Virus record (IMG/VR): IMGVR_UViG_3300035698_009643 | Coordinates: 1 to 44,800 of that record | Strand: one strand, 5' to 3' | From: a virus | Length of the DNA: 44,800 bases | Part shown: positions 1 through 44,800 of the stretch, piece after piece | Position numbering within the stretch: the stretch's first letter is position 1 | Layout of the letters: the number at the start of each line of letters is the position of its first letter | Program-made: the position numbers and the translations under genes | The notes under the pieces: generated by a model | What the model saw: only the letters and a program-made list of their open reading frames with translations | Told to the model about the DNA's origin: nothing | Databases searched by the model: none

Positions 1-1
1 A

Positions 2-1318
2 AACGATGTCCCCCTTGTAACCGGCCCTACTGTTCCACGCATAGTTTTACCAGACACCCTATACGGTGTTGTTGGCGATAAACTACAGCTTTTTATCCGT
101 GGTATGGTTGAAATGCAAGACCCCTATTCGCTACCCGTTGTGGTTTCGTCTACTATCGGGAACGCTTTCCCAAGATATTTTGAAGTCACGCCTGCCGATG
201 CTACCGATGTGACAATTACGGTAAAAATACTTGATACCGATTATGACACCCTTGTAACCGATACTGTTGATCTTGTAGTTACAGATACAACCGGATCTGT
301 TGCGGCAAATATGAATGCCTTGATGCTTGGCGATTCGTTGACATCTGGCGGCGTGTGGGTTGCTGAACTATACCGCAGATTAACACAAGCAGCGGGAACA
401 CCTGCCGGACTTTCAAAAGCCAATATAACTTTTGTAGGAGATCAAGCAATCCCAGGTTATACAACAGACGGCTTTTGTGGTTTTGATGGCTGGAATTGGG
501 GTGTGTATATCGGTGAGTCTGTTTGGGCTGCTGAAGTGACAACCCTAAATGCTCACGGTCTTGATGATACATGCACAAATTCAAGATGGACTCAGGGCGG
601 TCATAATTGGTATGTGGAATATGTCACCACCAATACAATCAAGTTTCATGGCGGTGCAGGCAACACGCTTCCGGCTGGCGGCGGTACGCTTGTGCATAGC
701 TTTGGTACTTGCAACGATATCACAGACTATGTTTACACATCCTCAACAGCGTCAACAGCCTCACCGTTTTGGAGTGAAGCAGAGGGCGCTTTTGACTTCA
801 ATGAATGGGAAACAAGAAACATGGACACAGGTGCGGGAGAGCATCTTGACGTTGCCTACATTCTGCTTGGCTGGAACGATATAGGTTCAGTCAATAGAAC
901 TGATTGGACTACGTTTATGGTTGATGTCCGAACGTTTTTACTTCAATTAAAAACCGATATCCCGGGCGTTATTGTCCGCATAATTGGTTTACAAGTTCCA
1001 TCCCCGATAGGCGGTACAGGTATTAATTTATCTAATCATTATTTAGGGCAGTACTACCCCCTGTTGAGGTCGGTAAACAATCTTAATCAAGCATATCAAG
1101 ACCTTGCAAACGAGGCAGCTTATGTTTCATGGGTTGAGTTTATTGGACTCGCACCGCAACTTGATTCAGAAAACAACATGAAATCAGCGGCAACGGCTGT
1201 CAACTCTCGCAATGTTACAACTGAGTTGCTTGGCACCGATGGCAGACACCCCGACACAAGCGGACAAGAGCAAATATCAGACGCAGTGTTTCGTGAATTT
1301 ATAGCCTCTTTTCTATAG
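2..1318 (+). CDS. SGNH/GDSL-family esterase domain protein, tail appendage (5' partial)
   Basis: The frame is open to the first bases of the window, so the gene begins upstream; the first in-window ATG is at 104. Numbering from that Met, block I GDSLT is at 76-80 (nucleophile Ser78), GWND at 256-259 supplies block III, and DGRHPD near 379-384 supplies the catalytic Asp/His. These are the SGNH-hydrolase blocks. About 75 residues precede the catalytic domain and look like a beta-rich connector. Residues about 140-220 look like an insertion between blocks. SGNH enzymes on phage tails usually remove acetyl groups from capsule, O-antigen or other glycans. Followed 9 bp later by the endolysin gene, so it is cotranscribed with lysis and tail genes. 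The esterase fold is clear; the substrate is unknown. Confidence 0.85.
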   Translation, partial: NDVPLVTGPTVPRIVLPDTLYGVVGDKLQLFIRGMVEMQDPYSLPVVVSSTIGNAFPRYFEVTPADATDVTITVKILDTDYDTLVTDTVDLVVTDTTGSVAANMNALMLGDSLTSGGVWVAELYRRLTQAAGTPAGLSKANITFVGDQAIPGYTTDGFCGFDGWNWGVYIGESVWAAEVTTLNAHGLDDTCTNSRWTQGGHNWYVEYVTTNTIKFHGGAGNTLPAGGGTLVHSFGTCNDITDYVYTSSTASTASPFWSEAEGAFDFNEWETRNMDTGAGEHLDVAYILLGWNDIGSVNRTDWTTFMVDVRTFLLQLKTDIPGVIVRIIGLQVPSPIGGTGINLSNHYLGQYYPLLRSVNNLNQAYQDLANEAAYVSWVEFIGLAPQLDSENNMKSAATAVNSRNVTTELLGTDGRHPDTSGQEQISDAVFREFIASFL

Positions 1319-1327
1319 GATGGCAGT

Positions 1328-1687
1328 ATGGGTGATTTAAGCGAACATTTCAGCCGATCAGAATCAGCATGTAAATGCGGGTGCGGTTTCAATACTGTTG
1401 ACGTTGAGTTAAATACAGTTCTTGAAGACTTGCATGATTGGGCCGGTGCTGCTGTTCATATAAATTCAGGGTGCCGGTGCGCTTATTACAATCAGCAAAT
1501 TAGCGGTGCAGTAAATTCAAAGCACAAAATCGGGCGGGCTTCCGATGTTTATGTCGATGGCAAAACCCCGGCTGAAGTTTATGCCTACCTTGATAAAAAA
1601 TACCCGCAGAAATACGGACTTGGGAAATACAAAACCTTCACACATATTGACACAAGAAACGGTCGTGCAAGATGGTCAATAGCATAA
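1328..1687 (+). CDS. Endolysin, peptidase M15 family
   Basis: A 119-residue protein matching the Peptidase_M15_3 pattern of small phage lysins: SKHKIGRASD (64-73) carries zinc ligands His66 and Asp73, and FTHID (104-108) carries His106. Members are zinc D,D- or L,D-carboxypeptidases or endopeptidases that cut peptide bridges in peptidoglycan. There is no signal peptide or membrane anchor, so release would need a holin; two small membrane proteins follow directly. The N-terminus has a CKCGCG cluster, common in this family. Peptidoglycan cleavage is well supported; the exact bond cut is not. Confidence 0.88.
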   Translation: MGDLSEHFSRSESACKCGCGFNTVDVELNTVLEDLHDWAGAAVHINSGCRCAYYNQQISGAVNSKHKIGRASDVYVDGKTPAEVYAYLDKKYPQKYGLGKYKTFTHIDTRNGRARWSIA

Positions 1688-1708
1688 ACCTTTTTGGGGG
1701 AAAACACC

Positions 1709-2056
1709 ATGTCACTTGAAACGAGGCCACACTGTTCTGAGCATGAAGAAAGAGGCCGATGTATTATGACCGCAAAAAATATCGGTACATTCAACAAAGA
1801 TGAAATTCACAGGATATGGGATGAGATTGGCAAAAAATTGTCTGCAATATCATTCCGCTGGACAGTTGGAATCCTCGTCACTATTTTTCTTGGCTCAACA
1901 TACGGCAGTTTCAAAATGAATCAACTTATGTATTCGGATTTAACAAATGAAGTTTCCGGGGCAAAAGTTGAAATGAAAACAATGTCAAACGAATTCGCAG
2001 GGCTTAAAGGTGAGCTTAAACATATCATCAGACAACACGACCGGGGGAATCAATGA
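1709..2056 (+). CDS. Small membrane protein of the lysis group (XhlA/holin-like)
   Basis: I chose ATG 1709, eight bases after a GGGGG run that can serve as ribosome binding site; a TTG at 1694 and an ATG at 1766 are alternatives. The product has a hydrophilic start with PHCSEHEERGRC, an amphipathic segment, one membrane span (ISFRWTVGILVTIFLGSTYG) and a heptad-like C-terminal tail. One span plus a coiled coil, directly after the endolysin, resembles XhlA-type lysis accessory proteins. It overlaps the next gene through ATGA. The lysis role is inferred from topology and position. Confidence 0.6.
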   Translation: MSLETRPHCSEHEERGRCIMTAKNIGTFNKDEIHRIWDEIGKKLSAISFRWTVGILVTIFLGSTYGSFKMNQLMYSDLTNEVSGAKVEMKTMSNEFAGLKGELKHIIRQHDRGNQ

Positions 2057-2256
2057 AAACTGATAAAGGTATAAAATCTAAAAGACGTTGGGCGCAATGG
2101 CTTTCTTTTATTGGCGCGGTTGCGGGTCCGGCGGCAATGGTGATGTTTCCGCAGTATGCAATTCCAATATCGGCAGGCGTGGCGGCAATAGGCGGCGCAT
2201 CGGCAGAGCTTGCCAGGCGCTCAAAGAATGCGGAGCAGGGTAAAAATGAATCCTGA
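2053..2256 (+). CDS. Putative holin
   Basis: A 67-residue protein with a basic N-terminus (KTDKGIKSKRR) followed by a hydrophobic stretch at about 14-50 long enough for two short spans broken by FPQ, and a charged C-terminal tail (ARRSKNAEQGKNES). This is the usual shape of a class II holin. The start overlaps the preceding stop by ATGA, and the endolysin is two genes upstream. I recognise no specific holin family, so the call rests on size, charge pattern and neighbours. Confidence 0.55.
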   Translation: MKTDKGIKSKRRWAQWLSFIGAVAGPAAMVMFPQYAIPISAGVAAIGGASAELARRSKNAEQGKNES

Positions 2257-2680
2257 AATGACTTATTCATATAAGGGCATGACATGGCACCGGGCATCCG
2301 GCGCTTTTAAATGGTTTCTTGTTGAAGATTTTTCTATTGATACAGAAATGCGCCCGGTAAAAGAAATTAATTTCGGCAAGATAACGCTATACCCATCAGG
2401 ATTACTTCTCCTTCATGCCGGTTATACGTGGGACGGGGCTACAGGCGTATTTGATACGCTTTCAAACATGATAGCTTCTGCCGTACATGATGCCGGTTGC
2501 GTGCTTGTGAGGGCACGTTTCCTTGCCCCTGACAGCATTATTCTATGGAACAACCTGTATAAACAGCTATGCAAGCGGGATGGAATGTCAAAATGGCGGT
2601 ATTTGCTACATCGGGCAGGGCTGAAGCTGTACTGGAAAAGGCAAATTGAAAAACTTTATAGAGCAATTAAAGAAGTTTAA
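2246..2680 (+). CDS. DUF1353-like phage protein
   Basis: A 144-residue product starting at ATG 2246 and overlapping the holin gene by 11 bases; an upstream TTG at 2210 is less likely. The segment GYTWDGATGVFD followed by SAVHDAG matches the DUF1353 pattern (G-x-x-WDG-A ... VHD), common in phages and often beside lysis or tail genes. The function of DUF1353 is unknown. The C-terminus is basic and rich in Trp/Tyr (KWRYLLHRAGLKLYWKRQ). The call depends on one motif region. Confidence 0.55.
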   Translation: MNPEMTYSYKGMTWHRASGAFKWFLVEDFSIDTEMRPVKEINFGKITLYPSGLLLLHAGYTWDGATGVFDTLSNMIASAVHDAGCVLVRARFLAPDSIILWNNLYKQLCKRDGMSKWRYLLHRAGLKLYWKRQIEKLYRAIKEV

Positions 2681-2703
2681 TCATTCAGAAAGGGTTTAAG
2701 ACC

Positions 2704-3051
2704 ATGAGAAAAACAAAGGAAATCGAGCTTGACGAAAAGAAAATTACCGTATCTGAAATGAACGTGAAGGAAGTATCTGAAGTTTTGGAAGAAGTTGCAG
2801 CAGATGGCAAAAAAGTTATGGAAGGCGCAAAGCCTATTTCAACCGTTGATCTTCTTTTCGGCACTGAATGTTCCGGGCTTATGATATGCCGCTGTACTGG
2901 TTTAAAGATGGAAGAACTTGACGAATTTTCACCTTCAAATCTCAGCGTGCTTATTGGTGAGGTGAAATCTTTGAATCCGTTTTTTTTCGAGATGGTGGCA
3001 AAACTGGTAAAGGTGCAAGCAGACTTACCGCTGCCAAAATCAAAGACTTAG
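2704..3051 (+). CDS. Tail assembly chaperone, zero-frame product (gpG-like)
   Basis: A 115-residue acidic protein (MRKTKEIELDEKKITVSE...) just before the tape measure gene, the classical site of the gpG/gpGT pair. Such chaperones bind the tape measure protein and recruit tail tube subunits during assembly and are absent from the finished virion. A T TTT TTC heptamer at 2982-2988 lies in the correct phase for a -1 shift, and the -1 frame is open from 2961 to 3245. The residues after the slip site (EMVAKLVKVQADLPLPKSKT) form the short ending made without frameshifting. Confidence 0.72.
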   Translation: MRKTKEIELDEKKITVSEMNVKEVSEVLEEVAADGKKVMEGAKPISTVDLLFGTECSGLMICRCTGLKMEELDEFSPSNLSVLIGEVKSLNPFFFEMVAKLVKVQADLPLPKSKT

Positions 3052-3245
3052 CATGTTCGTTGATTGAGGCGGGGCATTTAAACGCGCTTGAGTATGGATG
3101 GACATTTTTTATTACAGCTTTAGACGGGCAAGCGAAAAGGAAAAAGGAAACGATTTTGTCAATGGCAATCGCCGTCCGAGTCGGATCTCATGCCGATAAA
3201 AAAGAATGGAAAAAATTCACAAAGAAGATGACACCAAAGGATTGA
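2704..3245 (+). CDS. Tail assembly chaperone, -1 frameshift product (gpGT-like)
   Basis: Reading frame 0 to the third Phe codon (2986-2988) and slipping back one base gives a fusion of 95 + 85 residues. The joined sequence (...LNPFFF-RDGGKTGKGASRL...KDLACSLIEAGHLNALEYGW...) is continuous and needs no new start; the only start in the downstream frame is a weak TTG at 3060. The T domain ends with a very basic KKEWKKFTKKMTPKD tail, 3 bases before the tape measure ATG. Siphoviruses need both G and GT in a set ratio. The slip is inferred from the heptamer, frame and position; translation data would be needed to prove it. Confidence 0.7.
2982..2988 (+). promoter_or_regulatory. -1 ribosomal slippery heptamer T TTT TTC
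   Basis: An eight-T run at 2980-2987 followed by C gives the canonical X XXY YYZ heptamer in the zero frame of the chaperone gene. After slippage the -1 frame codons are TTT TTT CGA. No strong downstream hairpin is evident; many phage chaperone sites lack one. Confidence 0.65.
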
Positions 3246-3248
3246 TTT

Positions 3249-3740
3249 ATGGGTACTGATAAAGAATTAAAATATAATATCAAAGTCAATACCGTTGGTG
3301 ATGAGGCAATCAAGAAGCTCGGCAAGGACACTGCCGGGCTTACTGCTGATACAAAAAGTTTAGGCGCAGCGCAGGTTGCGCAATCAAATGCAGGGCTGAA
3401 GGGCACAAAGAAAGTCAATGCCGAAGTAGCAAAAACACAATCCTTATATATGAAACTCAGAACGGCAGCGGTTGCCGCGATGGGTAAAATGGTTGTTGTT
3501 CAAAAGAAGTTGATTACCGGGGCTGGACAGCTTCATGTTGCGCTTAAAAAATCACAAAACGGCATGTCATTCGGTCAACAGTTAGTTGGCGCGAAAGAGG
3601 CGGTGCTTGCCATTGCGGGCGTTGTGTATGCCCTGCAAAACGCCTATAAAGCATTTGCAGATTTTCAACAGCGGCTTGGCGAAGTCAATACCCTGCTTTC
3701 ACTTTCAGCTAAAACATTCAAGCGTTGGGCGCTGAAATAA
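3249..3740 (+). CDS. Tape measure protein, N-terminal part (frame-broken)
   Basis: A 163-residue frame starting 3 bp after the chaperone extension. It begins with the usual tape measure start (YNIKVNTVGDEAIKKLGKDTAGLTADTKSLG) and reaches FADFQQRLGEVNTLLSLSAKTF, which should lead into the TP901-type core. Instead the frame runs into KRWALK and a stop at 3738-3740. The rest of the core continues in the -1 frame, open from 3713. The two frames joined near 3713-3725 restore one normal tape measure. A one-base loss, a sequencing error or an uncharacterised frameshift would explain it. Confidence 0.8.
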   Translation: MGTDKELKYNIKVNTVGDEAIKKLGKDTAGLTADTKSLGAAQVAQSNAGLKGTKKVNAEVAKTQSLYMKLRTAAVAAMGKMVVVQKKLITGAGQLHVALKKSQNGMSFGQQLVGAKEAVLAIAGVVYALQNAYKAFADFQQRLGEVNTLLSLSAKTFKRWALK

Positions 3741-6700
3741 TTGCCATTACAAGAATCATCCCGCAGTCAGCAGCCGAATTGACCGCAGCCGAATACGATA
3801 TTATTTCAGCGGGCGTGGCGCTGTCAGCATCAACCCATGTATTGACACTTTCAGCACAGGCAGCCGTTGCAGGCGTAACTGATACAAAGACAGCGGTCAA
3901 GGCCGGTGTCGGTGCGATAAACGCATACGGTAAAGAAATAAGTAGCCTTAGTGGATATTATGACATCCTTTTTCAGACTGTAAAATTAGGTGTTACCACC
4001 TTCCCTGAACTTTCATCATCTATCGGTAACGTGCTTCCAATCGCAAGGGCTGCGGGGGTTGATTTTAAAACCGTTGCGGCATCAATTGCAGAAATGACAA
4101 AGGCAGGGATCAAAACCCCTATTGCGGTTAATGCTTTACGTGGTGCTATTAATGCACTATCAGCACCGACTGATGAAGCTAAAGAAAAAATGGACGAGCT
4201 TGGCATTACATGGCAGGGGCTTATCCCAACACTTGAAGCAATCGCGGAGCAGGGGCTTGAAGTTGACCAGATGCGCAAGTTGATTCCTGATGTTGAGGCC
4301 CGCGTTGCTGTATTGAGTTTGTCCCAAAATATTGATGGTTTAAAAAGCTCACTTGATCAGATGTCAGAATCAAACGGGGCAATGAAAGAAGCATATGACA
4401 TCATGGCTCAAACCCCTGCAAATCAAGTCAAACTTTTAGGCAATGAAATTCAGGCGTTAAAAATTCAGCTCGGCGGGCTTATGGCTGAAGGGCTTATTCC
4501 GGCGACAGGTGCTTTGCGGGAACTTGCTGCGGTCATGCGCGAATTACCGGCATCAACAAAGGTAATAGTTGGCCTGTTTACTGCACTTTCAGCGGGTGCG
4601 TTTTTATGGGCGGCGGGTTTGGGTAAAATCCTGATTGCCTTTGCTGGTTTGGCTTTGCCGTTGGTGAGCATGACAGCATATTTGTCAACATTCTCTTTGT
4701 CGATTGCAGCCGTGGCGATAGCAAGCACAACAGCGGCGGTTGCTTTGACTGCACTTATTGCTTTGCTTGCCGTTGCTGGGATTGCCGCCATTGGCTACGC
4801 TACATATAAATTCATTGAAGCACGCAATGCAGCCAAAGCCCTTGATGCCGTAATAATTGATCTTAACAAACAGGTTGCAGACCTTGTAAAAGAATTTCAA
4901 GGATTCAAAGATGTAAAACTTCCAAGCAACATGACAGGACAAACGGTTCAAGATGTTATAAAGCTGAGAGAGGAACTGTCAAAGGCTCGCGCATATTGGA
5001 CGGCACTTGCTGCACAGCTTAATGTTCAGGCAAGCCAGACCGGCATTTTCGGCACGTTGACTGAAGAAGCAAAGGCGGCACAAAAAGAATTACCAGCCGT
5101 TGAGCAAAGATTAAGAGAAGTAAATGACGCGCTCAGTGCGCTCAGGCAAGGGCAGGCAGACGGGGCAATTGCAAGCGCCACTACTATTTCAATCCCGGAT
5201 ATCAGCGAAATAAGTAAATACATAGCCGATGAAAAAGCCCTGCTTGCGGAACGCATTTCATACATAGAAAAAACAGCGGTTGATGAACGGGCGCTTGCAG
5301 GCGAAACTGCGGCTGAAGTTTTAAACGCACGGATAGAAACAGCCGATAAAACAAAAGAATTAATTACAGTCGGCCTTGATTTTGCGGTTGAAGCATACGG
5401 CAGGGAATCAGAGGAATATAAAAAGATAATCGCTACAGCAACAGCCTCGCAGACAGAATTTCAATCATTGCGCATGGCGGCGCTTGCAGCCTACCAGACA
5501 GCACTTACCAAAGCACGGCAAAGTGAGGAGTCGTGGGCAACTTTTGTACAGGCACTTGATAACCGCATAACAGCAATACAAAACAACAGCTTATCAGATG
5601 AGGAAAAACGCAATGCTGATAGGTTGCGTGCTGAAGAATTAATCGCAGAGGCAAAAGAGGAGGGTGCCAAGAACGATGAAGCGGCACAAAAGCGTGCGCA
5701 GAAACTTTTACAGGAAGCAGCAAGCCTATACGAACAACAGTCTGGCGCTATTACTGAAATAATAAACGGTAAAGAAAAGGTTATTGAAACAGAAGAGGAA
5801 GCAAACAACGCAACGCTTCAGGGTCTTGAAGATGTTAAGCAAGCCGCTGTTGAATTAGGAGAAGAGAACAAAAGAACATGGGAAACAACCGCCGCAGATG
5901 CAAAGACAGCGTTTGAATCAATAGACAATACGGCATCAGCGCTTGCCACAAAACTTAAGAATGAATTTGACAAGGTTTTTAAGGAAAAAGAAATTAAAGT
6001 TGAACTTTCGCCTACTTATGAACGGTTGATTGCAAGGTTTAAAGAACTAACAAAAGCTGAAAAGAAAGTCATTACAATACAGACAATCGAAGCACATGCA
6101 ACGGGCGGCATTGCAGGAAGCATGTTCACGCGCAAGGCTGGCAAGATACCGGGAGACGGTACGAAAGATGATGTTCCGGCAATGCTGATGCGTGGTGAGT
6201 ACGTTATTAAAAAGGATGCTGTTAAACATTTCGGCCAAGGGTTTCTTGACGGTATCAATAACATGATTTACAGCCCCGGCGTGTTGCCAAAGTTCGCAGC
6301 AGGCGGGTATGTCGATCTTGCGCTTGACCGCAAAATTGAACGGTCGTCAGATAATATTAAAGAATTACAGGCACGACTTGCTTCTCTGTCTGCATTTCAA
6401 CCGGGTATAGTAGACAGGGCAATGGGGCTTATCCCTAAAGGCGGGCTAAGTTTAGAAGGGTTGAACCCTGGCAACCCTGAAGCGGCAATGGCAACCATTA
6501 AGAAAACATCAAACAACCTTTCTCAATTCAAGACGGGAATAAACCAAGACTTGTCAAAGGGTGTGACGGCTGCCATAGGCAGGGGTGATTTTGATGTTGC
6601 TGAGATTTTAAAAACAGAGAAAGACACTATAAAAAGTTTACTAAAAACCGTACATGAATCGTTGCGGGATGTATATAAGGATTTTGCCAGCGCGATGGTT

Positions 6701-7873
6701 GAAGCAAAGAACGAGGAAAGGCAACTCCGAGCAGATTTAAAAGATGAACTTACAACAATAAAAAAGGAACTCAACGATAAAATAAAAGAGGAAAAAGAGA
6801 GACAGTATCTTATCGGCAACAACATGGGCCGTATGCACAACAACAACGAAAGAGAATATTTAAATTCCGGAATGAGCAGAGCCGATGTTGCTAAATATTT
6901 TAAGGGTGAAACCCCACCTGACACAATCGAAACAATGACGGCGCCCCAAAAAATTCCGATAGAAAAAGAATACACAATCCAGAAAACAGTGGACTATACA
7001 AAATACCTTTATAACGGCTCAGTAGTTGGTGTTATTAGGTATGTAAACGGTGTTGAGGCTGAGAGGTACGGCACAATCCCAACAGGGTCAGAATCAAACG
7101 GTAAAATAACCGAAACCACCTATGGCAATTTTTATCATACAGCATTCCCCATGGTCGGTATGTCTGAAATTGCTGACTCAAAAGGTGAAGTTAAGGAAGC
7201 AAAAACCATAGCAAAATCAGGCTACAGGGAAGCAAAAAGTGTTTACCAGTCAGGGCATGACGGGGTTATGGAAGAGCTACAATCAGAGGTTACACTTGCA
7301 AAAGAAACCGCAAAGCCCGCTATTGATACTTACAAATCTGAATTGAAGCTGCTTACGCACGAGTTAATAAATGAAGCGGCCATATCACAGCATGATCTTG
7401 CCCTCGACATTAAACAGGCCGAAGAGGACAGAGAGGACTTGCTTGACCAATACGAAACTGCACGCTTGCAATGGCTTGAAGATGAAAAGAATTTAAAAGT
7501 GAGTAGCGGCAGCAATCAGCAGGAAACATCAACACGATATTTTGCAACAGGCGGCAAGGTTTCAGGCCCGGAGGGTACCGATCGCGTTCCAGCCATGCTA
7601 ACAAGTGGCGAGTATGTTGTGCAAAAAGGTGCTGTAAATAAAATCGGGCTTGGCTTCCTTGACAGCTTAAATAATTTGACCATGCCAGATTTCGGCGGCA
7701 CTATGAAAGGTTATGCAGATGGCGGCGTTGTTACCGATGGTGCGCAGTCCGCGGGTCAACCGCTTGGCACGTTAAATATTCAGGTTGGCGGAAGTACTAT
7801 GCCGGTCCAGGTTGAAAAAAGCATGGCGCAGCAGTTTATCCGTGAATTGAAACTTGCAGGAATGACAATATGA
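3725..7873 (+). CDS. Tape measure protein, main part
   Basis: The 1,382-residue frame is open from 3713; TTG 3725 is only a formal start. It opens in the TP901-type tape measure core (IIPQSAAELTAAEYDIISAG), then has hydrophobic Ala-rich helices (about 275-365) and long Glu/Lys/Ala coiled coils. Two copies of a G-T-x-D-x-VPAML-x-x-GEYV-x-x-K module occur near residues 812-840 and 1284-1310. With the 163-residue N-terminal piece the protein has about 1,540 residues; at the usual 0.15 nm per residue the tail would be about 230 nm. The protein sets tail length and is delivered through the tube during DNA entry. The stop overlaps the next start (ATGA). Confidence 0.9.
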   Translation: MGAEIIAITRIIPQSAAELTAAEYDIISAGVALSASTHVLTLSAQAAVAGVTDTKTAVKAGVGAINAYGKEISSLSGYYDILFQTVKLGVTTFPELSSSIGNVLPIARAAGVDFKTVAASIAEMTKAGIKTPIAVNALRGAINALSAPTDEAKEKMDELGITWQGLIPTLEAIAEQGLEVDQMRKLIPDVEARVAVLSLSQNIDGLKSSLDQMSESNGAMKEAYDIMAQTPANQVKLLGNEIQALKIQLGGLMAEGLIPATGALRELAAVMRELPASTKVIVGLFTALSAGAFLWAAGLGKILIAFAGLALPLVSMTAYLSTFSLSIAAVAIASTTAAVALTALIALLAVAGIAAIGYATYKFIEARNAAKALDAVIIDLNKQVADLVKEFQGFKDVKLPSNMTGQTVQDVIKLREELSKARAYWTALAAQLNVQASQTGIFGTLTEEAKAAQKELPAVEQRLREVNDALSALRQGQADGAIASATTISIPDISEISKYIADEKALLAERISYIEKTAVDERALAGETAAEVLNARIETADKTKELITVGLDFAVEAYGRESEEYKKIIATATASQTEFQSLRMAALAAYQTALTKARQSEESWATFVQALDNRITAIQNNSLSDEEKRNADRLRAEELIAEAKEEGAKNDEAAQKRAQKLLQEAASLYEQQSGAITEIINGKEKVIETEEEANNATLQGLEDVKQAAVELGEENKRTWETTAADAKTAFESIDNTASALATKLKNEFDKVFKEKEIKVELSPTYERLIARFKELTKAEKKVITIQTIEAHATGGIAGSMFTRKAGKIPGDGTKDDVPAMLMRGEYVIKKDAVKHFGQGFLDGINNMIYSPGVLPKFAAGGYVDLALDRKIERSSDNIKELQARLASLSAFQPGIVDRAMGLIPKGGLSLEGLNPGNPEAAMATIKKTSNNLSQFKTGINQDLSKGVTAAIGRGDFDVAEILKTEKDTIKSLLKTVHESLRDVYKDFASAMVEAKNEERQLRADLKDELTTIKKELNDKIKEEKERQYLIGNNMGRMHNNNEREYLNSGMSRADVAKYFKGETPPDTIETMTAPQKIPIEKEYTIQKTVDYTKYLYNGSVVGVIRYVNGVEAERYGTIPTGSESNGKITETTYGNFYHTAFPMVGMSEIADSKGEVKEAKTIAKSGYREAKSVYQSGHDGVMEELQSEVTLAKETAKPAIDTYKSELKLLTHELINEAAISQHDLALDIKQAEEDREDLLDQYETARLQWLEDEKNLKVSSGSNQQETSTRYFATGGKVSGPEGTDRVPAMLTSGEYVVQKGAVNKIGLGFLDSLNNLTMPDFGGTMKGYADGGVVTDGAQSAGQPLGTLNIQVGGSTMPVQVEKSMAQQFIRELKLAGMTI

Positions 7874-8268
7874 TTAAACTCGGAGCATTAGAATTACCAT
7901 GGGAACTTTTATGGTCGGATGAGTTTGCGTGGACTGGCGTAAACGCTTCACAGAAATATACCCTGACGGGTGGGTTGCATATTATGAAAACGGCACTTGA
8001 CTCCGGCCGCCCGATAACGCTAGTGAGTCAGGATGCTTGGATTACTCGTGCCGATCTTGAATCGCTTTATGTCATGGCGGCAAACGCTGAACCAGATAAC
8101 TGGCCCTTAACGTTACACGATGGCGTTGAGAGAGATGTGACGTTTCGACATTGGGAGCCGCCTGTTATTGAAGCAACACCAATCAAGAAAATGGCGAACC
8201 CTGAGACAAATGAAGAAACAGGAATTGGCGAAGAATATATATTATCTATTAAGTTGGTAGAGGTATGA
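7870..8268 (+). CDS. Small tail-tip protein
   Basis: A 132-residue beta-rich protein starting inside the tape measure stop. Features such as LPWELLWSDEFAW, TLTGGLHIM, SGRPITLV and LTLHDGVERDVTFRHWEPP resemble small minor tail proteins encoded directly after tape measure genes, where distal tail proteins usually sit. It overlaps the adhesin gene by 4 bases. I infer a structural role at the tail tip; no precise family was recognised. Confidence 0.55.
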   Translation: MIKLGALELPWELLWSDEFAWTGVNASQKYTLTGGLHIMKTALDSGRPITLVSQDAWITRADLESLYVMAANAEPDNWPLTLHDGVERDVTFRHWEPPVIEATPIKKMANPETNEETGIGEEYILSIKLVEV

Positions 8269-9695
8269 TTTTAGATCAACGACAATATGGTCCGGACTAC
8301 ATGAAAATTCCATACTGGAAGCTGAAAACGTCCTATAGCGTTAATGATCTTGTACGCCCTGATGCCGATAACGGCCTTGTATATAGAGCATTGAACAACG
8401 GCATATCAAGTAGCAAGCAAGCACCTACATGGCCTGCGGGTGTTGGTGAAACTGTTGCCGGGTTGTCAGGGCTCTTATGGGTTGCAGTATATGATCGAAC
8501 TTATAAAATTGCAATATCGGGGATGTGTTGCATGCATGAAGGGACAATAGCAGCGGGGGCCGGCGTACTTCAAGTCGGGCAAATCGTTGCGCTCAATTCT
8601 GTAACATATAAATGGTGTGGGTGGAGTAGGTCAAATGATAATGAAGAAGACATAGCACGCGGCATACTTGCTCATAATGTAGACGCAACAGACAGCGACC
8701 AGCGGGCGCAAATATACGGCGCGGGAGAATATGACTATTCTGCTATTTACTGGCAGACCGGCCACACTGGAAAATTCAGGGCGTATGCAATTGATCAACT
8801 TTCAAAGCGCGGGATTCTAATTAACGCTTCGGTAATAACAACCGTAACAACAACTACTAGCTCAACAACGTCTACAAGCTCAACGACAAGCACAACTAAT
8901 TCAACCACAAGTACAACTAGCTCAACCACGTCAACATCATCGAGTAGCTCAACCACTACAACAACAGGCATACCCCAACCGTGGACACCGAGTTTTATAA
9001 GCACTGAATTGTGGATTGACGAAAGCAGCATTGTTGAACTTGATTCTAGGGTTGCGCATTGGGATGACAAAAGCGGTAACGCCAGAAATTTTGTTCAAGG
9101 TATCACTGATAATAGACCAGTTGTGGCAACCAAAGGGAGTGATAATGTTGTGCAGTTTGACGGCGTTAATGACTTAATGACACAGGACGGGTTCATCACA
9201 CTTGGAAGTGTTGCATGTTTTATTGTTGGTCGATATATAACATACGCCGGGCCGTATGCCATTATTCATTCTCGTGGCGCTGACATTGAACCAGAAGCGG
9301 CATTTTATATAACAACTTCGCTTTCTGATGGAGGCCATTACAGGTTGAGGGTTGGGTCAGCGGCTGCGATTGGAACAGTGCCGTACGATGATGGGTGGCA
9401 CATTTTCGGCGGTTCACATATAGGTAACACTGTAAGCATACAGATTGATGGTTTGGAAGATGAGACTCAAACAAATAGTAACACTCCGACATTGAACAGG
9501 CTTGCGATAGGTTCATTTATAGATGAAGACGGGAATCCATTTTACAATTATTCTAATTGCGAGATTGCTGAAATAGTAATAGTAACTGCACTAACAAGTA
9601 AAGAAGAAATTGAAGGTTATCTCGCATGGAAGTGGGGTCTTGAAGATAGCCTACCAGTAGGCCACACATATAAAACTGAAAGGCCAATGATATAA
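8265..9695 (+). CDS. Tail adhesin: carbohydrate-binding-like N-terminus, gpD-like domain, Thr/Ser linker, LamG-type C-terminus
   Basis: 476 residues with four visible parts. Residues about 15-65 (WKLKTSYSVNDLVRP...VYRAL...PTWP) resemble the aromatic repeat of CBM5/12-like domains. Residues about 75-193 align by eye with the head decoration protein at 41193 (shared ARxILA-VD ... GxY ... I-x-L-x-x-GI-I). Residues 195-234 are 40 positions of Thr and Ser with one Asn. Residues about 240-476 form a concanavalin/LamG-like jelly roll ending in the family signature EGYLAWKWGL...LPVGHTY. The protein probably binds a host surface glycan. The Thr/Ser part would be an exposed spacer and possible O-glycosylation site. 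Confidence 0.8.
   Translation: MILDQRQYGPDYMKIPYWKLKTSYSVNDLVRPDADNGLVYRALNNGISSSKQAPTWPAGVGETVAGLSGLLWVAVYDRTYKIAISGMCCMHEGTIAAGAGVLQVGQIVALNSVTYKWCGWSRSNDNEEDIARGILAHNVDATDSDQRAQIYGAGEYDYSAIYWQTGHTGKFRAYAIDQLSKRGILINASVITTVTTTTSSTTSTSSTTSTTNSTTSTTSSTTSTSSSSSTTTTTGIPQPWTPSFISTELWIDESSIVELDSRVAHWDDKSGNARNFVQGITDNRPVVATKGSDNVVQFDGVNDLMTQDGFITLGSVACFIVGRYITYAGPYAIIHSRGADIEPEAAFYITTSLSDGGHYRLRVGSAAAIGTVPYDDGWHIFGGSHIGNTVSIQIDGLEDETQTNSNTPTLNRLAIGSFIDEDGNPFYNYSNCEIAEIVIVTALTSKEEIEGYLAWKWGLEDSLPVGHTYKTERPMI
8847..8966 (+). other. Thr/Ser tract inside the tail adhesin
   Basis: Forty consecutive residues (195-234) are Thr or Ser except one Asn. All four Thr codons and many of the six Ser codons are mixed, so the tract is not a simple slipped DNA repeat; selection seems to act on the protein. 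Confidence 0.9.
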
Positions 9696-10519
9696 TGGCA
9701 GGCCAGACAGAAGCAGGAATTCAAATAGATTTTAGTGACTCGACTGACAGCAACGACAGCGGGGGCCGTGTTTTTGAAGTTACCCCGGCCGGGACGTTAG
9801 AGCCGACTGATGCTGTTGTGTTTAATGTTTACGGGGCAACCAGTGGACTGCTTTCGGGGCTTACTTTAATGTGGGGCGGACGTTCACTTGGAACACCAAC
9901 AGGGCCGACTGCAATGTCAACCGACGTTGTTGAATCGCTTTCATTCAGGGGCGTTGCAAAGATACAATTAAAATACCCGGCGACAAATCTTTCATATCTT
10001 GCCGTGACTGATATTATGGTTGAAGATAACACCACCGGCGCGCTCAGTCTTTTAACGCCGGCAGGAAGCCCGGTTAGCTTAGAACGCATAGGATTTTCAA
10101 ACGTAGGCACAACCGATGATGTGAAACTTTACGGAACTATAAAAGCATCATATCAAATATTAGGGAGTAAGCTTTCATGGGATTGGGATGTTCCGGTTGC
10201 CGGTGGGGATAATTATTTCTACCTATTACAAGACGACGTGCTTGTCTATTCCCATATGATAACAATTGACGTTGATGACTATGTAACCTTGTCGCCGCTT
10301 GATGTTGTTTTGGTCGTTCGTGAATACACAACTGACGTGCTTATAGCCGGCGCCGATGTTGAGATTGACGGTGGGTATCATGGCACTACTGATGAAAACG
10401 GCAGGCTGAATGTCGGGTCATTACCGATAGGCAGGTACACAATTAAAATCACAAAATCAGGATACGTGGATACCGATGAGGATGATCTTGAAAACGATAG
10501 CTTTATTGTCGGGCAATAA
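9695..10519 (+). CDS. Tail-tip structural protein with C-terminal carboxypeptidase-regulatory/CNA-B-like domain
   Basis: 274 residues, starting at the last base of the previous stop (TAATG). The N-terminal 180 residues are beta-rich and unrecognised. The C-terminus (LIAGADVEIDGGYHGTTDENGRLNVGSLPIGRYTIKITKSGY) is a typical carboxypeptidase-regulatory or CNA-B-type beta sandwich, with T-D-x-x-G and L-P-x-G-x-Y turns. Phages use such Ig-like modules as surface display or adhesive domains. Position among tip genes supports a virion role. Confidence 0.6.
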   Translation: MAGQTEAGIQIDFSDSTDSNDSGGRVFEVTPAGTLEPTDAVVFNVYGATSGLLSGLTLMWGGRSLGTPTGPTAMSTDVVESLSFRGVAKIQLKYPATNLSYLAVTDIMVEDNTTGALSLLTPAGSPVSLERIGFSNVGTTDDVKLYGTIKASYQILGSKLSWDWDVPVAGGDNYFYLLQDDVLVYSHMITIDVDDYVTLSPLDVVLVVREYTTDVLIAGADVEIDGGYHGTTDENGRLNVGSLPIGRYTIKITKSGYVDTDEDDLENDSFIVGQ

Positions 10520-10525
10520 AAACCA

Positions 10526-11320
10526 ATGACACAAACAACAGAAATATATATTGAGCGTGAAATGCCAACAGCAGAGGGTAGCGAAGACCCTGCTGACTTT
10601 ACCAAAGATGGCGTGTTAAACGGCAACCCGCCAGCTCTTTACCCTGCCATGTCATATCTTGCACCCGAAGCAATGGATGTCGAAGGCGGTATGGTTACAG
10701 TCAGAATAAAAAAAGATGTTCGCCCCGTTTTGCCTATAGGGTTTCTAATACGCAAAGATACATCAGCGAGCGAGTTTTGGATTGTCACACCCGAGAGATT
10801 ATTATACGAAACAGACCCGGCAAAAAGTGAGCAGATTGATTTTGACATTTTGGGTGATTTTGGATTATGGGAAGATTGTTATGTTGCCAATGATTTCGCT
10901 CTTGCTATTTGTGCATCCGGGCCGCAAGTAATAGGCGGCTTTACAATACCGGCTCAATCGGTTGCGGTTGACTTGGCCAATGACGATGCGTTTGTAACAT
11001 TAAGGTCACCAAAGTTTGAAGTAAATGCAGGTGTTGATTCGATGATTATTGATTTTGATTATTTTACGTTTGAAGATCCTTGGGGTTCGGGAAATATTTC
11101 TCTTGTTGAAGTGTACTGGAAACATGGTGTCTGGGGTGATCCTGATTATAGTAGTGGTAGTGAGGAAATTGAGCTTGAAGATGCAGAAGCCGGGGAAAAT
11201 TCTTTTAGTCTAAACACCATACCAGCAAACTCAAAAATCGATTTAGTATTCAAATTTCGAGGGAGTTCAGATGGCCGTCTTGTTGCATCAATGTCAGCCA
11301 TAAAATTAACGTCCATATAG
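10526..11320 (+). CDS. Putative tail structural protein, unrecognised
   Basis: A 264-residue acidic protein without a family I recognise. The second half has alternating hydrophobic beta strands (MIIDFDYFTFEDPWGSGNIS, SKIDLVFKFRGSSDG) typical of a jelly-roll or carbohydrate-binding fold. It lies 6 bp after one tail gene and 15 bp before another, so a structural virion role is likely. No signal peptide or transmembrane span. Confidence 0.5.
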   Translation: MTQTTEIYIEREMPTAEGSEDPADFTKDGVLNGNPPALYPAMSYLAPEAMDVEGGMVTVRIKKDVRPVLPIGFLIRKDTSASEFWIVTPERLLYETDPAKSEQIDFDILGDFGLWEDCYVANDFALAICASGPQVIGGFTIPAQSVAVDLANDDAFVTLRSPKFEVNAGVDSMIIDFDYFTFEDPWGSGNISLVEVYWKHGVWGDPDYSSGSEEIELEDAEAGENSFSLNTIPANSKIDLVFKFRGSSDGRLVASMSAIKLTSI

Positions 11321-11335
11321 CGAGGGATAAAAACA

Positions 11336-12424
11336 ATGTCCATTATAGCGGCAGAATTGAAAATGTATAAGTCGGCAACCGTGAACGATCTTAACGCAAA
11401 CGGCGGGCGGTTGAGCTCTGCCGAGGTTCAAACGGGAATAAAAAACAACCTACTGCCAGACGTGACGCAAGCTCAACGAATCGCTGGCGTGGTTCAATAC
11501 CGAAAGGCGTTTTGGAAAATCGCACATGCTGATTATAATAACGGGCTTGACTACGCACAGACATTTTTAAAAAGCAGAACGCCCGGCGATGATATTTTGT
11601 ACATGTTTGCAGGGACACAAACAGATGTTCAATCAGGTATTTCAAGCCCGGACATATACGGCGTTGCGCCACTTAAAACATCCGTCACAACGGCAGATGA
11701 TGAGCTTATCGTTACGCTTGACGCTGATGAGGTAATTTACCGTATCGGGGATTATGTATATATTACCGACGGCGTTAATTCCGAAACCCTGTTATTGACA
11801 AACGTTTCAAAATCAAGCCTTGAAGTTACCCTTACTTTTGCCGCAGTATTCAGTTATAATTTTTCAAATGCTGATACGGTTGTCGCCAGCGTTCTTGAGC
11901 TGACCGATGAATGTATTTTTGATCTGACAGATATTACCGACGTGTCCGGTGTTTATGACTTTCCGCTTCAATGGCCGTATCTTGTTCTTGATTGTATCGG
12001 GGCTATATACCAGACGTGGACAATCGTTGTGGCAGAGGGTGGTGCTACGTTCTCATGCAGAGGTGATACGCTTGGCGAAATTGACGCGGCGCAATCTGTC
12101 AGCGCTGATTATGCACCGTCAAACTCTGACTTTCTGAAACCGTATTTCACAATATTATCAAGCGGATGGACGGGATTAGCAGGCACGATGACATTCATAA
12201 CGAAACCAGCGGCAGCGCCTGTTTGGTTTAAAAGGGTTGTCCCGGCTGGTACTGCATCGCAAACAACGAATACCTGCAACGCTACGCTGGAAGGCGAAGT
12301 CGTTGACGTGCGCACGCTGTATACAACCACGACAACGTCAACCACATCGTCAACCACAAGTTCGAGTTCAACTTCGAGTTCAACGACGAGCTCAAGTAGC
12401 ACCACGACAACGACAGCGCCCTGA
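11336..12424 (+). CDS. Tail structural protein with C-terminal Thr/Ser tract
   Basis: 362 residues. The first 329 form a globular beta-rich body with no recognised family (TADDELIVTLDADEVIYRIGDYVYI, FPLQWPYLVLDCIGAIYQTW). Residues 330-360 are 31 consecutive Thr/Ser, and the protein ends in Ala-Pro. Two other virion proteins of this phage, the decoration and tail tube proteins, also end in Thr/Ser tracts. The tail is likely disordered and surface exposed. The protein probably belongs to the tip or baseplate because the hub gene follows 2 bp later. Confidence 0.6.
   Translation: MSIIAAELKMYKSATVNDLNANGGRLSSAEVQTGIKNNLLPDVTQAQRIAGVVQYRKAFWKIAHADYNNGLDYAQTFLKSRTPGDDILYMFAGTQTDVQSGISSPDIYGVAPLKTSVTTADDELIVTLDADEVIYRIGDYVYITDGVNSETLLLTNVSKSSLEVTLTFAAVFSYNFSNADTVVASVLELTDECIFDLTDITDVSGVYDFPLQWPYLVLDCIGAIYQTWTIVVAEGGATFSCRGDTLGEIDAAQSVSADYAPSNSDFLKPYFTILSSGWTGLAGTMTFITKPAAAPVWFKRVVPAGTASQTTNTCNATLEGEVVDVRTLYTTTTTSTTSSTTSSSSTSSSTTSSSSTTTTTAP
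12323..12415 (+). other. C-terminal Thr/Ser tract of the 11336 tail protein
   Basis: Residues 330-360 are only Thr and Ser, followed by Ala-Pro and the stop. Codons are mixed (aca, acc, acg; tca, tcg, agt, agc), which argues for selection on the amino acids. Confidence 0.9.
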
Positions 12425-12426
12425 TT

Positions 12427-13806
12427 ATGGCAGCAATAAACAGCACTGTATCAATTATCTATAATGTCAACGGGAGCGTTTCGCAAACCGTTATTATTCG
12501 ATACGGTATTAATTTACGGGTCAGCACCGATGTTGTTATCCGGAATAATATTATTGAAACTGACCGGATCCAAGGGTCTGTTGAATTATTATATAATATA
12601 ATTTATCGCCGGGTGGTTTTCAATGGGGATAATGATTCCGATCCTGAAGTACCTGTTGAAAATGCTATCGGCCCGGTTGCTAATGTATATGTAGACGGAT
12701 ATGTCATCGAAGCAAACTCAATTATAATTGAATGTTCAGAGGACAGCTATTGTTTTTCATGTGAAATCATAGTTGCAACTGTTGATGGTTGGAAGTCGTG
12801 TGTTGTAGGTGAGGAGTTAAGTGTTGAGATATATAAGTATGAAGGCACTGAAACATTTACAGCCTACTATACGTTTGTAATTGATTCTAAAACACGAAGC
12901 AGGCAATTCGGGTCAACTAATTATACTGTCAGAGCAAGGTCGGGAACTAGCGTGCTTGATTTCCCAAAGGCTAAAACTGTTTTTTTTACAAATGATTCGT
13001 CTGATCCTTTGCAAGCAACCGCACGGAGAATATGCGAAAAATTATGCGATGATGAAGATATAATGCTTCAATGGGATATAGCAGATTGGTGGTTGCCTTC
13101 TGGCATTATTGTCGCAGAGGATGAGTCACCGTTAAGTATTATCAAGAAAATTGTAAGCGCAGCCGGTGGTATACTACAAAGCACAGTTCGTGGTGATACG
13201 CTAATTGTTAAGTATGAATATCCGCCTTTCTATTCAAGTCAAACTATTGTAGATGCTGGGCATATATATAATTGGTCAGAAACACTATATAAAAACCGTG
13301 GGTTTAATCGTGTGCGGATAACCGACAGATCAATATCTGATGTATCAGAGTCTATTTATATTGAGCTTGATGAAGAGCGTAACGGCGGCAAAACAACTTT
13401 CAGCGTTGCAGACACAATTTATCTGCGCGTGTATAGTAGCAGTGCGTACACGATGCAGGTTTCCGGCGGGGAAATAACAAAGATCGCTATTGATCAGGTG
13501 AGTTCTATTGACGACAGCATAATGCTGTTTGATGGGGTTGATCGCCCGTCTGCTTCAAAGCCGATAAATGAAATGGGTGCAACGATATGGTACGGCAATG
13601 ACCTTGGAGAAGTTACAAAAGAAGGCGCGGCTGATTTGCTTGCGGAACTTGCCACATCAGAAACGCTTGGCATATCCAAAACGGCTTATGATGTAAAATA
13701 TGATGTATGGAGGCTTGTCCCTCCGGTAACGGCAACAGGGGAATATCATATCTATGTTAAATCAGTACAGACTGAAGAGACGATAGAAGATGTGGGGGAT
13801 GAATAA
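12427..13806 (+). CDS. Tail hub / baseplate hub-like protein
   Basis: 459 residues. The middle segment, SPLSIIKKIVSAAGGILQSTVRGDTLIV preceded by an ATARRICEKLCDD helix, matches the pattern of hub proteins (gpD/gp27/VgrG-like), where a helix precedes a beta strand that anchors a trimeric ring. Early strands (VSIIYNVNGSVSQTVIIRYG) fit a beta-barrel entry. In siphoviruses such hubs close the tail tube and carry the adhesins. Two small beta proteins follow, as expected for hub-associated plug or spike parts. Family assignment is by pattern only. Confidence 0.55.
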   Translation: MAAINSTVSIIYNVNGSVSQTVIIRYGINLRVSTDVVIRNNIIETDRIQGSVELLYNIIYRRVVFNGDNDSDPEVPVENAIGPVANVYVDGYVIEANSIIIECSEDSYCFSCEIIVATVDGWKSCVVGEELSVEIYKYEGTETFTAYYTFVIDSKTRSRQFGSTNYTVRARSGTSVLDFPKAKTVFFTNDSSDPLQATARRICEKLCDDEDIMLQWDIADWWLPSGIIVAEDESPLSIIKKIVSAAGGILQSTVRGDTLIVKYEYPPFYSSQTIVDAGHIYNWSETLYKNRGFNRVRITDRSISDVSESIYIELDEERNGGKTTFSVADTIYLRVYSSSAYTMQVSGGEITKIAIDQVSSIDDSIMLFDGVDRPSASKPINEMGATIWYGNDLGEVTKEGAADLLAELATSETLGISKTAYDVKYDVWRLVPPVTATGEYHIYVKSVQTEETIEDVGDE

Positions 13807-13808
13807 AA

Positions 13809-14147
13809 ATGAATATTGAAGTTGTGATCGGCGATGGCGACAAGCGTGCTCCAGACATTGTTGATGAACTTTGCACAACTGATGGTTGTGGTATTAGGCG
13901 TGCTAAAAATTTTCTCTATAAAAACGGACATGATACTCTTGAATATAATCTTGACGTTTCTCAATTTAAAAACACTCCACTTCCAGGTGCTAAGATTAAA
14001 GTAAGAGATACAAGTTTAGGTCAAGAGTTTGAAGCAAAAGTGAGAGGATATTTAATATCGGTTATTGCAGCCAACGGATCATCGCCAGCAGTCGTCAATA
14101 CTTCACTACAAATTGAGCGACAAATAATAGAGGTTGAAGATGAGTAA
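13809..14147 (+). CDS. Small tail-tip protein
   Basis: 112 residues, 2 bp after the hub gene. It has strands such as TLEYNLDVSQFKNTPLPGAKIKVRD and FEAKVRGYLISVI, suggesting an OB-like or hub-associated barrel, and begins with MNIEVVIGDG. No family recognised. Its place between hub and spike-like genes suggests a tip component. Confidence 0.45.
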   Translation: MNIEVVIGDGDKRAPDIVDELCTTDGCGIRRAKNFLYKNGHDTLEYNLDVSQFKNTPLPGAKIKVRDTSLGQEFEAKVRGYLISVIAANGSSPAVVNTSLQIERQIIEVEDE

Positions 14148-14373
14148 TATTCTTTCTGAAATGCAATCAATTATTGCACCTTCAAAAACAACCGCAAAGG
14201 TCGGCGTTGTAACTGCTTTAGGCGTTGCTGGTATGCTCTCAGTGCGGACATCTTCAGGTGCTATTTTTACAATATCAGGATCAGCAAAAATCAACGATGC
14301 TGTTTTATTTGACGAGGCTCAGGTTGTAATGATTTTAAAGCAGGAACCAATGCGGACTTATTATATAACTTGA
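14140..14373 (+). CDS. Small OB-fold-like tail spike/tip protein
   Basis: 77 residues from ATG 14140, which overlaps the previous stop by 8 bases. The pattern AKVGVVTALGVAGMLSVRTSSG...ISGSAKINDAVLFDEAQVVMIL resembles the short OB barrel at the base of phage spikes (V-x-V-x-x ... G-x-x-V-x-V ... G-D-x-V). The stop overlaps the -35 box of the next transcription unit. Spike function is tentative. Confidence 0.4.
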   Translation: MSNILSEMQSIIAPSKTTAKVGVVTALGVAGMLSVRTSSGAIFTISGSAKINDAVLFDEAQVVMILKQEPMRTYYIT

Positions 14374-14397
14374 CAGCCCTTTTTTTTATGCTATATA
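14370..14397 (+). promoter_or_regulatory. Sigma-70-like promoter for the glycosylation cluster
   Basis: A perfect TTGACA (14370-14375), a 16-base spacer containing a T run, and TATATA (14392-14397). It sits on the stop codon of the last tail gene and upstream of a 172-base non-coding gap. Transcription would start near 14404 and give a leader of about 140 bases before the first glycosyltransferase. Confidence 0.65.
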
Positions 14398-14430
14398 GGA
14401 AACAGACTAAGCATCAAAGGGAACCAATCA

Positions 14431-14535
14431 ATGAAAACAGAATACCCAATATTATTGGCCGGGAGAATCCTCACGTTGCGAGGCGTGCGGGCGTGCCCCT
14501 TTCCACGCGGTCTCTTCTCCCGGCCTTCCTTTTGA
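14431..14535 (+). CDS. Possible leader mini-ORF (34 residues)
   Basis: ATG 14431, preceded by AAAGGGAACC, opens a 34-codon frame that ends 10 bases before the first glycosyltransferase ATG. Its codons run through the whole 69-base hairpin, so ribosomes translating it would have to melt the structure. The peptide (MKTEYPILLAGRILTLRGVR...) has no known family. It could be an attenuator leader peptide or a chance frame. Confidence 0.3.
   Translation: MKTEYPILLAGRILTLRGVRACPFPRGLFSRPSF
14457..14525 (+). ncRNA. Structured RNA element in the leader of the glycosylation cluster
   Basis: An 11-bp perfect closing stem (GGCCGGGAGAA 14457-14467 with TTCTCCCGGCC 14515-14525) encloses two further helices: CCTC/GAGG (469-472 with 480-483, counted from 14000) with a 7-base loop, and CGTG/CACG (484-487 with 504-507) holding an inner GGGC/GCCC hairpin. 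The result is a multi-branched fold, not a simple terminator. The downstream TTCCTTTT is a poor U-tract. It is not a tRNA: no T-loop consensus or usable anticodon arm. A cis-regulatory or attenuator role is inferred. Confidence 0.6.
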
Positions 14536-14545
14536 AAGGGGCATT

Positions 14546-15814
14546 ATGAAAGAACGCATTGCAATCCTAACCAGCTTCAGGGAATTTAACCCCGGTTATT
14601 CTTTGACCGGAATAGTCCGCGATCAAATCAGGATGTTACAAGAGGCGGGGCATGAGGTTTCCTTGTTTGTGTGCGCTGATTATGATGACACGAAATATCC
14701 GGGGCCTGATGACTGCGAGATTTTAAAGGTCATGCCGAAGTGTAATTTAGTAGACTATCAAAGCAAAGAAGATATAAGCGAAGAGCATACAATTGTTGCT
14801 ACCGACACCGCTGCGGCACTGATAAATTCACTTGAAGGCTTTGACATTGTATTCACGCATGATTTGATATTTCAAGGTTGGTTTTTACCGTATGCATTCG
14901 GTATTCAATTGGCATCAGTAGCTTTACCCTGCGTGCGCGGGTGGTTGCATTGGATTCACAGCATACCCAGCGGAAGCCGTGATTGGTGGGGGATAAAGGA
15001 GTATGGCAATAATCATAAGCTGATTTTCCCAAACAAAACAGACTTGATCCGCGTTGCCGAACAGTACCGTGGAACGCTTGACGATGTGCGCTGCATACCG
15101 CATATCAAAGACCCGCGTTCATGGTTTGGTTTTTGTGAGCAAACGCTTGATATTATTAAAAAGGTTCCGGCGCTTTTGACCGCTGATTTCGTACAGGTAT
15201 TACCGGCATCAGTTGACCGGCTATCGGCAAAGCGGGTGCTTGAGGTTATGAAGATATTTGCAAACCTGAAATATTGCGGGTGTTCGGTTTGTCTGCTAAT
15301 TGCGAACCAGTGGGCAACCACAAACGTTCATAAAGAGTGCATCAGCAATTATGAATTTTATGCTCATAACTGCAATCTTGATATTAACAAGGACTTTGCA
15401 TTTACGTCCAGGCTTGGTGATTATGAAATTGGGCTGCCGCAGCAGGCAATTCGTGACTTACTTTTACTAAGCAACCTTTTTATATTCCCAACTCGTGAAG
15501 AAAGTTTCGGCCTTGTGGTTGCTGAATCCGGTTTAAGCGGTGCGCTGTTGGTGCTGAATAGGTCATTGCAAATGCAAATGGAAATTAGCGGCATGACCGG
15601 CCTTTACTTCGATTTCGGAAGTTACACGAATACTTTCAATGTTGTTGATGAGGAAGCATATTATCTTGACATTGCGAAAATCATTATTGGCAAAGCAGAG
15701 CAAGACAATGCCATTAAAAGCAAGACATTTTTCAGGCAGCACAATAACTGGACTGCGCTTTATAAAAACAGCTATCTGCCTATCTTTGGAGAATCCCTGA
15801 CATGGACACACTGA
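14546..15814 (+). CDS. GT-B glycosyltransferase (GT4-like)
   Basis: 422 residues, starting after AAAGGGG. The C-terminal half has the retaining GT-B signature FPTREESFGLVVAESG with E319-x7-E327, which positions the nucleotide-sugar donor in GT4 enzymes. The N-terminal half opens with ERIAILTSFREFNPGYSLTG, a GT-B-type start with a Gly-rich loop. It transfers a sugar from an activated donor to an unknown acceptor. First gene of nine overlapping or closely spaced genes for glycan or protein modification; overlaps the next by 13 bases. Confidence 0.82.
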   Translation: MKERIAILTSFREFNPGYSLTGIVRDQIRMLQEAGHEVSLFVCADYDDTKYPGPDDCEILKVMPKCNLVDYQSKEDISEEHTIVATDTAAALINSLEGFDIVFTHDLIFQGWFLPYAFGIQLASVALPCVRGWLHWIHSIPSGSRDWWGIKEYGNNHKLIFPNKTDLIRVAEQYRGTLDDVRCIPHIKDPRSWFGFCEQTLDIIKKVPALLTADFVQVLPASVDRLSAKRVLEVMKIFANLKYCGCSVCLLIANQWATTNVHKECISNYEFYAHNCNLDINKDFAFTSRLGDYEIGLPQQAIRDLLLLSNLFIFPTREESFGLVVAESGLSGALLVLNRSLQMQMEISGMTGLYFDFGSYTNTFNVVDEEAYYLDIAKIIIGKAEQDNAIKSKTFFRQHNNWTALYKNSYLPIFGESLTWTH

Positions 15815-16485
15815 AAATTGCTGCGGTCATTCCATCCGTTCATCCTGTTTTATTGCATGCGCTTTTAGAGTGTCTTGAAAAGGGAACTCGCAAGCCTGAT
15901 ATGCTGGTAATAATTGACAACAGTAAAGGCGGGATTAAAAATGTGGCCTTACGTTATTCAGGCCCGTTTCATATTGCGCGGACACGGACAAGGCTTACCG
16001 TTAATGAGTCATGGAATGTGGGCAAACAAATGACATCCGGTTTTGATGTTATATCGTTTTTAAATGATGATATTTTAGTAGGTGATAAGTTTTTTGAGAA
16101 GATAGAAACAGCGTTCAATAAGCTTGGCAAGAAGTGCGGCGTTGTCTGCCCTGCAACAACAAACGATTCAACAATATGGTCAATGCAACCGGATCACAGG
16201 GGCGGGGCGGGTGCTTATAGTGCAATGAGAACGCGCGAAGGGTGGGCGTTTAGTATCAGCAAAGAAGCATTGGCCGTATGCCCTTTAATCCCTGCCAATA
16301 TTCTAAAAACTTTTTGCGGTGATGATTGGCTTTGGTATTACACAAAAAAGGCAGGCTTTACATGGTATCAAGACTTGTCAAACCTGATTTATCATGCCGT
16401 TGGTAAAACTGTTAAAACTGAACAGGTTCGGGCAACACTAAAGCATGAGCGCCGGGAATTAAATCGGTTAATAGGTGAAGCATGA
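15802..16485 (+). CDS. GT-A glycosyltransferase (GT2-like)
   Basis: 227 residues. The start KIAAVIPSVHPVLLHALLECLE...MLVIIDNS has the GT2 nucleotide-binding pattern, and SFLNDDI (NDD at 88-90) takes the place of the metal-binding DxD. A second acidic site, FCGDDWLWYYTKKAG, would hold the catalytic base. The protein is shorter than many GT2 enzymes but spans the catalytic domain. It overlaps both neighbours, so it is translated with them. Donor and acceptor unknown. Confidence 0.75.
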   Translation: MDTLKIAAVIPSVHPVLLHALLECLEKGTRKPDMLVIIDNSKGGIKNVALRYSGPFHIARTRTRLTVNESWNVGKQMTSGFDVISFLNDDILVGDKFFEKIETAFNKLGKKCGVVCPATTNDSTIWSMQPDHRGGAGAYSAMRTREGWAFSISKEALAVCPLIPANILKTFCGDDWLWYYTKKAGFTWYQDLSNLIYHAVGKTVKTEQVRATLKHERRELNRLIGEA

Positions 16486-17561
16486 GAATAGTTTTTCTAT
16501 ATGCCGCAGACGGTCAAGCCTCTTTGGGTTCTAATCCTGAATGGAACAAGAAAGTACCACCTTCAAATCCGCTTGCCTGCGGTTTTCCTGATGAAGGTTA
16601 CTGTTCATATTTATGTGAACTTGTCAGGCAGCCGGGTCCGGTTTCTGAAGTTCTTATTGTGGTTGAATCAACTCGCGGGTGCGGCATGGCTGAAATTGAA
16701 GCCGGTGTCAATATCGTTGTCCTTCCCACTATTGATTACTTGACACCAATGCTACTGTCAGATGATGTAATATTTTGCCGTCACGGTTTCCGCACATGGT
16801 TTCCTTTTCTTGAAAGCCAATATAAGTCCGGGCGATGGATGCTGATGTACGGGGCAAACGGGGGCCGGGAGCGTTGGCGTGTTTGGCAGGTCATTTTTAA
16901 TGATTTAATTCCAGAAACTTATATGGATTCATGGGGAAGATTAAACCTTGAATTCAATAAACCTGTCAACACAAAAGTCTTTTATCATTCAGATGTGCCT
17001 AAAAAGTATGATTATATGATCGGCGCTTCACATATACACGACAAAAAGGGTCAGTATCGGGGCGTATTAGCCCTTTCACAGCATGCAGAGCAGAAAAGGC
17101 TATACCCGCCTACTATTTTGCCGGGGCGTGCCTTCAGGGGCGAACATAGCAACAACATTCAAGACATAATCAACCGTGGTGAGCTTAAAATTGAAACGCC
17201 GGGTATGCTGACCCGGCATGAACTTGCAAACCGGATGCGGGAAACCAAAACTTTTCTGCATTTTGGCTCCGGCCAGGGCGACAGATCGGTAATTGAGGCG
17301 GGTGCCTGCGGGTGCCAGATTGTAATTGCACAACCTAAATATCATAATCCTAAGATTGTCCGGGCTTCGCATGTTGTTGACCCTGATAATTTCAGTATTG
17401 AACAGATAAGCAAAAACACTATATTTGAATTTTCACACTTGTATGCTCATTGGTGGAAAAAGAATTTCGGCGCTGATGTTGTGGCACAATCACACCGGGC
17501 GCTCTATGAATTTATTGACCAAAATAAACCGGCTGACATAAAGGATTTAATCAATGGGTAG
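16482..17561 (+). CDS. Glycosyltransferase, GT-B type
   Basis: 359 residues. The C-terminal segment GSGQGDRSVIEAGACGCQIVIAQPKYHNP matches the donor-binding loop of GT4-like enzymes (small-residue loop followed by E-A-G/A-C-G). The N-terminal part (RIVFLYAADGQASLGSNPEWNKK...CRHGFRTW) fits an acceptor domain. A middle segment (DYMIGASHIHDKKGQYRGVLAL) starts the second Rossmann domain. Overlaps both neighbours by 4-8 bases. Glycosyl transfer is likely, specificity unknown. Confidence 0.68.
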   Translation: MRIVFLYAADGQASLGSNPEWNKKVPPSNPLACGFPDEGYCSYLCELVRQPGPVSEVLIVVESTRGCGMAEIEAGVNIVVLPTIDYLTPMLLSDDVIFCRHGFRTWFPFLESQYKSGRWMLMYGANGGRERWRVWQVIFNDLIPETYMDSWGRLNLEFNKPVNTKVFYHSDVPKKYDYMIGASHIHDKKGQYRGVLALSQHAEQKRLYPPTILPGRAFRGEHSNNIQDIINRGELKIETPGMLTRHELANRMRETKTFLHFGSGQGDRSVIEAGACGCQIVIAQPKYHNPKIVRASHVVDPDNFSIEQISKNTIFEFSHLYAHWWKKNFGADVVAQSHRALYEFIDQNKPADIKDLING

Positions 17562-18069
17562 ATTTACAAAAGGGCGGCACACATACGGCGGGATAAAAGT
17601 ACCGTTAAGGGGCCGGGTTGAGGCCGGTGCGTTTTGCTCTATTGCTGACAATGTGATTGCAGTAATGGAAGGCCACAGGCATGATTGGATTTCAACTTTT
17701 CCTTTTACTGGCAGGCATTTCAATAACGTTTGGGGCGACGTTCCTGCATACCCGCGAGTGACAAATGGTGATATTCTAATAGGATCTGATGTTTGGATAG
17801 GGCAGAACGTTGTTCTGCTTTCTGGCATTACTATTTGCCCCGGCGCTGTAATTGGTGCGGGTGCGGTTGTAACAAAAGATGTCGGCCCGTATGAGGTTGT
17901 GGGCGGTGTGCCTGCAAAACTTATCAAGCGCCGATTTTCAAAGCAAAACATTACCGAGCTTTTAAAGATTGCGTGGTGGCATTGGCCTGATGCAAAGATT
18001 AAAACCGCATTGCATTTTTTGATGCAAAATGATATTGACAAATTTATAAACCAATACAGAGAGGGTTGA
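17554..18069 (+). CDS. Hexapeptide-repeat acyltransferase (CatB/XAT-like)
   Basis: 171 residues with a left-handed beta-helix: IGSDVWIGQNVVLLSGITICPGAVIGAGAVVTKDVGPYEVVGGVPAKLIKRR is the standard ending of xenobiotic and sugar acetyltransferases. GHRHDW at 40-45 with STFPF carries the catalytic His of the CatB group. Such enzymes transfer acetyl or similar groups from acyl-CoA to sugar hydroxyls or amines as trimers. Among glycosyltransferases it most likely acylates a sugar of the phage-made glycan. Confidence 0.88.
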   Translation: MGRFTKGRHTYGGIKVPLRGRVEAGAFCSIADNVIAVMEGHRHDWISTFPFTGRHFNNVWGDVPAYPRVTNGDILIGSDVWIGQNVVLLSGITICPGAVIGAGAVVTKDVGPYEVVGGVPAKLIKRRFSKQNITELLKIAWWHWPDAKIKTALHFLMQNDIDKFINQYREG

Positions 18070-18071
18070 TC

Positions 18072-18587
18072 ATGGCGTTTATGGAATACCGTGAAGTGTT
18101 AAGAGAAATAATGAAAATTGCACAGCCTGAAATATATGTCGAGATTGGCATATTGCGGGCAGGTACTTTCAACATGGTTGCCCCGTTTGCCAAGCGTGCT
18201 GTTGCTGTTGACCGTAACGGTTGCGAGTACGTTGTCAAAAGCCCAAACGTGGAAATATTCCTCGGCTATTCTGATGAATTTTGGGCGCAATGGAAAGACC
18301 CGATTGACATTTGCTTTATTGATGCAGATCACAGCAAAGAAGCGGTGCTGAAAGATTTTCACAATGCTGCAAAGTTTATCAAAGAAGGCACCGGCATGAT
18401 CTTTATGCACGACACATACCCTGCAAGCCGTGAGTGGACAGCGCCGGACAAATGTTCGGATGCTTATGCGGCCGCATGGGAGATAAGAACACAATTTAAA
18501 GAGTTTGAATTTGCAACATTTCCATGGGGCGGTGCTGGTTTATCAGTTGCCCGGCTTGCTCCTAAACATTTACACTGGGAGAGATAA
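18072..18587 (+). CDS. Class I SAM-dependent methyltransferase (Methyltransf_24-like)
   Basis: 171 residues from ATG 18072, placed 7 bases after GAGGG. The motif YVEIGILRAGTFNMV is a SAM-binding motif I, RAVAVDRNG is motif II, and DICFIDADHSKEAVLKDF is the acidic motif of the Methyltransf_24/cephalosporin-hydroxylase-like group, often found in glycan clusters. MIFMHDTYPASREW follows. It probably methylates a sugar or glycan intermediate; no DNA methylase motif (NPPY) is present. Confidence 0.75.
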   Translation: MAFMEYREVLREIMKIAQPEIYVEIGILRAGTFNMVAPFAKRAVAVDRNGCEYVVKSPNVEIFLGYSDEFWAQWKDPIDICFIDADHSKEAVLKDFHNAAKFIKEGTGMIFMHDTYPASREWTAPDKCSDAYAAAWEIRTQFKEFEFATFPWGGAGLSVARLAPKHLHWER

Positions 18588-18589
18588 CC

Positions 18590-19138
18590 ATGAAAAACAT
18601 AAACACACATTTTAATAAAGCATACTTTGAGAGCCGGAAACATATTGCATGGCGCAGTGATGTTGTGGCACAATCAATTTTAGCTTTTTGCCCTGACGTT
18701 GATAGCGTTGTTGATGTTGGCTGTTCTATTGGTGACATTGTAGCGGGGCTGTTTAATGAAGGGATTAAAACGGTTCAAGGCATTGACGGGGCATATGAAG
18801 CAAAGCAACAGTATATTGGCCCGCCCGATACCTATATTCATCAAGACATGCGGAAAAGTTTGACCGGATTACATCTTGATTTATGTTGTTGCTTTGAAGT
18901 GTTCCAATATATCGAACAACAATATCAACAGACATTTCTTAACAATATACGAAAGCTATCAAAGAAAATACTTATCAGCGCCCCTGAAGAACTTCGTGAC
19001 GGTGTGCGGATTCACATGATTTCAAACAAATACCACGAAAAAGACATTACATCTTTTCGCGTATCACTTGAACACCTAAAGACAAAGCCTGCCATCAAGG
19101 GCATATATCACAACAGCATGTATTTTGAAAAGGCATAA
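18590..19138 (+). CDS. Class I SAM-dependent methyltransferase
   Basis: 182 residues, 2 bp after the preceding methyltransferase. VVDVGCSIGDIVAGL is motif I (usually DVGCGxG; here Ser replaces the second Gly), VQGIDGAYEAKQQY motif II, LDLCCCFEVFQYIEQQYQQTFLNNI the post-III segment. It is short at the C-terminus compared with typical Methyltransf_11/23 proteins but the core is complete. A role in glycan or glycolipid modification is inferred from context. Confidence 0.7.
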   Translation: MKNINTHFNKAYFESRKHIAWRSDVVAQSILAFCPDVDSVVDVGCSIGDIVAGLFNEGIKTVQGIDGAYEAKQQYIGPPDTYIHQDMRKSLTGLHLDLCCCFEVFQYIEQQYQQTFLNNIRKLSKKILISAPEELRDGVRIHMISNKYHEKDITSFRVSLEHLKTKPAIKGIYHNSMYFEKA

Positions 19139-19141
19139 GCC

Positions 19142-19879
19142 ATGATTGACATTTGCACGACCGCAACGATAAGGCCGGACATTCTCAACCGGACACTTGA
19201 GAGCTTTAAGAGGAACTTGCTGCACGATTACCCTGCCAGAATGATAGTCAACATCGATCCTGTTGGCGAACACAAGAACGCTCAAGAGGTTGTTGATGTT
19301 TGCCGCAGGTATTTCAATGCTCCCGTAATCCGGTTTGCCGATAAACCCTCTTTCCCGAAAGCATTTTTGTGGTGCTGGCAACATGTTGAAGCACCGTATG
19401 TTTTACAGCTTGAAGATGATTGGGAATTGCTTGAACCTGTTTCACTTGCCGATATGATTGCAGAACTTGAGCTCGGGAAAAATCTTGCAATGCTCAGGCT
19501 TTCGGCTTTCCGTTCTGGTATGCATAACGCAAAGCACTGGAATAAATTTCTTGATTGGAACGGGAGTTTTTTTGAAGTGGCAGAACAGGACCGGCGCCGC
19601 ATTGGTTTCTGCGGGCATCCGGCATTGATAAAACGGGAATGGATTCAGGAAGTATTACCGTTAATGAACACAATCAAAAACCCTGAAAAGCAATTACAAT
19701 TGCCCGAGCATAATTCAAACGATCTTCTTATAAGTGTTCTCGGATGGCGCTATGGTGTTTATCAGCAACAGGAAAAACCCGCACAGATTAAAGATATTGG
19801 ACGAGATTGGATTGCTGAAAGTGGGTGGAAGAAAAGGGGCAATAAAGCCTATTTTGTAGAATGGGAACGGGCTGAATAA
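19142..19879 (+). CDS. GT-A-type glycosyltransferase
   Basis: 245 residues. ICTTATIRPDILNRTLESFKRNLL at the N-terminus is the start of a GT-A nucleotide-binding fold, APYVLQLEDDWELLEP contains the metal-binding EDD (91-93), and IGFCGHPALIKREW plus the LPEHNSNDLLIS segment cover acceptor and catalytic sites. The next gene starts on the last base of its stop. Glycosyl transfer is likely; donor unknown. Confidence 0.75.
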   Translation: MIDICTTATIRPDILNRTLESFKRNLLHDYPARMIVNIDPVGEHKNAQEVVDVCRRYFNAPVIRFADKPSFPKAFLWCWQHVEAPYVLQLEDDWELLEPVSLADMIAELELGKNLAMLRLSAFRSGMHNAKHWNKFLDWNGSFFEVAEQDRRRIGFCGHPALIKREWIQEVLPLMNTIKNPEKQLQLPEHNSNDLLISVLGWRYGVYQQQEKPAQIKDIGRDWIAESGWKKRGNKAYFVEWERAE

Positions 19880-20676
19880 TGGGAAAAATACCGTGTAGAA
19901 ATGTATTTGAACTTGATGTTACATGGCGTTGTAATTTGTCGTGTGCAAACTGTACGCGCCGTTGTGATATTCTTAGTTCAGATAAAAGTGAAGATATGGG
20001 CCCTTCATTTTTTGAAGACCAATTGAAAATTGATCATGACTGGCATCGGATTTTTATCATGGGCGGCGAACCTACCCTGCACCCGCGCTTGATGGAATTT
20101 ATTGATATATTCAAGCGATACCGAAAAGACAAAAACCCAAAGTGCGAACTGACTATTGTTTCAAACGCTCACGGCTCAATGGTCAACAAGGTGCTTGATT
20201 CAATCCCTGCTGATATATTTATTCGGCGGGCTGATAAGTTTGATTCTAAATGTATTGAAGGCACGCAACCCAAAGACTTTTGGACAAACAACATTGCGCC
20301 GGCTGACTTCAAGTGTTTTGATGGTGAGCAATTTACTTTTTGCGGTCAACAGAAACGGTGCGGGCTTCAGCTCACAATAAACGGCTGGTATCATTGTTCA
20401 ATGATCGGCGGGATTGATAGGGTATTCGGTTTGGGCGGTGACACCCTTGCCGGTACGCTTGCAAATCCGCGATGGCATGATTTCTGCCGGTTGTGCGGGC
20501 GTATGCGGATGTCATATATTCAGCAGCATGGCAATTCCCCTGACTTCCAATTACCTGAAGATAAATTAAAACAGCTTAAATCGTCACTTAAAAAATGGCC
20601 TCTAAAATCAGACCAAAGTTTTGTTTCAAAAACCTATAGAGAAAGGCTTAAAAAATGTCAGAACAAAGCATTGTAA
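19879..20676 (+). CDS. Radical SAM enzyme
   Basis: 265 residues. CNLSCANC (C18, C22, C25) is the CxxxCxxC motif that binds the catalytic [4Fe-4S] cluster, and MGGEPTLHPR (61-70) is the SAM-binding GGEP segment. Later cysteines (CGQQKRCGLQLTINGWYHC and CRLCGR) are arranged like the auxiliary-cluster region of SPASM/twitch proteins, with fewer ligands. Such enzymes do radical chemistry on peptides, sugars or cofactors. Here it lies between two GT-A enzymes, so modification of a sugar or of the acceptor peptide is plausible. Its reaction cannot be read from the sequence. Confidence 0.85.
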   Translation: MGKIPCRNVFELDVTWRCNLSCANCTRRCDILSSDKSEDMGPSFFEDQLKIDHDWHRIFIMGGEPTLHPRLMEFIDIFKRYRKDKNPKCELTIVSNAHGSMVNKVLDSIPADIFIRRADKFDSKCIEGTQPKDFWTNNIAPADFKCFDGEQFTFCGQQKRCGLQLTINGWYHCSMIGGIDRVFGLGGDTLAGTLANPRWHDFCRLCGRMRMSYIQQHGNSPDFQLPEDKLKQLKSSLKKWPLKSDQSFVSKTYRERLKKCQNKAL

Positions 20677-21632
20677 AAGGCAAGCTGTCAATAATTATCC
20701 CAACAGCGAACGAATGGCCTGTAATAGCTTTCACGGCGCGTGCTGTAATGGAAGAACTTCGCGGCCGCGTTGATTATGAATTGATCATCGTTGATAATTG
20801 GTGTCCCGAGCTTGAAGCACAGGGCAGGGAACGCGACCGGACATTTGAATATTTTGAGTCAATGATGCGGGGATGGCCGGAACTGAAAATCCTTAATTAT
20901 AACGGTAAATTATCACACTGGAACGCTAAGAAGTTAGGCGTGGCAGAAAGCACCGGCGAATTCATACAGTTTCTTGATGCGCATGTAATACCGTCCCGCG
21001 ATGCAATTTTCAATCAATACAACTTTTACCGGGAAAACCATCAGGAATTAAACGGCGTTTTGCACATGCCTGTAACGTATCATGTGATGGAATATCACAA
21101 GCTGATGTATAAATTGGTGACGGACATCCCTAAAGGCCATGTGCATTACAGCTTTACAGGCTACAGGGAAGCCGATTTGCCATATACAGTGCCTTGCATG
21201 ACCACAGACGGTATCATGATGACCCGCGAGCTATACGATGCAATGGGCGGCTTTCCTGAGATGCTTGGCATATGGGGCGGGGGCGAAAATTTCGTTAATT
21301 TTACCATTGCAGTTATGGGTAAAAATGTATGGATGTGCGCCGGCAAAGGCATGAACGGCACTTTAAACCACCATGGAGACAAGCGCGGTTATTCATATAA
21401 CTATGATGACCTTTGTCGGAATAGATGCGTAGCGGCTTTCATGTACGGCGGTAAGTCATTTGCAAGAACCACGATGAATAATTACAAGGGCTCACCATCG
21501 CAAATTTTACGAATATACAATCAGGTTATAAACGATAAGGCATGTATTGCACAGCGGGCAATTATTGAAGCGCAACAGGTAATGAGTATTCAGGAATGGT
21601 CGGAAAAATGGATTGAGAAAGCAGCCAAGTGA
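20655..21632 (+). CDS. GT2/GT27-like glycosyltransferase with DxH and WGG-EN motifs
   Basis: 325 residues, overlapping the radical SAM gene by 22 bases. KLSIIIPTANEW and YELIIVDN are the GT-A start. FLDAHVIPS carries DAH at 108-110 in place of DxD. This is the metal-binding variant found in polypeptide GalNAc-transferases, and the preceding LGVAESTGEFIQ matches their G-A-x-x-A-x-G-x-V pattern. MGGFPEMLGIWGGGENF (about 197-213) resembles their GG-D-x-x-x-x-WGGEN segment with one extra Gly. No ricin-type lectin domain follows. I infer that it glycosylates Ser/Thr, but GT2 enzymes of other specificity can carry similar motifs. Confidence 0.78.
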   Translation: MSEQSIVKGKLSIIIPTANEWPVIAFTARAVMEELRGRVDYELIIVDNWCPELEAQGRERDRTFEYFESMMRGWPELKILNYNGKLSHWNAKKLGVAESTGEFIQFLDAHVIPSRDAIFNQYNFYRENHQELNGVLHMPVTYHVMEYHKLMYKLVTDIPKGHVHYSFTGYREADLPYTVPCMTTDGIMMTRELYDAMGGFPEMLGIWGGGENFVNFTIAVMGKNVWMCAGKGMNGTLNHHGDKRGYSYNYDDLCRNRCVAAFMYGGKSFARTTMNNYKGSPSQILRIYNQVINDKACIAQRAIIEAQQVMSIQEWSEKWIEKAAK

Positions 21633-21666
21633 TCCCAAACTAAAAAAACGATCATGACTGCTTATA

Positions 21667-21692
21667 GCGCCCCTTGAAAGAGGGGCGCTTTT
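21667..21692 (+). terminator. Rho-independent terminator closing the glycosylation cluster
   Basis: GCGCCCCT (21667-21674), a 6-base loop, AGGGGCGC (21681-21688) and TTTT. It lies between convergent genes; on the minus strand a T7 run follows the same hairpin after about 15 bases, so it may work in both directions. Confidence 0.85.
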
Positions 21693-21693
21693 A

Positions 21694-21915
21694 TTATTTA
21701 AAGGCAAACCTTAAAATAGCATCACTAACCTGGCGTTGCGTTGGTGCTTCAACCTGTTCAAAAGTCGGTATCTCCACATGCTGAGTATGCTGATAGTAGA
21801 CAGCACCCCACATGGCTAAGTATCCAAGTGCGAATAAATAGCAAGCACATAGCACAATTTTGTCAACGTTGCGGCCTTCACGTAAGTGTGCTGATATTTT
21901 AGAGTAGCGGTTCAT
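21694..21915 (-). CDS. Small single-span membrane protein
   Basis: 73 residues with a basic N-terminal segment (MNRYSKISAHLREGRNVDK), one membrane span (IVLCACYLFALGYLAMWGAVYY) and a polar C-terminal part. The start follows AAGGGGCACC. It is the last gene of the minus-strand operon. No family recognised; a host-envelope role such as exclusion or accessory lysis is possible but unsupported. Confidence 0.55.
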   Translation of the reverse strand: MNRYSKISAHLREGRNVDKIVLCACYLFALGYLAMWGAVYYQHTQHVEIPTFEQVEAPTQRQVSDAILRFAFK

Positions 21916-22002
21916 GGTGTGCCCCTTAAGTTAAAACATTGCTCTTAATTGTACGTTTTCTGTTCTTCTGGTTGTAATTTCATCAACATATTTTTTGTTT
22001 AG

Positions 22003-22848
22003 CTAAATACCTAAATAATCACGTTGTAGTTCTACTGCAAGCATCCCAGTTGTTCCACTCCCGATGAACGGGTCAAACACAACACCGCCTTTAGGACATC
22101 CCGCTAAAATCATCGGTTCAATAAGTTTCTTTGGGAATGTTGCGAAATGCGCTTCTTTGCATGGTGCTGTGTTTACGGTCCAGACTGAGCGTTTATTTCT
22201 TCTGTCTTTAATTGAAACAAAATTTTCCTGCCCCGTGCCTTCTACTCCCTCTCTTTTCCCCCTATAGTGCAACCTGCCATATCCTGCACGCGGATCCTCT
22301 TTATGTATAGCATCTTCCATAATCGCATCAGCATCATAATAATACTTTTTGCTTTTGCTCATTAGAAACACATATTCATGTGCCTTTGTGCAACGGTCTT
22401 TCACGCTTTCGGGCATCGGGTTTGGTTTGTGCCATATTAAATCTTGTCTTAAATACCAACCGTCTGAGCGCATGGCAAAGGCAACCATCCAAGGGATTCC
22501 AATTAGGTCTTTAGGTTTTAAACCTGTGTTACCCTGTTTATATTTATTGAATCCTTCTTTTTCTAATTGACCAAATTGGCTACCTGCACCGCCCGAACCA
22601 GAATAACTATCGCCCAAATTCAGCCACAATGTTCCATTATCTTTCAACACCCTGCGAACTTCACGAAATACGGCAACAAGTTTTTGCACATATTCCTCCG
22701 GTGTTTCTTCTAACCCTATTTGACCGTCAACACCATAGTCACGCAATCTGTAGTATGGTGGAGAAGTAATACAGCAATTAATAAAACCATCAGGAAGCGC
22801 TTTTAATACTTCCAAACAGTCACCGTTTATTGTTCGGTTTAATTTCAT
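22003..22848 (-). CDS. DNA methyltransferase with TSPPYY motif
   Basis: 281 residues from ATG 22848, preceded by GGGGGAAGCG. TSPPYY (28-33) is the catalytic motif IV of beta-class amino-methyltransferases, and VVFDPFIGSGTTG near the C-terminus is motif I. This order (IV before I) marks an N4-cytosine or N6-adenine enzyme. The protein ends at RDYLGI, some 10-20 residues before the usual end of the motif II helix, so it may be slightly truncated. No partner restriction enzyme is nearby. It may protect phage DNA from host restriction. Confidence 0.88.
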   Translation of the reverse strand: MKLNRTINGDCLEVLKALPDGFINCCITSPPYYRLRDYGVDGQIGLEETPEEYVQKLVAVFREVRRVLKDNGTLWLNLGDSYSGSGGAGSQFGQLEKEGFNKYKQGNTGLKPKDLIGIPWMVAFAMRSDGWYLRQDLIWHKPNPMPESVKDRCTKAHEYVFLMSKSKKYYYDADAIMEDAIHKEDPRAGYGRLHYRGKREGVEGTGQENFVSIKDRRNKRSVWTVNTAPCKEAHFATFPKKLIEPMILAGCPKGGVVFDPFIGSGTTGMLAVELQRDYLGI

Positions 22849-23024
22849 CGCTTCCCCCGGCATTCCGCACACCTGATAACACGTTTGCCTTCACGCTTCA
22901 GCCGTGCGCCCCATCGCAGCTTGCAATACCCGTACATCCATCCGGGGTTATTCACAAGCGCCGGGCATTTATCTTTTCCTGTTCGGCAATAGATACCGTC
23001 ATATTTTAGGTCTTGTGGGTTCAC
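22845..23024 (-). CDS. Small zinc-ribbon-like protein
   Basis: A 59-residue frame starting with GTG at 23024, after GGGGGAAGT, and ending in an ATGA overlap with the methyltransferase start. Four or more cysteines (IYCRTGKDKCPAL, MYGYCKLRWG, VIRCAECRGKR) suggest a zinc site. The C-terminus is very basic, consistent with nucleic-acid binding. Tight coupling to both neighbours supports that it is real. No known family. Confidence 0.6.
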   Translation of the reverse strand: MNPQDLKYDGIYCRTGKDKCPALVNNPGWMYGYCKLRWGARLKREGKRVIRCAECRGKR

Positions 23025-23218
23025 ACTTCCCCCTTCTCTGGTTTGGGTATTAACGGGCAGTTTTCAGGCTTTCCGCACTCAACGGCATGTATGCACATAA
23101 ACGGCTCACTATCCGCTAACTGCTTTTCAAGCTCGGCGTTTTTTGTTTGCAATTTGACGTTTTCTAATAATAAATTGTTTGCGCTTTTTTTAAGAAGTTT
23201 TCCCATTTTAATGCCCAT
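23021..23218 (-). CDS. Small coiled-coil protein with C-terminal Cys motif
   Basis: 65 residues from ATG 23218, which overlaps the upstream stop. A helix (LLLENVKLQTKNAELEKQLADS) is followed by CIHAVECGKPENCPLIPKP. The ending NCPLI-x-KP is shared with the 23218-23517 product, and the ELE-x-x-LA-x-S ... NCPL pattern with the 26203-26520 product, so these look like relatives. A zinc site is possible. Function unknown. Confidence 0.55.
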   Translation of the reverse strand: MGIKMGKLLKKSANNLLLENVKLQTKNAELEKQLADSEPFMCIHAVECGKPENCPLIPKPEKGEV

Positions 23219-23517
23219 CACTCCACCTCCGCTGGTTTGGCTATTAACGGGCAGTTTTCTTTTCTGGCATAGTTCGATAGATTTTCCATGTGCAGACAAA
23301 AACATGTATCATCAGGGTCATTGTGTGGGCAGTCCTTACACTCCACCGGAAAGTCTGCAAAGCACTGAGCTGTACGCTCAAGCTGGTTTATGGTTTGGAT
23401 TTCTTTAAGTGGTTCGGAATATCCGTACATCTGACAGCAAATATCCCCATCAGGGTATGGAACTTTCTCCCTGCACCCAAGCCCGCAATATTTACCGAAT
23501 ACAATAGGGTCGCTCAT
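23218..23517 (-). CDS. Cys-rich small protein, probably zinc-binding
   Basis: 99 residues with about ten cysteines in pairs (YCGLGC, DICC, ECKDCPHNDPDDTCFC, ENCPLI). The spacing suggests one or two structural zinc sites. The C-terminal NCPLIAKP matches the end of the next downstream protein. ATGA overlap with the upstream gene and TGATG overlap with the downstream one. No family recognised. Confidence 0.55.
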   Translation of the reverse strand: MSDPIVFGKYCGLGCREKVPYPDGDICCQMYGYSEPLKEIQTINQLERTAQCFADFPVECKDCPHNDPDDTCFCLHMENLSNYARKENCPLIAKPAEVE

Positions 23518-23765
23518 GGTAGCTCACTTTCACTGTCAAGATTTACATGAGTTTCTACCTTTTCAGTATCGTCTTTTGATTTTGCTCTAAGTGCGCACGA
23601 TTGACAAGATGCGTTCATTGTGTCGTACCTTCTTCTCAATTTAGTATAGCTTGCTTTATGCCCCCCTATCTCACGATTGTGTGAATCCTGCTTATCCTCA
23701 AGCACCGCAATGCGTTCCGCCTGTGCTACCTGCGTTTTGAATAAATGTCGTATCGTTTTAAACAT
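23514..23765 (-). CDS. Small coiled-coil protein
   Basis: 83 residues. The N-terminal half (FKTIRHLFKTQVAQAERIAVLEDKQDSHNREIGGHKASYTKLRRRYD) is helical and coiled-coil-like; a CQSC pair at the centre may bind metal; the C-terminus is acidic. It lies 9 bases after the 23775-23936 gene. No family recognised. Confidence 0.5.
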   Translation of the reverse strand: MFKTIRHLFKTQVAQAERIAVLEDKQDSHNREIGGHKASYTKLRRRYDTMNASCQSCALRAKSKDDTEKVETHVNLDSESELP

Positions 23766-23774
23766 GTGACCCCC

Positions 23775-23936
23775 CTAATTATTTAATGCTTCTGTTTTAA
23801 CCATTTCGATTACAGTATCTTGAACCATGTCCTCATAAAAAATAGTATAACTCAATGTCTTAGCCACCCGATATGCGCCATAAAGAGCAAACAAAAAGCA
23901 TACAAAAACCACGAAAACTCCCAATACCTTAATCAT
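23775..23936 (-). CDS. Very small membrane protein (53 residues)
   Basis: ATG 23936 follows GAAAGGGGAGAGAT, a strong ribosome binding site. One N-terminal membrane span (VLGVFVVFVCFLFALYGAYRV) is followed by a short polar tail. It fills an otherwise empty 260-base gap in the operon. Ends with TAG. Function unknown. Confidence 0.55.
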   Translation of the reverse strand: MIKVLGVFVVFVCFLFALYGAYRVAKTLSYTIFYEDMVQDTVIEMVKTEALNN

Positions 23937-23963
23937 ATCTCTCCCCTTTCAAGTAATTAAAAT

Positions 23964-24023
23964 GCTCCGGCCCCCATAATTATTTGCCGATACGGGCCAA
24001 CCCCGTAGAAGCAAGACCGGAGC
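23964..24023 (-). other. Nested intergenic hairpin
   Basis: An outer 7-bp stem (GCTCCGG 23964-23970 with CCGGAGC 24017-24023) encloses TACGGG/CCCGTA (23991-23996 with 24002-24007, 5-base loop). It lies between the SSB-like gene and the membrane protein gene. On the minus strand the core reads ACGGGGTTGGCCCGT, close to the hairpin at 28061-28076. Possibly an RNA processing or stability element. Confidence 0.5.
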
Positions 24024-24034
24024 TTAAAGGTTAT

Positions 24035-24364
24035 TTAAAAAGGGACAGAATCACTTAATCCCGTTGCGGTTTCAAGCATGTCTTTCGCTTCATTAACTTT
24101 ATCTTGTGCCCGGTCAAATGGATCACGCTCTTGCTTTTTCGGCTCAAACGTATCTACAGAAAGAGACAAACGCACCTTGCCTTCCCCGTATTCCTTTTCC
24201 CATGCAGACAGTTTTATGATATTACCGTCTATACAGATTTTCCCTTTCCAGTCTGGTTGATTGTCTCGTTCCTTGTAATCGTTTTTGAACATGGAACCGC
24301 AACCCTCTTTGTCTTGGTAGTCTGCCATTATTCTGTAATCCTTTCCGTCAAATGTGCCATACAA
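24035..24364 (-). CDS. DUF736/SSB-like protein
   Basis: 109 residues. QPDWKGKICIDGNIIKLSAWEKEYGEGKVRLSLSVDTFEPKK matches the pattern of DUF736-type proteins (QPD-x-x-G-x-I-x-I-x-G ... SAW ... SLSV), thought to have an OB-like fold. The C-terminus is acidic and ends DSVPF, like the DDIPF tip with which bacterial SSB recruits partners. It sits next to a PD-(D/E)XK nuclease and a Sak4-like ATPase. A ssDNA-binding role in recombination is inferred. Confidence 0.6.
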   Translation of the reverse strand: MYGTFDGKDYRIMADYQDKEGCGSMFKNDYKERDNQPDWKGKICIDGNIIKLSAWEKEYGEGKVRLSLSVDTFEPKKQERDPFDRAQDKVNEAKDMLETATGLSDSVPF

Positions 24365-24927
24365 AACGCTGTGAATTGCGTTACCATATCCTCAACATCT
24401 TTTTCAATGTCGGGATAACGGTAAAGCGGTATCGGGTAAATATCCTTGATTGTGATTTCATGCTTATCTGTCTTATCGGCATGACATATAATGTAATCAA
24501 ATCGGTATAGGTTAAACAGCACAACATATATGCGCCATTGGTAAGCATCAACTAACCGTTCAGGGTTCGGGCGTGCGGTTAGCTTATAGTCAATGGCTGT
24601 GTTGCCTTGCATACCGTCAACCACTCCTACAAGCGTTACGTCTACCCCTAATGTATTGTATTCCTTAACGCCTTTCAGCTCTTTGATTGGTGGTAGGTCA
24701 ATTTCACAATCAGTATTAATAGTGAACTTAAAATCGTCACACTCAAAGATGCAGTCGCTATAAGGTTTAGTTGTTTCTAAAAATCTATGCCACGCCCTAC
24801 CTGCATACATAGGCACGCTTGGCTTGGATTCATGCCGTAACCTACTCAGCAGGGTTTCAAGGTCGATAACCTCTGCCAAGTAATCACGGTACTGATCTAT
24901 CTCAGTTGCCGAACATCTAAGCTTCAT
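24328..24927 (-). CDS. PD-(D/E)XK nuclease (Cas4/RecB-like)
   Basis: 199 residues from ATG 24927, which overlaps the stop of the ATPase gene. GRAWHRFLE near the start, VVDGMQGNTAIDYKLT (Asp ... D-Y-K) and DAYQWRIYVVLF make up the RecB/Cas4-type core: His in motif I, D-x(n)-D/E-x-K, and the Q-x-x-x-Y helix. Phage enzymes of this type act as 5'-3' exonucleases that supply ssDNA to an annealase or recombinase. The adjacent ATPase and SSB-like genes complete such a module. Confidence 0.72.
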   Translation of the reverse strand: MKLRCSATEIDQYRDYLAEVIDLETLLSRLRHESKPSVPMYAGRAWHRFLETTKPYSDCIFECDDFKFTINTDCEIDLPPIKELKGVKEYNTLGVDVTLVGVVDGMQGNTAIDYKLTARPNPERLVDAYQWRIYVVLFNLYRFDYIICHADKTDKHEITIKDIYPIPLYRYPDIEKDVEDMVTQFTAFCMAHLTERITE

Positions 24928-25810
24928 CGGTAAACACTTTCTTCTTGGTGTCAAACTTAATGCCCTTTTCTTTGGCTGTCTTAACCATGAGGCGTTTTAT
25001 ATTAGCATTATCAAGTTTCCGCACACCTTTCATGCAACCGTTAAACTCATCAGCGGAAACGCAATCGTTGAAAGCAACCGCCCACTTGTCAAGTTCTGCC
25101 TGTATTTCAACGGACTCAGCAGATATTCTGTTTAGATACGTTTTAGTGTCACCGATAATAGTTGCTAAAAACTGCGGTTCAAGTTCGGGGCTTACAAATT
25201 CAAGCTCTAGGAACTGTGCGGGGTTCTTGCCAAACGATACATCGGTAGGTGAAAAGTTGATTACACGCTTACCGTTCTTAATCGACAAACGCCCCATCAT
25301 ATCAGATACCTTGTAAATCTCATTTTTACTGCTCCCTTGAACGTCTATACGGTCTACAATATCATCACCACTTTTGTCCTCTGAGCTGTGAGTTATGATG
25401 ATAACGTCAAGCCCAAACTCACGAATACGCTTGATGAAGTTGGCAAAGTCTGACTTTAACTTTCCCCACCCTTGCATGGTAGGTTGACCGCCTGCACGGA
25501 TCATCTTTGCGTTTTCCTGACCCATTGCAAACGTCATCATATCGAGCATACGCCCTGCCGTGTCGATTGTAAGGAACTTATACCCTGCAACGTCCTTTGC
25601 ACCCATATCGGCTACATCGTTCCATGACTGTACCTGTACGGTGTCTTTACGCCCCAACGCCCTGTACGCACCCTTGTCAAAGTCGAGTACAAGGTTATCA
25701 GGTGCGGTAAAAGCAAGTGAAGTCTTGCCAACTCCTGGAGGGCCGTAAATTGTGGTAACAAGTTGTTCAACTACGATTGGTTCGTGTGCTTTGGTAATTT
25801 TTAATGCCAT
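24917..25810 (-). CDS. Sak4-like RecA-fold ATPase / recombinase
   Basis: 297 residues from ATG 25810 after AAGGGGAACGATC. Walker A GPPGVGKTS is at 23-31 and Walker B FLTIDT at 79-84, with a conserved LDVIIITHSSE strand further on. The size and order match phage AAA_24/Sak4 proteins, which are short RecA-like annealases. Linked to a nuclease and an SSB-like protein, it would carry out strand annealing or replication-coupled recombination. Host-type AAA functions are less likely in this context. Confidence 0.78.
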   Translation of the reverse strand: MALKITKAHEPIVVEQLVTTIYGPPGVGKTSLAFTAPDNLVLDFDKGAYRALGRKDTVQVQSWNDVADMGAKDVAGYKFLTIDTAGRMLDMMTFAMGQENAKMIRAGGQPTMQGWGKLKSDFANFIKRIREFGLDVIIITHSSEDKSGDDIVDRIDVQGSSKNEIYKVSDMMGRLSIKNGKRVINFSPTDVSFGKNPAQFLELEFVSPELEPQFLATIIGDTKTYLNRISAESVEIQAELDKWAVAFNDCVSADEFNGCMKGVRKLDNANIKRLMVKTAKEKGIKFDTKKKVFTDEA

Positions 25811-25836
25811 GATCGTTCCCCTTTCAAAAATTAATA

Positions 25837-26049
25837 TTATGTTTCGTCTTCAATAAAAACAACCTTTGCAATCCGGCATTTCCCATATGTTCCGTTTAAA
25901 TATTTAATTCTTTCCTTTACTTTTTCAAGGCTTGATTCATTAACATACTGCTCAAAAACCAATATGCCACGATCATCAAAAAAAGGTTTGCCGCATATTT
26001 TATGAGTTTGGTCGTTGTCGGCTACAATGACATATATAGTCTCAGACAT
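25837..26049 (-). CDS. Hypothetical small protein
   Basis: 70 residues from ATG 26049 preceded by AAGGAGAAG. Short alpha/beta sequence (TIYVIVADNDQTHKICGKPFFDDRGILVFEQYVNESSLEKVKERIKYL). No family recognised. It overlaps the zinc-ribbon gene upstream by 8 bases and lies 26 bp before the ATPase gene. Confidence 0.5.
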   Translation of the reverse strand: MSETIYVIVADNDQTHKICGKPFFDDRGILVFEQYVNESSLEKVKERIKYLNGTYGKCRIAKVVFIEDET

Positions 26050-26206
26050 CGTCTTCTCCTTGGTCAATCGGCGCACCACACGCCGGGCATAAAATGTATT
26101 TTTTCGGATATTTAGTTCTAAACCCGCCACATGAACATTTATAAAAAGGATTTTCATCTTTAAAATCGCTTGCGTCCCGATCCTCAAAGCGTTTGCCGAA
26201 TCTCAT
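26042..26206 (-). CDS. Zinc-ribbon protein (54 residues)
   Basis: ATG 26206 overlaps the preceding stop by ATGA. The sequence has CSCGGF and CPACGAP, a C-x-C-G ... C-x-x-C-G zinc ribbon, with acidic flanks. It is short but framed by tight overlaps on both sides. A nucleic-acid or protein adaptor role is possible. Confidence 0.62.
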   Translation of the reverse strand: MRFGKRFEDRDASDFKDENPFYKCSCGGFRTKYPKKYILCPACGAPIDQGEDDV

Positions 26207-26520
26207 TTTTTCACCCCTTCCATTAACGGGCAGTTATCGGGTGTGTCGCTCTTGCATTCAGTATTAAACCACTCACAATTTGCTTTGTCGCACCACTCAC
26301 TCAACACTTCCCAAGGCACACTGTTTGCCAGCGCAGCTTCAAGTTCGGCTATTCTCTTTATTACACAATCACAAGCGGAGTGTGTTGTGTGGCATGTACC
26401 TCCTTTGATGTGCGGTGTGTTCGGTGCTTGTTTATAGCGCTGAAGTTCGGTTTCCTTTTTTGCAAGTTCAGCTTCAAGCTCGGCTATTTTCTTATCTGCT
26501 GATATAAAATAGTCCATCAT
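26203..26520 (-). CDS. Coiled-coil protein with Cys motifs
   Basis: 105 residues. Two helical segments (KIAELEAELAKKETELQRYK and RIAELEAALANSVPWEVLSE) flank a short CHTTHSACDC region. The end CDKANCEWFNTECKSDTPDNCPLM resembles the NCPLI ending of the 23021 and 23218 genes. Start ATG 26520 overlaps the YopX stop; ATG 26517 has better spacing to AGGGGG. Unknown function. Confidence 0.55.
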   Translation of the reverse strand: MMDYFISADKKIAELEAELAKKETELQRYKQAPNTPHIKGGTCHTTHSACDCVIKRIAELEAALANSVPWEVLSEWCDKANCEWFNTECKSDTPDNCPLMEGVKK

Positions 26521-26918
26521 TCCCCCTGTTCGTGAATGTTGCCGATTACTTCAAGGTCTGGCCAACTAAACTCTTGCTCTACGTTTGTGTTTGGCTCACA
26601 CCCTGTAAGACAAAACTCGGGAGCATCATAAATCACTTGTGATTTGCACCCATCAAAATAATAATCACCTAAATAGCCAGCGGGGACACGCACAATATCC
26701 CCCTCATATATCTCTTTGCCGTTCTTATCGTGCAAGCCTGTGAATTGACCTACTGTTTTTGGGTTGACTTCATACGCACCCTCTTGAATATCCCATTGCC
26801 CGAGGTTTTGTTCCAATATCCTACAATCATTATCACGATAACAAATCAAGTCACCATAAACCCAATACGCATTACCAATACCATCTATATGTTTACCCCT
26901 AAACTTAATCTCTCTCAT
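26517..26918 (-). CDS. YopX family protein
   Basis: 133 residues with the full YopX pattern: MREIKFRGKHIDGIGNAYWVYGDLI, TVGQFTGLHDKNGKEIYEGDIVR, and WPDLEVIGNIHEQGE. The family is widespread in phages and prophages; its molecular role is unknown. It overlaps both neighbours by 4 bases within the early operon. Confidence 0.92.
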   Translation of the reverse strand: MREIKFRGKHIDGIGNAYWVYGDLICYRDNDCRILEQNLGQWDIQEGAYEVNPKTVGQFTGLHDKNGKEIYEGDIVRVPAGYLGDYYFDGCKSQVIYDAPEFCLTGCEPNTNVEQEFSWPDLEVIGNIHEQGE

Positions 26919-27085
26919 TCTGACACCTCGCTATATCTGCTTGCCATTATTGACCTTGCTGTCGCTATGCGCTCACGTTGCTCCATGCTGATATGTGCGT
27001 CCTGTTCCTGCACTATAAGGATACCCCAGCCGATACAGGCTAAAAGCGTGAAGGCGAAAAGTGTGCCGATAAGGAGTCTCATCAT
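26915..27085 (-). CDS. Small membrane or exported protein (56 residues)
   Basis: The frame starts at ATG 27085 (or the adjacent ATG 27082) and overlaps the YopX start by ATGA. MMRLLIGTLFAFTLLACIGWGILIVQEQD is a signal-like or single-span segment; LLAC could act as a lipobox. The rest is helical and charged (HISMEQRERIATARSIMASRY). One-span accessory lysis (Rz1-like) or anchoring functions are possible but not shown. Confidence 0.5.
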   Translation of the reverse strand: MMRLLIGTLFAFTLLACIGWGILIVQEQDAHISMEQRERIATARSIMASRYSEVSE

Positions 27086-27261
27086 TTCCCCCTTGCTAAA
27101 AATGTTTTATAGTTGACGCAACCATTTTTGCTCTTTGCAACCTTGCAGACTTGACAACGCTGATGTGGTACATAATTGCGGTCTTTCAGCGTGCGCTCAC
27201 ACCACACGTAGGCGCTCTCAAGTAGTGACTGTGAGGTTGTGATCTGACGGCGTTTAATCAT
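27082..27261 (-). CDS. Small Cys-motif protein, relative of the 28413 gene
   Basis: 59 residues from ATG 27261. MIKRRQ ... ESAYVWCE ... YVPHQRCQVCKVAKSKNGCVNYK is closely matched by the 28413-28601 product (LIKRRQ ... ESTWLWCE ... RVPAGKCKNKCKKAKSKNGCIFKY). Four Cys in the shared region suggest one zinc site. The start overlaps the stop of the next gene upstream. Function unknown. Confidence 0.6.
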   Translation of the reverse strand: MIKRRQITTSQSLLESAYVWCERTLKDRNYVPHQRCQVCKVAKSKNGCVNYKTFLARGK

Positions 27262-27403
27262 CAAAGCAACATTTATCCAATATCTGCTCACATTTGCGTT
27301 TAACTTCGTCGGCTGACATAACGGGTATTTCATCGGGAACCCTTACAAAGGGCCTGTCGATTATATTCTCGAACATCTCGTTTGCTACTCGCTGTCGTTG
27401 CAT
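27254..27403 (-). CDS. Very small protein (49 residues)
   Basis: ATG 27403 lies 8 bases after AAGGAG. Helical, acidic protein MQRQRVANEMFENIIDRPFVRV... ending KCEQILDKCCFDD. Its stop overlaps the start of the 27082-27261 gene, so the two are translationally linked. No family recognised. Confidence 0.5.
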   Translation of the reverse strand: MQRQRVANEMFENIIDRPFVRVPDEIPVMSADEVKRKCEQILDKCCFDD

Positions 27404-27414
27404 AGTGTGTCTCC

Positions 27415-28002
27415 TTATTTGTTTTTATGAACCTTGACTAGCTTTTTATCAAGAACATAAATTAAACCGTTTTTTCTATATAATGAATTGTTATAGAGTT
27501 TTGCCGATGAATTGTCATAGAGTTCTGCCGATGAATTGTTATAGAGTTCTGCCGATGAATTACTACAGAGTACTGCCGATGAATTGTTATAGAGTTCTGC
27601 CGATGAATTCTCCCGGAGTACTGCCGATGAATTACCATAGAGTTTTGCCGATGAATTTTTCAAATAGCAAATAGTGTTTTTAATTACTTTGTTTTTTACG
27701 CCACTAAAAACCTGCATTGACACCGCCTTTTTAAGCGCAACACGGCATTTTTTCTCAAGAGAATCACGCCACCATGTAGGAACAATGCTTTGGTCAATCT
27801 CGAAAATCCACTTTTTTAAATCTTGCTCAAACTTATCACCGTTTGGCGGTATGATTTCAACCCTTGCAAACTTCATTTTTTTAGGGTCTATGGTGTCATC
27901 TATTAGCCCCAACGATTCAACTATATCCTCGTGTGAATCACTTGTTGTGCTATAGTGAACTTCGCCGTCTCTTGTTACTATAAATGATTTAAACTGGCAC
28001 AT
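27415..28002 (-). CDS. Phage protein with C-terminal 8-residue NSSA-x-L repeats
   Basis: 195 residues. The N-terminal 115 (MCQFKSFIVTRDGEVHYSTTSDSHEDIVESLGL...) form a compact alpha/beta domain of a kind I recall from other phage proteins, without known function. Residues 116-171 are seven units of NSSA-x-L-x-x, then a degenerate unit. The period of eight differs from the five-residue repeat of classic pentapeptide proteins; a right-handed solenoid is possible. The unit number is likely variable through 24-bp DNA repeat slippage. Confidence 0.65.
   Translation of the reverse strand: MCQFKSFIVTRDGEVHYSTTSDSHEDIVESLGLIDDTIDPKKMKFARVEIIPPNGDKFEQDLKKWIFEIDQSIVPTWWRDSLEKKCRVALKKAVSMQVFSGVKNKVIKNTICYLKNSSAKLYGNSSAVLRENSSAELYNNSSAVLCSNSSAELYNNSSAELYDNSSAKLYNNSLYRKNGLIYVLDKKLVKVHKNK
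27490..27657 (-). repeat. Seven tandem 24-bp coding repeats
   Basis: Seven imperfect 24-bp units code for NSSA-x-L-x-x. Substitutions keep N, S, S, A and L and vary the last two positions, so protein-level selection is visible. No spacers, so it is not a CRISPR array. Confidence 0.85.
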
Positions 28003-28047
28003 AATCCCTTCTCCCTTGCTGTTATCGTTTAAGTCTCATCGGTGCGC

Positions 28048-28076
28048 CTATGTGACATAGACGGGGCGAACCCCGT
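28048..28076 (-). other. Tandem intergenic hairpins
   Basis: CTATG/CATAG (28048-28060) is followed directly by ACGGGG/CCCCGT with a 4-base loop (28061-28076). On the minus strand the second reads ACGGGGTTCGCCCCGT, similar to the core of the hairpin near 23991-24007. It lies in the leader of the repeat-protein gene, downstream of the 28082-28393 gene. Confidence 0.5.
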
Positions 28077-28081
28077 TTCGA

Positions 28082-28393
28082 CTATTTGCTAATTGCTTCA
28101 ACACCACTAATAAGTTTTTCCCCATCAAATACAGCAGAAACAGCAAAGCCAGATGAAGTTATCATTTTTAACCACTCTTCATAGCTTGATGTTTGGCTGC
28201 CAAATGAACTTGCGCCCGTATCAAATAGCCATTTTGCGAGTTCTTCAGGGGTTTTAAAAACTGGCGACATTGGACTACCTTCAGAACATGTTTCCCACAT
28301 CTGAAACCCATCACCAACGGGGGGTTCTAACTCCTTAAAATTACCCATAGGCCATGGAAAATCAATAGAAACCCTCTTTAGCTCTCTGCCCAT
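28082..28393 (-). CDS. Conserved phage protein (MGRELKRV family)
   Basis: 103 residues from ATG 28393, after GGAGGGCGG. MGRELKRVSIDFPWPMG ... EPPVGDGFQMWETCSEGSPMSPVFKTPEELAKWLFDTGASSFGSQTSSYEEWLKMI is a pattern I recall from many unrelated phages (GRELKRV, P-P-x-G-x-G-x-Q-x-WET-x-SEGSP, PEELA-x-WL). Its function is unknown. Confidence 0.75.
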   Translation of the reverse strand: MGRELKRVSIDFPWPMGNFKELEPPVGDGFQMWETCSEGSPMSPVFKTPEELAKWLFDTGASSFGSQTSSYEEWLKMITSSGFAVSAVFDGEKLISGVEAISK

Positions 28394-28412
28394 CTTACCG
28401 CCCTCCATGTTG

Positions 28413-28601
28413 TTAGTGTTTGTTTCGCTCTGCGTTATCTTTAATATAGTATTTAAATATACAGCCGTTTTTTGACTTTGCCTTTTTGCATTTATTTTTA
28501 CATTTGCCGGCCGGGACCCGGTTATTGTCCTTTTCACACCAAAGCCAAGTGCTTTCAATTTCGGGTTGCTTCGCATTAACCTGGCGGCGCTTAATTAACA
28601 T
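28413..28601 (-). CDS. Small Cys-motif protein, relative of the 27082 gene
   Basis: 62 residues from ATG 28601, overlapping the stop of the winged-helix gene. It shares IKRRQ, an ES-x-W-x-WCE segment, and C-x-x-x-CK-x-AKSKNGC with the 27082-27261 product, so the two arose by duplication or repeated gain. A zinc knuckle of four Cys is likely. Function unknown. Confidence 0.58.
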   Translation of the reverse strand: MLIKRRQVNAKQPEIESTWLWCEKDNNRVPAGKCKNKCKKAKSKNGCIFKYYIKDNAERNKH

Positions 28602-28866
28602 CTTGCACCAAAGTATATTCCCACTTTGTTCCTTCAATATGCTCATGTTCAATAACCGCACCAACGGCCCGCAGGTTTGAAAGTCTGCTCCTAAAATTAG
28701 GCTGGTTCATTGGCCCACAGAAATAATGATTAGTGCGGGGGCATATTCTCAAGGCCGTAAGAAGTTTCCCGGCTTGGCTGTCAGAATCAATTACTTTGCG
28801 CTTTGGTGTGCTGAAATTGTTGAGCGTGCCTTGAAACACTTCGTTCGCTTGGCTATTCTGTTTCAT
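28591..28866 (-). CDS. Winged-helix-like small protein
   Basis: 91 residues. KLLTALRICPRTNHYFCGPMNQPNFRSRLSNLRAVGAVIEHEHIEGTKWEYTL has the order helix, helix, recognition helix (RSRLSNLRAVGAVI) and wing (EHEHIEGTKWEYTL) expected of a winged helix-turn-helix. The recognition helix is basic. It may regulate genes or support replication. Overlaps the next gene by 11 bases. Confidence 0.5.
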   Translation of the reverse strand: MKQNSQANEVFQGTLNNFSTPKRKVIDSDSQAGKLLTALRICPRTNHYFCGPMNQPNFRSRLSNLRAVGAVIEHEHIEGTKWEYTLVQDVN

Positions 28867-28913
28867 GTTTTCCCCTTCGCGGTGTTCTTCTGCCTTTTCA
28901 TGGTGTGCCCTTT

Positions 28914-30644
28914 CTAGTTTTCAATGATTAATATAGCGGTATTAACTCCGGTTCCTGCATTTTTAAATGTACCGGCGGGCAGGTCTTCCCAAAAGTGTTC
29001 GCCTGTTTTAAATTCTGCCTGTTGCCGTGGCCCGTTTGCACATATGGCGACCAACACCCCGCCCGGTTTCAAGTGGTGCAGCGCGTGTTTTATGTGCTTT
29101 ATATCGTCGGCATTTTTAAAAGGCGGATTCATAATAATTTTATCGAACATGCCAAGATCAGCGTTGCAGTTCAAAAAATCGTCACATACCACTTTATCAG
29201 CAATGGGCTTCAATCCTTCTGCCAGGTTATAATTGATTTCAACAGCGGTCACAGATCCGTTCGGGCGTATGTTGTGCATTGCCTGAATCAGCTTGCCAGT
29301 TCCCGCGCTTGGCTCCAGGACAGAATCGCCGGGTTCAATCCGGGCGTATTCAATAACCTTTTCGGCTATGTCCTGCGGTGTTTCAAATAGCTGGTCGGCA
29401 ACAACCACTTTAACCCCTGTTTTAAGCTGTTCTTTTAAATCGTCAAATTTGTTTCTTTCCGGCGGCGTGTATACCGGGCGCGTGTCGGCGCGGTGAATGC
29501 GCTCCGGTTCCGGCTGCTTTTCTGGTTCCGGTTGTGTTGGTTCCGGTACCAGGTGTGTTTTTGAGTCTGTTAAAAAAACAACAAATCGCTCATAGTTTCC
29601 AAGCTTATGAGAGGCGCACATTCTCACGCGATGGTTTTTGTTAATAACGACAGTATACCGGCTATCGGTATAAATATTACTGTATTCAGCTTTTGTCATT
29701 TCTACCTGTTTGCGTAGTTGTGTTTCGTCGTTGGGGTTGTAACCGCGCTTTTCAACCTGCAGCCCTTCCGGGGCGCGGTAATTTAAAAGCGGTAATTGTT
29801 TCGGGCGGGCTTTTGGTTCAAGCCGGGCGCTTTCACCCTGTTCGCCTAACATGGCTTTTTCATATATCAGGCGGTTGTCGTTATGGGCAATACTGCGGGC
29901 ATATCTTTTTTCAATATCAGGAAAACTGCTTTCTTGGATCCAACCGTTCCCCCGGCCCATATAAATATGAACTGTCTTGATCTTTGCTTCCGGGTGGTCT
30001 TTGCAATAATAAGCCCAGCATATGGGGCAATAAGTTGGCTCCTGCATTATCTTGATAACTTTTTTCGGCGGTATATAACATGAAATCATTTTTCTGTTTT
30101 CAGCTTCAATCTTTTTAATGCGGCGAACCCGGACATCGGGCCGTTCAAGGTATTTAGCATGTGACAGGGCACCGGCTGCGCGGCGCGTCCAATATTCTGA
30201 AGTGTCCCAAAGTTTAATGGCGTTCCGCATACCGTTTTCAATTTTTTGCTGATCGCGGCGTGCGTGCTTTTCTGAATGGTGCCCAACTAAAATCGGTTGG
30301 CCCATCGGTATTCCGTCCGCTATTCCCTGGACTGTGGCGTGTGCTTGGTGCGCTTCAGCTTCTCTTTTACTACTGTATGCATCAAACCTATCAGCGCGAT
30401 CTTTAGCGCGATCTGCAAGCGTTGTATCTTCATCCTCAATTTCAGGGCAAAATAGAAGTGCTACATCTTCCCGGGCCGGTGTCCATCTGGGGGCGAAAAA
30501 CAGTTCTTGTTTCGGTGCCCATGAATAACCGGCCTTTTTCAGTTTCAAATAATCTTCTTTATCAAAACGATACGCAGGGTAGATTCTGATTTTGTTGTCT
30601 TCCGGTGAGTATGTTGCGCGATGGTCTTTTGTGTTTTCGGTCAT
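28914..30644 (-). CDS. DUF3560-containing DNA methyltransferase (NPPF)
   Basis: 576 residues. The N-terminus (ATYSPEDNKIRIYPAYRFDKEDYLKLKKAGYSWAPKQELFFAPRWTP) and helical segment to about 190 match DUF3560. A central linker is rich in Pro/Glu (PEPTQPEPEKQPEPERIH). The C-terminal 170 residues hold a gamma-like methyltransferase: LEPSAGTGKLIQAM is motif I, IIMNPPFKN (near 505) motif IV. NPPF is typical of N6-adenine enzymes. The fusion is frequent on mobile elements; it would modify phage DNA, perhaps against restriction. Confidence 0.82.
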   Translation of the reverse strand: MTENTKDHRATYSPEDNKIRIYPAYRFDKEDYLKLKKAGYSWAPKQELFFAPRWTPAREDVALLFCPEIEDEDTTLADRAKDRADRFDAYSSKREAEAHQAHATVQGIADGIPMGQPILVGHHSEKHARRDQQKIENGMRNAIKLWDTSEYWTRRAAGALSHAKYLERPDVRVRRIKKIEAENRKMISCYIPPKKVIKIMQEPTYCPICWAYYCKDHPEAKIKTVHIYMGRGNGWIQESSFPDIEKRYARSIAHNDNRLIYEKAMLGEQGESARLEPKARPKQLPLLNYRAPEGLQVEKRGYNPNDETQLRKQVEMTKAEYSNIYTDSRYTVVINKNHRVRMCASHKLGNYERFVVFLTDSKTHLVPEPTQPEPEKQPEPERIHRADTRPVYTPPERNKFDDLKEQLKTGVKVVVADQLFETPQDIAEKVIEYARIEPGDSVLEPSAGTGKLIQAMHNIRPNGSVTAVEINYNLAEGLKPIADKVVCDDFLNCNADLGMFDKIIMNPPFKNADDIKHIKHALHHLKPGGVLVAICANGPRQQAEFKTGEHFWEDLPAGTFKNAGTGVNTAILIIEN

Positions 30645-30666
30645 GCTGTCCCTCTCTGGTTTTGGT

Positions 30667-30831
30667 TTATACAGTTATAAGATCGTTTGTTTTTAAATAA
30701 CAACGTTGAGTAATATCGTTTTGATTGCACACATGAACGGTATATCCAATTTTAGAATCTAAAATTATAAATCTGTATTTTTTTTCTTCATCAACTGGAT
30801 TTTTAAACTTAACAATGTTGCCTTTTTCCAT
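30667..30831 (-). CDS. Small protein, first gene of the minus-strand operon
   Basis: ATG 30831 follows AAAGGAG by 5 bases. The 54-residue product (MEKGNIVKFKNPVDEEKKYRFIILDSKIGYTVHVC...) looks like a small beta-barrel with start GNIVKFKNP. It faces the repressor gene across the control region, so it is an immediate early gene candidate. No family recognised. Confidence 0.55.
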   Translation of the reverse strand: MEKGNIVKFKNPVDEEKKYRFIILDSKIGYTVHVCNQNDITQRCYLKTNDLITV

Positions 30832-31010
30832 GTTTTCTCCTTTGCGGTTTGCTGTTTAACTGCCCTATGAGTATTAATATAATATATTATTTTAAGAATA
30901 GCTACACTTATTTTTAAAATAATGAAAATAAATAAAATAAACAAAGGTAGCTATTTCCGAATATATATTATATATAAGATGGTAATACTAACTTTTTATG
31001 GAGAAAAATA
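30832..31010. promoter_or_regulatory. Divergent control region between early operon and repressor
   Basis: A 179-base, very A+T-rich gap between oppositely transcribed genes. It contains several TATATT/TATAAG runs usable as -10 boxes on both strands and a 9-bp inverted pair of TAGCTA-bearing sites. This is the layout of a phage repressor switch. Exact promoters cannot be fixed from sequence alone. Confidence 0.6.
30897..30955. promoter_or_regulatory. Paired operator candidates (AATAGCTAC ... GTAGCTATT)
   Basis: AATAGCTAC at 30897-30905 and its exact inverse GTAGCTATT at 30947-30955, centres 50 bp apart, about five helical turns. Each contains palindromic TAGCTA. Each lies about where the -35 region of an outward promoter would be. 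Binding by the XRE protein at 31011 is inferred. Confidence 0.5.
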
Positions 31011-31241
31011 ATGGCTGAAGAAGAAAAAATGGTGCATCCGCTTAAAAACTATCGTATCAAAAACCGTTATAAACACAGGGAAATGGCTGATATGCTTGGT
31101 TGTTCTACTGGATTTTCCTGCATGATTGAAACAGGAACCAGGGTAGGCCCGGCAATGGCTGAAAAGCTGGCAAAGCTTTTAAAATGCAATAAGGACGTAT
31201 TTTTATATCCTGAAAAATATAAAAAGAAATACGGGGGTTGA
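31011..31241 (+). CDS. XRE-family transcription regulator
   Basis: 76 residues with one helix-turn-helix: LKNYRIKNRYKHREMADMLGCSTGFSCMIETGTRVGPAMAEKLAKLLKCNKDVFL matches HTH_3, recognition helix around CSTGFSCMIETG. Size fits Cro/CI-like or small repressor proteins with no dimerisation or cleavage domain. Start preceded by TATGGAGAAAAATA. It probably controls both divergent units through the TAGCTA sites. Confidence 0.85.
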   Translation: MAEEEKMVHPLKNYRIKNRYKHREMADMLGCSTGFSCMIETGTRVGPAMAEKLAKLLKCNKDVFLYPEKYKKKYGG

Positions 31242-31244
31242 TTA

Positions 31245-31937
31245 ATGGCAAAACGATTCACAGATACAGATAAATATAAGAAGCCATTTTTTAGGGGCTT
31301 GAAAGGGCCTTATAAATTATTATGGGATTATATTTGTTTAAACTGCGATCATGCCGGAATATGGATAACTGATTTTGAAATTGCTCAGATTTATGTTGGT
31401 GTTGATATGCAGATAAACGAGCAAGATGCTTTAAAATATTTCAACGCTACTGAAGAAAGGGTTACCATTATAAATGGGGGGTCCCGATGGTTTATAAGTG
31501 ATTTTGTTTCTTTTCAATACGGTGAGCTTTCTGAAAATAATAGGGCCCACAATTCAGTAATTAAGATTTTAAAGCAATACGGGATAAAAGCAAATAAGGG
31601 GCTTACAAGGCCCTTACAAGGGTATAAGGATAAGGATAAAGATAAGGATAAAGATAAGGATAAGGATAGATACTTGGAAAGCGTTTTGTTGACCCCGAAC
31701 GAACATTCAAAACTTATGCTTGCATTTGGAAAAGAAGGTACTACACAAAGGATTCAAAATCTAAATGATTACATCCAAAGCAAGGGTAAAAAATATAAGT
31801 CTCATTATCATACTATTTTGATGTGGGAAAGAAAGGATAAAAAACCAGGGGAAACAGAAGCCGAAAAAATGAAGAAAAAACATTCAGGGGCATATGAACT
31901 TTTACAAGAGGTACGGCAAAATGCAATGGAAGACTGA
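31245..31937 (+). CDS. Phage replication protein (replisome organiser-like)
   Basis: 230 residues. The N-terminus (AKRFTDTDKYKKPFFRGLKGPYKLLWDYICLNCDHAGIWITDFEIAQIYVG) is the start of a family of phage replication initiators with a winged helix. A KDKDKDKDKDKDKD linker follows at about 127-141, and a C-terminal helical domain ends with HYHTILMW, as in DnaT/DnaD-type organisers. The linker DNA is a run of 6-bp repeats that could serve as origin iterons, as in lambda O. A helicase-loader-like gene follows. Confidence 0.65.
   Translation: MAKRFTDTDKYKKPFFRGLKGPYKLLWDYICLNCDHAGIWITDFEIAQIYVGVDMQINEQDALKYFNATEERVTIINGGSRWFISDFVSFQYGELSENNRAHNSVIKILKQYGIKANKGLTRPLQGYKDKDKDKDKDKDKDRYLESVLLTPNEHSKLMLAFGKEGTTQRIQNLNDYIQSKGKKYKSHYHTILMWERKDKKPGETEAEKMKKKHSGAYELLQEVRQNAMED
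31624..31665 (+). repeat. Seven 6-bp ATAAGG/ATAAAG repeats within the replication gene
   Basis: Seven consecutive units encode the KDKDKD linker. Units 3 and 5 have A for G at position 5; the rest are identical. Position in the initiator gene resembles origins of lambdoid phages, where iterons lie in gene O. Simple microsatellite growth in a flexible linker is the alternative. Confidence 0.7.
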
Positions 31938-32421
31938 TATAGAAGAATTTACGGGTTTAATTGTTGGGCTTTCTGAGGTATGCGGAAAAGATATGTCAAA
32001 GCCTGCTATTAAGATTTATTTTAATGCGCTTGAAGAATTTAGCATTAAACAGGTTACGCATGGATTTTCAGTAGTGATAAAAACCTACAAATATAAAAAT
32101 ATTCCTATGCCTATTGAGATAATAGAAGCTATTACAGGCGGTCAAAAAGTGCTGGCCCTGTCTGTATGGGATGAAGTTTTAACAAAGATGCGCTATCCGG
32201 GTAAATCGTACAAAGGTTTCGATGATGAAAAGATTACATCGGCTATCAGGGTGTGCGGCGGGTGGAGAAAGATGTGTGATGGGGACGAGGACAAGCTACA
32301 GTGGCTTAAAAAGGAATTTATGGAGTCATACGGGCAAGTTGAGCATAGAGGCTTTCAACCGGCTATAGGTGCGCCGGAAATATTGAAGGAACTGGGGGAG
32401 AGGGTAGACAATGACTTGTAA
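31921..32421 (+). CDS. Putative replication / helicase-loader-like protein (DUF6475-like)
   Basis: 166 residues from ATG 31921 inside the previous gene's end. FTGLIVGLSEVCGKDMSKPAIKIYFNALEEFSIKQVTHGFSVVIKTYKYKNIPMPIEIIEAI follows the pattern of phage proteins (alternating helices with IPMP near residue 60) that partner with replisome organisers. The second half (DEKITSAIRVCGGWRKMC...WLKKEFMESYG) is helical. There is no Walker motif, so it is not DnaC itself. Confidence 0.55.
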   Translation: MQWKTDIEEFTGLIVGLSEVCGKDMSKPAIKIYFNALEEFSIKQVTHGFSVVIKTYKYKNIPMPIEIIEAITGGQKVLALSVWDEVLTKMRYPGKSYKGFDDEKITSAIRVCGGWRKMCDGDEDKLQWLKKEFMESYGQVEHRGFQPAIGAPEILKELGERVDNDL

Positions 32422-32734
32422 AGAGCTTTCAGATGCAACGGGATTGCCTGTTTCAAAGATTAGGCGATATGCAACTATTTTTCTTCCCAAACAAAATGGT
32501 GTTGGAAGACGAAAAGGGAAACAGTGTACCATGGGCATTGATGATGCTTGGTGCGTTTATTTTAGTATTCTATTTGTGTCTATTTATGGGTGCAGTATTG
32601 AAGATTCAAAAGAACATTTCAAGTATTGTAATAACTTTTTTTTGGTTTGGTTTGGAGAAGCAAGGATAAAAATAAGCGTAGATAGAACTAAAATCCTGTC
32701 AGACTTTAGGAATATGATGGGGAATTTAACTTGA
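32411..32734 (+). CDS. MerR/excisionase-like HTH protein
   Basis: 107 residues. MTCKELSDATGLPVSKIRRYATIFLPK is a MerR/Xis-like helix-turn-helix at the N-terminus; residues 46-62 (WCVYFSILFVSIYGCSI) form a hydrophobic core helix. No integrase is present in the window, so a regulator role is more likely than excision. It overlaps the preceding gene by 11 bases. Confidence 0.55.
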   Translation: MTCKELSDATGLPVSKIRRYATIFLPKQNGVGRRKGKQCTMGIDDAWCVYFSILFVSIYGCSIEDSKEHFKYCNNFFLVWFGEARIKISVDRTKILSDFRNMMGNLT

Positions 32735-32832
32735 TGGAAAATTCACGAACCGGCCAAGAATGGTCTTGCCGGGTAATTTATAAACCGCAGCAATGGAGGT
32801 GGTATGGATATTTCAAAGTTTGTGAAAACTGA
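32734..32832 (+). CDS. Possible small ORF (32 residues)
   Basis: ATG 32734 overlaps the previous stop (TGATG). Product MENSRTGQEWSCRVIYKPQQWRWYGYFKVCEN is Trp/Tyr-rich and overlaps the next start by 29 bases. No clear ribosome binding site. Could be real or chance. Confidence 0.25.
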   Translation: MENSRTGQEWSCRVIYKPQQWRWYGYFKVCEN

Positions 32833-33175
32833 AACGAATCAAACTATCGGGATCAAACGGAAGTTCACCGAAGCGCAGCTAAAGGAAATGGCTGAAGCAA
32901 TCACTGCTGACATGAAAAAGATTGAGGGCCTGGAGGCTGACAAGAAACAATAGGCAGACCAGTACAAAAAGAAAATTGATGGCCTCACGGTTAAAACCAA
33001 TGAAACTGCAGCGGATTACCGGCATGGTTTCTACATGGACGATACCGAGTGTGATCTGTTTATCGACTTCAATGCAAACGAGCGTGTGTGGGTAAACGCT
33101 GAAAGCGGTGTTGAGGAACGCCGGGACGAACTTAAAGAAGCGGACCGTCAACTGAAGATACCAACAAAGGAATAA
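32804..33175 (+). pseudogene. Conserved phage protein interrupted by an in-frame TAG
   Basis: ATG 32804 follows GGAGGTGGT. The frame codes 49 residues ending ADKKQ, meets TAG at 32951-32953, and continues in the same frame for 73 more residues to TAA 33173. The two halves read as one protein: a coiled coil (MKKIEGLEADKKQ-ADQYKKKIDGLTVKTNETA) and a beta domain (DTECDLFIDFNANERVWVNAESGVEERRDELKEADRQLKIP) known from a common phage family. Explanations are a nonsense mutation, sequencing error or readthrough. Other genes here use TAG as a normal stop. Confidence 0.65.
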
Positions 33176-33181
33176 AACTGT

Positions 33182-33208
33182 GGCGGGGTGAAAGCCCCCG
33201 CCTTTTTT
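33182..33208 (+). terminator. Rho-independent terminator
   Basis: GGCGGGG (33182-33188), 7-base loop, CCCCGCC (33196-33202) and six T. It ends the early plus-strand unit, 13 bases before the next gene. Confidence 0.85.
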
Positions 33209-33220
33209 AAGGGTGGTTTT

Positions 33221-33577
33221 ATGGCAAAAAGAAAAGCGAGCAAAGGCGAGGAAAAGATTAATCTGTTGCTGAGATGTATGAAGGTTAAATTTGAACGTGA
33301 ATTTCAGGCAATCCCCGGCCGGCGGTTCCGGTTTGATTTTGCCATACCTGTTTATAAAATCGCAATCGAGTATGAAGGATCCACTTTCACAGGCGGCCGG
33401 CATGTACGCGGAAAAGGTTATTCAGGTGATTGCCAGAAATACAGCCTAGCAGCAATTTACGGATGGTGTGTTATAAGGGTAACTTCCGATATGTTAAGGG
33501 CAGATTCAAAGCGCATAGGCGAATCAGGCATGGAATTAATCCGGCTTGCTATTGATATGAAACGAAATGCAGAATGA
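33221..33577 (+). CDS. Vsr/PD-(D/E)XK-like endonuclease
   Basis: 118 residues from ATG 33221; the upstream GTG lies in the terminator. FREFQAIPGRRFRFDFAIPVYKIAIEYEGSTF matches small endonucleases with R-x-RFDFA ... E-x-EG, and GRHVRGKGYSGDCQKYSLAAIYGWCVIRVTSDML covers the second motif, as in Vsr-like or Holliday-junction-resolving enzymes of phages. Expected role: resolving or trimming branched DNA in replication or packaging. Confidence 0.65.
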   Translation: MAKRKASKGEEKINLLLRCMKVKFEREFQAIPGRRFRFDFAIPVYKIAIEYEGSTFTGGRHVRGKGYSGDCQKYSLAAIYGWCVIRVTSDMLRADSKRIGESGMELIRLAIDMKRNAE

Positions 33578-33870
33578 ACCCATGCCCCAAACCACAAAAG
33601 TATACCAATAAGAAATATCTTGAATTTATGCGAGGTAAAACTTGCCAGATTCAGGGTTGTGAACAGCCAGCCGAACCGCATCACGAAAACGGTTTGTTGT
33701 TTCAACGGGCAATGTCCAGTAAAAACGATTATCTGATTATCAGGCTATGCAGGGCGCATCATAATGAAAGGGAATTGAGCCCCAAAACATTTTGGGATAA
33801 GTACGGACTGGACCCGGCGCGGGTTGTAATACAAAACTTGATTGACTTTTTAGAGAGGGATAGGAAATGA
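33574..33870 (+). CDS. HNH-like nuclease (DUF968/Ref-like)
   Basis: 98 residues, ATGA overlap with the previous gene. CQIQGCEQPAEPHHENG then LCRAHHNERE gives the C-x4-C ... HH ... C-x-x-HH zinc/HNH pattern of the DUF968/Ref recombination nuclease group, about 100 residues as expected. Paired with the endonuclease just upstream, it probably acts in recombination. Confidence 0.72.
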   Translation: MNPCPKPQKYTNKKYLEFMRGKTCQIQGCEQPAEPHHENGLLFQRAMSSKNDYLIIRLCRAHHNERELSPKTFWDKYGLDPARVVIQNLIDFLERDRK

Positions 33871-33928
33871 TTAATGTTGTTGGGTAAACATCTTGACAAA
33901 TAAAATAAAGAGGTATATGGGTGGTGGT

Positions 33929-34225
33929 ATGGAAAATAACATTCCTGGATATGATTTAAACATAATAAAAGAAGTTACAGGGCCAACAGCAAAAATTTAT
34001 ATGGCATTAATGGCGGTATTTAATTCGCAAGGTGCAGGGCCGACATCTTGGATTACAAAAGACAAACAATGGATTACAGAGCTTTCAGGTATATGCCATG
34101 CAAAAGTTTTTGAATCTGCAATAAAAGAATTGGAATCACTTGAGGTCGTTAAAATTAATAGTGACATGATAACCTACATAGGCAGGATATTAAAAGAAAA
34201 TCCTATTGAAAAGGTTGCTACATAA
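33929..34225 (+). CDS. Hypothetical protein, possible winged-helix
   Basis: 98 residues from ATG 33929 after GGGTGGTGGT; upstream starts at 33893 (TTG) and 33917 are possible. A TTGACA at 33893 could be part of a promoter and would exclude the longer form. Helices with SWITKDKQWITELSGICHAKVFESAIKELESLEVVKINSDMITYI look like an initiator-type winged helix (helix ... SAIKELESLEVVKI ... wing). Low-confidence function. Confidence 0.45.
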   Translation: MENNIPGYDLNIIKEVTGPTAKIYMALMAVFNSQGAGPTSWITKDKQWITELSGICHAKVFESAIKELESLEVVKINSDMITYIGRILKENPIEKVAT

Positions 34226-34239
34226 AAAAGGGGCCGCGC

Positions 34240-34863
34240 ATGAGAGTTGAAACTGTTAAGCAGCAAACTGAATATCGGCAGTTAAAAACCCTGAAAAAAT
34301 ACCCCGGTAATCCCCGCATTATAAAAGATCAACAGTTTAAAACTCTATGTATTTCAATTAAAGAAAACCCTGATTACTTTGAGGCAAGGCCGATCATATT
34401 GTCCGACAGAACAGGCGACCTGATAATCATTGCAGGAAACCAGCGGTATGAAGCAGCAAAGGCAAACGGCCTGAAAGAAGCACAGACATTTTTAATGTCC
34501 GGCTTAACAGATGAAAAAGAAAAAGAAATTGTAATACGCGATAATATTTCAAATGGTGATTTTGATTGGGACATACTGGCAAACGAGTGGGCGGAAATGC
34601 CGCTTGAAGATTGGGGTATTGATTTGCCAGATTATGCCGCAGGGCATGAAGCAAATTCAATGGATGAAAATAATATTGATTTAGAACAGGAATTTGATCC
34701 CGTTGGAGTTTCAAAAGGATATCAAAAAATAGTTATAACATTTAAAAATAAGGAAGATGCAGATATGTGGGTCAATATCCATCCTGAAATAATGCCATTT
34801 TTTAGAAAGCAAAACATGGCTTGGACCATAGATTACACTAGCGGGTATAAAGAAAATGAATGA
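34240..34863 (+). CDS. ParB/Srx-fold protein
   Basis: 207 residues. YPGNPRIIKDQQFKTLCISIKENPDYFEARPIILSDRTGDLIIIAGNQRYEAAKANGLKEAQTFLMSGLTDEKEKEIVIRDNISNGDFDWDIL is a ParB-N-type domain: N-P-R, A-G-N-Q-R-Y/W-E-A-A. Standalone phage ParB proteins are not segregation proteins; they are often linked to DNA methylases or base modification. It overlaps the TAGT-like gene by 8 bases, which supports a joint function. Confidence 0.85.
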   Translation: MRVETVKQQTEYRQLKTLKKYPGNPRIIKDQQFKTLCISIKENPDYFEARPIILSDRTGDLIIIAGNQRYEAAKANGLKEAQTFLMSGLTDEKEKEIVIRDNISNGDFDWDILANEWAEMPLEDWGIDLPDYAAGHEANSMDENNIDLEQEFDPVGVSKGYQKIVITFKNKEDADMWVNIHPEIMPFFRKQNMAWTIDYTSGYKENE

Positions 34864-35593
34864 ATACCCTGTTTATATAATTTCCAAAGGCCGCTATAAA
34901 AAAACATTGACCGCCGACTTATTTGGAAATGCAAATATTTTTTATCAAATTGCAGTAGAGCCACAAGAGTATGATTTATATTGTAATAAGCTCGGTAAAG
35001 AAAAAGTTTTAAAACTCCCCTTTGCAAATTTAGGGCTTGGAAGTTATCCAGCAAGAAATTATTGCTGGGAACATGCAAAAACAAGGGGGTATAAATACCA
35101 TTGGTTGTTTGATAATAATATCTTAAATTTTAAACAGTGGATAACGGGTAAAAGACGGAACATTAGCAATATTGGTACAGCGTTAGAGTATGTAGAAACT
35201 TATATATATAAAAACAATATAGATATTGGTGGGTTTGAAGAACCAAATATGTCGGTCAGGGTACCAAAAAGGCCATTTAAAAATCAATGCCATCTTTACT
35301 CTGCAATGCTTATAAAAACAAGTTTGCCATATCGTTGGCGGTTAAAATATAATGAGGATGTAGACCTTTGTTTGCAGGTTTTGCATGGCGGCGGCAGTAC
35401 CGGATCATGTATTTATTATTTAGCAGACAAGGTATCAACAGCATGCAAGCAAAAAGGCGGCAATCAAATAGAACTTTATCAAGGTAATAAGCCATCAAAA
35501 AATCTACTAAAAGCAAAAATGCTTGAAGCTGTTTGGCCTCAGTATACAAAAACAGTTATCAGGTTTGGGCGTCATCATCATTATATTAACTAG
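34856..35593 (+). CDS. TET-associated-type glycosyltransferase (TAGT-like)
   Basis: 245 residues. YPVYIISKGRYKKTLTADLF..., VEPQEYDLYCNKLG, LPFANLGLGSYPARNYCWEHAKTRGYKYHWLFDNNILNFKQ, LPYRWRLKYNEDVDLCLQVLHGG, and the ending RFGRHHHYIN follow the TAGT family pattern as I recall it. TAGT enzymes are predicted (Iyer and colleagues) to glycosylate hydroxylated DNA bases made by TET/JBP oxygenases. The metal site reads FDNNI instead of DDN. No TET/JBP gene or nucleotide hydroxymethylase is seen in the window, so its hydroxylated substrate is unexplained. Confidence 0.75.
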   Translation: MNEYPVYIISKGRYKKTLTADLFGNANIFYQIAVEPQEYDLYCNKLGKEKVLKLPFANLGLGSYPARNYCWEHAKTRGYKYHWLFDNNILNFKQWITGKRRNISNIGTALEYVETYIYKNNIDIGGFEEPNMSVRVPKRPFKNQCHLYSAMLIKTSLPYRWRLKYNEDVDLCLQVLHGGGSTGSCIYYLADKVSTACKQKGGNQIELYQGNKPSKNLLKAKMLEAVWPQYTKTVIRFGRHHHYIN

Positions 35594-35671
35594 CGGGTGT
35601 TCAAAAACAATAAACCCGGTGGTGCAACGCCAACCGTCACGCTCCAGTAATACAGCAAAGGAACAGTGTAG

Positions 35672-36079
35672 ATGCCGTCTAATAATCCCAACGTCTTAGC
35701 CAACTTAAAACCATTTGTTAAGGGTGATAAGCGCATTAACCGTAAGGGCAGGCCAAAAGGCTTTGACGAGGTGCGAAAACTTGCTGTCAAATTAGCAGGT
35801 GAAGCGTACAGCGATAAGAACGGGGACGCGCATCAGTTCCCCGGTAAAGAGACGGCAACCGGCAGGGCAGAAGCCATCCTGCTACAGTGGTCACAATCAG
35901 GCGACCCCCGCAAGCAAGCCCTTTTTATGGAGTATGCTTTTGGAAAGCCCACGCAGAAAATAGAGCAAGACCACAAAAGCTCAGACGGGAGCATGTCCCC
36001 AAAATCAAACATCGATATGACCAAACTATCAGCAGCCGCACTAGATGAAATTATCAACGCCACAATTAACGGGGAATGA
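35672..36079 (+). CDS. Terminase small subunit (DUF5681-like)
   Basis: 135 residues. The N-terminus VKGDKRINRKGRPKGFDEVRKLAVKLAGEA matches the DUF5681 pattern (N-R-x-GRPKG) used as a DNA-binding arm; ETATGRAEAILLQWSQSGDPRKQALFMEYAFGKPTQK follows. It is directly upstream of and overlaps the large subunit by 35 bases. It would recognise the packaging site and control TerL. First gene of the structural run. Confidence 0.78.
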   Translation: MPSNNPNVLANLKPFVKGDKRINRKGRPKGFDEVRKLAVKLAGEAYSDKNGDAHQFPGKETATGRAEAILLQWSQSGDPRKQALFMEYAFGKPTQKIEQDHKSSDGSMSPKSNIDMTKLSAAALDEIINATINGE

Positions 36080-37505
36080 CCAGCGGGAAGCCCTTAAAGA
36101 AACCTGCTCGCGCTCACTATCCTCTTTCGTAAAGCGTGCATGGCACGTTGTAGAACCTTCCGCAGAATTAAAATGGGGCTGGGCACTTGATGTTATTTGT
36201 GAGCATCTTGAAGCTGTTTCCCGTGGTGAAATAAAAAGGCTATTAATCAACGTGCCGCCCGGCATGATGAAAAGCCTGCTCGTTTGTGTTTTCTGGCCTG
36301 CTTGGGAATGGGGGCCGAAAGCCAATACCCATTTACGCTATATGGGAACGGCACACAATCAACCCCTATCAGTTCGTGATAACACAAAATGCCGCCGCCT
36401 TATTCAATCTGATTGGTTTCAAAATCTTTGGCCCATAACCTTGACCGGCGATCAAAACGCAAAGACAAAATTTGAGAATGAACAAACCGGGTTTCGTGAA
36501 GCAATGGCTTTCACGTCAATGACAGGGTCCAGGGGTGACAGGGTTTTACTTGATGACCCGCACAGCGTACATGGCGCAAACAGCAAAGCGGTAATGACCA
36601 GCGATATAATTGAATTCCGGGAATCCCTGCCAGGCAGAACCAACAACGATGACAGCGCGATTGTAATTATCATGCAGCGGCTTGCAGTAGGTGACGTTTC
36701 AGACGTTGCCCTGGAGCTTGGCTATGAGCATTTATGTCTGCCAATGCGCTATGAGACAGGGAAATCAAAATGGGTTGTGGGTGAGGGGGATCCACGCAAG
36801 GAAGACGGGGAACTTTTATTCCCTGAGCGTTTCAGCCTTGAAGCTGTTGAGGCTTTAGAGCGCACGCTTGGCTCAATGGCTATAGCCGGACAGCTACAGC
36901 AAAGGCCCGTTGTGCGTGGTGGTAATATTATCAAGGGTGAATGGTTCAGGACTTATTCAGTCTTGCCTAAAATATTACATCGCTCTATCTTTGGTGATAC
37001 GGCATTAAAAGCAAAAGAGGCAAACGATTACAGCGTTTTTGAGGAGTGGGGGCTTGCCGCTGACGCCAATTTATATTTGCTTGATATGATACGCGGTAAA
37101 TGGGAAGCCCCTGATCTTGAAAGCAGGTGCCTTTTTTTCTGGCAGAAATGCAAGGCGCGAAACTTTGACGACTTCGGGGCCCTGCGTAATCTTTGCATTG
37201 AGGACAAGGCATCAGGCACCGGGCTTATTCAAAGCATAAAGAAAAAGGGCGGCATTCCTGTCAAGGCAATTCAAAGAAGCATTGACAAATACACCCGCGT
37301 GTGTGATGGCTTAGGTTATATTGAAGCCGGAAGTGTTTACTTGCCAGCAAATGCGCCTTTTACTTCTGATTTTATTTCTGAAGCGGAGTCTTTCACTTCA
37401 GATGATACACATAAAAACGATGACCAGATTGACCCGATGATGGATGCTATAAAAGACATGCTTGCAGGAACAGGCGGCGTGATAAGTGGCGCTAAGTGCA
37501 TGTAA
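36045..37505 (+). CDS. terL: Terminase large subunit
   Basis: 486 residues. A Walker A variant NVPPGMMKSLL is at about 69-79, Walker B VLLDDP at 167-172, and the RNase H-like nuclease has FGDTALKAKEANDYSVF and IEDKASGTGLIQSIKKKG. The PPG-x-x-KS form is typical of one major TerL clade that includes many environmental siphoviruses. It drives DNA packaging and cuts concatemers. The C-terminus (DQIDPMMDAIKDML) has the final Asp of the nuclease. Start ATG 36045 lies inside the small-subunit gene. Confidence 0.93.
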   Translation: MKLSTPQLTGNDQREALKETCSRSLSSFVKRAWHVVEPSAELKWGWALDVICEHLEAVSRGEIKRLLINVPPGMMKSLLVCVFWPAWEWGPKANTHLRYMGTAHNQPLSVRDNTKCRRLIQSDWFQNLWPITLTGDQNAKTKFENEQTGFREAMAFTSMTGSRGDRVLLDDPHSVHGANSKAVMTSDIIEFRESLPGRTNNDDSAIVIIMQRLAVGDVSDVALELGYEHLCLPMRYETGKSKWVVGEGDPRKEDGELLFPERFSLEAVEALERTLGSMAIAGQLQQRPVVRGGNIIKGEWFRTYSVLPKILHRSIFGDTALKAKEANDYSVFEEWGLAADANLYLLDMIRGKWEAPDLESRCLFFWQKCKARNFDDFGALRNLCIEDKASGTGLIQSIKKKGGIPVKAIQRSIDKYTRVCDGLGYIEAGSVYLPANAPFTSDFISEAESFTSDDTHKNDDQIDPMMDAIKDMLAGTGGVISGAKCM

Positions 37506-37524
37506 TCAGCATGAGGACAATAAC

Positions 37525-38427
37525 ATGACAAACAATTTCAGGGCAGCGGCTATCGTTAAAACGGCACTTGTTAAGGCAACAGGCTATGAACGTGCTATGT
37601 TGCAGATGAAAAACATGCTTACCCGTACATGGGAAAAGGAAAGCAGGCAGGCCATTATTGAAACGATCCGTTTGATTGAAGCACACCCGAACGCAACTAA
37701 ACTACAAATAAAAGCAATACAGGAAAATATCAGTATGCAGTTAGGTGAAGACTTTTCAGCCCTTGTCAATAAAAAGGTTGCCACATTAAACGAGTCTGCT
37801 TATGTTGCAGGGGCAAAGGCGGCGGCCCACCATGCCGGGGCCACATTCACTTTCGGCCTTGCAGACAGGCAGGCAGTCGCCGCGCTCAATAACTCTCTCA
37901 GGTTTTGGATTGGCGATCATTACAGTGATAATGTAAAAAGTGGAATCAATACTTCACTAATTGATTTCTTTTCCGCGCCCGCTGTTTCACGTGAAACATT
38001 GATAGACAGTTTATCAACCGCGCTTGATGCTTCGCTTGGCAAATCAAAATCCTACTGGGATTTTCTGGCAGACCATACCGCAACAAAGACAAGGGAAATC
38101 GGCAGGGTTTCAGGTTATGAAGCCGCAGGCGTGAAGCGCATTCAGGTGCGCGCACACATTGACGACCGCACAACAGACATCTGCAGGCGAATGAACGGCA
38201 AGATCCTTTCTGTTCCTGTACTGAGAAAATCAGTTGACAAACACTTAAAAGCATGCAAAGAAGGGGACAAAGACCAGATGAAAGCAACTTGGAAGTGGTG
38301 GGGTAACGCTGATGTTTCCAAGCTGTCAGAAAAGAAACTACAGAGCAAAGTCAACAGCGGTCAAATATTCCTTCCCCCGTATCACGCTCGGTGCAGGACA
38401 ATCACGGTTGCATACTTCGGAGATTAA
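37525..38427 (+). CDS. Minor head protein (Mu F / SPP1 gp7-like)
   Basis: 300 residues from ATG 37525 (AGGACAATAAC upstream). The C-terminus RAHIDDRTTDICRRMNGKILSV ... IFLPPYHARCRTITVAYFGD is the Phage_Mu_F signature (D-x-R-T-x-x-C-x-x-x-x-G ... P-x-H-x-x-CR). Here the gene precedes the portal gene, while Mu and SPP1 have it after. It probably sits at the portal vertex and is ejected or stabilises DNA. Confidence 0.82.
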   Translation: MTNNFRAAAIVKTALVKATGYERAMLQMKNMLTRTWEKESRQAIIETIRLIEAHPNATKLQIKAIQENISMQLGEDFSALVNKKVATLNESAYVAGAKAAAHHAGATFTFGLADRQAVAALNNSLRFWIGDHYSDNVKSGINTSLIDFFSAPAVSRETLIDSLSTALDASLGKSKSYWDFLADHTATKTREIGRVSGYEAAGVKRIQVRAHIDDRTTDICRRMNGKILSVPVLRKSVDKHLKACKEGDKDQMKATWKWWGNADVSKLSEKKLQSKVNSGQIFLPPYHARCRTITVAYFGD

Positions 38428-38448
38428 TTTTCCCGGGGGTGCTTCTTA

Positions 38449-39795
38449 ATGTCCAAAAAAGCATCCAAGCCTTTTGGCGGCGCTAAGATTGTCTATGCCG
38501 CATCAATTGTAAAAGAAAGTGTTCAAGATTCCGTTATGTTTAACGGGATTAATTACCTTCCCCGCCCGTTGACCCCAATGGGTGACGATGCCATTGAATA
38601 CTACACAAACACTGTTGACTATAACGCCTATCATGCCCGGTGCTTGCGGCTGAAAGCTGATGTGTCCGTGGGTCTGGGAATGACCATTGTTTCCGGGCCA
38701 GAAAGCATGTCCAAGCGGCTTGAAGTTGTTAATGACCATGGCGATTCTTTCATAGAAGTTATTTCAAGGGTTGCCCTTGATTATGAAACAACAGGCAACG
38801 GGTATCTTGAAATCGTTATAGGCCGGGGCGGTTATATTGTGGAATTCTATTTCATGCCGTCAATCAGGGTATTCCGCAGGCCGCGTAATTCTGATACTGC
38901 TTATTACTATGCCGATAATGCTTCAGGTTCTTTAAAGCCGATGCCAGGTTATAAGTTCGGCGAACCAAAAGAAGCCGGCTCTTATATCATGTCATTCGCT
39001 CAGTATTCACAAACATGCGTGAATTATGGCCTTCCCGATTGGCGCGGCGCGGTATCTGATATTGAGCTTGACTATTACAGCATGCTTTATAATCAGAAAT
39101 TCTTTATCAATTCAGGCATTCCCGATCTTGCCATTGTAGTTGAAGGCGGTTCGTTTGATGACAAAACACAACAGGCGGTAACAACATTTCTATCATCAAA
39201 TATTAAGGGTGTGAACAATGCACACAAAACGCTTTACCTGCCGATTTCGGATAAAGATGTAAAGGTAAAGTTTGAAAAGCTCGGTATGGACGTTCCCAAA
39301 GATGCCAGTTTTGACACGTTGCGGGCAAGGTGTAGGGATAATATTGTTTCGGCGCATGGCGTGTGTCCCCGCCTTGTCGGTATCGTTACAGCCGGAGCAC
39401 TTGGCGGTGGTGGTGAAGCAACAGGGCAGCTCAAGACCTTTCAGGAAATATCCATTGCGCCCCGTCAATCCATGTGGGCTACAAAGCTACAAGGGCCGCT
39501 ATCTGAAATGGGTCTGGATACTGTTGAAATAATGTTTAATGAAATGGATACCAACATTCAAGAAAACCCGTCACAGTATTACCCGGCAATGATTACAGCC
39601 GGAGTTTTAACCGTTGAGAAGTCCAGAGAAGAACTTGGATATGAAATTGACATGATTGGTGATGATAAAGTGCTGGCAGACAAAGAAGCTCAGGCCACAA
39701 AGGATGCCGCTGCACTGAAGTTAAAAGAAACCGGCGAAGTTGCCGAACCTGTAATTGATGCACTTGAAAAATTAAGCAAGGCGCTCGATGGATAG
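38449..39795 (+). CDS. Portal protein
   Basis: 448 residues. Order and features fit PBSX/HK97-like portals: NTVDYNAYHARCLRLKADVSVGLG, DYETTGNGYLEIVIGRGGYIVEFYFMPSIRVFRR, YGLPDWRGAVSDIELDYYSMLYNQKFFINSGIPDLAIV, and AHGVCPRLVGIVTAGALGGGGEATGQLKTFQEISIAPRQ, which is the C-terminal region contacting DNA. The C-terminal 60 residues are helical and charged. It forms the ring at the packaging vertex. Overlaps the next gene by 8 bases. Confidence 0.9.
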   Translation: MSKKASKPFGGAKIVYAASIVKESVQDSVMFNGINYLPRPLTPMGDDAIEYYTNTVDYNAYHARCLRLKADVSVGLGMTIVSGPESMSKRLEVVNDHGDSFIEVISRVALDYETTGNGYLEIVIGRGGYIVEFYFMPSIRVFRRPRNSDTAYYYADNASGSLKPMPGYKFGEPKEAGSYIMSFAQYSQTCVNYGLPDWRGAVSDIELDYYSMLYNQKFFINSGIPDLAIVVEGGSFDDKTQQAVTTFLSSNIKGVNNAHKTLYLPISDKDVKVKFEKLGMDVPKDASFDTLRARCRDNIVSAHGVCPRLVGIVTAGALGGGGEATGQLKTFQEISIAPRQSMWATKLQGPLSEMGLDTVEIMFNEMDTNIQENPSQYYPAMITAGVLTVEKSREELGYEIDMIGDDKVLADKEAQATKDAAALKLKETGEVAEPVIDALEKLSKALDG

Positions 39796-40273
39796 TCAAG
39801 GTGTTGTAAACAAAATAGCATTGCAGGTTGCTGAGAGGATCCGCGACCTTTCAACTATTGAAGGCCGGTGCCCCTTTTTGACAGGCGACTTGCGGAAAAG
39901 TATTCAGGCACAACTTACCGGACCAGGCGAATCAACTGTATCCTCAAACCTTGCTTATGCCCGCGCTGTTCATGATGGTCGCAAGGCAATCACCATAAGG
40001 CCGAAAAAGGCAAAGATGCTTTCATGGCAGACAGGCGGCAGCGGACGCACATCTTCAGGAAACAAACGTGGAAAAGGTAACAAACAAATCAAGTGGGCGT
40101 TTGCAAAGGAAGTACATCAGCCCGCCCGCGAAGGGCAACCGTTCCTACTCGAGGGCGCTGCTGATATGCAAAGCCGGGGCTATGATTTTCTTGACCCGCT
40201 TTTGAATGAATACGTTTCCGCTGAAATAGGCGAACAAATCAAAGATAGCATTGAACTTAATTTTTCAGTTTAA
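39788..40273 (+). CDS. HK97 gp10-like neck/tail completion protein
   Basis: 161 residues. IRDLSTIEGRCPFLTGDLRKSI and SSNLAYARAVHDGRKAITIRP match the HK97-gp10/tail-component pattern (TG-x-L-x-x-S-I ... Y-A-x-x-x-x-x-G), followed by a basic GGSGRTSSGNKRGKGNKQIKW and HQPAREGQPFL loop. These proteins form part of the head-tail joint. Its position between portal and protease is unusual but seen in other phages. Confidence 0.65.
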   Translation: MDSQGVVNKIALQVAERIRDLSTIEGRCPFLTGDLRKSIQAQLTGPGESTVSSNLAYARAVHDGRKAITIRPKKAKMLSWQTGGSGRTSSGNKRGKGNKQIKWAFAKEVHQPAREGQPFLLEGAADMQSRGYDFLDPLLNEYVSAEIGEQIKDSIELNFSV

Positions 40274-40286
40274 GGGGGTTTTTATT

Positions 40287-41141
40287 ATGGCTAAAAAGTT
40301 TTTAAAAGATATAAAAATCAATTTCATATCTTTGGTGCGCAAGGGTGCAAACAACCGCACAACCATTTTCAAGGGAATGGAGGAGTGGCCTGATGAAAAA
40401 GAACTTGTGCAGGTTCAAGCCATTAAGAAAGACGATGTCAAACAAATGATTTACGGCATTGTCTATGCCCCGGACGAACCCGACTTGCAAGGGCATCAAG
40501 CAGTATCAAAGGAAATTGAGAAAGCGGCATACGGTTTCATGAAGTCGCTCAAGGCTCAGAACATCGACAAGGGTCACAGTAATCAGGCAGACGGCGGCGC
40601 GTTTGTTGCTGAATCATGGATTGTTCGCAAGGGTGACCCGCTGTTCAGTGCTGAAAAGCCCGGTGCATGGGCTGTTGGTATCAAGTGTGAAGATGTAGAA
40701 CTTTACAATGAAGCGAAAACCAAACTGCCTGCAATCAGCATGGCAGGTACGGCAACGATAATAACAAAGGCCGATGAGGACGGTGCGGACGCTGAAGGGC
40801 TACTCCGTAAAATTATGAACTTGTTTAAGGAACAAAAAATCTCTATGGAGGAAGAACAGATGGATGACAAAACGTTGAAACAGGTAGGCGACATGATTTC
40901 CGCAGCTATTACAAAGTCGGCTGATGAAGCAAAGAAGGCAGCAGAGCCGGACACCATCAAGAAAGCGATGGAAACCATGACTACCAACATGACTGCGTTG
41001 GTCAGTGAGGTTGAAAAGATTTCCAAGCAGTCTCCCGGTACGGAGCAAGATCAGAACGATACCGTTGAGATCATGAAAGAGCAAACCGATCTTGGCCGCC
41101 GTATCGCCGACATTGCAAACAGCACAGTAAAGAAAGACTGA
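40287..41141 (+). CDS. XkdF-like prohead protease with C-terminal scaffold-like domain
   Basis: 284 residues from ATG 40287 (AAGGGGGTTTTTATT). KFLKDIKINFISLVRKGANNRTTIFKG followed by YGIVYAPDEPDLQGHQAVSKEIEKAAYGFM and DKGHSNQ...AESWIV...GAWAVGIKCEDVELYNE match the XkdF putative serine protease family (DKGH supplies His). From about residue 185 it is a Glu/Lys-rich helical region like a scaffold. Fusion of protease and scaffold is common. It would mature the prohead from inside. Confidence 0.78.
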   Translation: MAKKFLKDIKINFISLVRKGANNRTTIFKGMEEWPDEKELVQVQAIKKDDVKQMIYGIVYAPDEPDLQGHQAVSKEIEKAAYGFMKSLKAQNIDKGHSNQADGGAFVAESWIVRKGDPLFSAEKPGAWAVGIKCEDVELYNEAKTKLPAISMAGTATIITKADEDGADAEGLLRKIMNLFKEQKISMEEEQMDDKTLKQVGDMISAAITKSADEAKKAAEPDTIKKAMETMTTNMTALVSEVEKISKQSPGTEQDQNDTVEIMKEQTDLGRRIADIANSTVKKD

Positions 41142-41192
41142 ATTTGAAAAGCAAATCATAATCCTTAGTATTAAGGAAAGGAATTATTAGTT

Positions 41193-41684
41193 ATGGCTAC
41201 CGGAACTTTAGGAACAATAAAAACAGCAGGGTCGGAAGATTCTCAGCTTATTGCCAGTGATGGTTGTAAGCAGAAACTGATTCAGCTCAAGGCAGACGTT
41301 GGCGATCTTGACCGAGGAACAGTCATGGCCATGAACACCACAACTTTTTTGTGGGAACAGCACGATCAAGACGGTTCAACCGGCGTGAATGTTGCGCGGT
41401 GTATACTTGCCGTTGATGTAGACGATGACACTTCAGCACAGGAATCCATTGGATTCTTTATCGGTAAGTACCGACTTGATGATCTGATTTTTCAAACCGA
41501 CATTACCCGCACCGAAACTGCTCAAGCAATCAGTGAGCTCGCAGATGTTGGTATTGAAATTGATGAATCATATATCGGCACAGTTACAAGTACCACAACC
41601 AGTTCAACTACCAGCACCACGACAAGTACAAGCACCACAAGCTCAACTACGAGTTCCACAACGACTACCACAAGCGGCGGTTGA
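41193..41684 (+). CDS. Head decoration protein (gpD-like) with C-terminal Thr/Ser tract
   Basis: 163 residues just before the major capsid gene. LKADVGDLDRGTVMAMNTTTFLWEQHD ... VARCILAVDVD ... SIGFFIGKYRLDDLIFQTDI ... ISELADVGIEIDESY fits the HDPD (lambda gpD) pattern: a G-x-V strand, A-x-x-I-L-x-x-D-V, G-x-Y and a final GI-x-I. Residues 132-161 are 30 Thr/Ser and the protein ends Gly-Gly. As gpD binds capsid three-fold sites from outside, the tract should project from the head. Strong AAGGAAAGGAATT before ATG 41193. Confidence 0.82.
   Translation: MATGTLGTIKTAGSEDSQLIASDGCKQKLIQLKADVGDLDRGTVMAMNTTTFLWEQHDQDGSTGVNVARCILAVDVDDDTSAQESIGFFIGKYRLDDLIFQTDITRTETAQAISELADVGIEIDESYIGTVTSTTTSSTTSTTTSTSTTSSTTSSTTTTTSGG
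41586..41675 (+). other. C-terminal Thr/Ser tract of the head decoration protein
   Basis: Residues 132-161 contain only Thr and Ser, in mixed codons (aca, acc, acg, act; agt, agc, tca, tcc). Similar runs end the tail tube and 11336 proteins. Confidence 0.9.
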
Positions 41685-41721
41685 TAATAAGTTAATATCC
41701 CAGATCAAGGAGGTCTGAACA

Positions 41722-42729
41722 ATGGATAATCTTTTCAAAATCAGAACACTCACAACCGCCATCAACATGATGTTTGACCCGGCGATGGTCATATATCAGC
41801 GGTATTTCGCAGGTAAGGCAAACGGTCAAACCAGCGACCGGCTTGCATTTGACATTATAACCGGCTCACAGCGCATACTTGAGAACATGTCGATCTATGC
41901 TGAGGCCAAAGTTACTGAGAAAACAGGGCGTTCAACTGTAACACTGGAAGCCCCCCGGCTTGCAACCAAACGGCACATTGCCGCTGCCGAACTTAACGCC
42001 ATTCGTGGTTTCGGTTCACAAGCCGCAGTTGAAATGCTTTCTGGCCGTATTGCGCGGGAACAGAAAGACATGATGAACGAGAATTTCAGAACGTTGGAAT
42101 TCTGGTCTGCCAATGCCCTCAAGGGACGGATTTACGATAGCGATTGTTCCACGTTGCTGGTTGATTATCTAGTGAATAGCGGGCATCGCGTAACCTTGAC
42201 CGGTACTAATCTTTTCACGGATTCGTCCAGTGACCCGATTGCAATGTTGCGTAGTCATAAGCGCAAGATTGAACAGGATTCAGGCGGCGCAATTTCCGGT
42301 TTTGATATGATCTGCGGTTATGAGGTAATTGATGCCTTGCTGAAAAATACCCGCGTGCTAGCATTGCTCAGTTACACAGGCAATAAGGCAATCCGCATCG
42401 CTACCAAAGGCGACCTTGAAACGCTTGTCGGCTGTAACATCATTGAGTATACCGGCAGTTATCTTGACGCTAAAGGCGTGCGCAAATACTACATTAATGC
42501 TGATGAGTATGTGCTTGTTGCTAATAGCCCCGATCTTACCGATCTCCCATATGCCCCAATTATTGATTTTGAGGCTCCAGGTGGTGTTGGTAATCCCGGC
42601 TCCGGTCAAATGTGGTTCAGCAAGTCATGGGAAGAGAAAGACCCGTCCGGCCGTTGGATTAAGGTCGAAGGGCGGCCCCTTCCGGTGCTTCAGCGCCCCG
42701 GTAACGTTATGATAGTCACGGCGGTATAG
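41722..42729 (+). CDS. Major capsid protein (lambda gpE-like)
   Basis: 335 residues after a strong AAGGAGGTC. LFKIRTLTTAINMMFDPAMVIYQRYFAG at the start, APRLATKRHIAAAEL, and GCNIIEYTGSYLDAKGVRKYYINADEYVLVANSP near residue 233-265 match the Phage_cap_E family. Position after decoration protein and before connector is as in lambda. It forms the icosahedral shell with HK97 fold. No cleaved leader is evident, in line with the gpE group. Confidence 0.9.
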   Translation: MDNLFKIRTLTTAINMMFDPAMVIYQRYFAGKANGQTSDRLAFDIITGSQRILENMSIYAEAKVTEKTGRSTVTLEAPRLATKRHIAAAELNAIRGFGSQAAVEMLSGRIAREQKDMMNENFRTLEFWSANALKGRIYDSDCSTLLVDYLVNSGHRVTLTGTNLFTDSSSDPIAMLRSHKRKIEQDSGGAISGFDMICGYEVIDALLKNTRVLALLSYTGNKAIRIATKGDLETLVGCNIIEYTGSYLDAKGVRKYYINADEYVLVANSPDLTDLPYAPIIDFEAPGGVGNPGSGQMWFSKSWEEKDPSGRWIKVEGRPLPVLQRPGNVMIVTAV

Positions 42730-42733
42730 CCTT

Positions 42734-43138
42734 ATGGCGCTCGCGTCCATATCGCAGGTTCGGCAACTTGGTGGGCTTCCTGATGACACCAAGTTAGCTG
42801 ACTCTAAAATCGAACCGCATCTTAATGCAGCGGCGCGGGAATTACGCCGTGAAATTGGCGACTACACAACTCGCACAGGTGACGAGAAAGAAGATTGCGT
42901 TGATGCAGAGGCCTCACTTGCCCTTGCATATTTAATGCCAGTTCTTAATGTCATATGCCCTGAAGGGCTCAACACTGTTCAAAATGAATACGGCGATTTA
43001 GGCTTAAACTTTTATGATGCCAATGATCAAAAGATTCTGATTAAAATGTGGACTGACAGAGCAGGCAAAGCAATCGCGCGGATCAAGAACGAGCAACCCC
43101 CGGCAGGCATACCGACAATCGGATGGAATGTGGTGTAA
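42734..43138 (+). CDS. Head-tail connector protein (gp6-like)
   Basis: 134 residues. SISQVRQLGGLPDDTKLADSKIEPHLNAAARELRREIGDYTT, CVDAEASLALAYLMPVLNV and DRAGKAIARIKNE match the helical connectors (gp6/DUF1320-like) that bind beneath the portal. The gene follows the major capsid gene by 4 bp, a common place for the adaptor. Confidence 0.7.
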   Translation: MALASISQVRQLGGLPDDTKLADSKIEPHLNAAARELRREIGDYTTRTGDEKEDCVDAEASLALAYLMPVLNVICPEGLNTVQNEYGDLGLNFYDANDQKILIKMWTDRAGKAIARIKNEQPPAGIPTIGWNVV

Positions 43139-43141
43139 ATT

Positions 43142-43489
43142 ATGCACGATGAAGCCATAGAAGAGTATATTCGGGTCCAGACAACGGCGGTATATCCAGA
43201 CGTTGAGGCCGCTCAGATTATAGTTCGTTTTCCGTCTGCTGTTTTTGGTGTGCCTCGTGATAGGCGCGGGACCGGGCTTGGAAGTGAAAAGCTCACAGTA
43301 TTGGTTGTCATTGTTAACATAACAAAACTTGACCGGAAATTGTTTATTGAAAAGATGGTCAGGAAAATGATAACGGTTGACAGCACAGTAATGGAACAAC
43401 AGTTCATTAAAACCGAACAGCAAGATTGGATTGAAATTATCAAAAACAAGGGTTTAATTTTCACCCTACAATTTAACTATGACATTTAG
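43142..43489 (+). CDS. Putative tail terminator / tail completion protein
   Basis: 115 residues. EYIRVQTTAVYPDVEAAQIIVRFPSAVFGV ... KLTVLVVIVNITKLDRKLFIEKMVRKMITV ... KGLIFTLQFNYDI has the beta-helix-beta order seen in terminator proteins such as gpU. It stands between connector and tail tube genes, the usual location. Family unproven. Confidence 0.6.
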   Translation: MHDEAIEEYIRVQTTAVYPDVEAAQIIVRFPSAVFGVPRDRRGTGLGSEKLTVLVVIVNITKLDRKLFIEKMVRKMITVDSTVMEQQFIKTEQQDWIEIIKNKGLIFTLQFNYDI

Positions 43490-43501
43490 GAGGACTAAAC
43501 A

Positions 43502-44092
43502 ATGGCCGATCAATATGCAGCACCGAACCCATCGAACAATCTTACAATACCGAAAGGTATTTTGTATGTTGCTCCGTGGTCCGGGTATACGCCGCCAACA
43601 GATGACGATTTTGTCGATGTTGGTAACGCTACCGCCGTGACCGTTGAGCCTACCCGCGAGAAACTGGAGCATTTTTCATCGCGCGCTGGCACGAAAACCA
43701 AAGACAGAACAGCCGAAATTTCATCTGGGTATAATATCAACTTTACACTTGACGAGTTATCCCTGGCGAATATGGCTATGTTCTTGCGTGCAACCATTTC
43801 AGAAAGCGAGTTCCTGCTTGCCAATGAAAACATCGGTGGTTTTTATGCCTGCCGTTTCATTGCTGATAACAGTTACGGTCGCGCATATAATATTAACTGC
43901 TGGAAAGTTGAAATTGCACCTGAAGGCGCGTTCAGTTTGATTGGTGATGAATGGACTACAATGGGTTTTTCAGGCGAAGGTCTGGACGACACTGCGAACC
44001 ACCCTACATCACGTTTCTTCTCCATGCGTTTCACTGATGCGGTTGCTGGTACGACTACCAGTTCGACAACTACCACGACCACAGCACCATAA
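43502..44092 (+). CDS. Major tail tube protein with C-terminal Thr/Ser tract
   Basis: 196 residues after TAGGAGGACTAAAC. IPKGILYVAPWSGYTPPTDDDFVDVGNATAVTVEPTREKLEHFSSRAGTKTKDRTAEISSGYNINFTLDELSLANMAMFL matches tail tube proteins (K-G-I-L-Y-V-A ... G-N-x-x-x ... DELS-x-x-N-x-A-x-FL). Residues 184-194 are Thr/Ser, then Ala-Pro. The C-terminus of tube proteins is generally outside, so the tract would coat the tube. A terminator follows at 44122. Confidence 0.82.
   Translation: MADQYAAPNPSNNLTIPKGILYVAPWSGYTPPTDDDFVDVGNATAVTVEPTREKLEHFSSRAGTKTKDRTAEISSGYNINFTLDELSLANMAMFLRATISESEFLLANENIGGFYACRFIADNSYGRAYNINCWKVEIAPEGAFSLIGDEWTTMGFSGEGLDDTANHPTSRFFSMRFTDAVAGTTTSSTTTTTTAP
44051..44083 (+). other. 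C-terminal Thr/Ser tract of the tail tube protein
   Basis: Residues 184-194, eleven Thr/Ser with mixed codons, followed by Ala-Pro and stop; shorter than the other three tracts. The ending TTTTTTAP is like the TTTTTAP of the 11336 product. Confidence 0.88.
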
Positions 44093-44121
44093 GCGGCCGC
44101 TGATAGTAACATTACATGCAA

Positions 44122-44157
44122 AGCCCCTGCCCTTTTATGTGGGGTGGGGGCTTTTTT
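44122..44157 (+). terminator. Rho-independent terminator after the tail tube gene
   Basis: AGCCCCTGCCC (44122-44132) pairs with GGGTGGGGGCT (44142-44152), 11 bp including two G-T pairs, followed by TTTTTT. It separates the highly expressed head/tube genes from the signal-peptide genes. Confidence 0.82.
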
Positions 44158-44178
44158 AAAAACAGGAAGGCGGTTAGC

Positions 44179-44493
44179 ATGAAGTATTTAATAGCATTAT
44201 TTATTACACTTATTTTGATTGCGAGTGTTGCAGTAGCCCCGGCACAGGCACAGGGTTTTACCTCACAGCAGATTGATAATTTTGTTCATGCCTACGAAAC
44301 CCGAATTGCTTACACTGCCGGCGGTGATGCTGAGTATATCGGCAAGGCAACGCCCGGCTCAAGTACGGCAGCAACGGTTTGGCAGATTCAAAAAATCACT
44401 TATTCAGACAGCAATGCAGCGACCATCAAATACGCCGGTGGTACTGCAACCTTTTCAGGCGCTTGGGACAGTCGCGCTACATACACATATTAG
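44179..44493 (+). CDS. Small protein with signal peptide, appendage-associated
   Basis: 104 residues from ATG 44179 after AGGAAGG. MKYLIALFITLILIASVAVAPAQAQG is a typical signal peptide with AQA cleavage site. The mature part (ARIAYTAGG-type strand, EYIGKATPGSSTAATVWQIQKITYSDSNAATIKYAGGTATFSGAWDSRATYTY) resembles small proteins near tail fibre genes in many phages, normally without an export signal. It could be exported or anchored. Unknown function. Confidence 0.6.
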   Translation: MKYLIALFITLILIASVAVAPAQAQGFTSQQIDNFVHAYETRIAYTAGGDAEYIGKATPGSSTAATVWQIQKITYSDSNAATIKYAGGTATFSGAWDSRATYTY

Positions 44494-44505
44494 GAGGTCC
44501 GGACA

Positions 44506-44800
44506 ATGAAACGGTACATAAAAATATTTATCCTTGCGGCTCTGTTGCCGTTTCTTTTTGCTGGCACTTATTACGAACCATTTACCGGGCAAACTATGTC
44601 TGACCCGCCCGACATGGCAACGGGTACATCATCCGAAGCATATACCGATTCGGAAATGGTTGATCATAAGGCTGAAGCAGATGCGCATGATGCTAGTAAT
44701 ATTACAAATGCCGCTGATGTTACTTCCAACAATACATTCACCGGTGATGATGAGTTCGAAAGCATACAATCTGACACTATGACTGTCGGCAGACCTGCGG
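44506..44800 (+). CDS. Signal-peptide protein, likely appendage/fibre start (3' partial)
   Basis: ATG 44506 after TAGGAGGTCCGGACA; the frame is open to the window end (98 codons and one base). MKRYIKIFILAALLPFLFAG is a signal peptide, and the polar stretch EPFTGQTMSDPPDMATGTSSEAYTDSEMVDHKAEADAHDASNITNAADVTSNNTFTGDDEFE resembles the N-terminal repeat zones of phage fibres. Its end is outside the window; it may or may not be the same gene as the SGNH protein at the other edge. Confidence 0.6.
   Translation, partial: MKRYIKIFILAALLPFLFAGTYYEPFTGQTMSDPPDMATGTSSEAYTDSEMVDHKAEADAHDASNITNAADVTSNNTFTGDDEFESIQSDTMTVGRPA

Follow-up and report, generated by a model that had tools for sequence, protein, structure and literature searches.

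We report a predicted lectin-free relative of the eukaryotic GT27 polypeptide GalNAc-transferases, encoded by an uncultured phage and probably responsible for sugar-coating its virion, as its fold and its genomic association suggest. The 44,800 bases analysed, hereafter the window, make up a single IMG/VR virus record; its genes for a terminase, a portal and for lambda-D-like decoration, major head, major tail and tape-measure proteins mark it as a siphophage. With a probability of about two in three, we propose that the product of the gene at 20655-21632 (+ strand), P0001, transfers sugar to Ser/Thr tails of the phage's own capsid-decoration and tail proteins, and that the cassette in which the gene resides extends and caps the resulting glycan. 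A broader reading, which we favour a little less firmly, is that tailed phages run their own mucin-type O-glycosylation, combining a GT27-like initiator, a glycan cassette and mucin-like domains on non-homologous capsid or tail proteins to yield a glycan-coated virion.

The P0001 ORF encodes 325 residues from an ATG start and shares its first 22 nt with the radical-SAM ORF that precedes it. The motifs on which the initial annotation had based a likeness to polypeptide GalNAc-transferases were located at the residues it had given, FLDAH at 106-110 and IWGGGEN at 206-212 (WGGGEN at 207-212), and the GVAESTGEF lead-in lies at 95-103. These motifs are not fortuitous, since P0001 matches the Pfam family Glycos_transf_2 (E 3.6e-11) and both the DxH motif and the G209-G210-E211 triplet are invariant in the 23 aligned members of the family (32-50% identity). 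The invariant positions comprise D108, H110, G209, G210, E211, H239, R244 and Y246, as well as L86, S87, H88, W89 and K92 of the KLSHWNAK block (residues 85-92, 20907-20930), a near-invariant signature of the family. The DAH segment (residues 108-110, 20976-20984) corresponds to the DxH metal/UDP motif, the GGGEN segment (208-212, 21276-21290) is the counterpart of WGGEN, and HHGDKRGY (239-246, 21369-21392), all on the + strand, is the counterpart of the GalNAc-T loop that holds the third metal His and contacts UDP, its H239...R244.Y246 residues aligning with the GalNAc-T 'GHxFRKRxPY' loop in the comparison of the family profile with the PDB. The WGG-EN motif as originally described held only in part: its GGGE core stands, while position 207 is Tyr rather than Trp in most members and N212 is variable, which makes [Y/W]GGGE the conserved form. 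The extra Gly, already noticed in this one protein, proved to be family-wide, and it is this residue, rather than the Trp, that is a trait of the phage family. Most members have MSTCGMM in the segment opposite 'AGGLF' of the GalNAc-Ts, and donor specificity may therefore differ.

Searched alone against all PDB sequences, P0001 had GalNAc-T10 as its best match (E 7e-5). The family profile retrieved GalNAc-T10, T9, T4, T12, Toxoplasma GalNAc-T3, T7, T1 and T2 (E 2e-11 to 1e-5), with alignments spanning profile positions 4-266, the whole catalytic domain, and pairing DxH with DxH, [Y/W]GG with WGG and H.....R.Y with GHxFRKRxPY. By contrast, heparosan synthase, TarP-type, TagF and similar GT2s matched within the first ~120 profile positions only; P0001 carries DxH in place of a DxD motif and has no full-length match to polysaccharide or lipid-linked GT2 synthases. 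An AlphaFold2 model computed from the family alignment reached a pLDDT of 94.4 and a pTM of 0.92, and its best 50 Foldseek matches in the PDB were all GalNAc-Ts (top E 3e-16, TM 0.74 by query). Two of the checks proposed in the initial annotation, profile comparison (here against PDB sequences) and structure prediction, favoured GalNAc-Ts over the lipid- or polysaccharide-specific GT2 placement that it had named as the outcome speaking against its claim. NCBIfam returned generic glycosyltransferase matches only, far under the cut-offs, and Pfam assigned PF00535 only, with no match to PF20691 (TET-associated glycosyltransferase) and no ricin-type lectin domain within the 325 residues, in keeping with the absence of this domain noted earlier. 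Taken together, profile and predicted fold show P0001 as a putative metal-dependent GT-A glycosyltransferase, a stripped-down relative of the eukaryotic GT27 catalytic domain.

Members of this family were recovered from about 25 IMG/VR records and one Desulfobacterota prophage. A degenerate DNA pattern (GEF..F.D.H / FLDxH) yielded two IMG/VR relatives (~50% identity), and an alignment built on these two gave access to the about 25 records. No viral relative was returned by peptide-pattern scans with P0001, with Tunturi_4 gp2 or with the two-sequence alignment. An initial MGxxVW/H/GY pattern hit 19 loci, none of them related, and a scan of bacterial genome contigs brought up mainly DxD GT2s related in their N-terminal half only; both were set aside. 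The family was not found in 50,697 named phage records, except for one distant relative, Tunturi_4 gp2, the only near-full-length one among them (~25% identity), and it was found in none of the terminase relatives of the window phage, which then served as controls. The Desulfobacterota member (genome G261, E 5e-134) sits in a prophage (G261:C2, about 353-388 kb; L304, L305) together with the cassette core and with homologues of the major head protein, the tape measure and the GT4 partner of the window phage. G389, another Desulfobacterota prophage, encodes the GT4 partner as well as a GT2 homologue, but no member of the GT27-like family. Two more phylum-wide samples, of 392 and 398 genomes, contained no member, an absence that is weak evidence. 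The GT27-like gene is present in two tandem copies in locus L207 and in three in L210, an arrangement reminiscent of the GalNAc-T isoforms.

In the window, the P0001 gene is the last of a cassette (14546-21632) whose genes all lie on the + strand, as do the tail genes immediately before them; the cassette encodes five glycosyltransferases, two methyltransferases, an acyltransferase and a radical-SAM protein. The cassette opens with a GT4-like GT-B glycosyltransferase (14546-15814), the steadiest partner of the GT27-like enzyme, followed by a GT2-like glycosyltransferase (15802-16485), a second GT4-like GT-B glycosyltransferase (16482-17561), a hexapeptide-repeat acyl/acetyltransferase (17554-18069), a Methyltransf_24 methyltransferase (18066-18587), a methyltransferase with weak class-I matches (18590-19138), a GT-A-like glycosyltransferase with a LEDDW motif (19142-19879) and a radical SAM protein (19879-20676); a terminator-like hairpin (21666-21689, + strand) closes it. 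The other glycosyltransferases and the methyltransferases, including the one at 18590-19138, recur across the family cassettes. The acyltransferase and radical-SAM genes appear to be accessory, as neither was seen in two syntenic relatives. The radical SAM protein, whose gene overlaps the start of the GT27-like gene, could modify a sugar or a peptide.

The + strand of the window encodes four segments of near-pure Ser/Thr, 11-43 residues long: three C-terminal tails and one linker, all of which we propose as acceptors. The tails belong to the lambda-D-like head decoration protein (41193-41684; tail 41580-41675), to the major tail protein (43502-44092; Thr/Ser tail 44051-44083) and to a protein of the tail-gene region (11336-12424; tail 12323-12415), and the linker to a second decoration-domain virion protein (8265-9695; linker 8838-8966). 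The four Thr/Ser-rich virion proteins mentioned in the initial annotation are thus real, and the link it had drawn between enzyme and tracts from this single genome holds across phages. Under a strict rule of at least 17 Ser/Thr in 20 residues within an ORF, 14 of the 16 viral records that bear the family (34-142 kb, of which up to 80-100 kb was read) have tracts, in 1-6 ORFs each, whereas the 11 terminase-related records that lack it (about 590 kb) have none (Fisher p 6e-6). No tract was detected in 117 other viral loci (1.15 Mb) or in 51 bacterial loci. When the G261 prophage is added, the count is 14/17 by the strict rule and 16/17 with interrupted or frameshifted tracts. Among the strict misses, G048 has a reading-frame break just before the tract TTTTTTTTTTTSSSSSSTTTTTA, and the notion that this phage is devoid of a tract was accordingly rejected; G261 displays TTTTEEE (T4E3) repeats on several proteins and no pure Ser/Thr tracts; and G054, a 34 kb fragment in which the cassette occupies the end of the contig, has no tract. 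The G389 prophage has no Ser/Thr or Thr cluster, and its major tail protein homologue ends without a Thr tail. Since G389 keeps the GT4 partner and lacks both the DxH enzyme and the tracts, the tracts follow the DxH enzyme in this one prophage.

The virion proteins that bear the tracts differ between phages and are not homologous; a major head protein (phrog_29, E 7e-50) is one of them, a tail protein another. Comparison of the decoration-protein tract of the window with that of the relative L086 revealed 21 identical codons, 13 synonymous and 1 non-synonymous (a Ser/Thr swap), indicating that selection keeps the tract residues as protein. Two further layouts were observed. Proteins encoded upstream of the cassette in L254 (G061) have Cys scattered through their Ser/Thr tracts (SSTTSSSTCSTCSTSS), which gives these tracts another chemistry, and L216, L244, L247 and L256 encode, near their cassettes, very large proteins of 700-1580 aa with Ser/Thr tracts in a mucin-like layout, for which no PHROG match was obtained among those tested.

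The GT4-like enzyme at 14546-15814, nearly as tightly linked, could be the initiator, with the DxH enzyme adding the second sugar. GtfA-type GT4 enzymes add the first sugar on serine-rich repeat proteins, and the window's enzyme has a GT4-like fold (pLDDT 92.5), is 41-51% identical over its length in most members and accompanies the family in 22 of 26 records, the other four all being 16-21 kb fragments. However, its nearest folds are small-molecule and polysaccharide GT4s, BshA and MshA, at a low TM of about 0.36, and G389 possesses it without the DxH enzyme and without Ser/Thr tracts. We therefore regard initiation by the GT4-like enzyme as unlikely, though deserving of attention. Co-inheritance could also inflate the association between tracts and enzyme, and some records do have synteny in common; yet it is very improbable that both were simply inherited together within one phage lineage without any functional link, given the divergence of the members from the window's enzyme, the non-homology of the tract-bearing proteins, the variety of tract forms (pure S/T, S/T/C, T4E3) and the relative, G389, that lacks enzyme and tracts alike.

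Two other readings direct the cassette to different acceptors. If it made a lipid- or surface-linked host glycan, as in O-antigen or capsule conversion, the Ser/Thr tails would be plain flexible linkers. The PHROG label of a weak match, GtrB-like O-antigen conversion, points that way, and surface glycans typically have multi-glycosyltransferase cassettes with methyl- and acetyltransferases. Nevertheless, profile and fold are of GalNAc-T type, not of GtrB/DPM type, and a GtrB-like identity of P0001 was rejected on these grounds. In addition, none of the window ORFs scanned was recognised as an integrase, so nothing there points to lysogenic conversion; the cassette comes after the tail genes, and the Ser/Thr association would be left unexplained. 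We consider a host glycan improbable. Hypermodification of phage DNA, with glycosylated bases as product, seems scarcely credible. Several glycosyltransferase families do act on phage DNA, and the window encodes a TET-associated glycosyltransferase domain protein (34856-35593; PF20691, E 4e-28), but this is a separate gene that adjoins a ParB-like gene, distant from the cassette. No TET/JBP oxygenase or hydroxymethylase match was recognised among the window ORFs scanned, and this reading, too, leaves the Ser/Thr association unexplained.

Three other window genes deserve mention. The virion structural protein encoded at 104-1318, just upstream of the endolysin gene, contains a GDSL lipase/esterase domain and might deacylate a glycan. 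The 195-aa product of 27415-28002 contains about seven 8-residue repeats of LYNNSSAE type, encoded by a 24-bp tandem array (27483-27657). Finally, 28914-30644 encodes a protein with DUF3560 and methyltransferase domains that shows a weak likeness to DarB-type antirestriction proteins.

Returning to glycosylation of the virion by the GT27-like enzyme, we propose that P0001 would bind a UDP-sugar with Mn2+ through D108, H110 and H239, and that the Ser/Thr tails would fill its peptide groove and receive the first sugar on their Ser/Thr hydroxyls. By analogy with GT27, P0001 may be the enzyme that adds this first sugar, and the sugar may be GalNAc. Ser/Thr peptides are its presumed acceptors, a proposal supported by the co-occurrence of enzyme and tracts and by G389, which lacks both, and the peptides TTTSSTTTTTTAP and TSTTTSTSTTSSTT are candidate Thr/Ser acceptors. 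The remaining glycosyltransferases of the cassette would lengthen the glycan, methyl and acetyl groups would cap it, and the outcome would be a mucin-like glycan coat over the head and tail of the virion.

To our knowledge, mucin-type O-glycosylation by GT27 enzymes is generally viewed as a eukaryotic trait, and we found no report of a phage GT27 enzyme in the literature searched, the coverage of which is incomplete. A counterpart in prokaryotic viruses would be the lectin-free GT27-like enzyme that uncultured phages, including a Desulfobacterota prophage, carry in association with mucin-like virion tails. If this is true, P0001, compact and apparently soluble, could serve to O-glycosylate Ser/Thr peptides and, as a distant relative, help to reconstruct the history of GT27; it would also suggest reasons, open to testing, for phages to coat their particles, be it shielding, surface binding or stability. 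The Ser/Thr tail itself is a simple sequence marker with which further systems could be found.

Among the closest known systems are the mycobacteriophage glycosyltransferases Che8 gp110 and Corndog gp38, which are likewise phage-encoded and which, according to the accounts of Freeman et al. 2023 given in PMC12363180 and PMC12619734, glycosylate capsid and tail tube proteins. No homology was detectable between Che8 gp108-110 and any cassette protein, and a Che8-type identity for the cassette enzymes was rejected on that basis; the Che8 major capsid and tail proteins examined have no near-pure Ser/Thr tail. One Methanobrevibacter smithii protein has been predicted to be GalNAc-T-like (PMC10939349). 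Gp2 of the Tunturiibacter phage Tunturi_4 resembles P0001 in its DxH motif, its KRGY loop and its closest PDB matches, which are GalNAc-Ts, but it is about 25% identical, stands alone between the terminase and portal genes and belongs to a phage without Ser/Thr tracts; a GalNAc-T-like fold alone therefore does not imply Ser/Thr acceptors. The GT2s that make polysaccharides and teichoic acids (PF00535, PF10111) have the superfamily and the N-terminal nucleotide-binding half in common with P0001, whereas the bacterial relatives found have DxD instead of DxH and match in this half only. Nearly all animal GT27 members have a C-terminal ricin-type lectin domain. The phage enzyme, 325 aa long and 12-19% identical to the solved GT27 enzymes, differs from them in lacking this domain, in its extra Gly and in the Tyr that mostly replaces the Trp. 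With GalNAc-T10, T2, T4, T12 and Toxoplasma GalNAc-T3 it nonetheless shares the GT-A fold, the DxH and [W/Y]GG-E motifs, and the downstream His and Arg..Tyr loop, and the dense Ser/Thr segments of the virion would be its proposed acceptors.

Follow-up and report, generated by a model that had tools for sequence, protein, structure and literature searches.

The 44.8 kb phage record from IMG/VR analysed here (hereafter the window) encodes a ParB/Srx-fold protein and a TAGT-family glycosyltransferase in overlapping genes, followed directly by TerS and TerL, and the question raised by this locus is what the transferase glycosylates and what makes its acceptor. An earlier note on this DNA, working from the premise that TAGT proteins act on oxidised pyrimidines made by TET/JBP enzymes, saw no such enzyme and proposed that the host supplies it, that it lies outside the window or that a different modification is made. 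The reading favoured here, to which we give a probability of roughly 0.6, is that ParB and TAGT form a mobile module upstream of terminase genes, in which ParB loads or targets, a part of it resembling a TAGT-partner domain (K, described below) holds the TAGT, and a sugar is placed onto phage DNA.

The proteins of the window were scanned with Pfam, and its gene content comprises terminase, portal, capsid, tail, recombination and regulatory genes (features discussed are listed in Table 1). The ends of the window (1–103 and 44490–44800) do not overlap and the terminal ORFs appear broken, so the genome is possibly slightly incomplete. Joining the ends gave no convincing single ORF, and the genome may thus not be closed. 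A DNA search of a phage database gave nothing near to the 30–44.8 kb part of the window.

Table 1. Features of the window discussed in the text, with their positions.
Feature	Position	Strand	Basis or remark
Sugar cassette, nine genes	14546-21632	+	Located after tail genes; order: GT4-like, GT2-like, 359-aa protein, hexapeptide acyltransferase, Methyltransf_24, class I methylase, GT2-like, radical SAM, GT2
N6_N4 DNA methylase ORF	22003-22872	-	PF01555 7e-49, phrog_67; ends at PF01555 profile position 209 of 221
576-aa protein, DUF3560 and DNA-methylase-like C-terminal domain	28914-30644	-	
ParB/Srx-fold protein, 207 aa	34240-34863	+	phrog_620 E 7e-26; fold match; PDB profile match 1e-8
P-motif (Box II) GNQRYEAAK, nucleotide-binding by likeness	34435-34461	+	Homologue alignment
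ParB C-terminal segment, probable diverged K	34711-34827	+	Profile comparison with K
TAGT-family GT-A glycosyltransferase, 245 aa	34856-35593	+	PF20691 E 4.4e-28
DxD-equivalent motif D86-N-N88	35111-35119	+	D86 and N88 invariant, 41 homologues aligned
N166-E-D-V-D170 motif	35351-35365	+	N, E, D and D invariant, 41 homologues aligned
Probable TerS	35672-36079	+	Precedes TerL; resembles ORFs at the equivalent place in relatives
TerL	36045-37505	+	Resembles hundreds of viral loci retrieved with TerL; Terminase_6C among window matches

The overlapping ParB and TAGT genes described in the earlier note are real. The start of the TAGT gene overlaps the stop of the ParB gene by 8 nt on the same strand, and its product scores 99.1 bits against PF20691, for which the curated cut-off is 27.5. 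The predicted model of the TAGT has a GT-A fold (pLDDT 83) with Z of ~13–15 to many GT-A enzymes, and no solved structure was matched by sequence. The counterpart of D86-N-N88 in other TAGTs is DDN, and the invariant residues of the second motif are also kept in TAGTs of the K type. With its GT-A fold and its DxD-like and ED motifs, the protein belongs to the PF20691 family.

For the ParB protein, Pfam ParB_N gave a sub-threshold match only (E 0.0015). Its predicted model aligns over residues 7–107 with the CTP/CDP-bound ParB structures 7bnr/6sdk (Z 12.9, 2.0–2.8 Å), which points to the ParB-CTPase fold. Arg69 of the P-motif is near-invariant in an alignment of 55 homologues. The equivalent arginine is needed for NTP binding, and various orphan ParB-CTPase-fold proteins, phage ones included, bind CTP, ATP or GTP through it (PMC12704722). 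Only the N domain was recognised in the 207 aa of the window protein, with no HTH or C-terminal dimerisation domain, and no ParA was found among the scanned window proteins; it is an orphan, unlike the ParB of a ParABS partition system. Scanning with this ParB alone returned one distant locus and no more.

Relatives of the pair were encoded in 212 stretches, from which 80 loci were kept. Two of these (L026 and L075) begin at the TAGT gene and were left out of the count; in all 78 loci whose sequence extends beyond the start of the TAGT, a ParB homologue is encoded upstream of it, directly adjacent in most, and in most the two genes overlap (by 8 to 37 nt), with terminase genes usually downstream. 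Identity to the window proteins ranges from 29 to 43% for the ParBs and from 59 to 77% for the TAGTs. An extra gene or gene pieces, mostly GT32-like glycosyltransferases, occur between ParB and TAGT in six loci, and the TAGT is split in two further ones. A large ORF is found within 1.6 kb downstream at 71 of 75 ParB-type TAGT loci, compared to 10 of 54 loci without ParB, and at least 39 of the 58 downstream large ORFs tested at ParB-type loci are terminases. A search of genome contigs yielded only two loci, on Melioribacter and Ferrovum MAG contigs.

Just three of the 77 loci retrieved with the window's own TerL have a ParB upstream and none has a TAGT there, and this TerL is only ~25% alike to the TerLs of the TAGT relatives. 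The GC content is 0.37 for ParB and 0.34 for TAGT, compared to 0.49 for TerS and 0.47 for TerL. The low GC of the pair and the unrelated TerL of its relatives fit a cassette-like transfer of ParB-TAGT. Parsimony puts five changes of ParB linkage on the TAGT tree; at least two of them are forced by well supported branches, and the linkage needs two or more origins.

A previously undescribed partner domain of TAGT, of ~73 aa and named K here, is seen in the Ferrovum MAG contig (L106), in which an 81-aa protein precedes the TAGT. Searches with tblastn found K as an N-terminal extension of TAGT, or just ahead of it, in Aeromonas and Vibrio phages. Across 80 further loci K is most often encoded by a small gene of its own immediately ahead of TAGT and is sometimes fused to it, while in 10 of these loci it forms the C-terminus of a ParB. 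In L257/L276 all three parts make up a single ParB-K-TAGT protein of 515 aa. A search with this protein identified further fusions in L277 (91%), L278–L281 and L282 (62%), which indicate that the L257 fusion is no sequencing error.

It could be supposed that ParB and TAGT are chance neighbours, that is, unrelated accessory genes sharing one late operon, given that both are accessory and that many TAGTs have no ParB alongside. Conservation of the pair in 78 of 78 loci, the gene overlap and the two or more origins of the linkage all speak against this, and the single-protein fusions, which span 62–100% identity, disfavour it so strongly that we consider it very improbable. The many K-TAGT phages with neither ParB nor terminase nearby do, however, count against the module model.

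The C-terminus of the window ParB may itself be a diverged K. When the profile of this region from the window clade, L105 included, was compared with K, the match had an E of 5.6e-4 and a score of 22.0, the maximum in 60 column permutations being 15.7; an earlier comparison had given E 0.003 with a reversed control nearly equal at E 0.005. Using the model of the ParB C-terminus, K proteins were nine of the 13 best non-ParB matches, though they account for 78 of the 4581 ORFs. The K model matches the L105 ParB at E 0.002, and the K profile gave no direct match to the window ParB. Taken together, these comparisons are suggestive of homology.

The earlier note was correct that no TET/JBP or hydroxymethylase is present in the window, as targeted searches and Pfam revealed no TET/JBP, thymidylate-synthase (TS) superfamily, C5-methylase or PF13640 2OG oxygenase gene there. 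The same largely holds for its relatives. TET/JBP was found in none of the ~78 ParB-TAGT records (a set with many fragments and some near-duplicates) by a search that detected all three known TETs used as controls (P12024L, L103 and L104). Among the 39 K-TAGT records without ParB there was one clear TET (L240, a 4-kb contig), and a weak sub-cut-off match occurred in one 334-kb K-TAGT record; TET/JBP was absent from nearly all K-TAGT records, with sizes of up to 106 kb. A TS-superfamily gene was found in none of 33 ParB-type records and none of 50 records of the K-TAGT set, the gene of Aeh1 being detected as control. A C5-methylase was present in four of the 45 records searched, and no PF13640 oxygenase was present in the records searched. 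With the exception of L240, TET-linked TAGTs form a separate branch of the TAGT tree.

Lack of TET/JBP is the general rule for ParB-TAGT records. This makes a hydroxylase outside the window unlikely, and the window already contains late and regulatory genes; the search for TET/JBP in the remainder of the genome that had been recommended, made here on relatives, lent the idea no support. With neither TET/JBP nor a dCMP-hydroxymethylase-type enzyme found, classical hmC/hmU is an improbable acceptor, which favours the option of a different modification in the form of a different acceptor chemistry. The conventional route, in which the acceptor of the TAGT is a pyrimidine hydroxymethylated or hydroxylated by the host or by a phage enzyme that escaped detection, does have precedents in the TET-TAGT operon of Nonlabens phage P12024L, in L240 with its K-TAGT and TET, and in the TAGT phage Aeh1 with its TS-superfamily gene. 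Against the search results and the tree it is nevertheless unlikely. The window contains neither the TET/JBP gene that accompanies TAGT in TET/JBP-TAGT systems nor the TS-superfamily dCMP hydroxymethylase of T-even hmC glucosylation. The absence of TET/JBP as a rule also means that the TAGT family name is misleading.

The loci L276, L277, L281, L324 and L332 are near-identical in TerS (99–100%), TerL (95–96%) and ParB domain (93–97%), but the enzyme behind ParB differs. In L276 and L277 the ParB domain is followed by K-TAGT, in L332 (and L348) an N6_N4 methylase is fused to ParB (PF01555 E ~1e-25), and in L324 (and L325) ParB is followed by a separate C5 methylase (PF00145 E ~1e-53), while L278–L281 carry ParB-K-TAGT and ParB-methylase in tandem. 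This swap was observed in a TAGT subclade other than the window's clade; the window has the ParB-enzyme-terminase architecture, and exchange with DNA methylases is seen in relatives of that other subclade only. The ParB-X-TerS-TerL slot holds a Mom-like protein (phrog_1384 1.7e-52) in Psychrobacter phage Y8A, an ABC-GNAT protein after ParB, upstream of terminase, in Leptospira LE3 and L135, and a ParB-methylase in BS-TP3. Mom of the Mu type is likewise a phage DNA modification enzyme, of the GNAT fold and acting on adenine.

The occurrence of the same ParB domain ahead of K-TAGT and methylases, and of a ParB ahead of a Mom-like protein in another phage, suggests that exchangeable DNA-modifying enzymes use ParB as a common helper, a partnership with several such enzymes that the earlier note overlooked, and from this exchange the substrate of the TAGT is most likely DNA. 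It may be argued instead that the TAGT glycosylates a protein (of the virion, the terminase, ParB itself or a host protein) and that ParB only delivers or regulates it. Many of its GT-A fold relatives act on glycans or proteins, the best fold matches including protein and teichoic-acid glycosyltransferases, the gene adjoins virion genes, and a sugar cassette of nine genes lies elsewhere in the window. This is rather improbable, however, when DNA methylases, Mom and others interchange behind the same kind of ParB and the T2/T6 member of the family acts on DNA (PMC13216743).

Two further observations concern the enzymes found beside ParB. In L274:3501–5119 and L135:1070–2625 ParB accompanies an ABC-ATPase/GNAT protein of 357–366 aa (phrog_11143) upstream of terminase, which is a candidate DNA-modifying enzyme. 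The Melioribacter MAG contig (L105:34–2726) encodes a ParB, a DpdA-like transglycosylase (phrog_887, E 6e-30), a second ParB and a TAGT, followed by terminase-like genes.

The locus can be set beside several known systems. The P12024L operon (gp26–gp28) also encodes a phage TAGT and is presumed to act in DNA hypermodification, but there a TET/JBP lies beside the TAGT and no ParB is seen, whereas the reverse holds for the window, and the two TAGTs are on separate branches. Fusions of ParB to methyltransferases (N6_N4, Methyltransf_23), which occur in phages and prophages, likewise join the ParB-CTPase fold to an enzyme predicted to modify DNA, the enzyme being a methyltransferase there and a glycosyltransferase in the window; the main text of that survey mentions neither glycosyltransferase nor terminase (PMC12704722). 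The T2/T6 TAGT (beta-glucosyl-HMC-alpha-glucosyltransferase) shares the PF20691 family and GT-A fold with the window protein and, in hmC phages, adds a second glucose to alpha-glucosyl-hmC (PMC13216743; see also PMC13390438). Its relatives in Aeh1, POP12, PTm1 and Kuja have an N-terminal K domain in place of ParB. A solitary TAGT occurs in 288 of the 753 phage genomes having such transferases (PMC13216743). To take TET/JBP products as the substrates of TAGTs is therefore too narrow, given the T2/T6 enzyme and the solitary TAGTs, and the TET framing of this locus is doubtful.

The T2/T6 activity raises the prospect that the window TAGT attaches its sugar to a first one, already put on the DNA by a different phage glycosyltransferase. 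GT32-like genes do occur between ParB and TAGT in L010, L017, L018, L021 and L034, GT4-like genes are found in 22 loci, and several glycosyltransferases are encoded in the window's sugar cassette. We regard this as quite improbable, since not every TAGT has extra glycosyltransferases close by, none of the scanned window proteins was recognised as belonging to a T4-type alpha- or beta-glycosyltransferase family, and a first acceptor would still be required. Nothing links the nine-gene cassette to the TAGT; its genes might make or extend a sugar, or decorate the virion.

Returning to a ParB-TAGT module acting on phage DNA, the ParB-fold protein would be a nucleotide-dependent partner for DNA loading or targeting, with its K-like C-terminus as an adaptor holding the TAGT, which would move the sugar from a nucleotide-sugar onto the DNA. 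What the sequences themselves show is the pair and its conservation, the various arrangements of K, the single ParB-K-TAGT protein and the replacement by methylases in relatives. DNA as substrate is suggested by the interchange with DNA methylases and Mom, and the gene position suggests that glycosylation takes place late, ahead of packaging. The sugar would most likely block host nucleases. We put forward only tentatively the wider proposal that ParB/K-linked TAGTs glycosylate a base without prior oxidation or hydroxymethylation by a known route, which would be a nucleoside chemistry new to DNA, and that an NTP-switch ParB takes enzymes as cartridges.

The TAGT family, ParB-methylase fusions and solitary TAGTs are already known. 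No description of the joining of ParB, K and TAGT, of the slot next to the terminase genes or of the swapping of enzymes was found in the literature surveyed, with an earlier mention of ParB beside TAGT being possible. Should the module reading be true, one ParB-fold helper would serve as a phage platform for methylases, Mom, DpdA-like enzymes and glycosyltransferases. Through the ParB-K architecture, solitary TAGTs acquire a partner, a place in the genome and a class of substrate that can be put to the test, and the single-protein ParB-K-TAGT (~500 aa) allows the sugar donor, the nucleotide and the DNA acceptor to be assayed together. The names used in databases (TET-associated; beta-glucosyl-HMC-alpha-glucosyltransferase) imply an hmC substrate, but most such phages seem unable to make hmC.

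Variation was also noted among the K-TAGT loci. Neighbours recurring at those without ParB are replication-, nuclease- and packaging-like, with no common modifying partner as judged by eye and in part by profiles. The K-TAGT proteins of L296, L284, L285 and L291 are very long (546–1210 aa), with extra parts assigned to no family. Inspection by eye placed a class I methylase-like and a GT4-like protein between K and TAGT (L206:7148–8008 and L266:6907–7986), and Vibrio phage Kuja (L188:2239–4927) has two K-TAGT genes in tandem.
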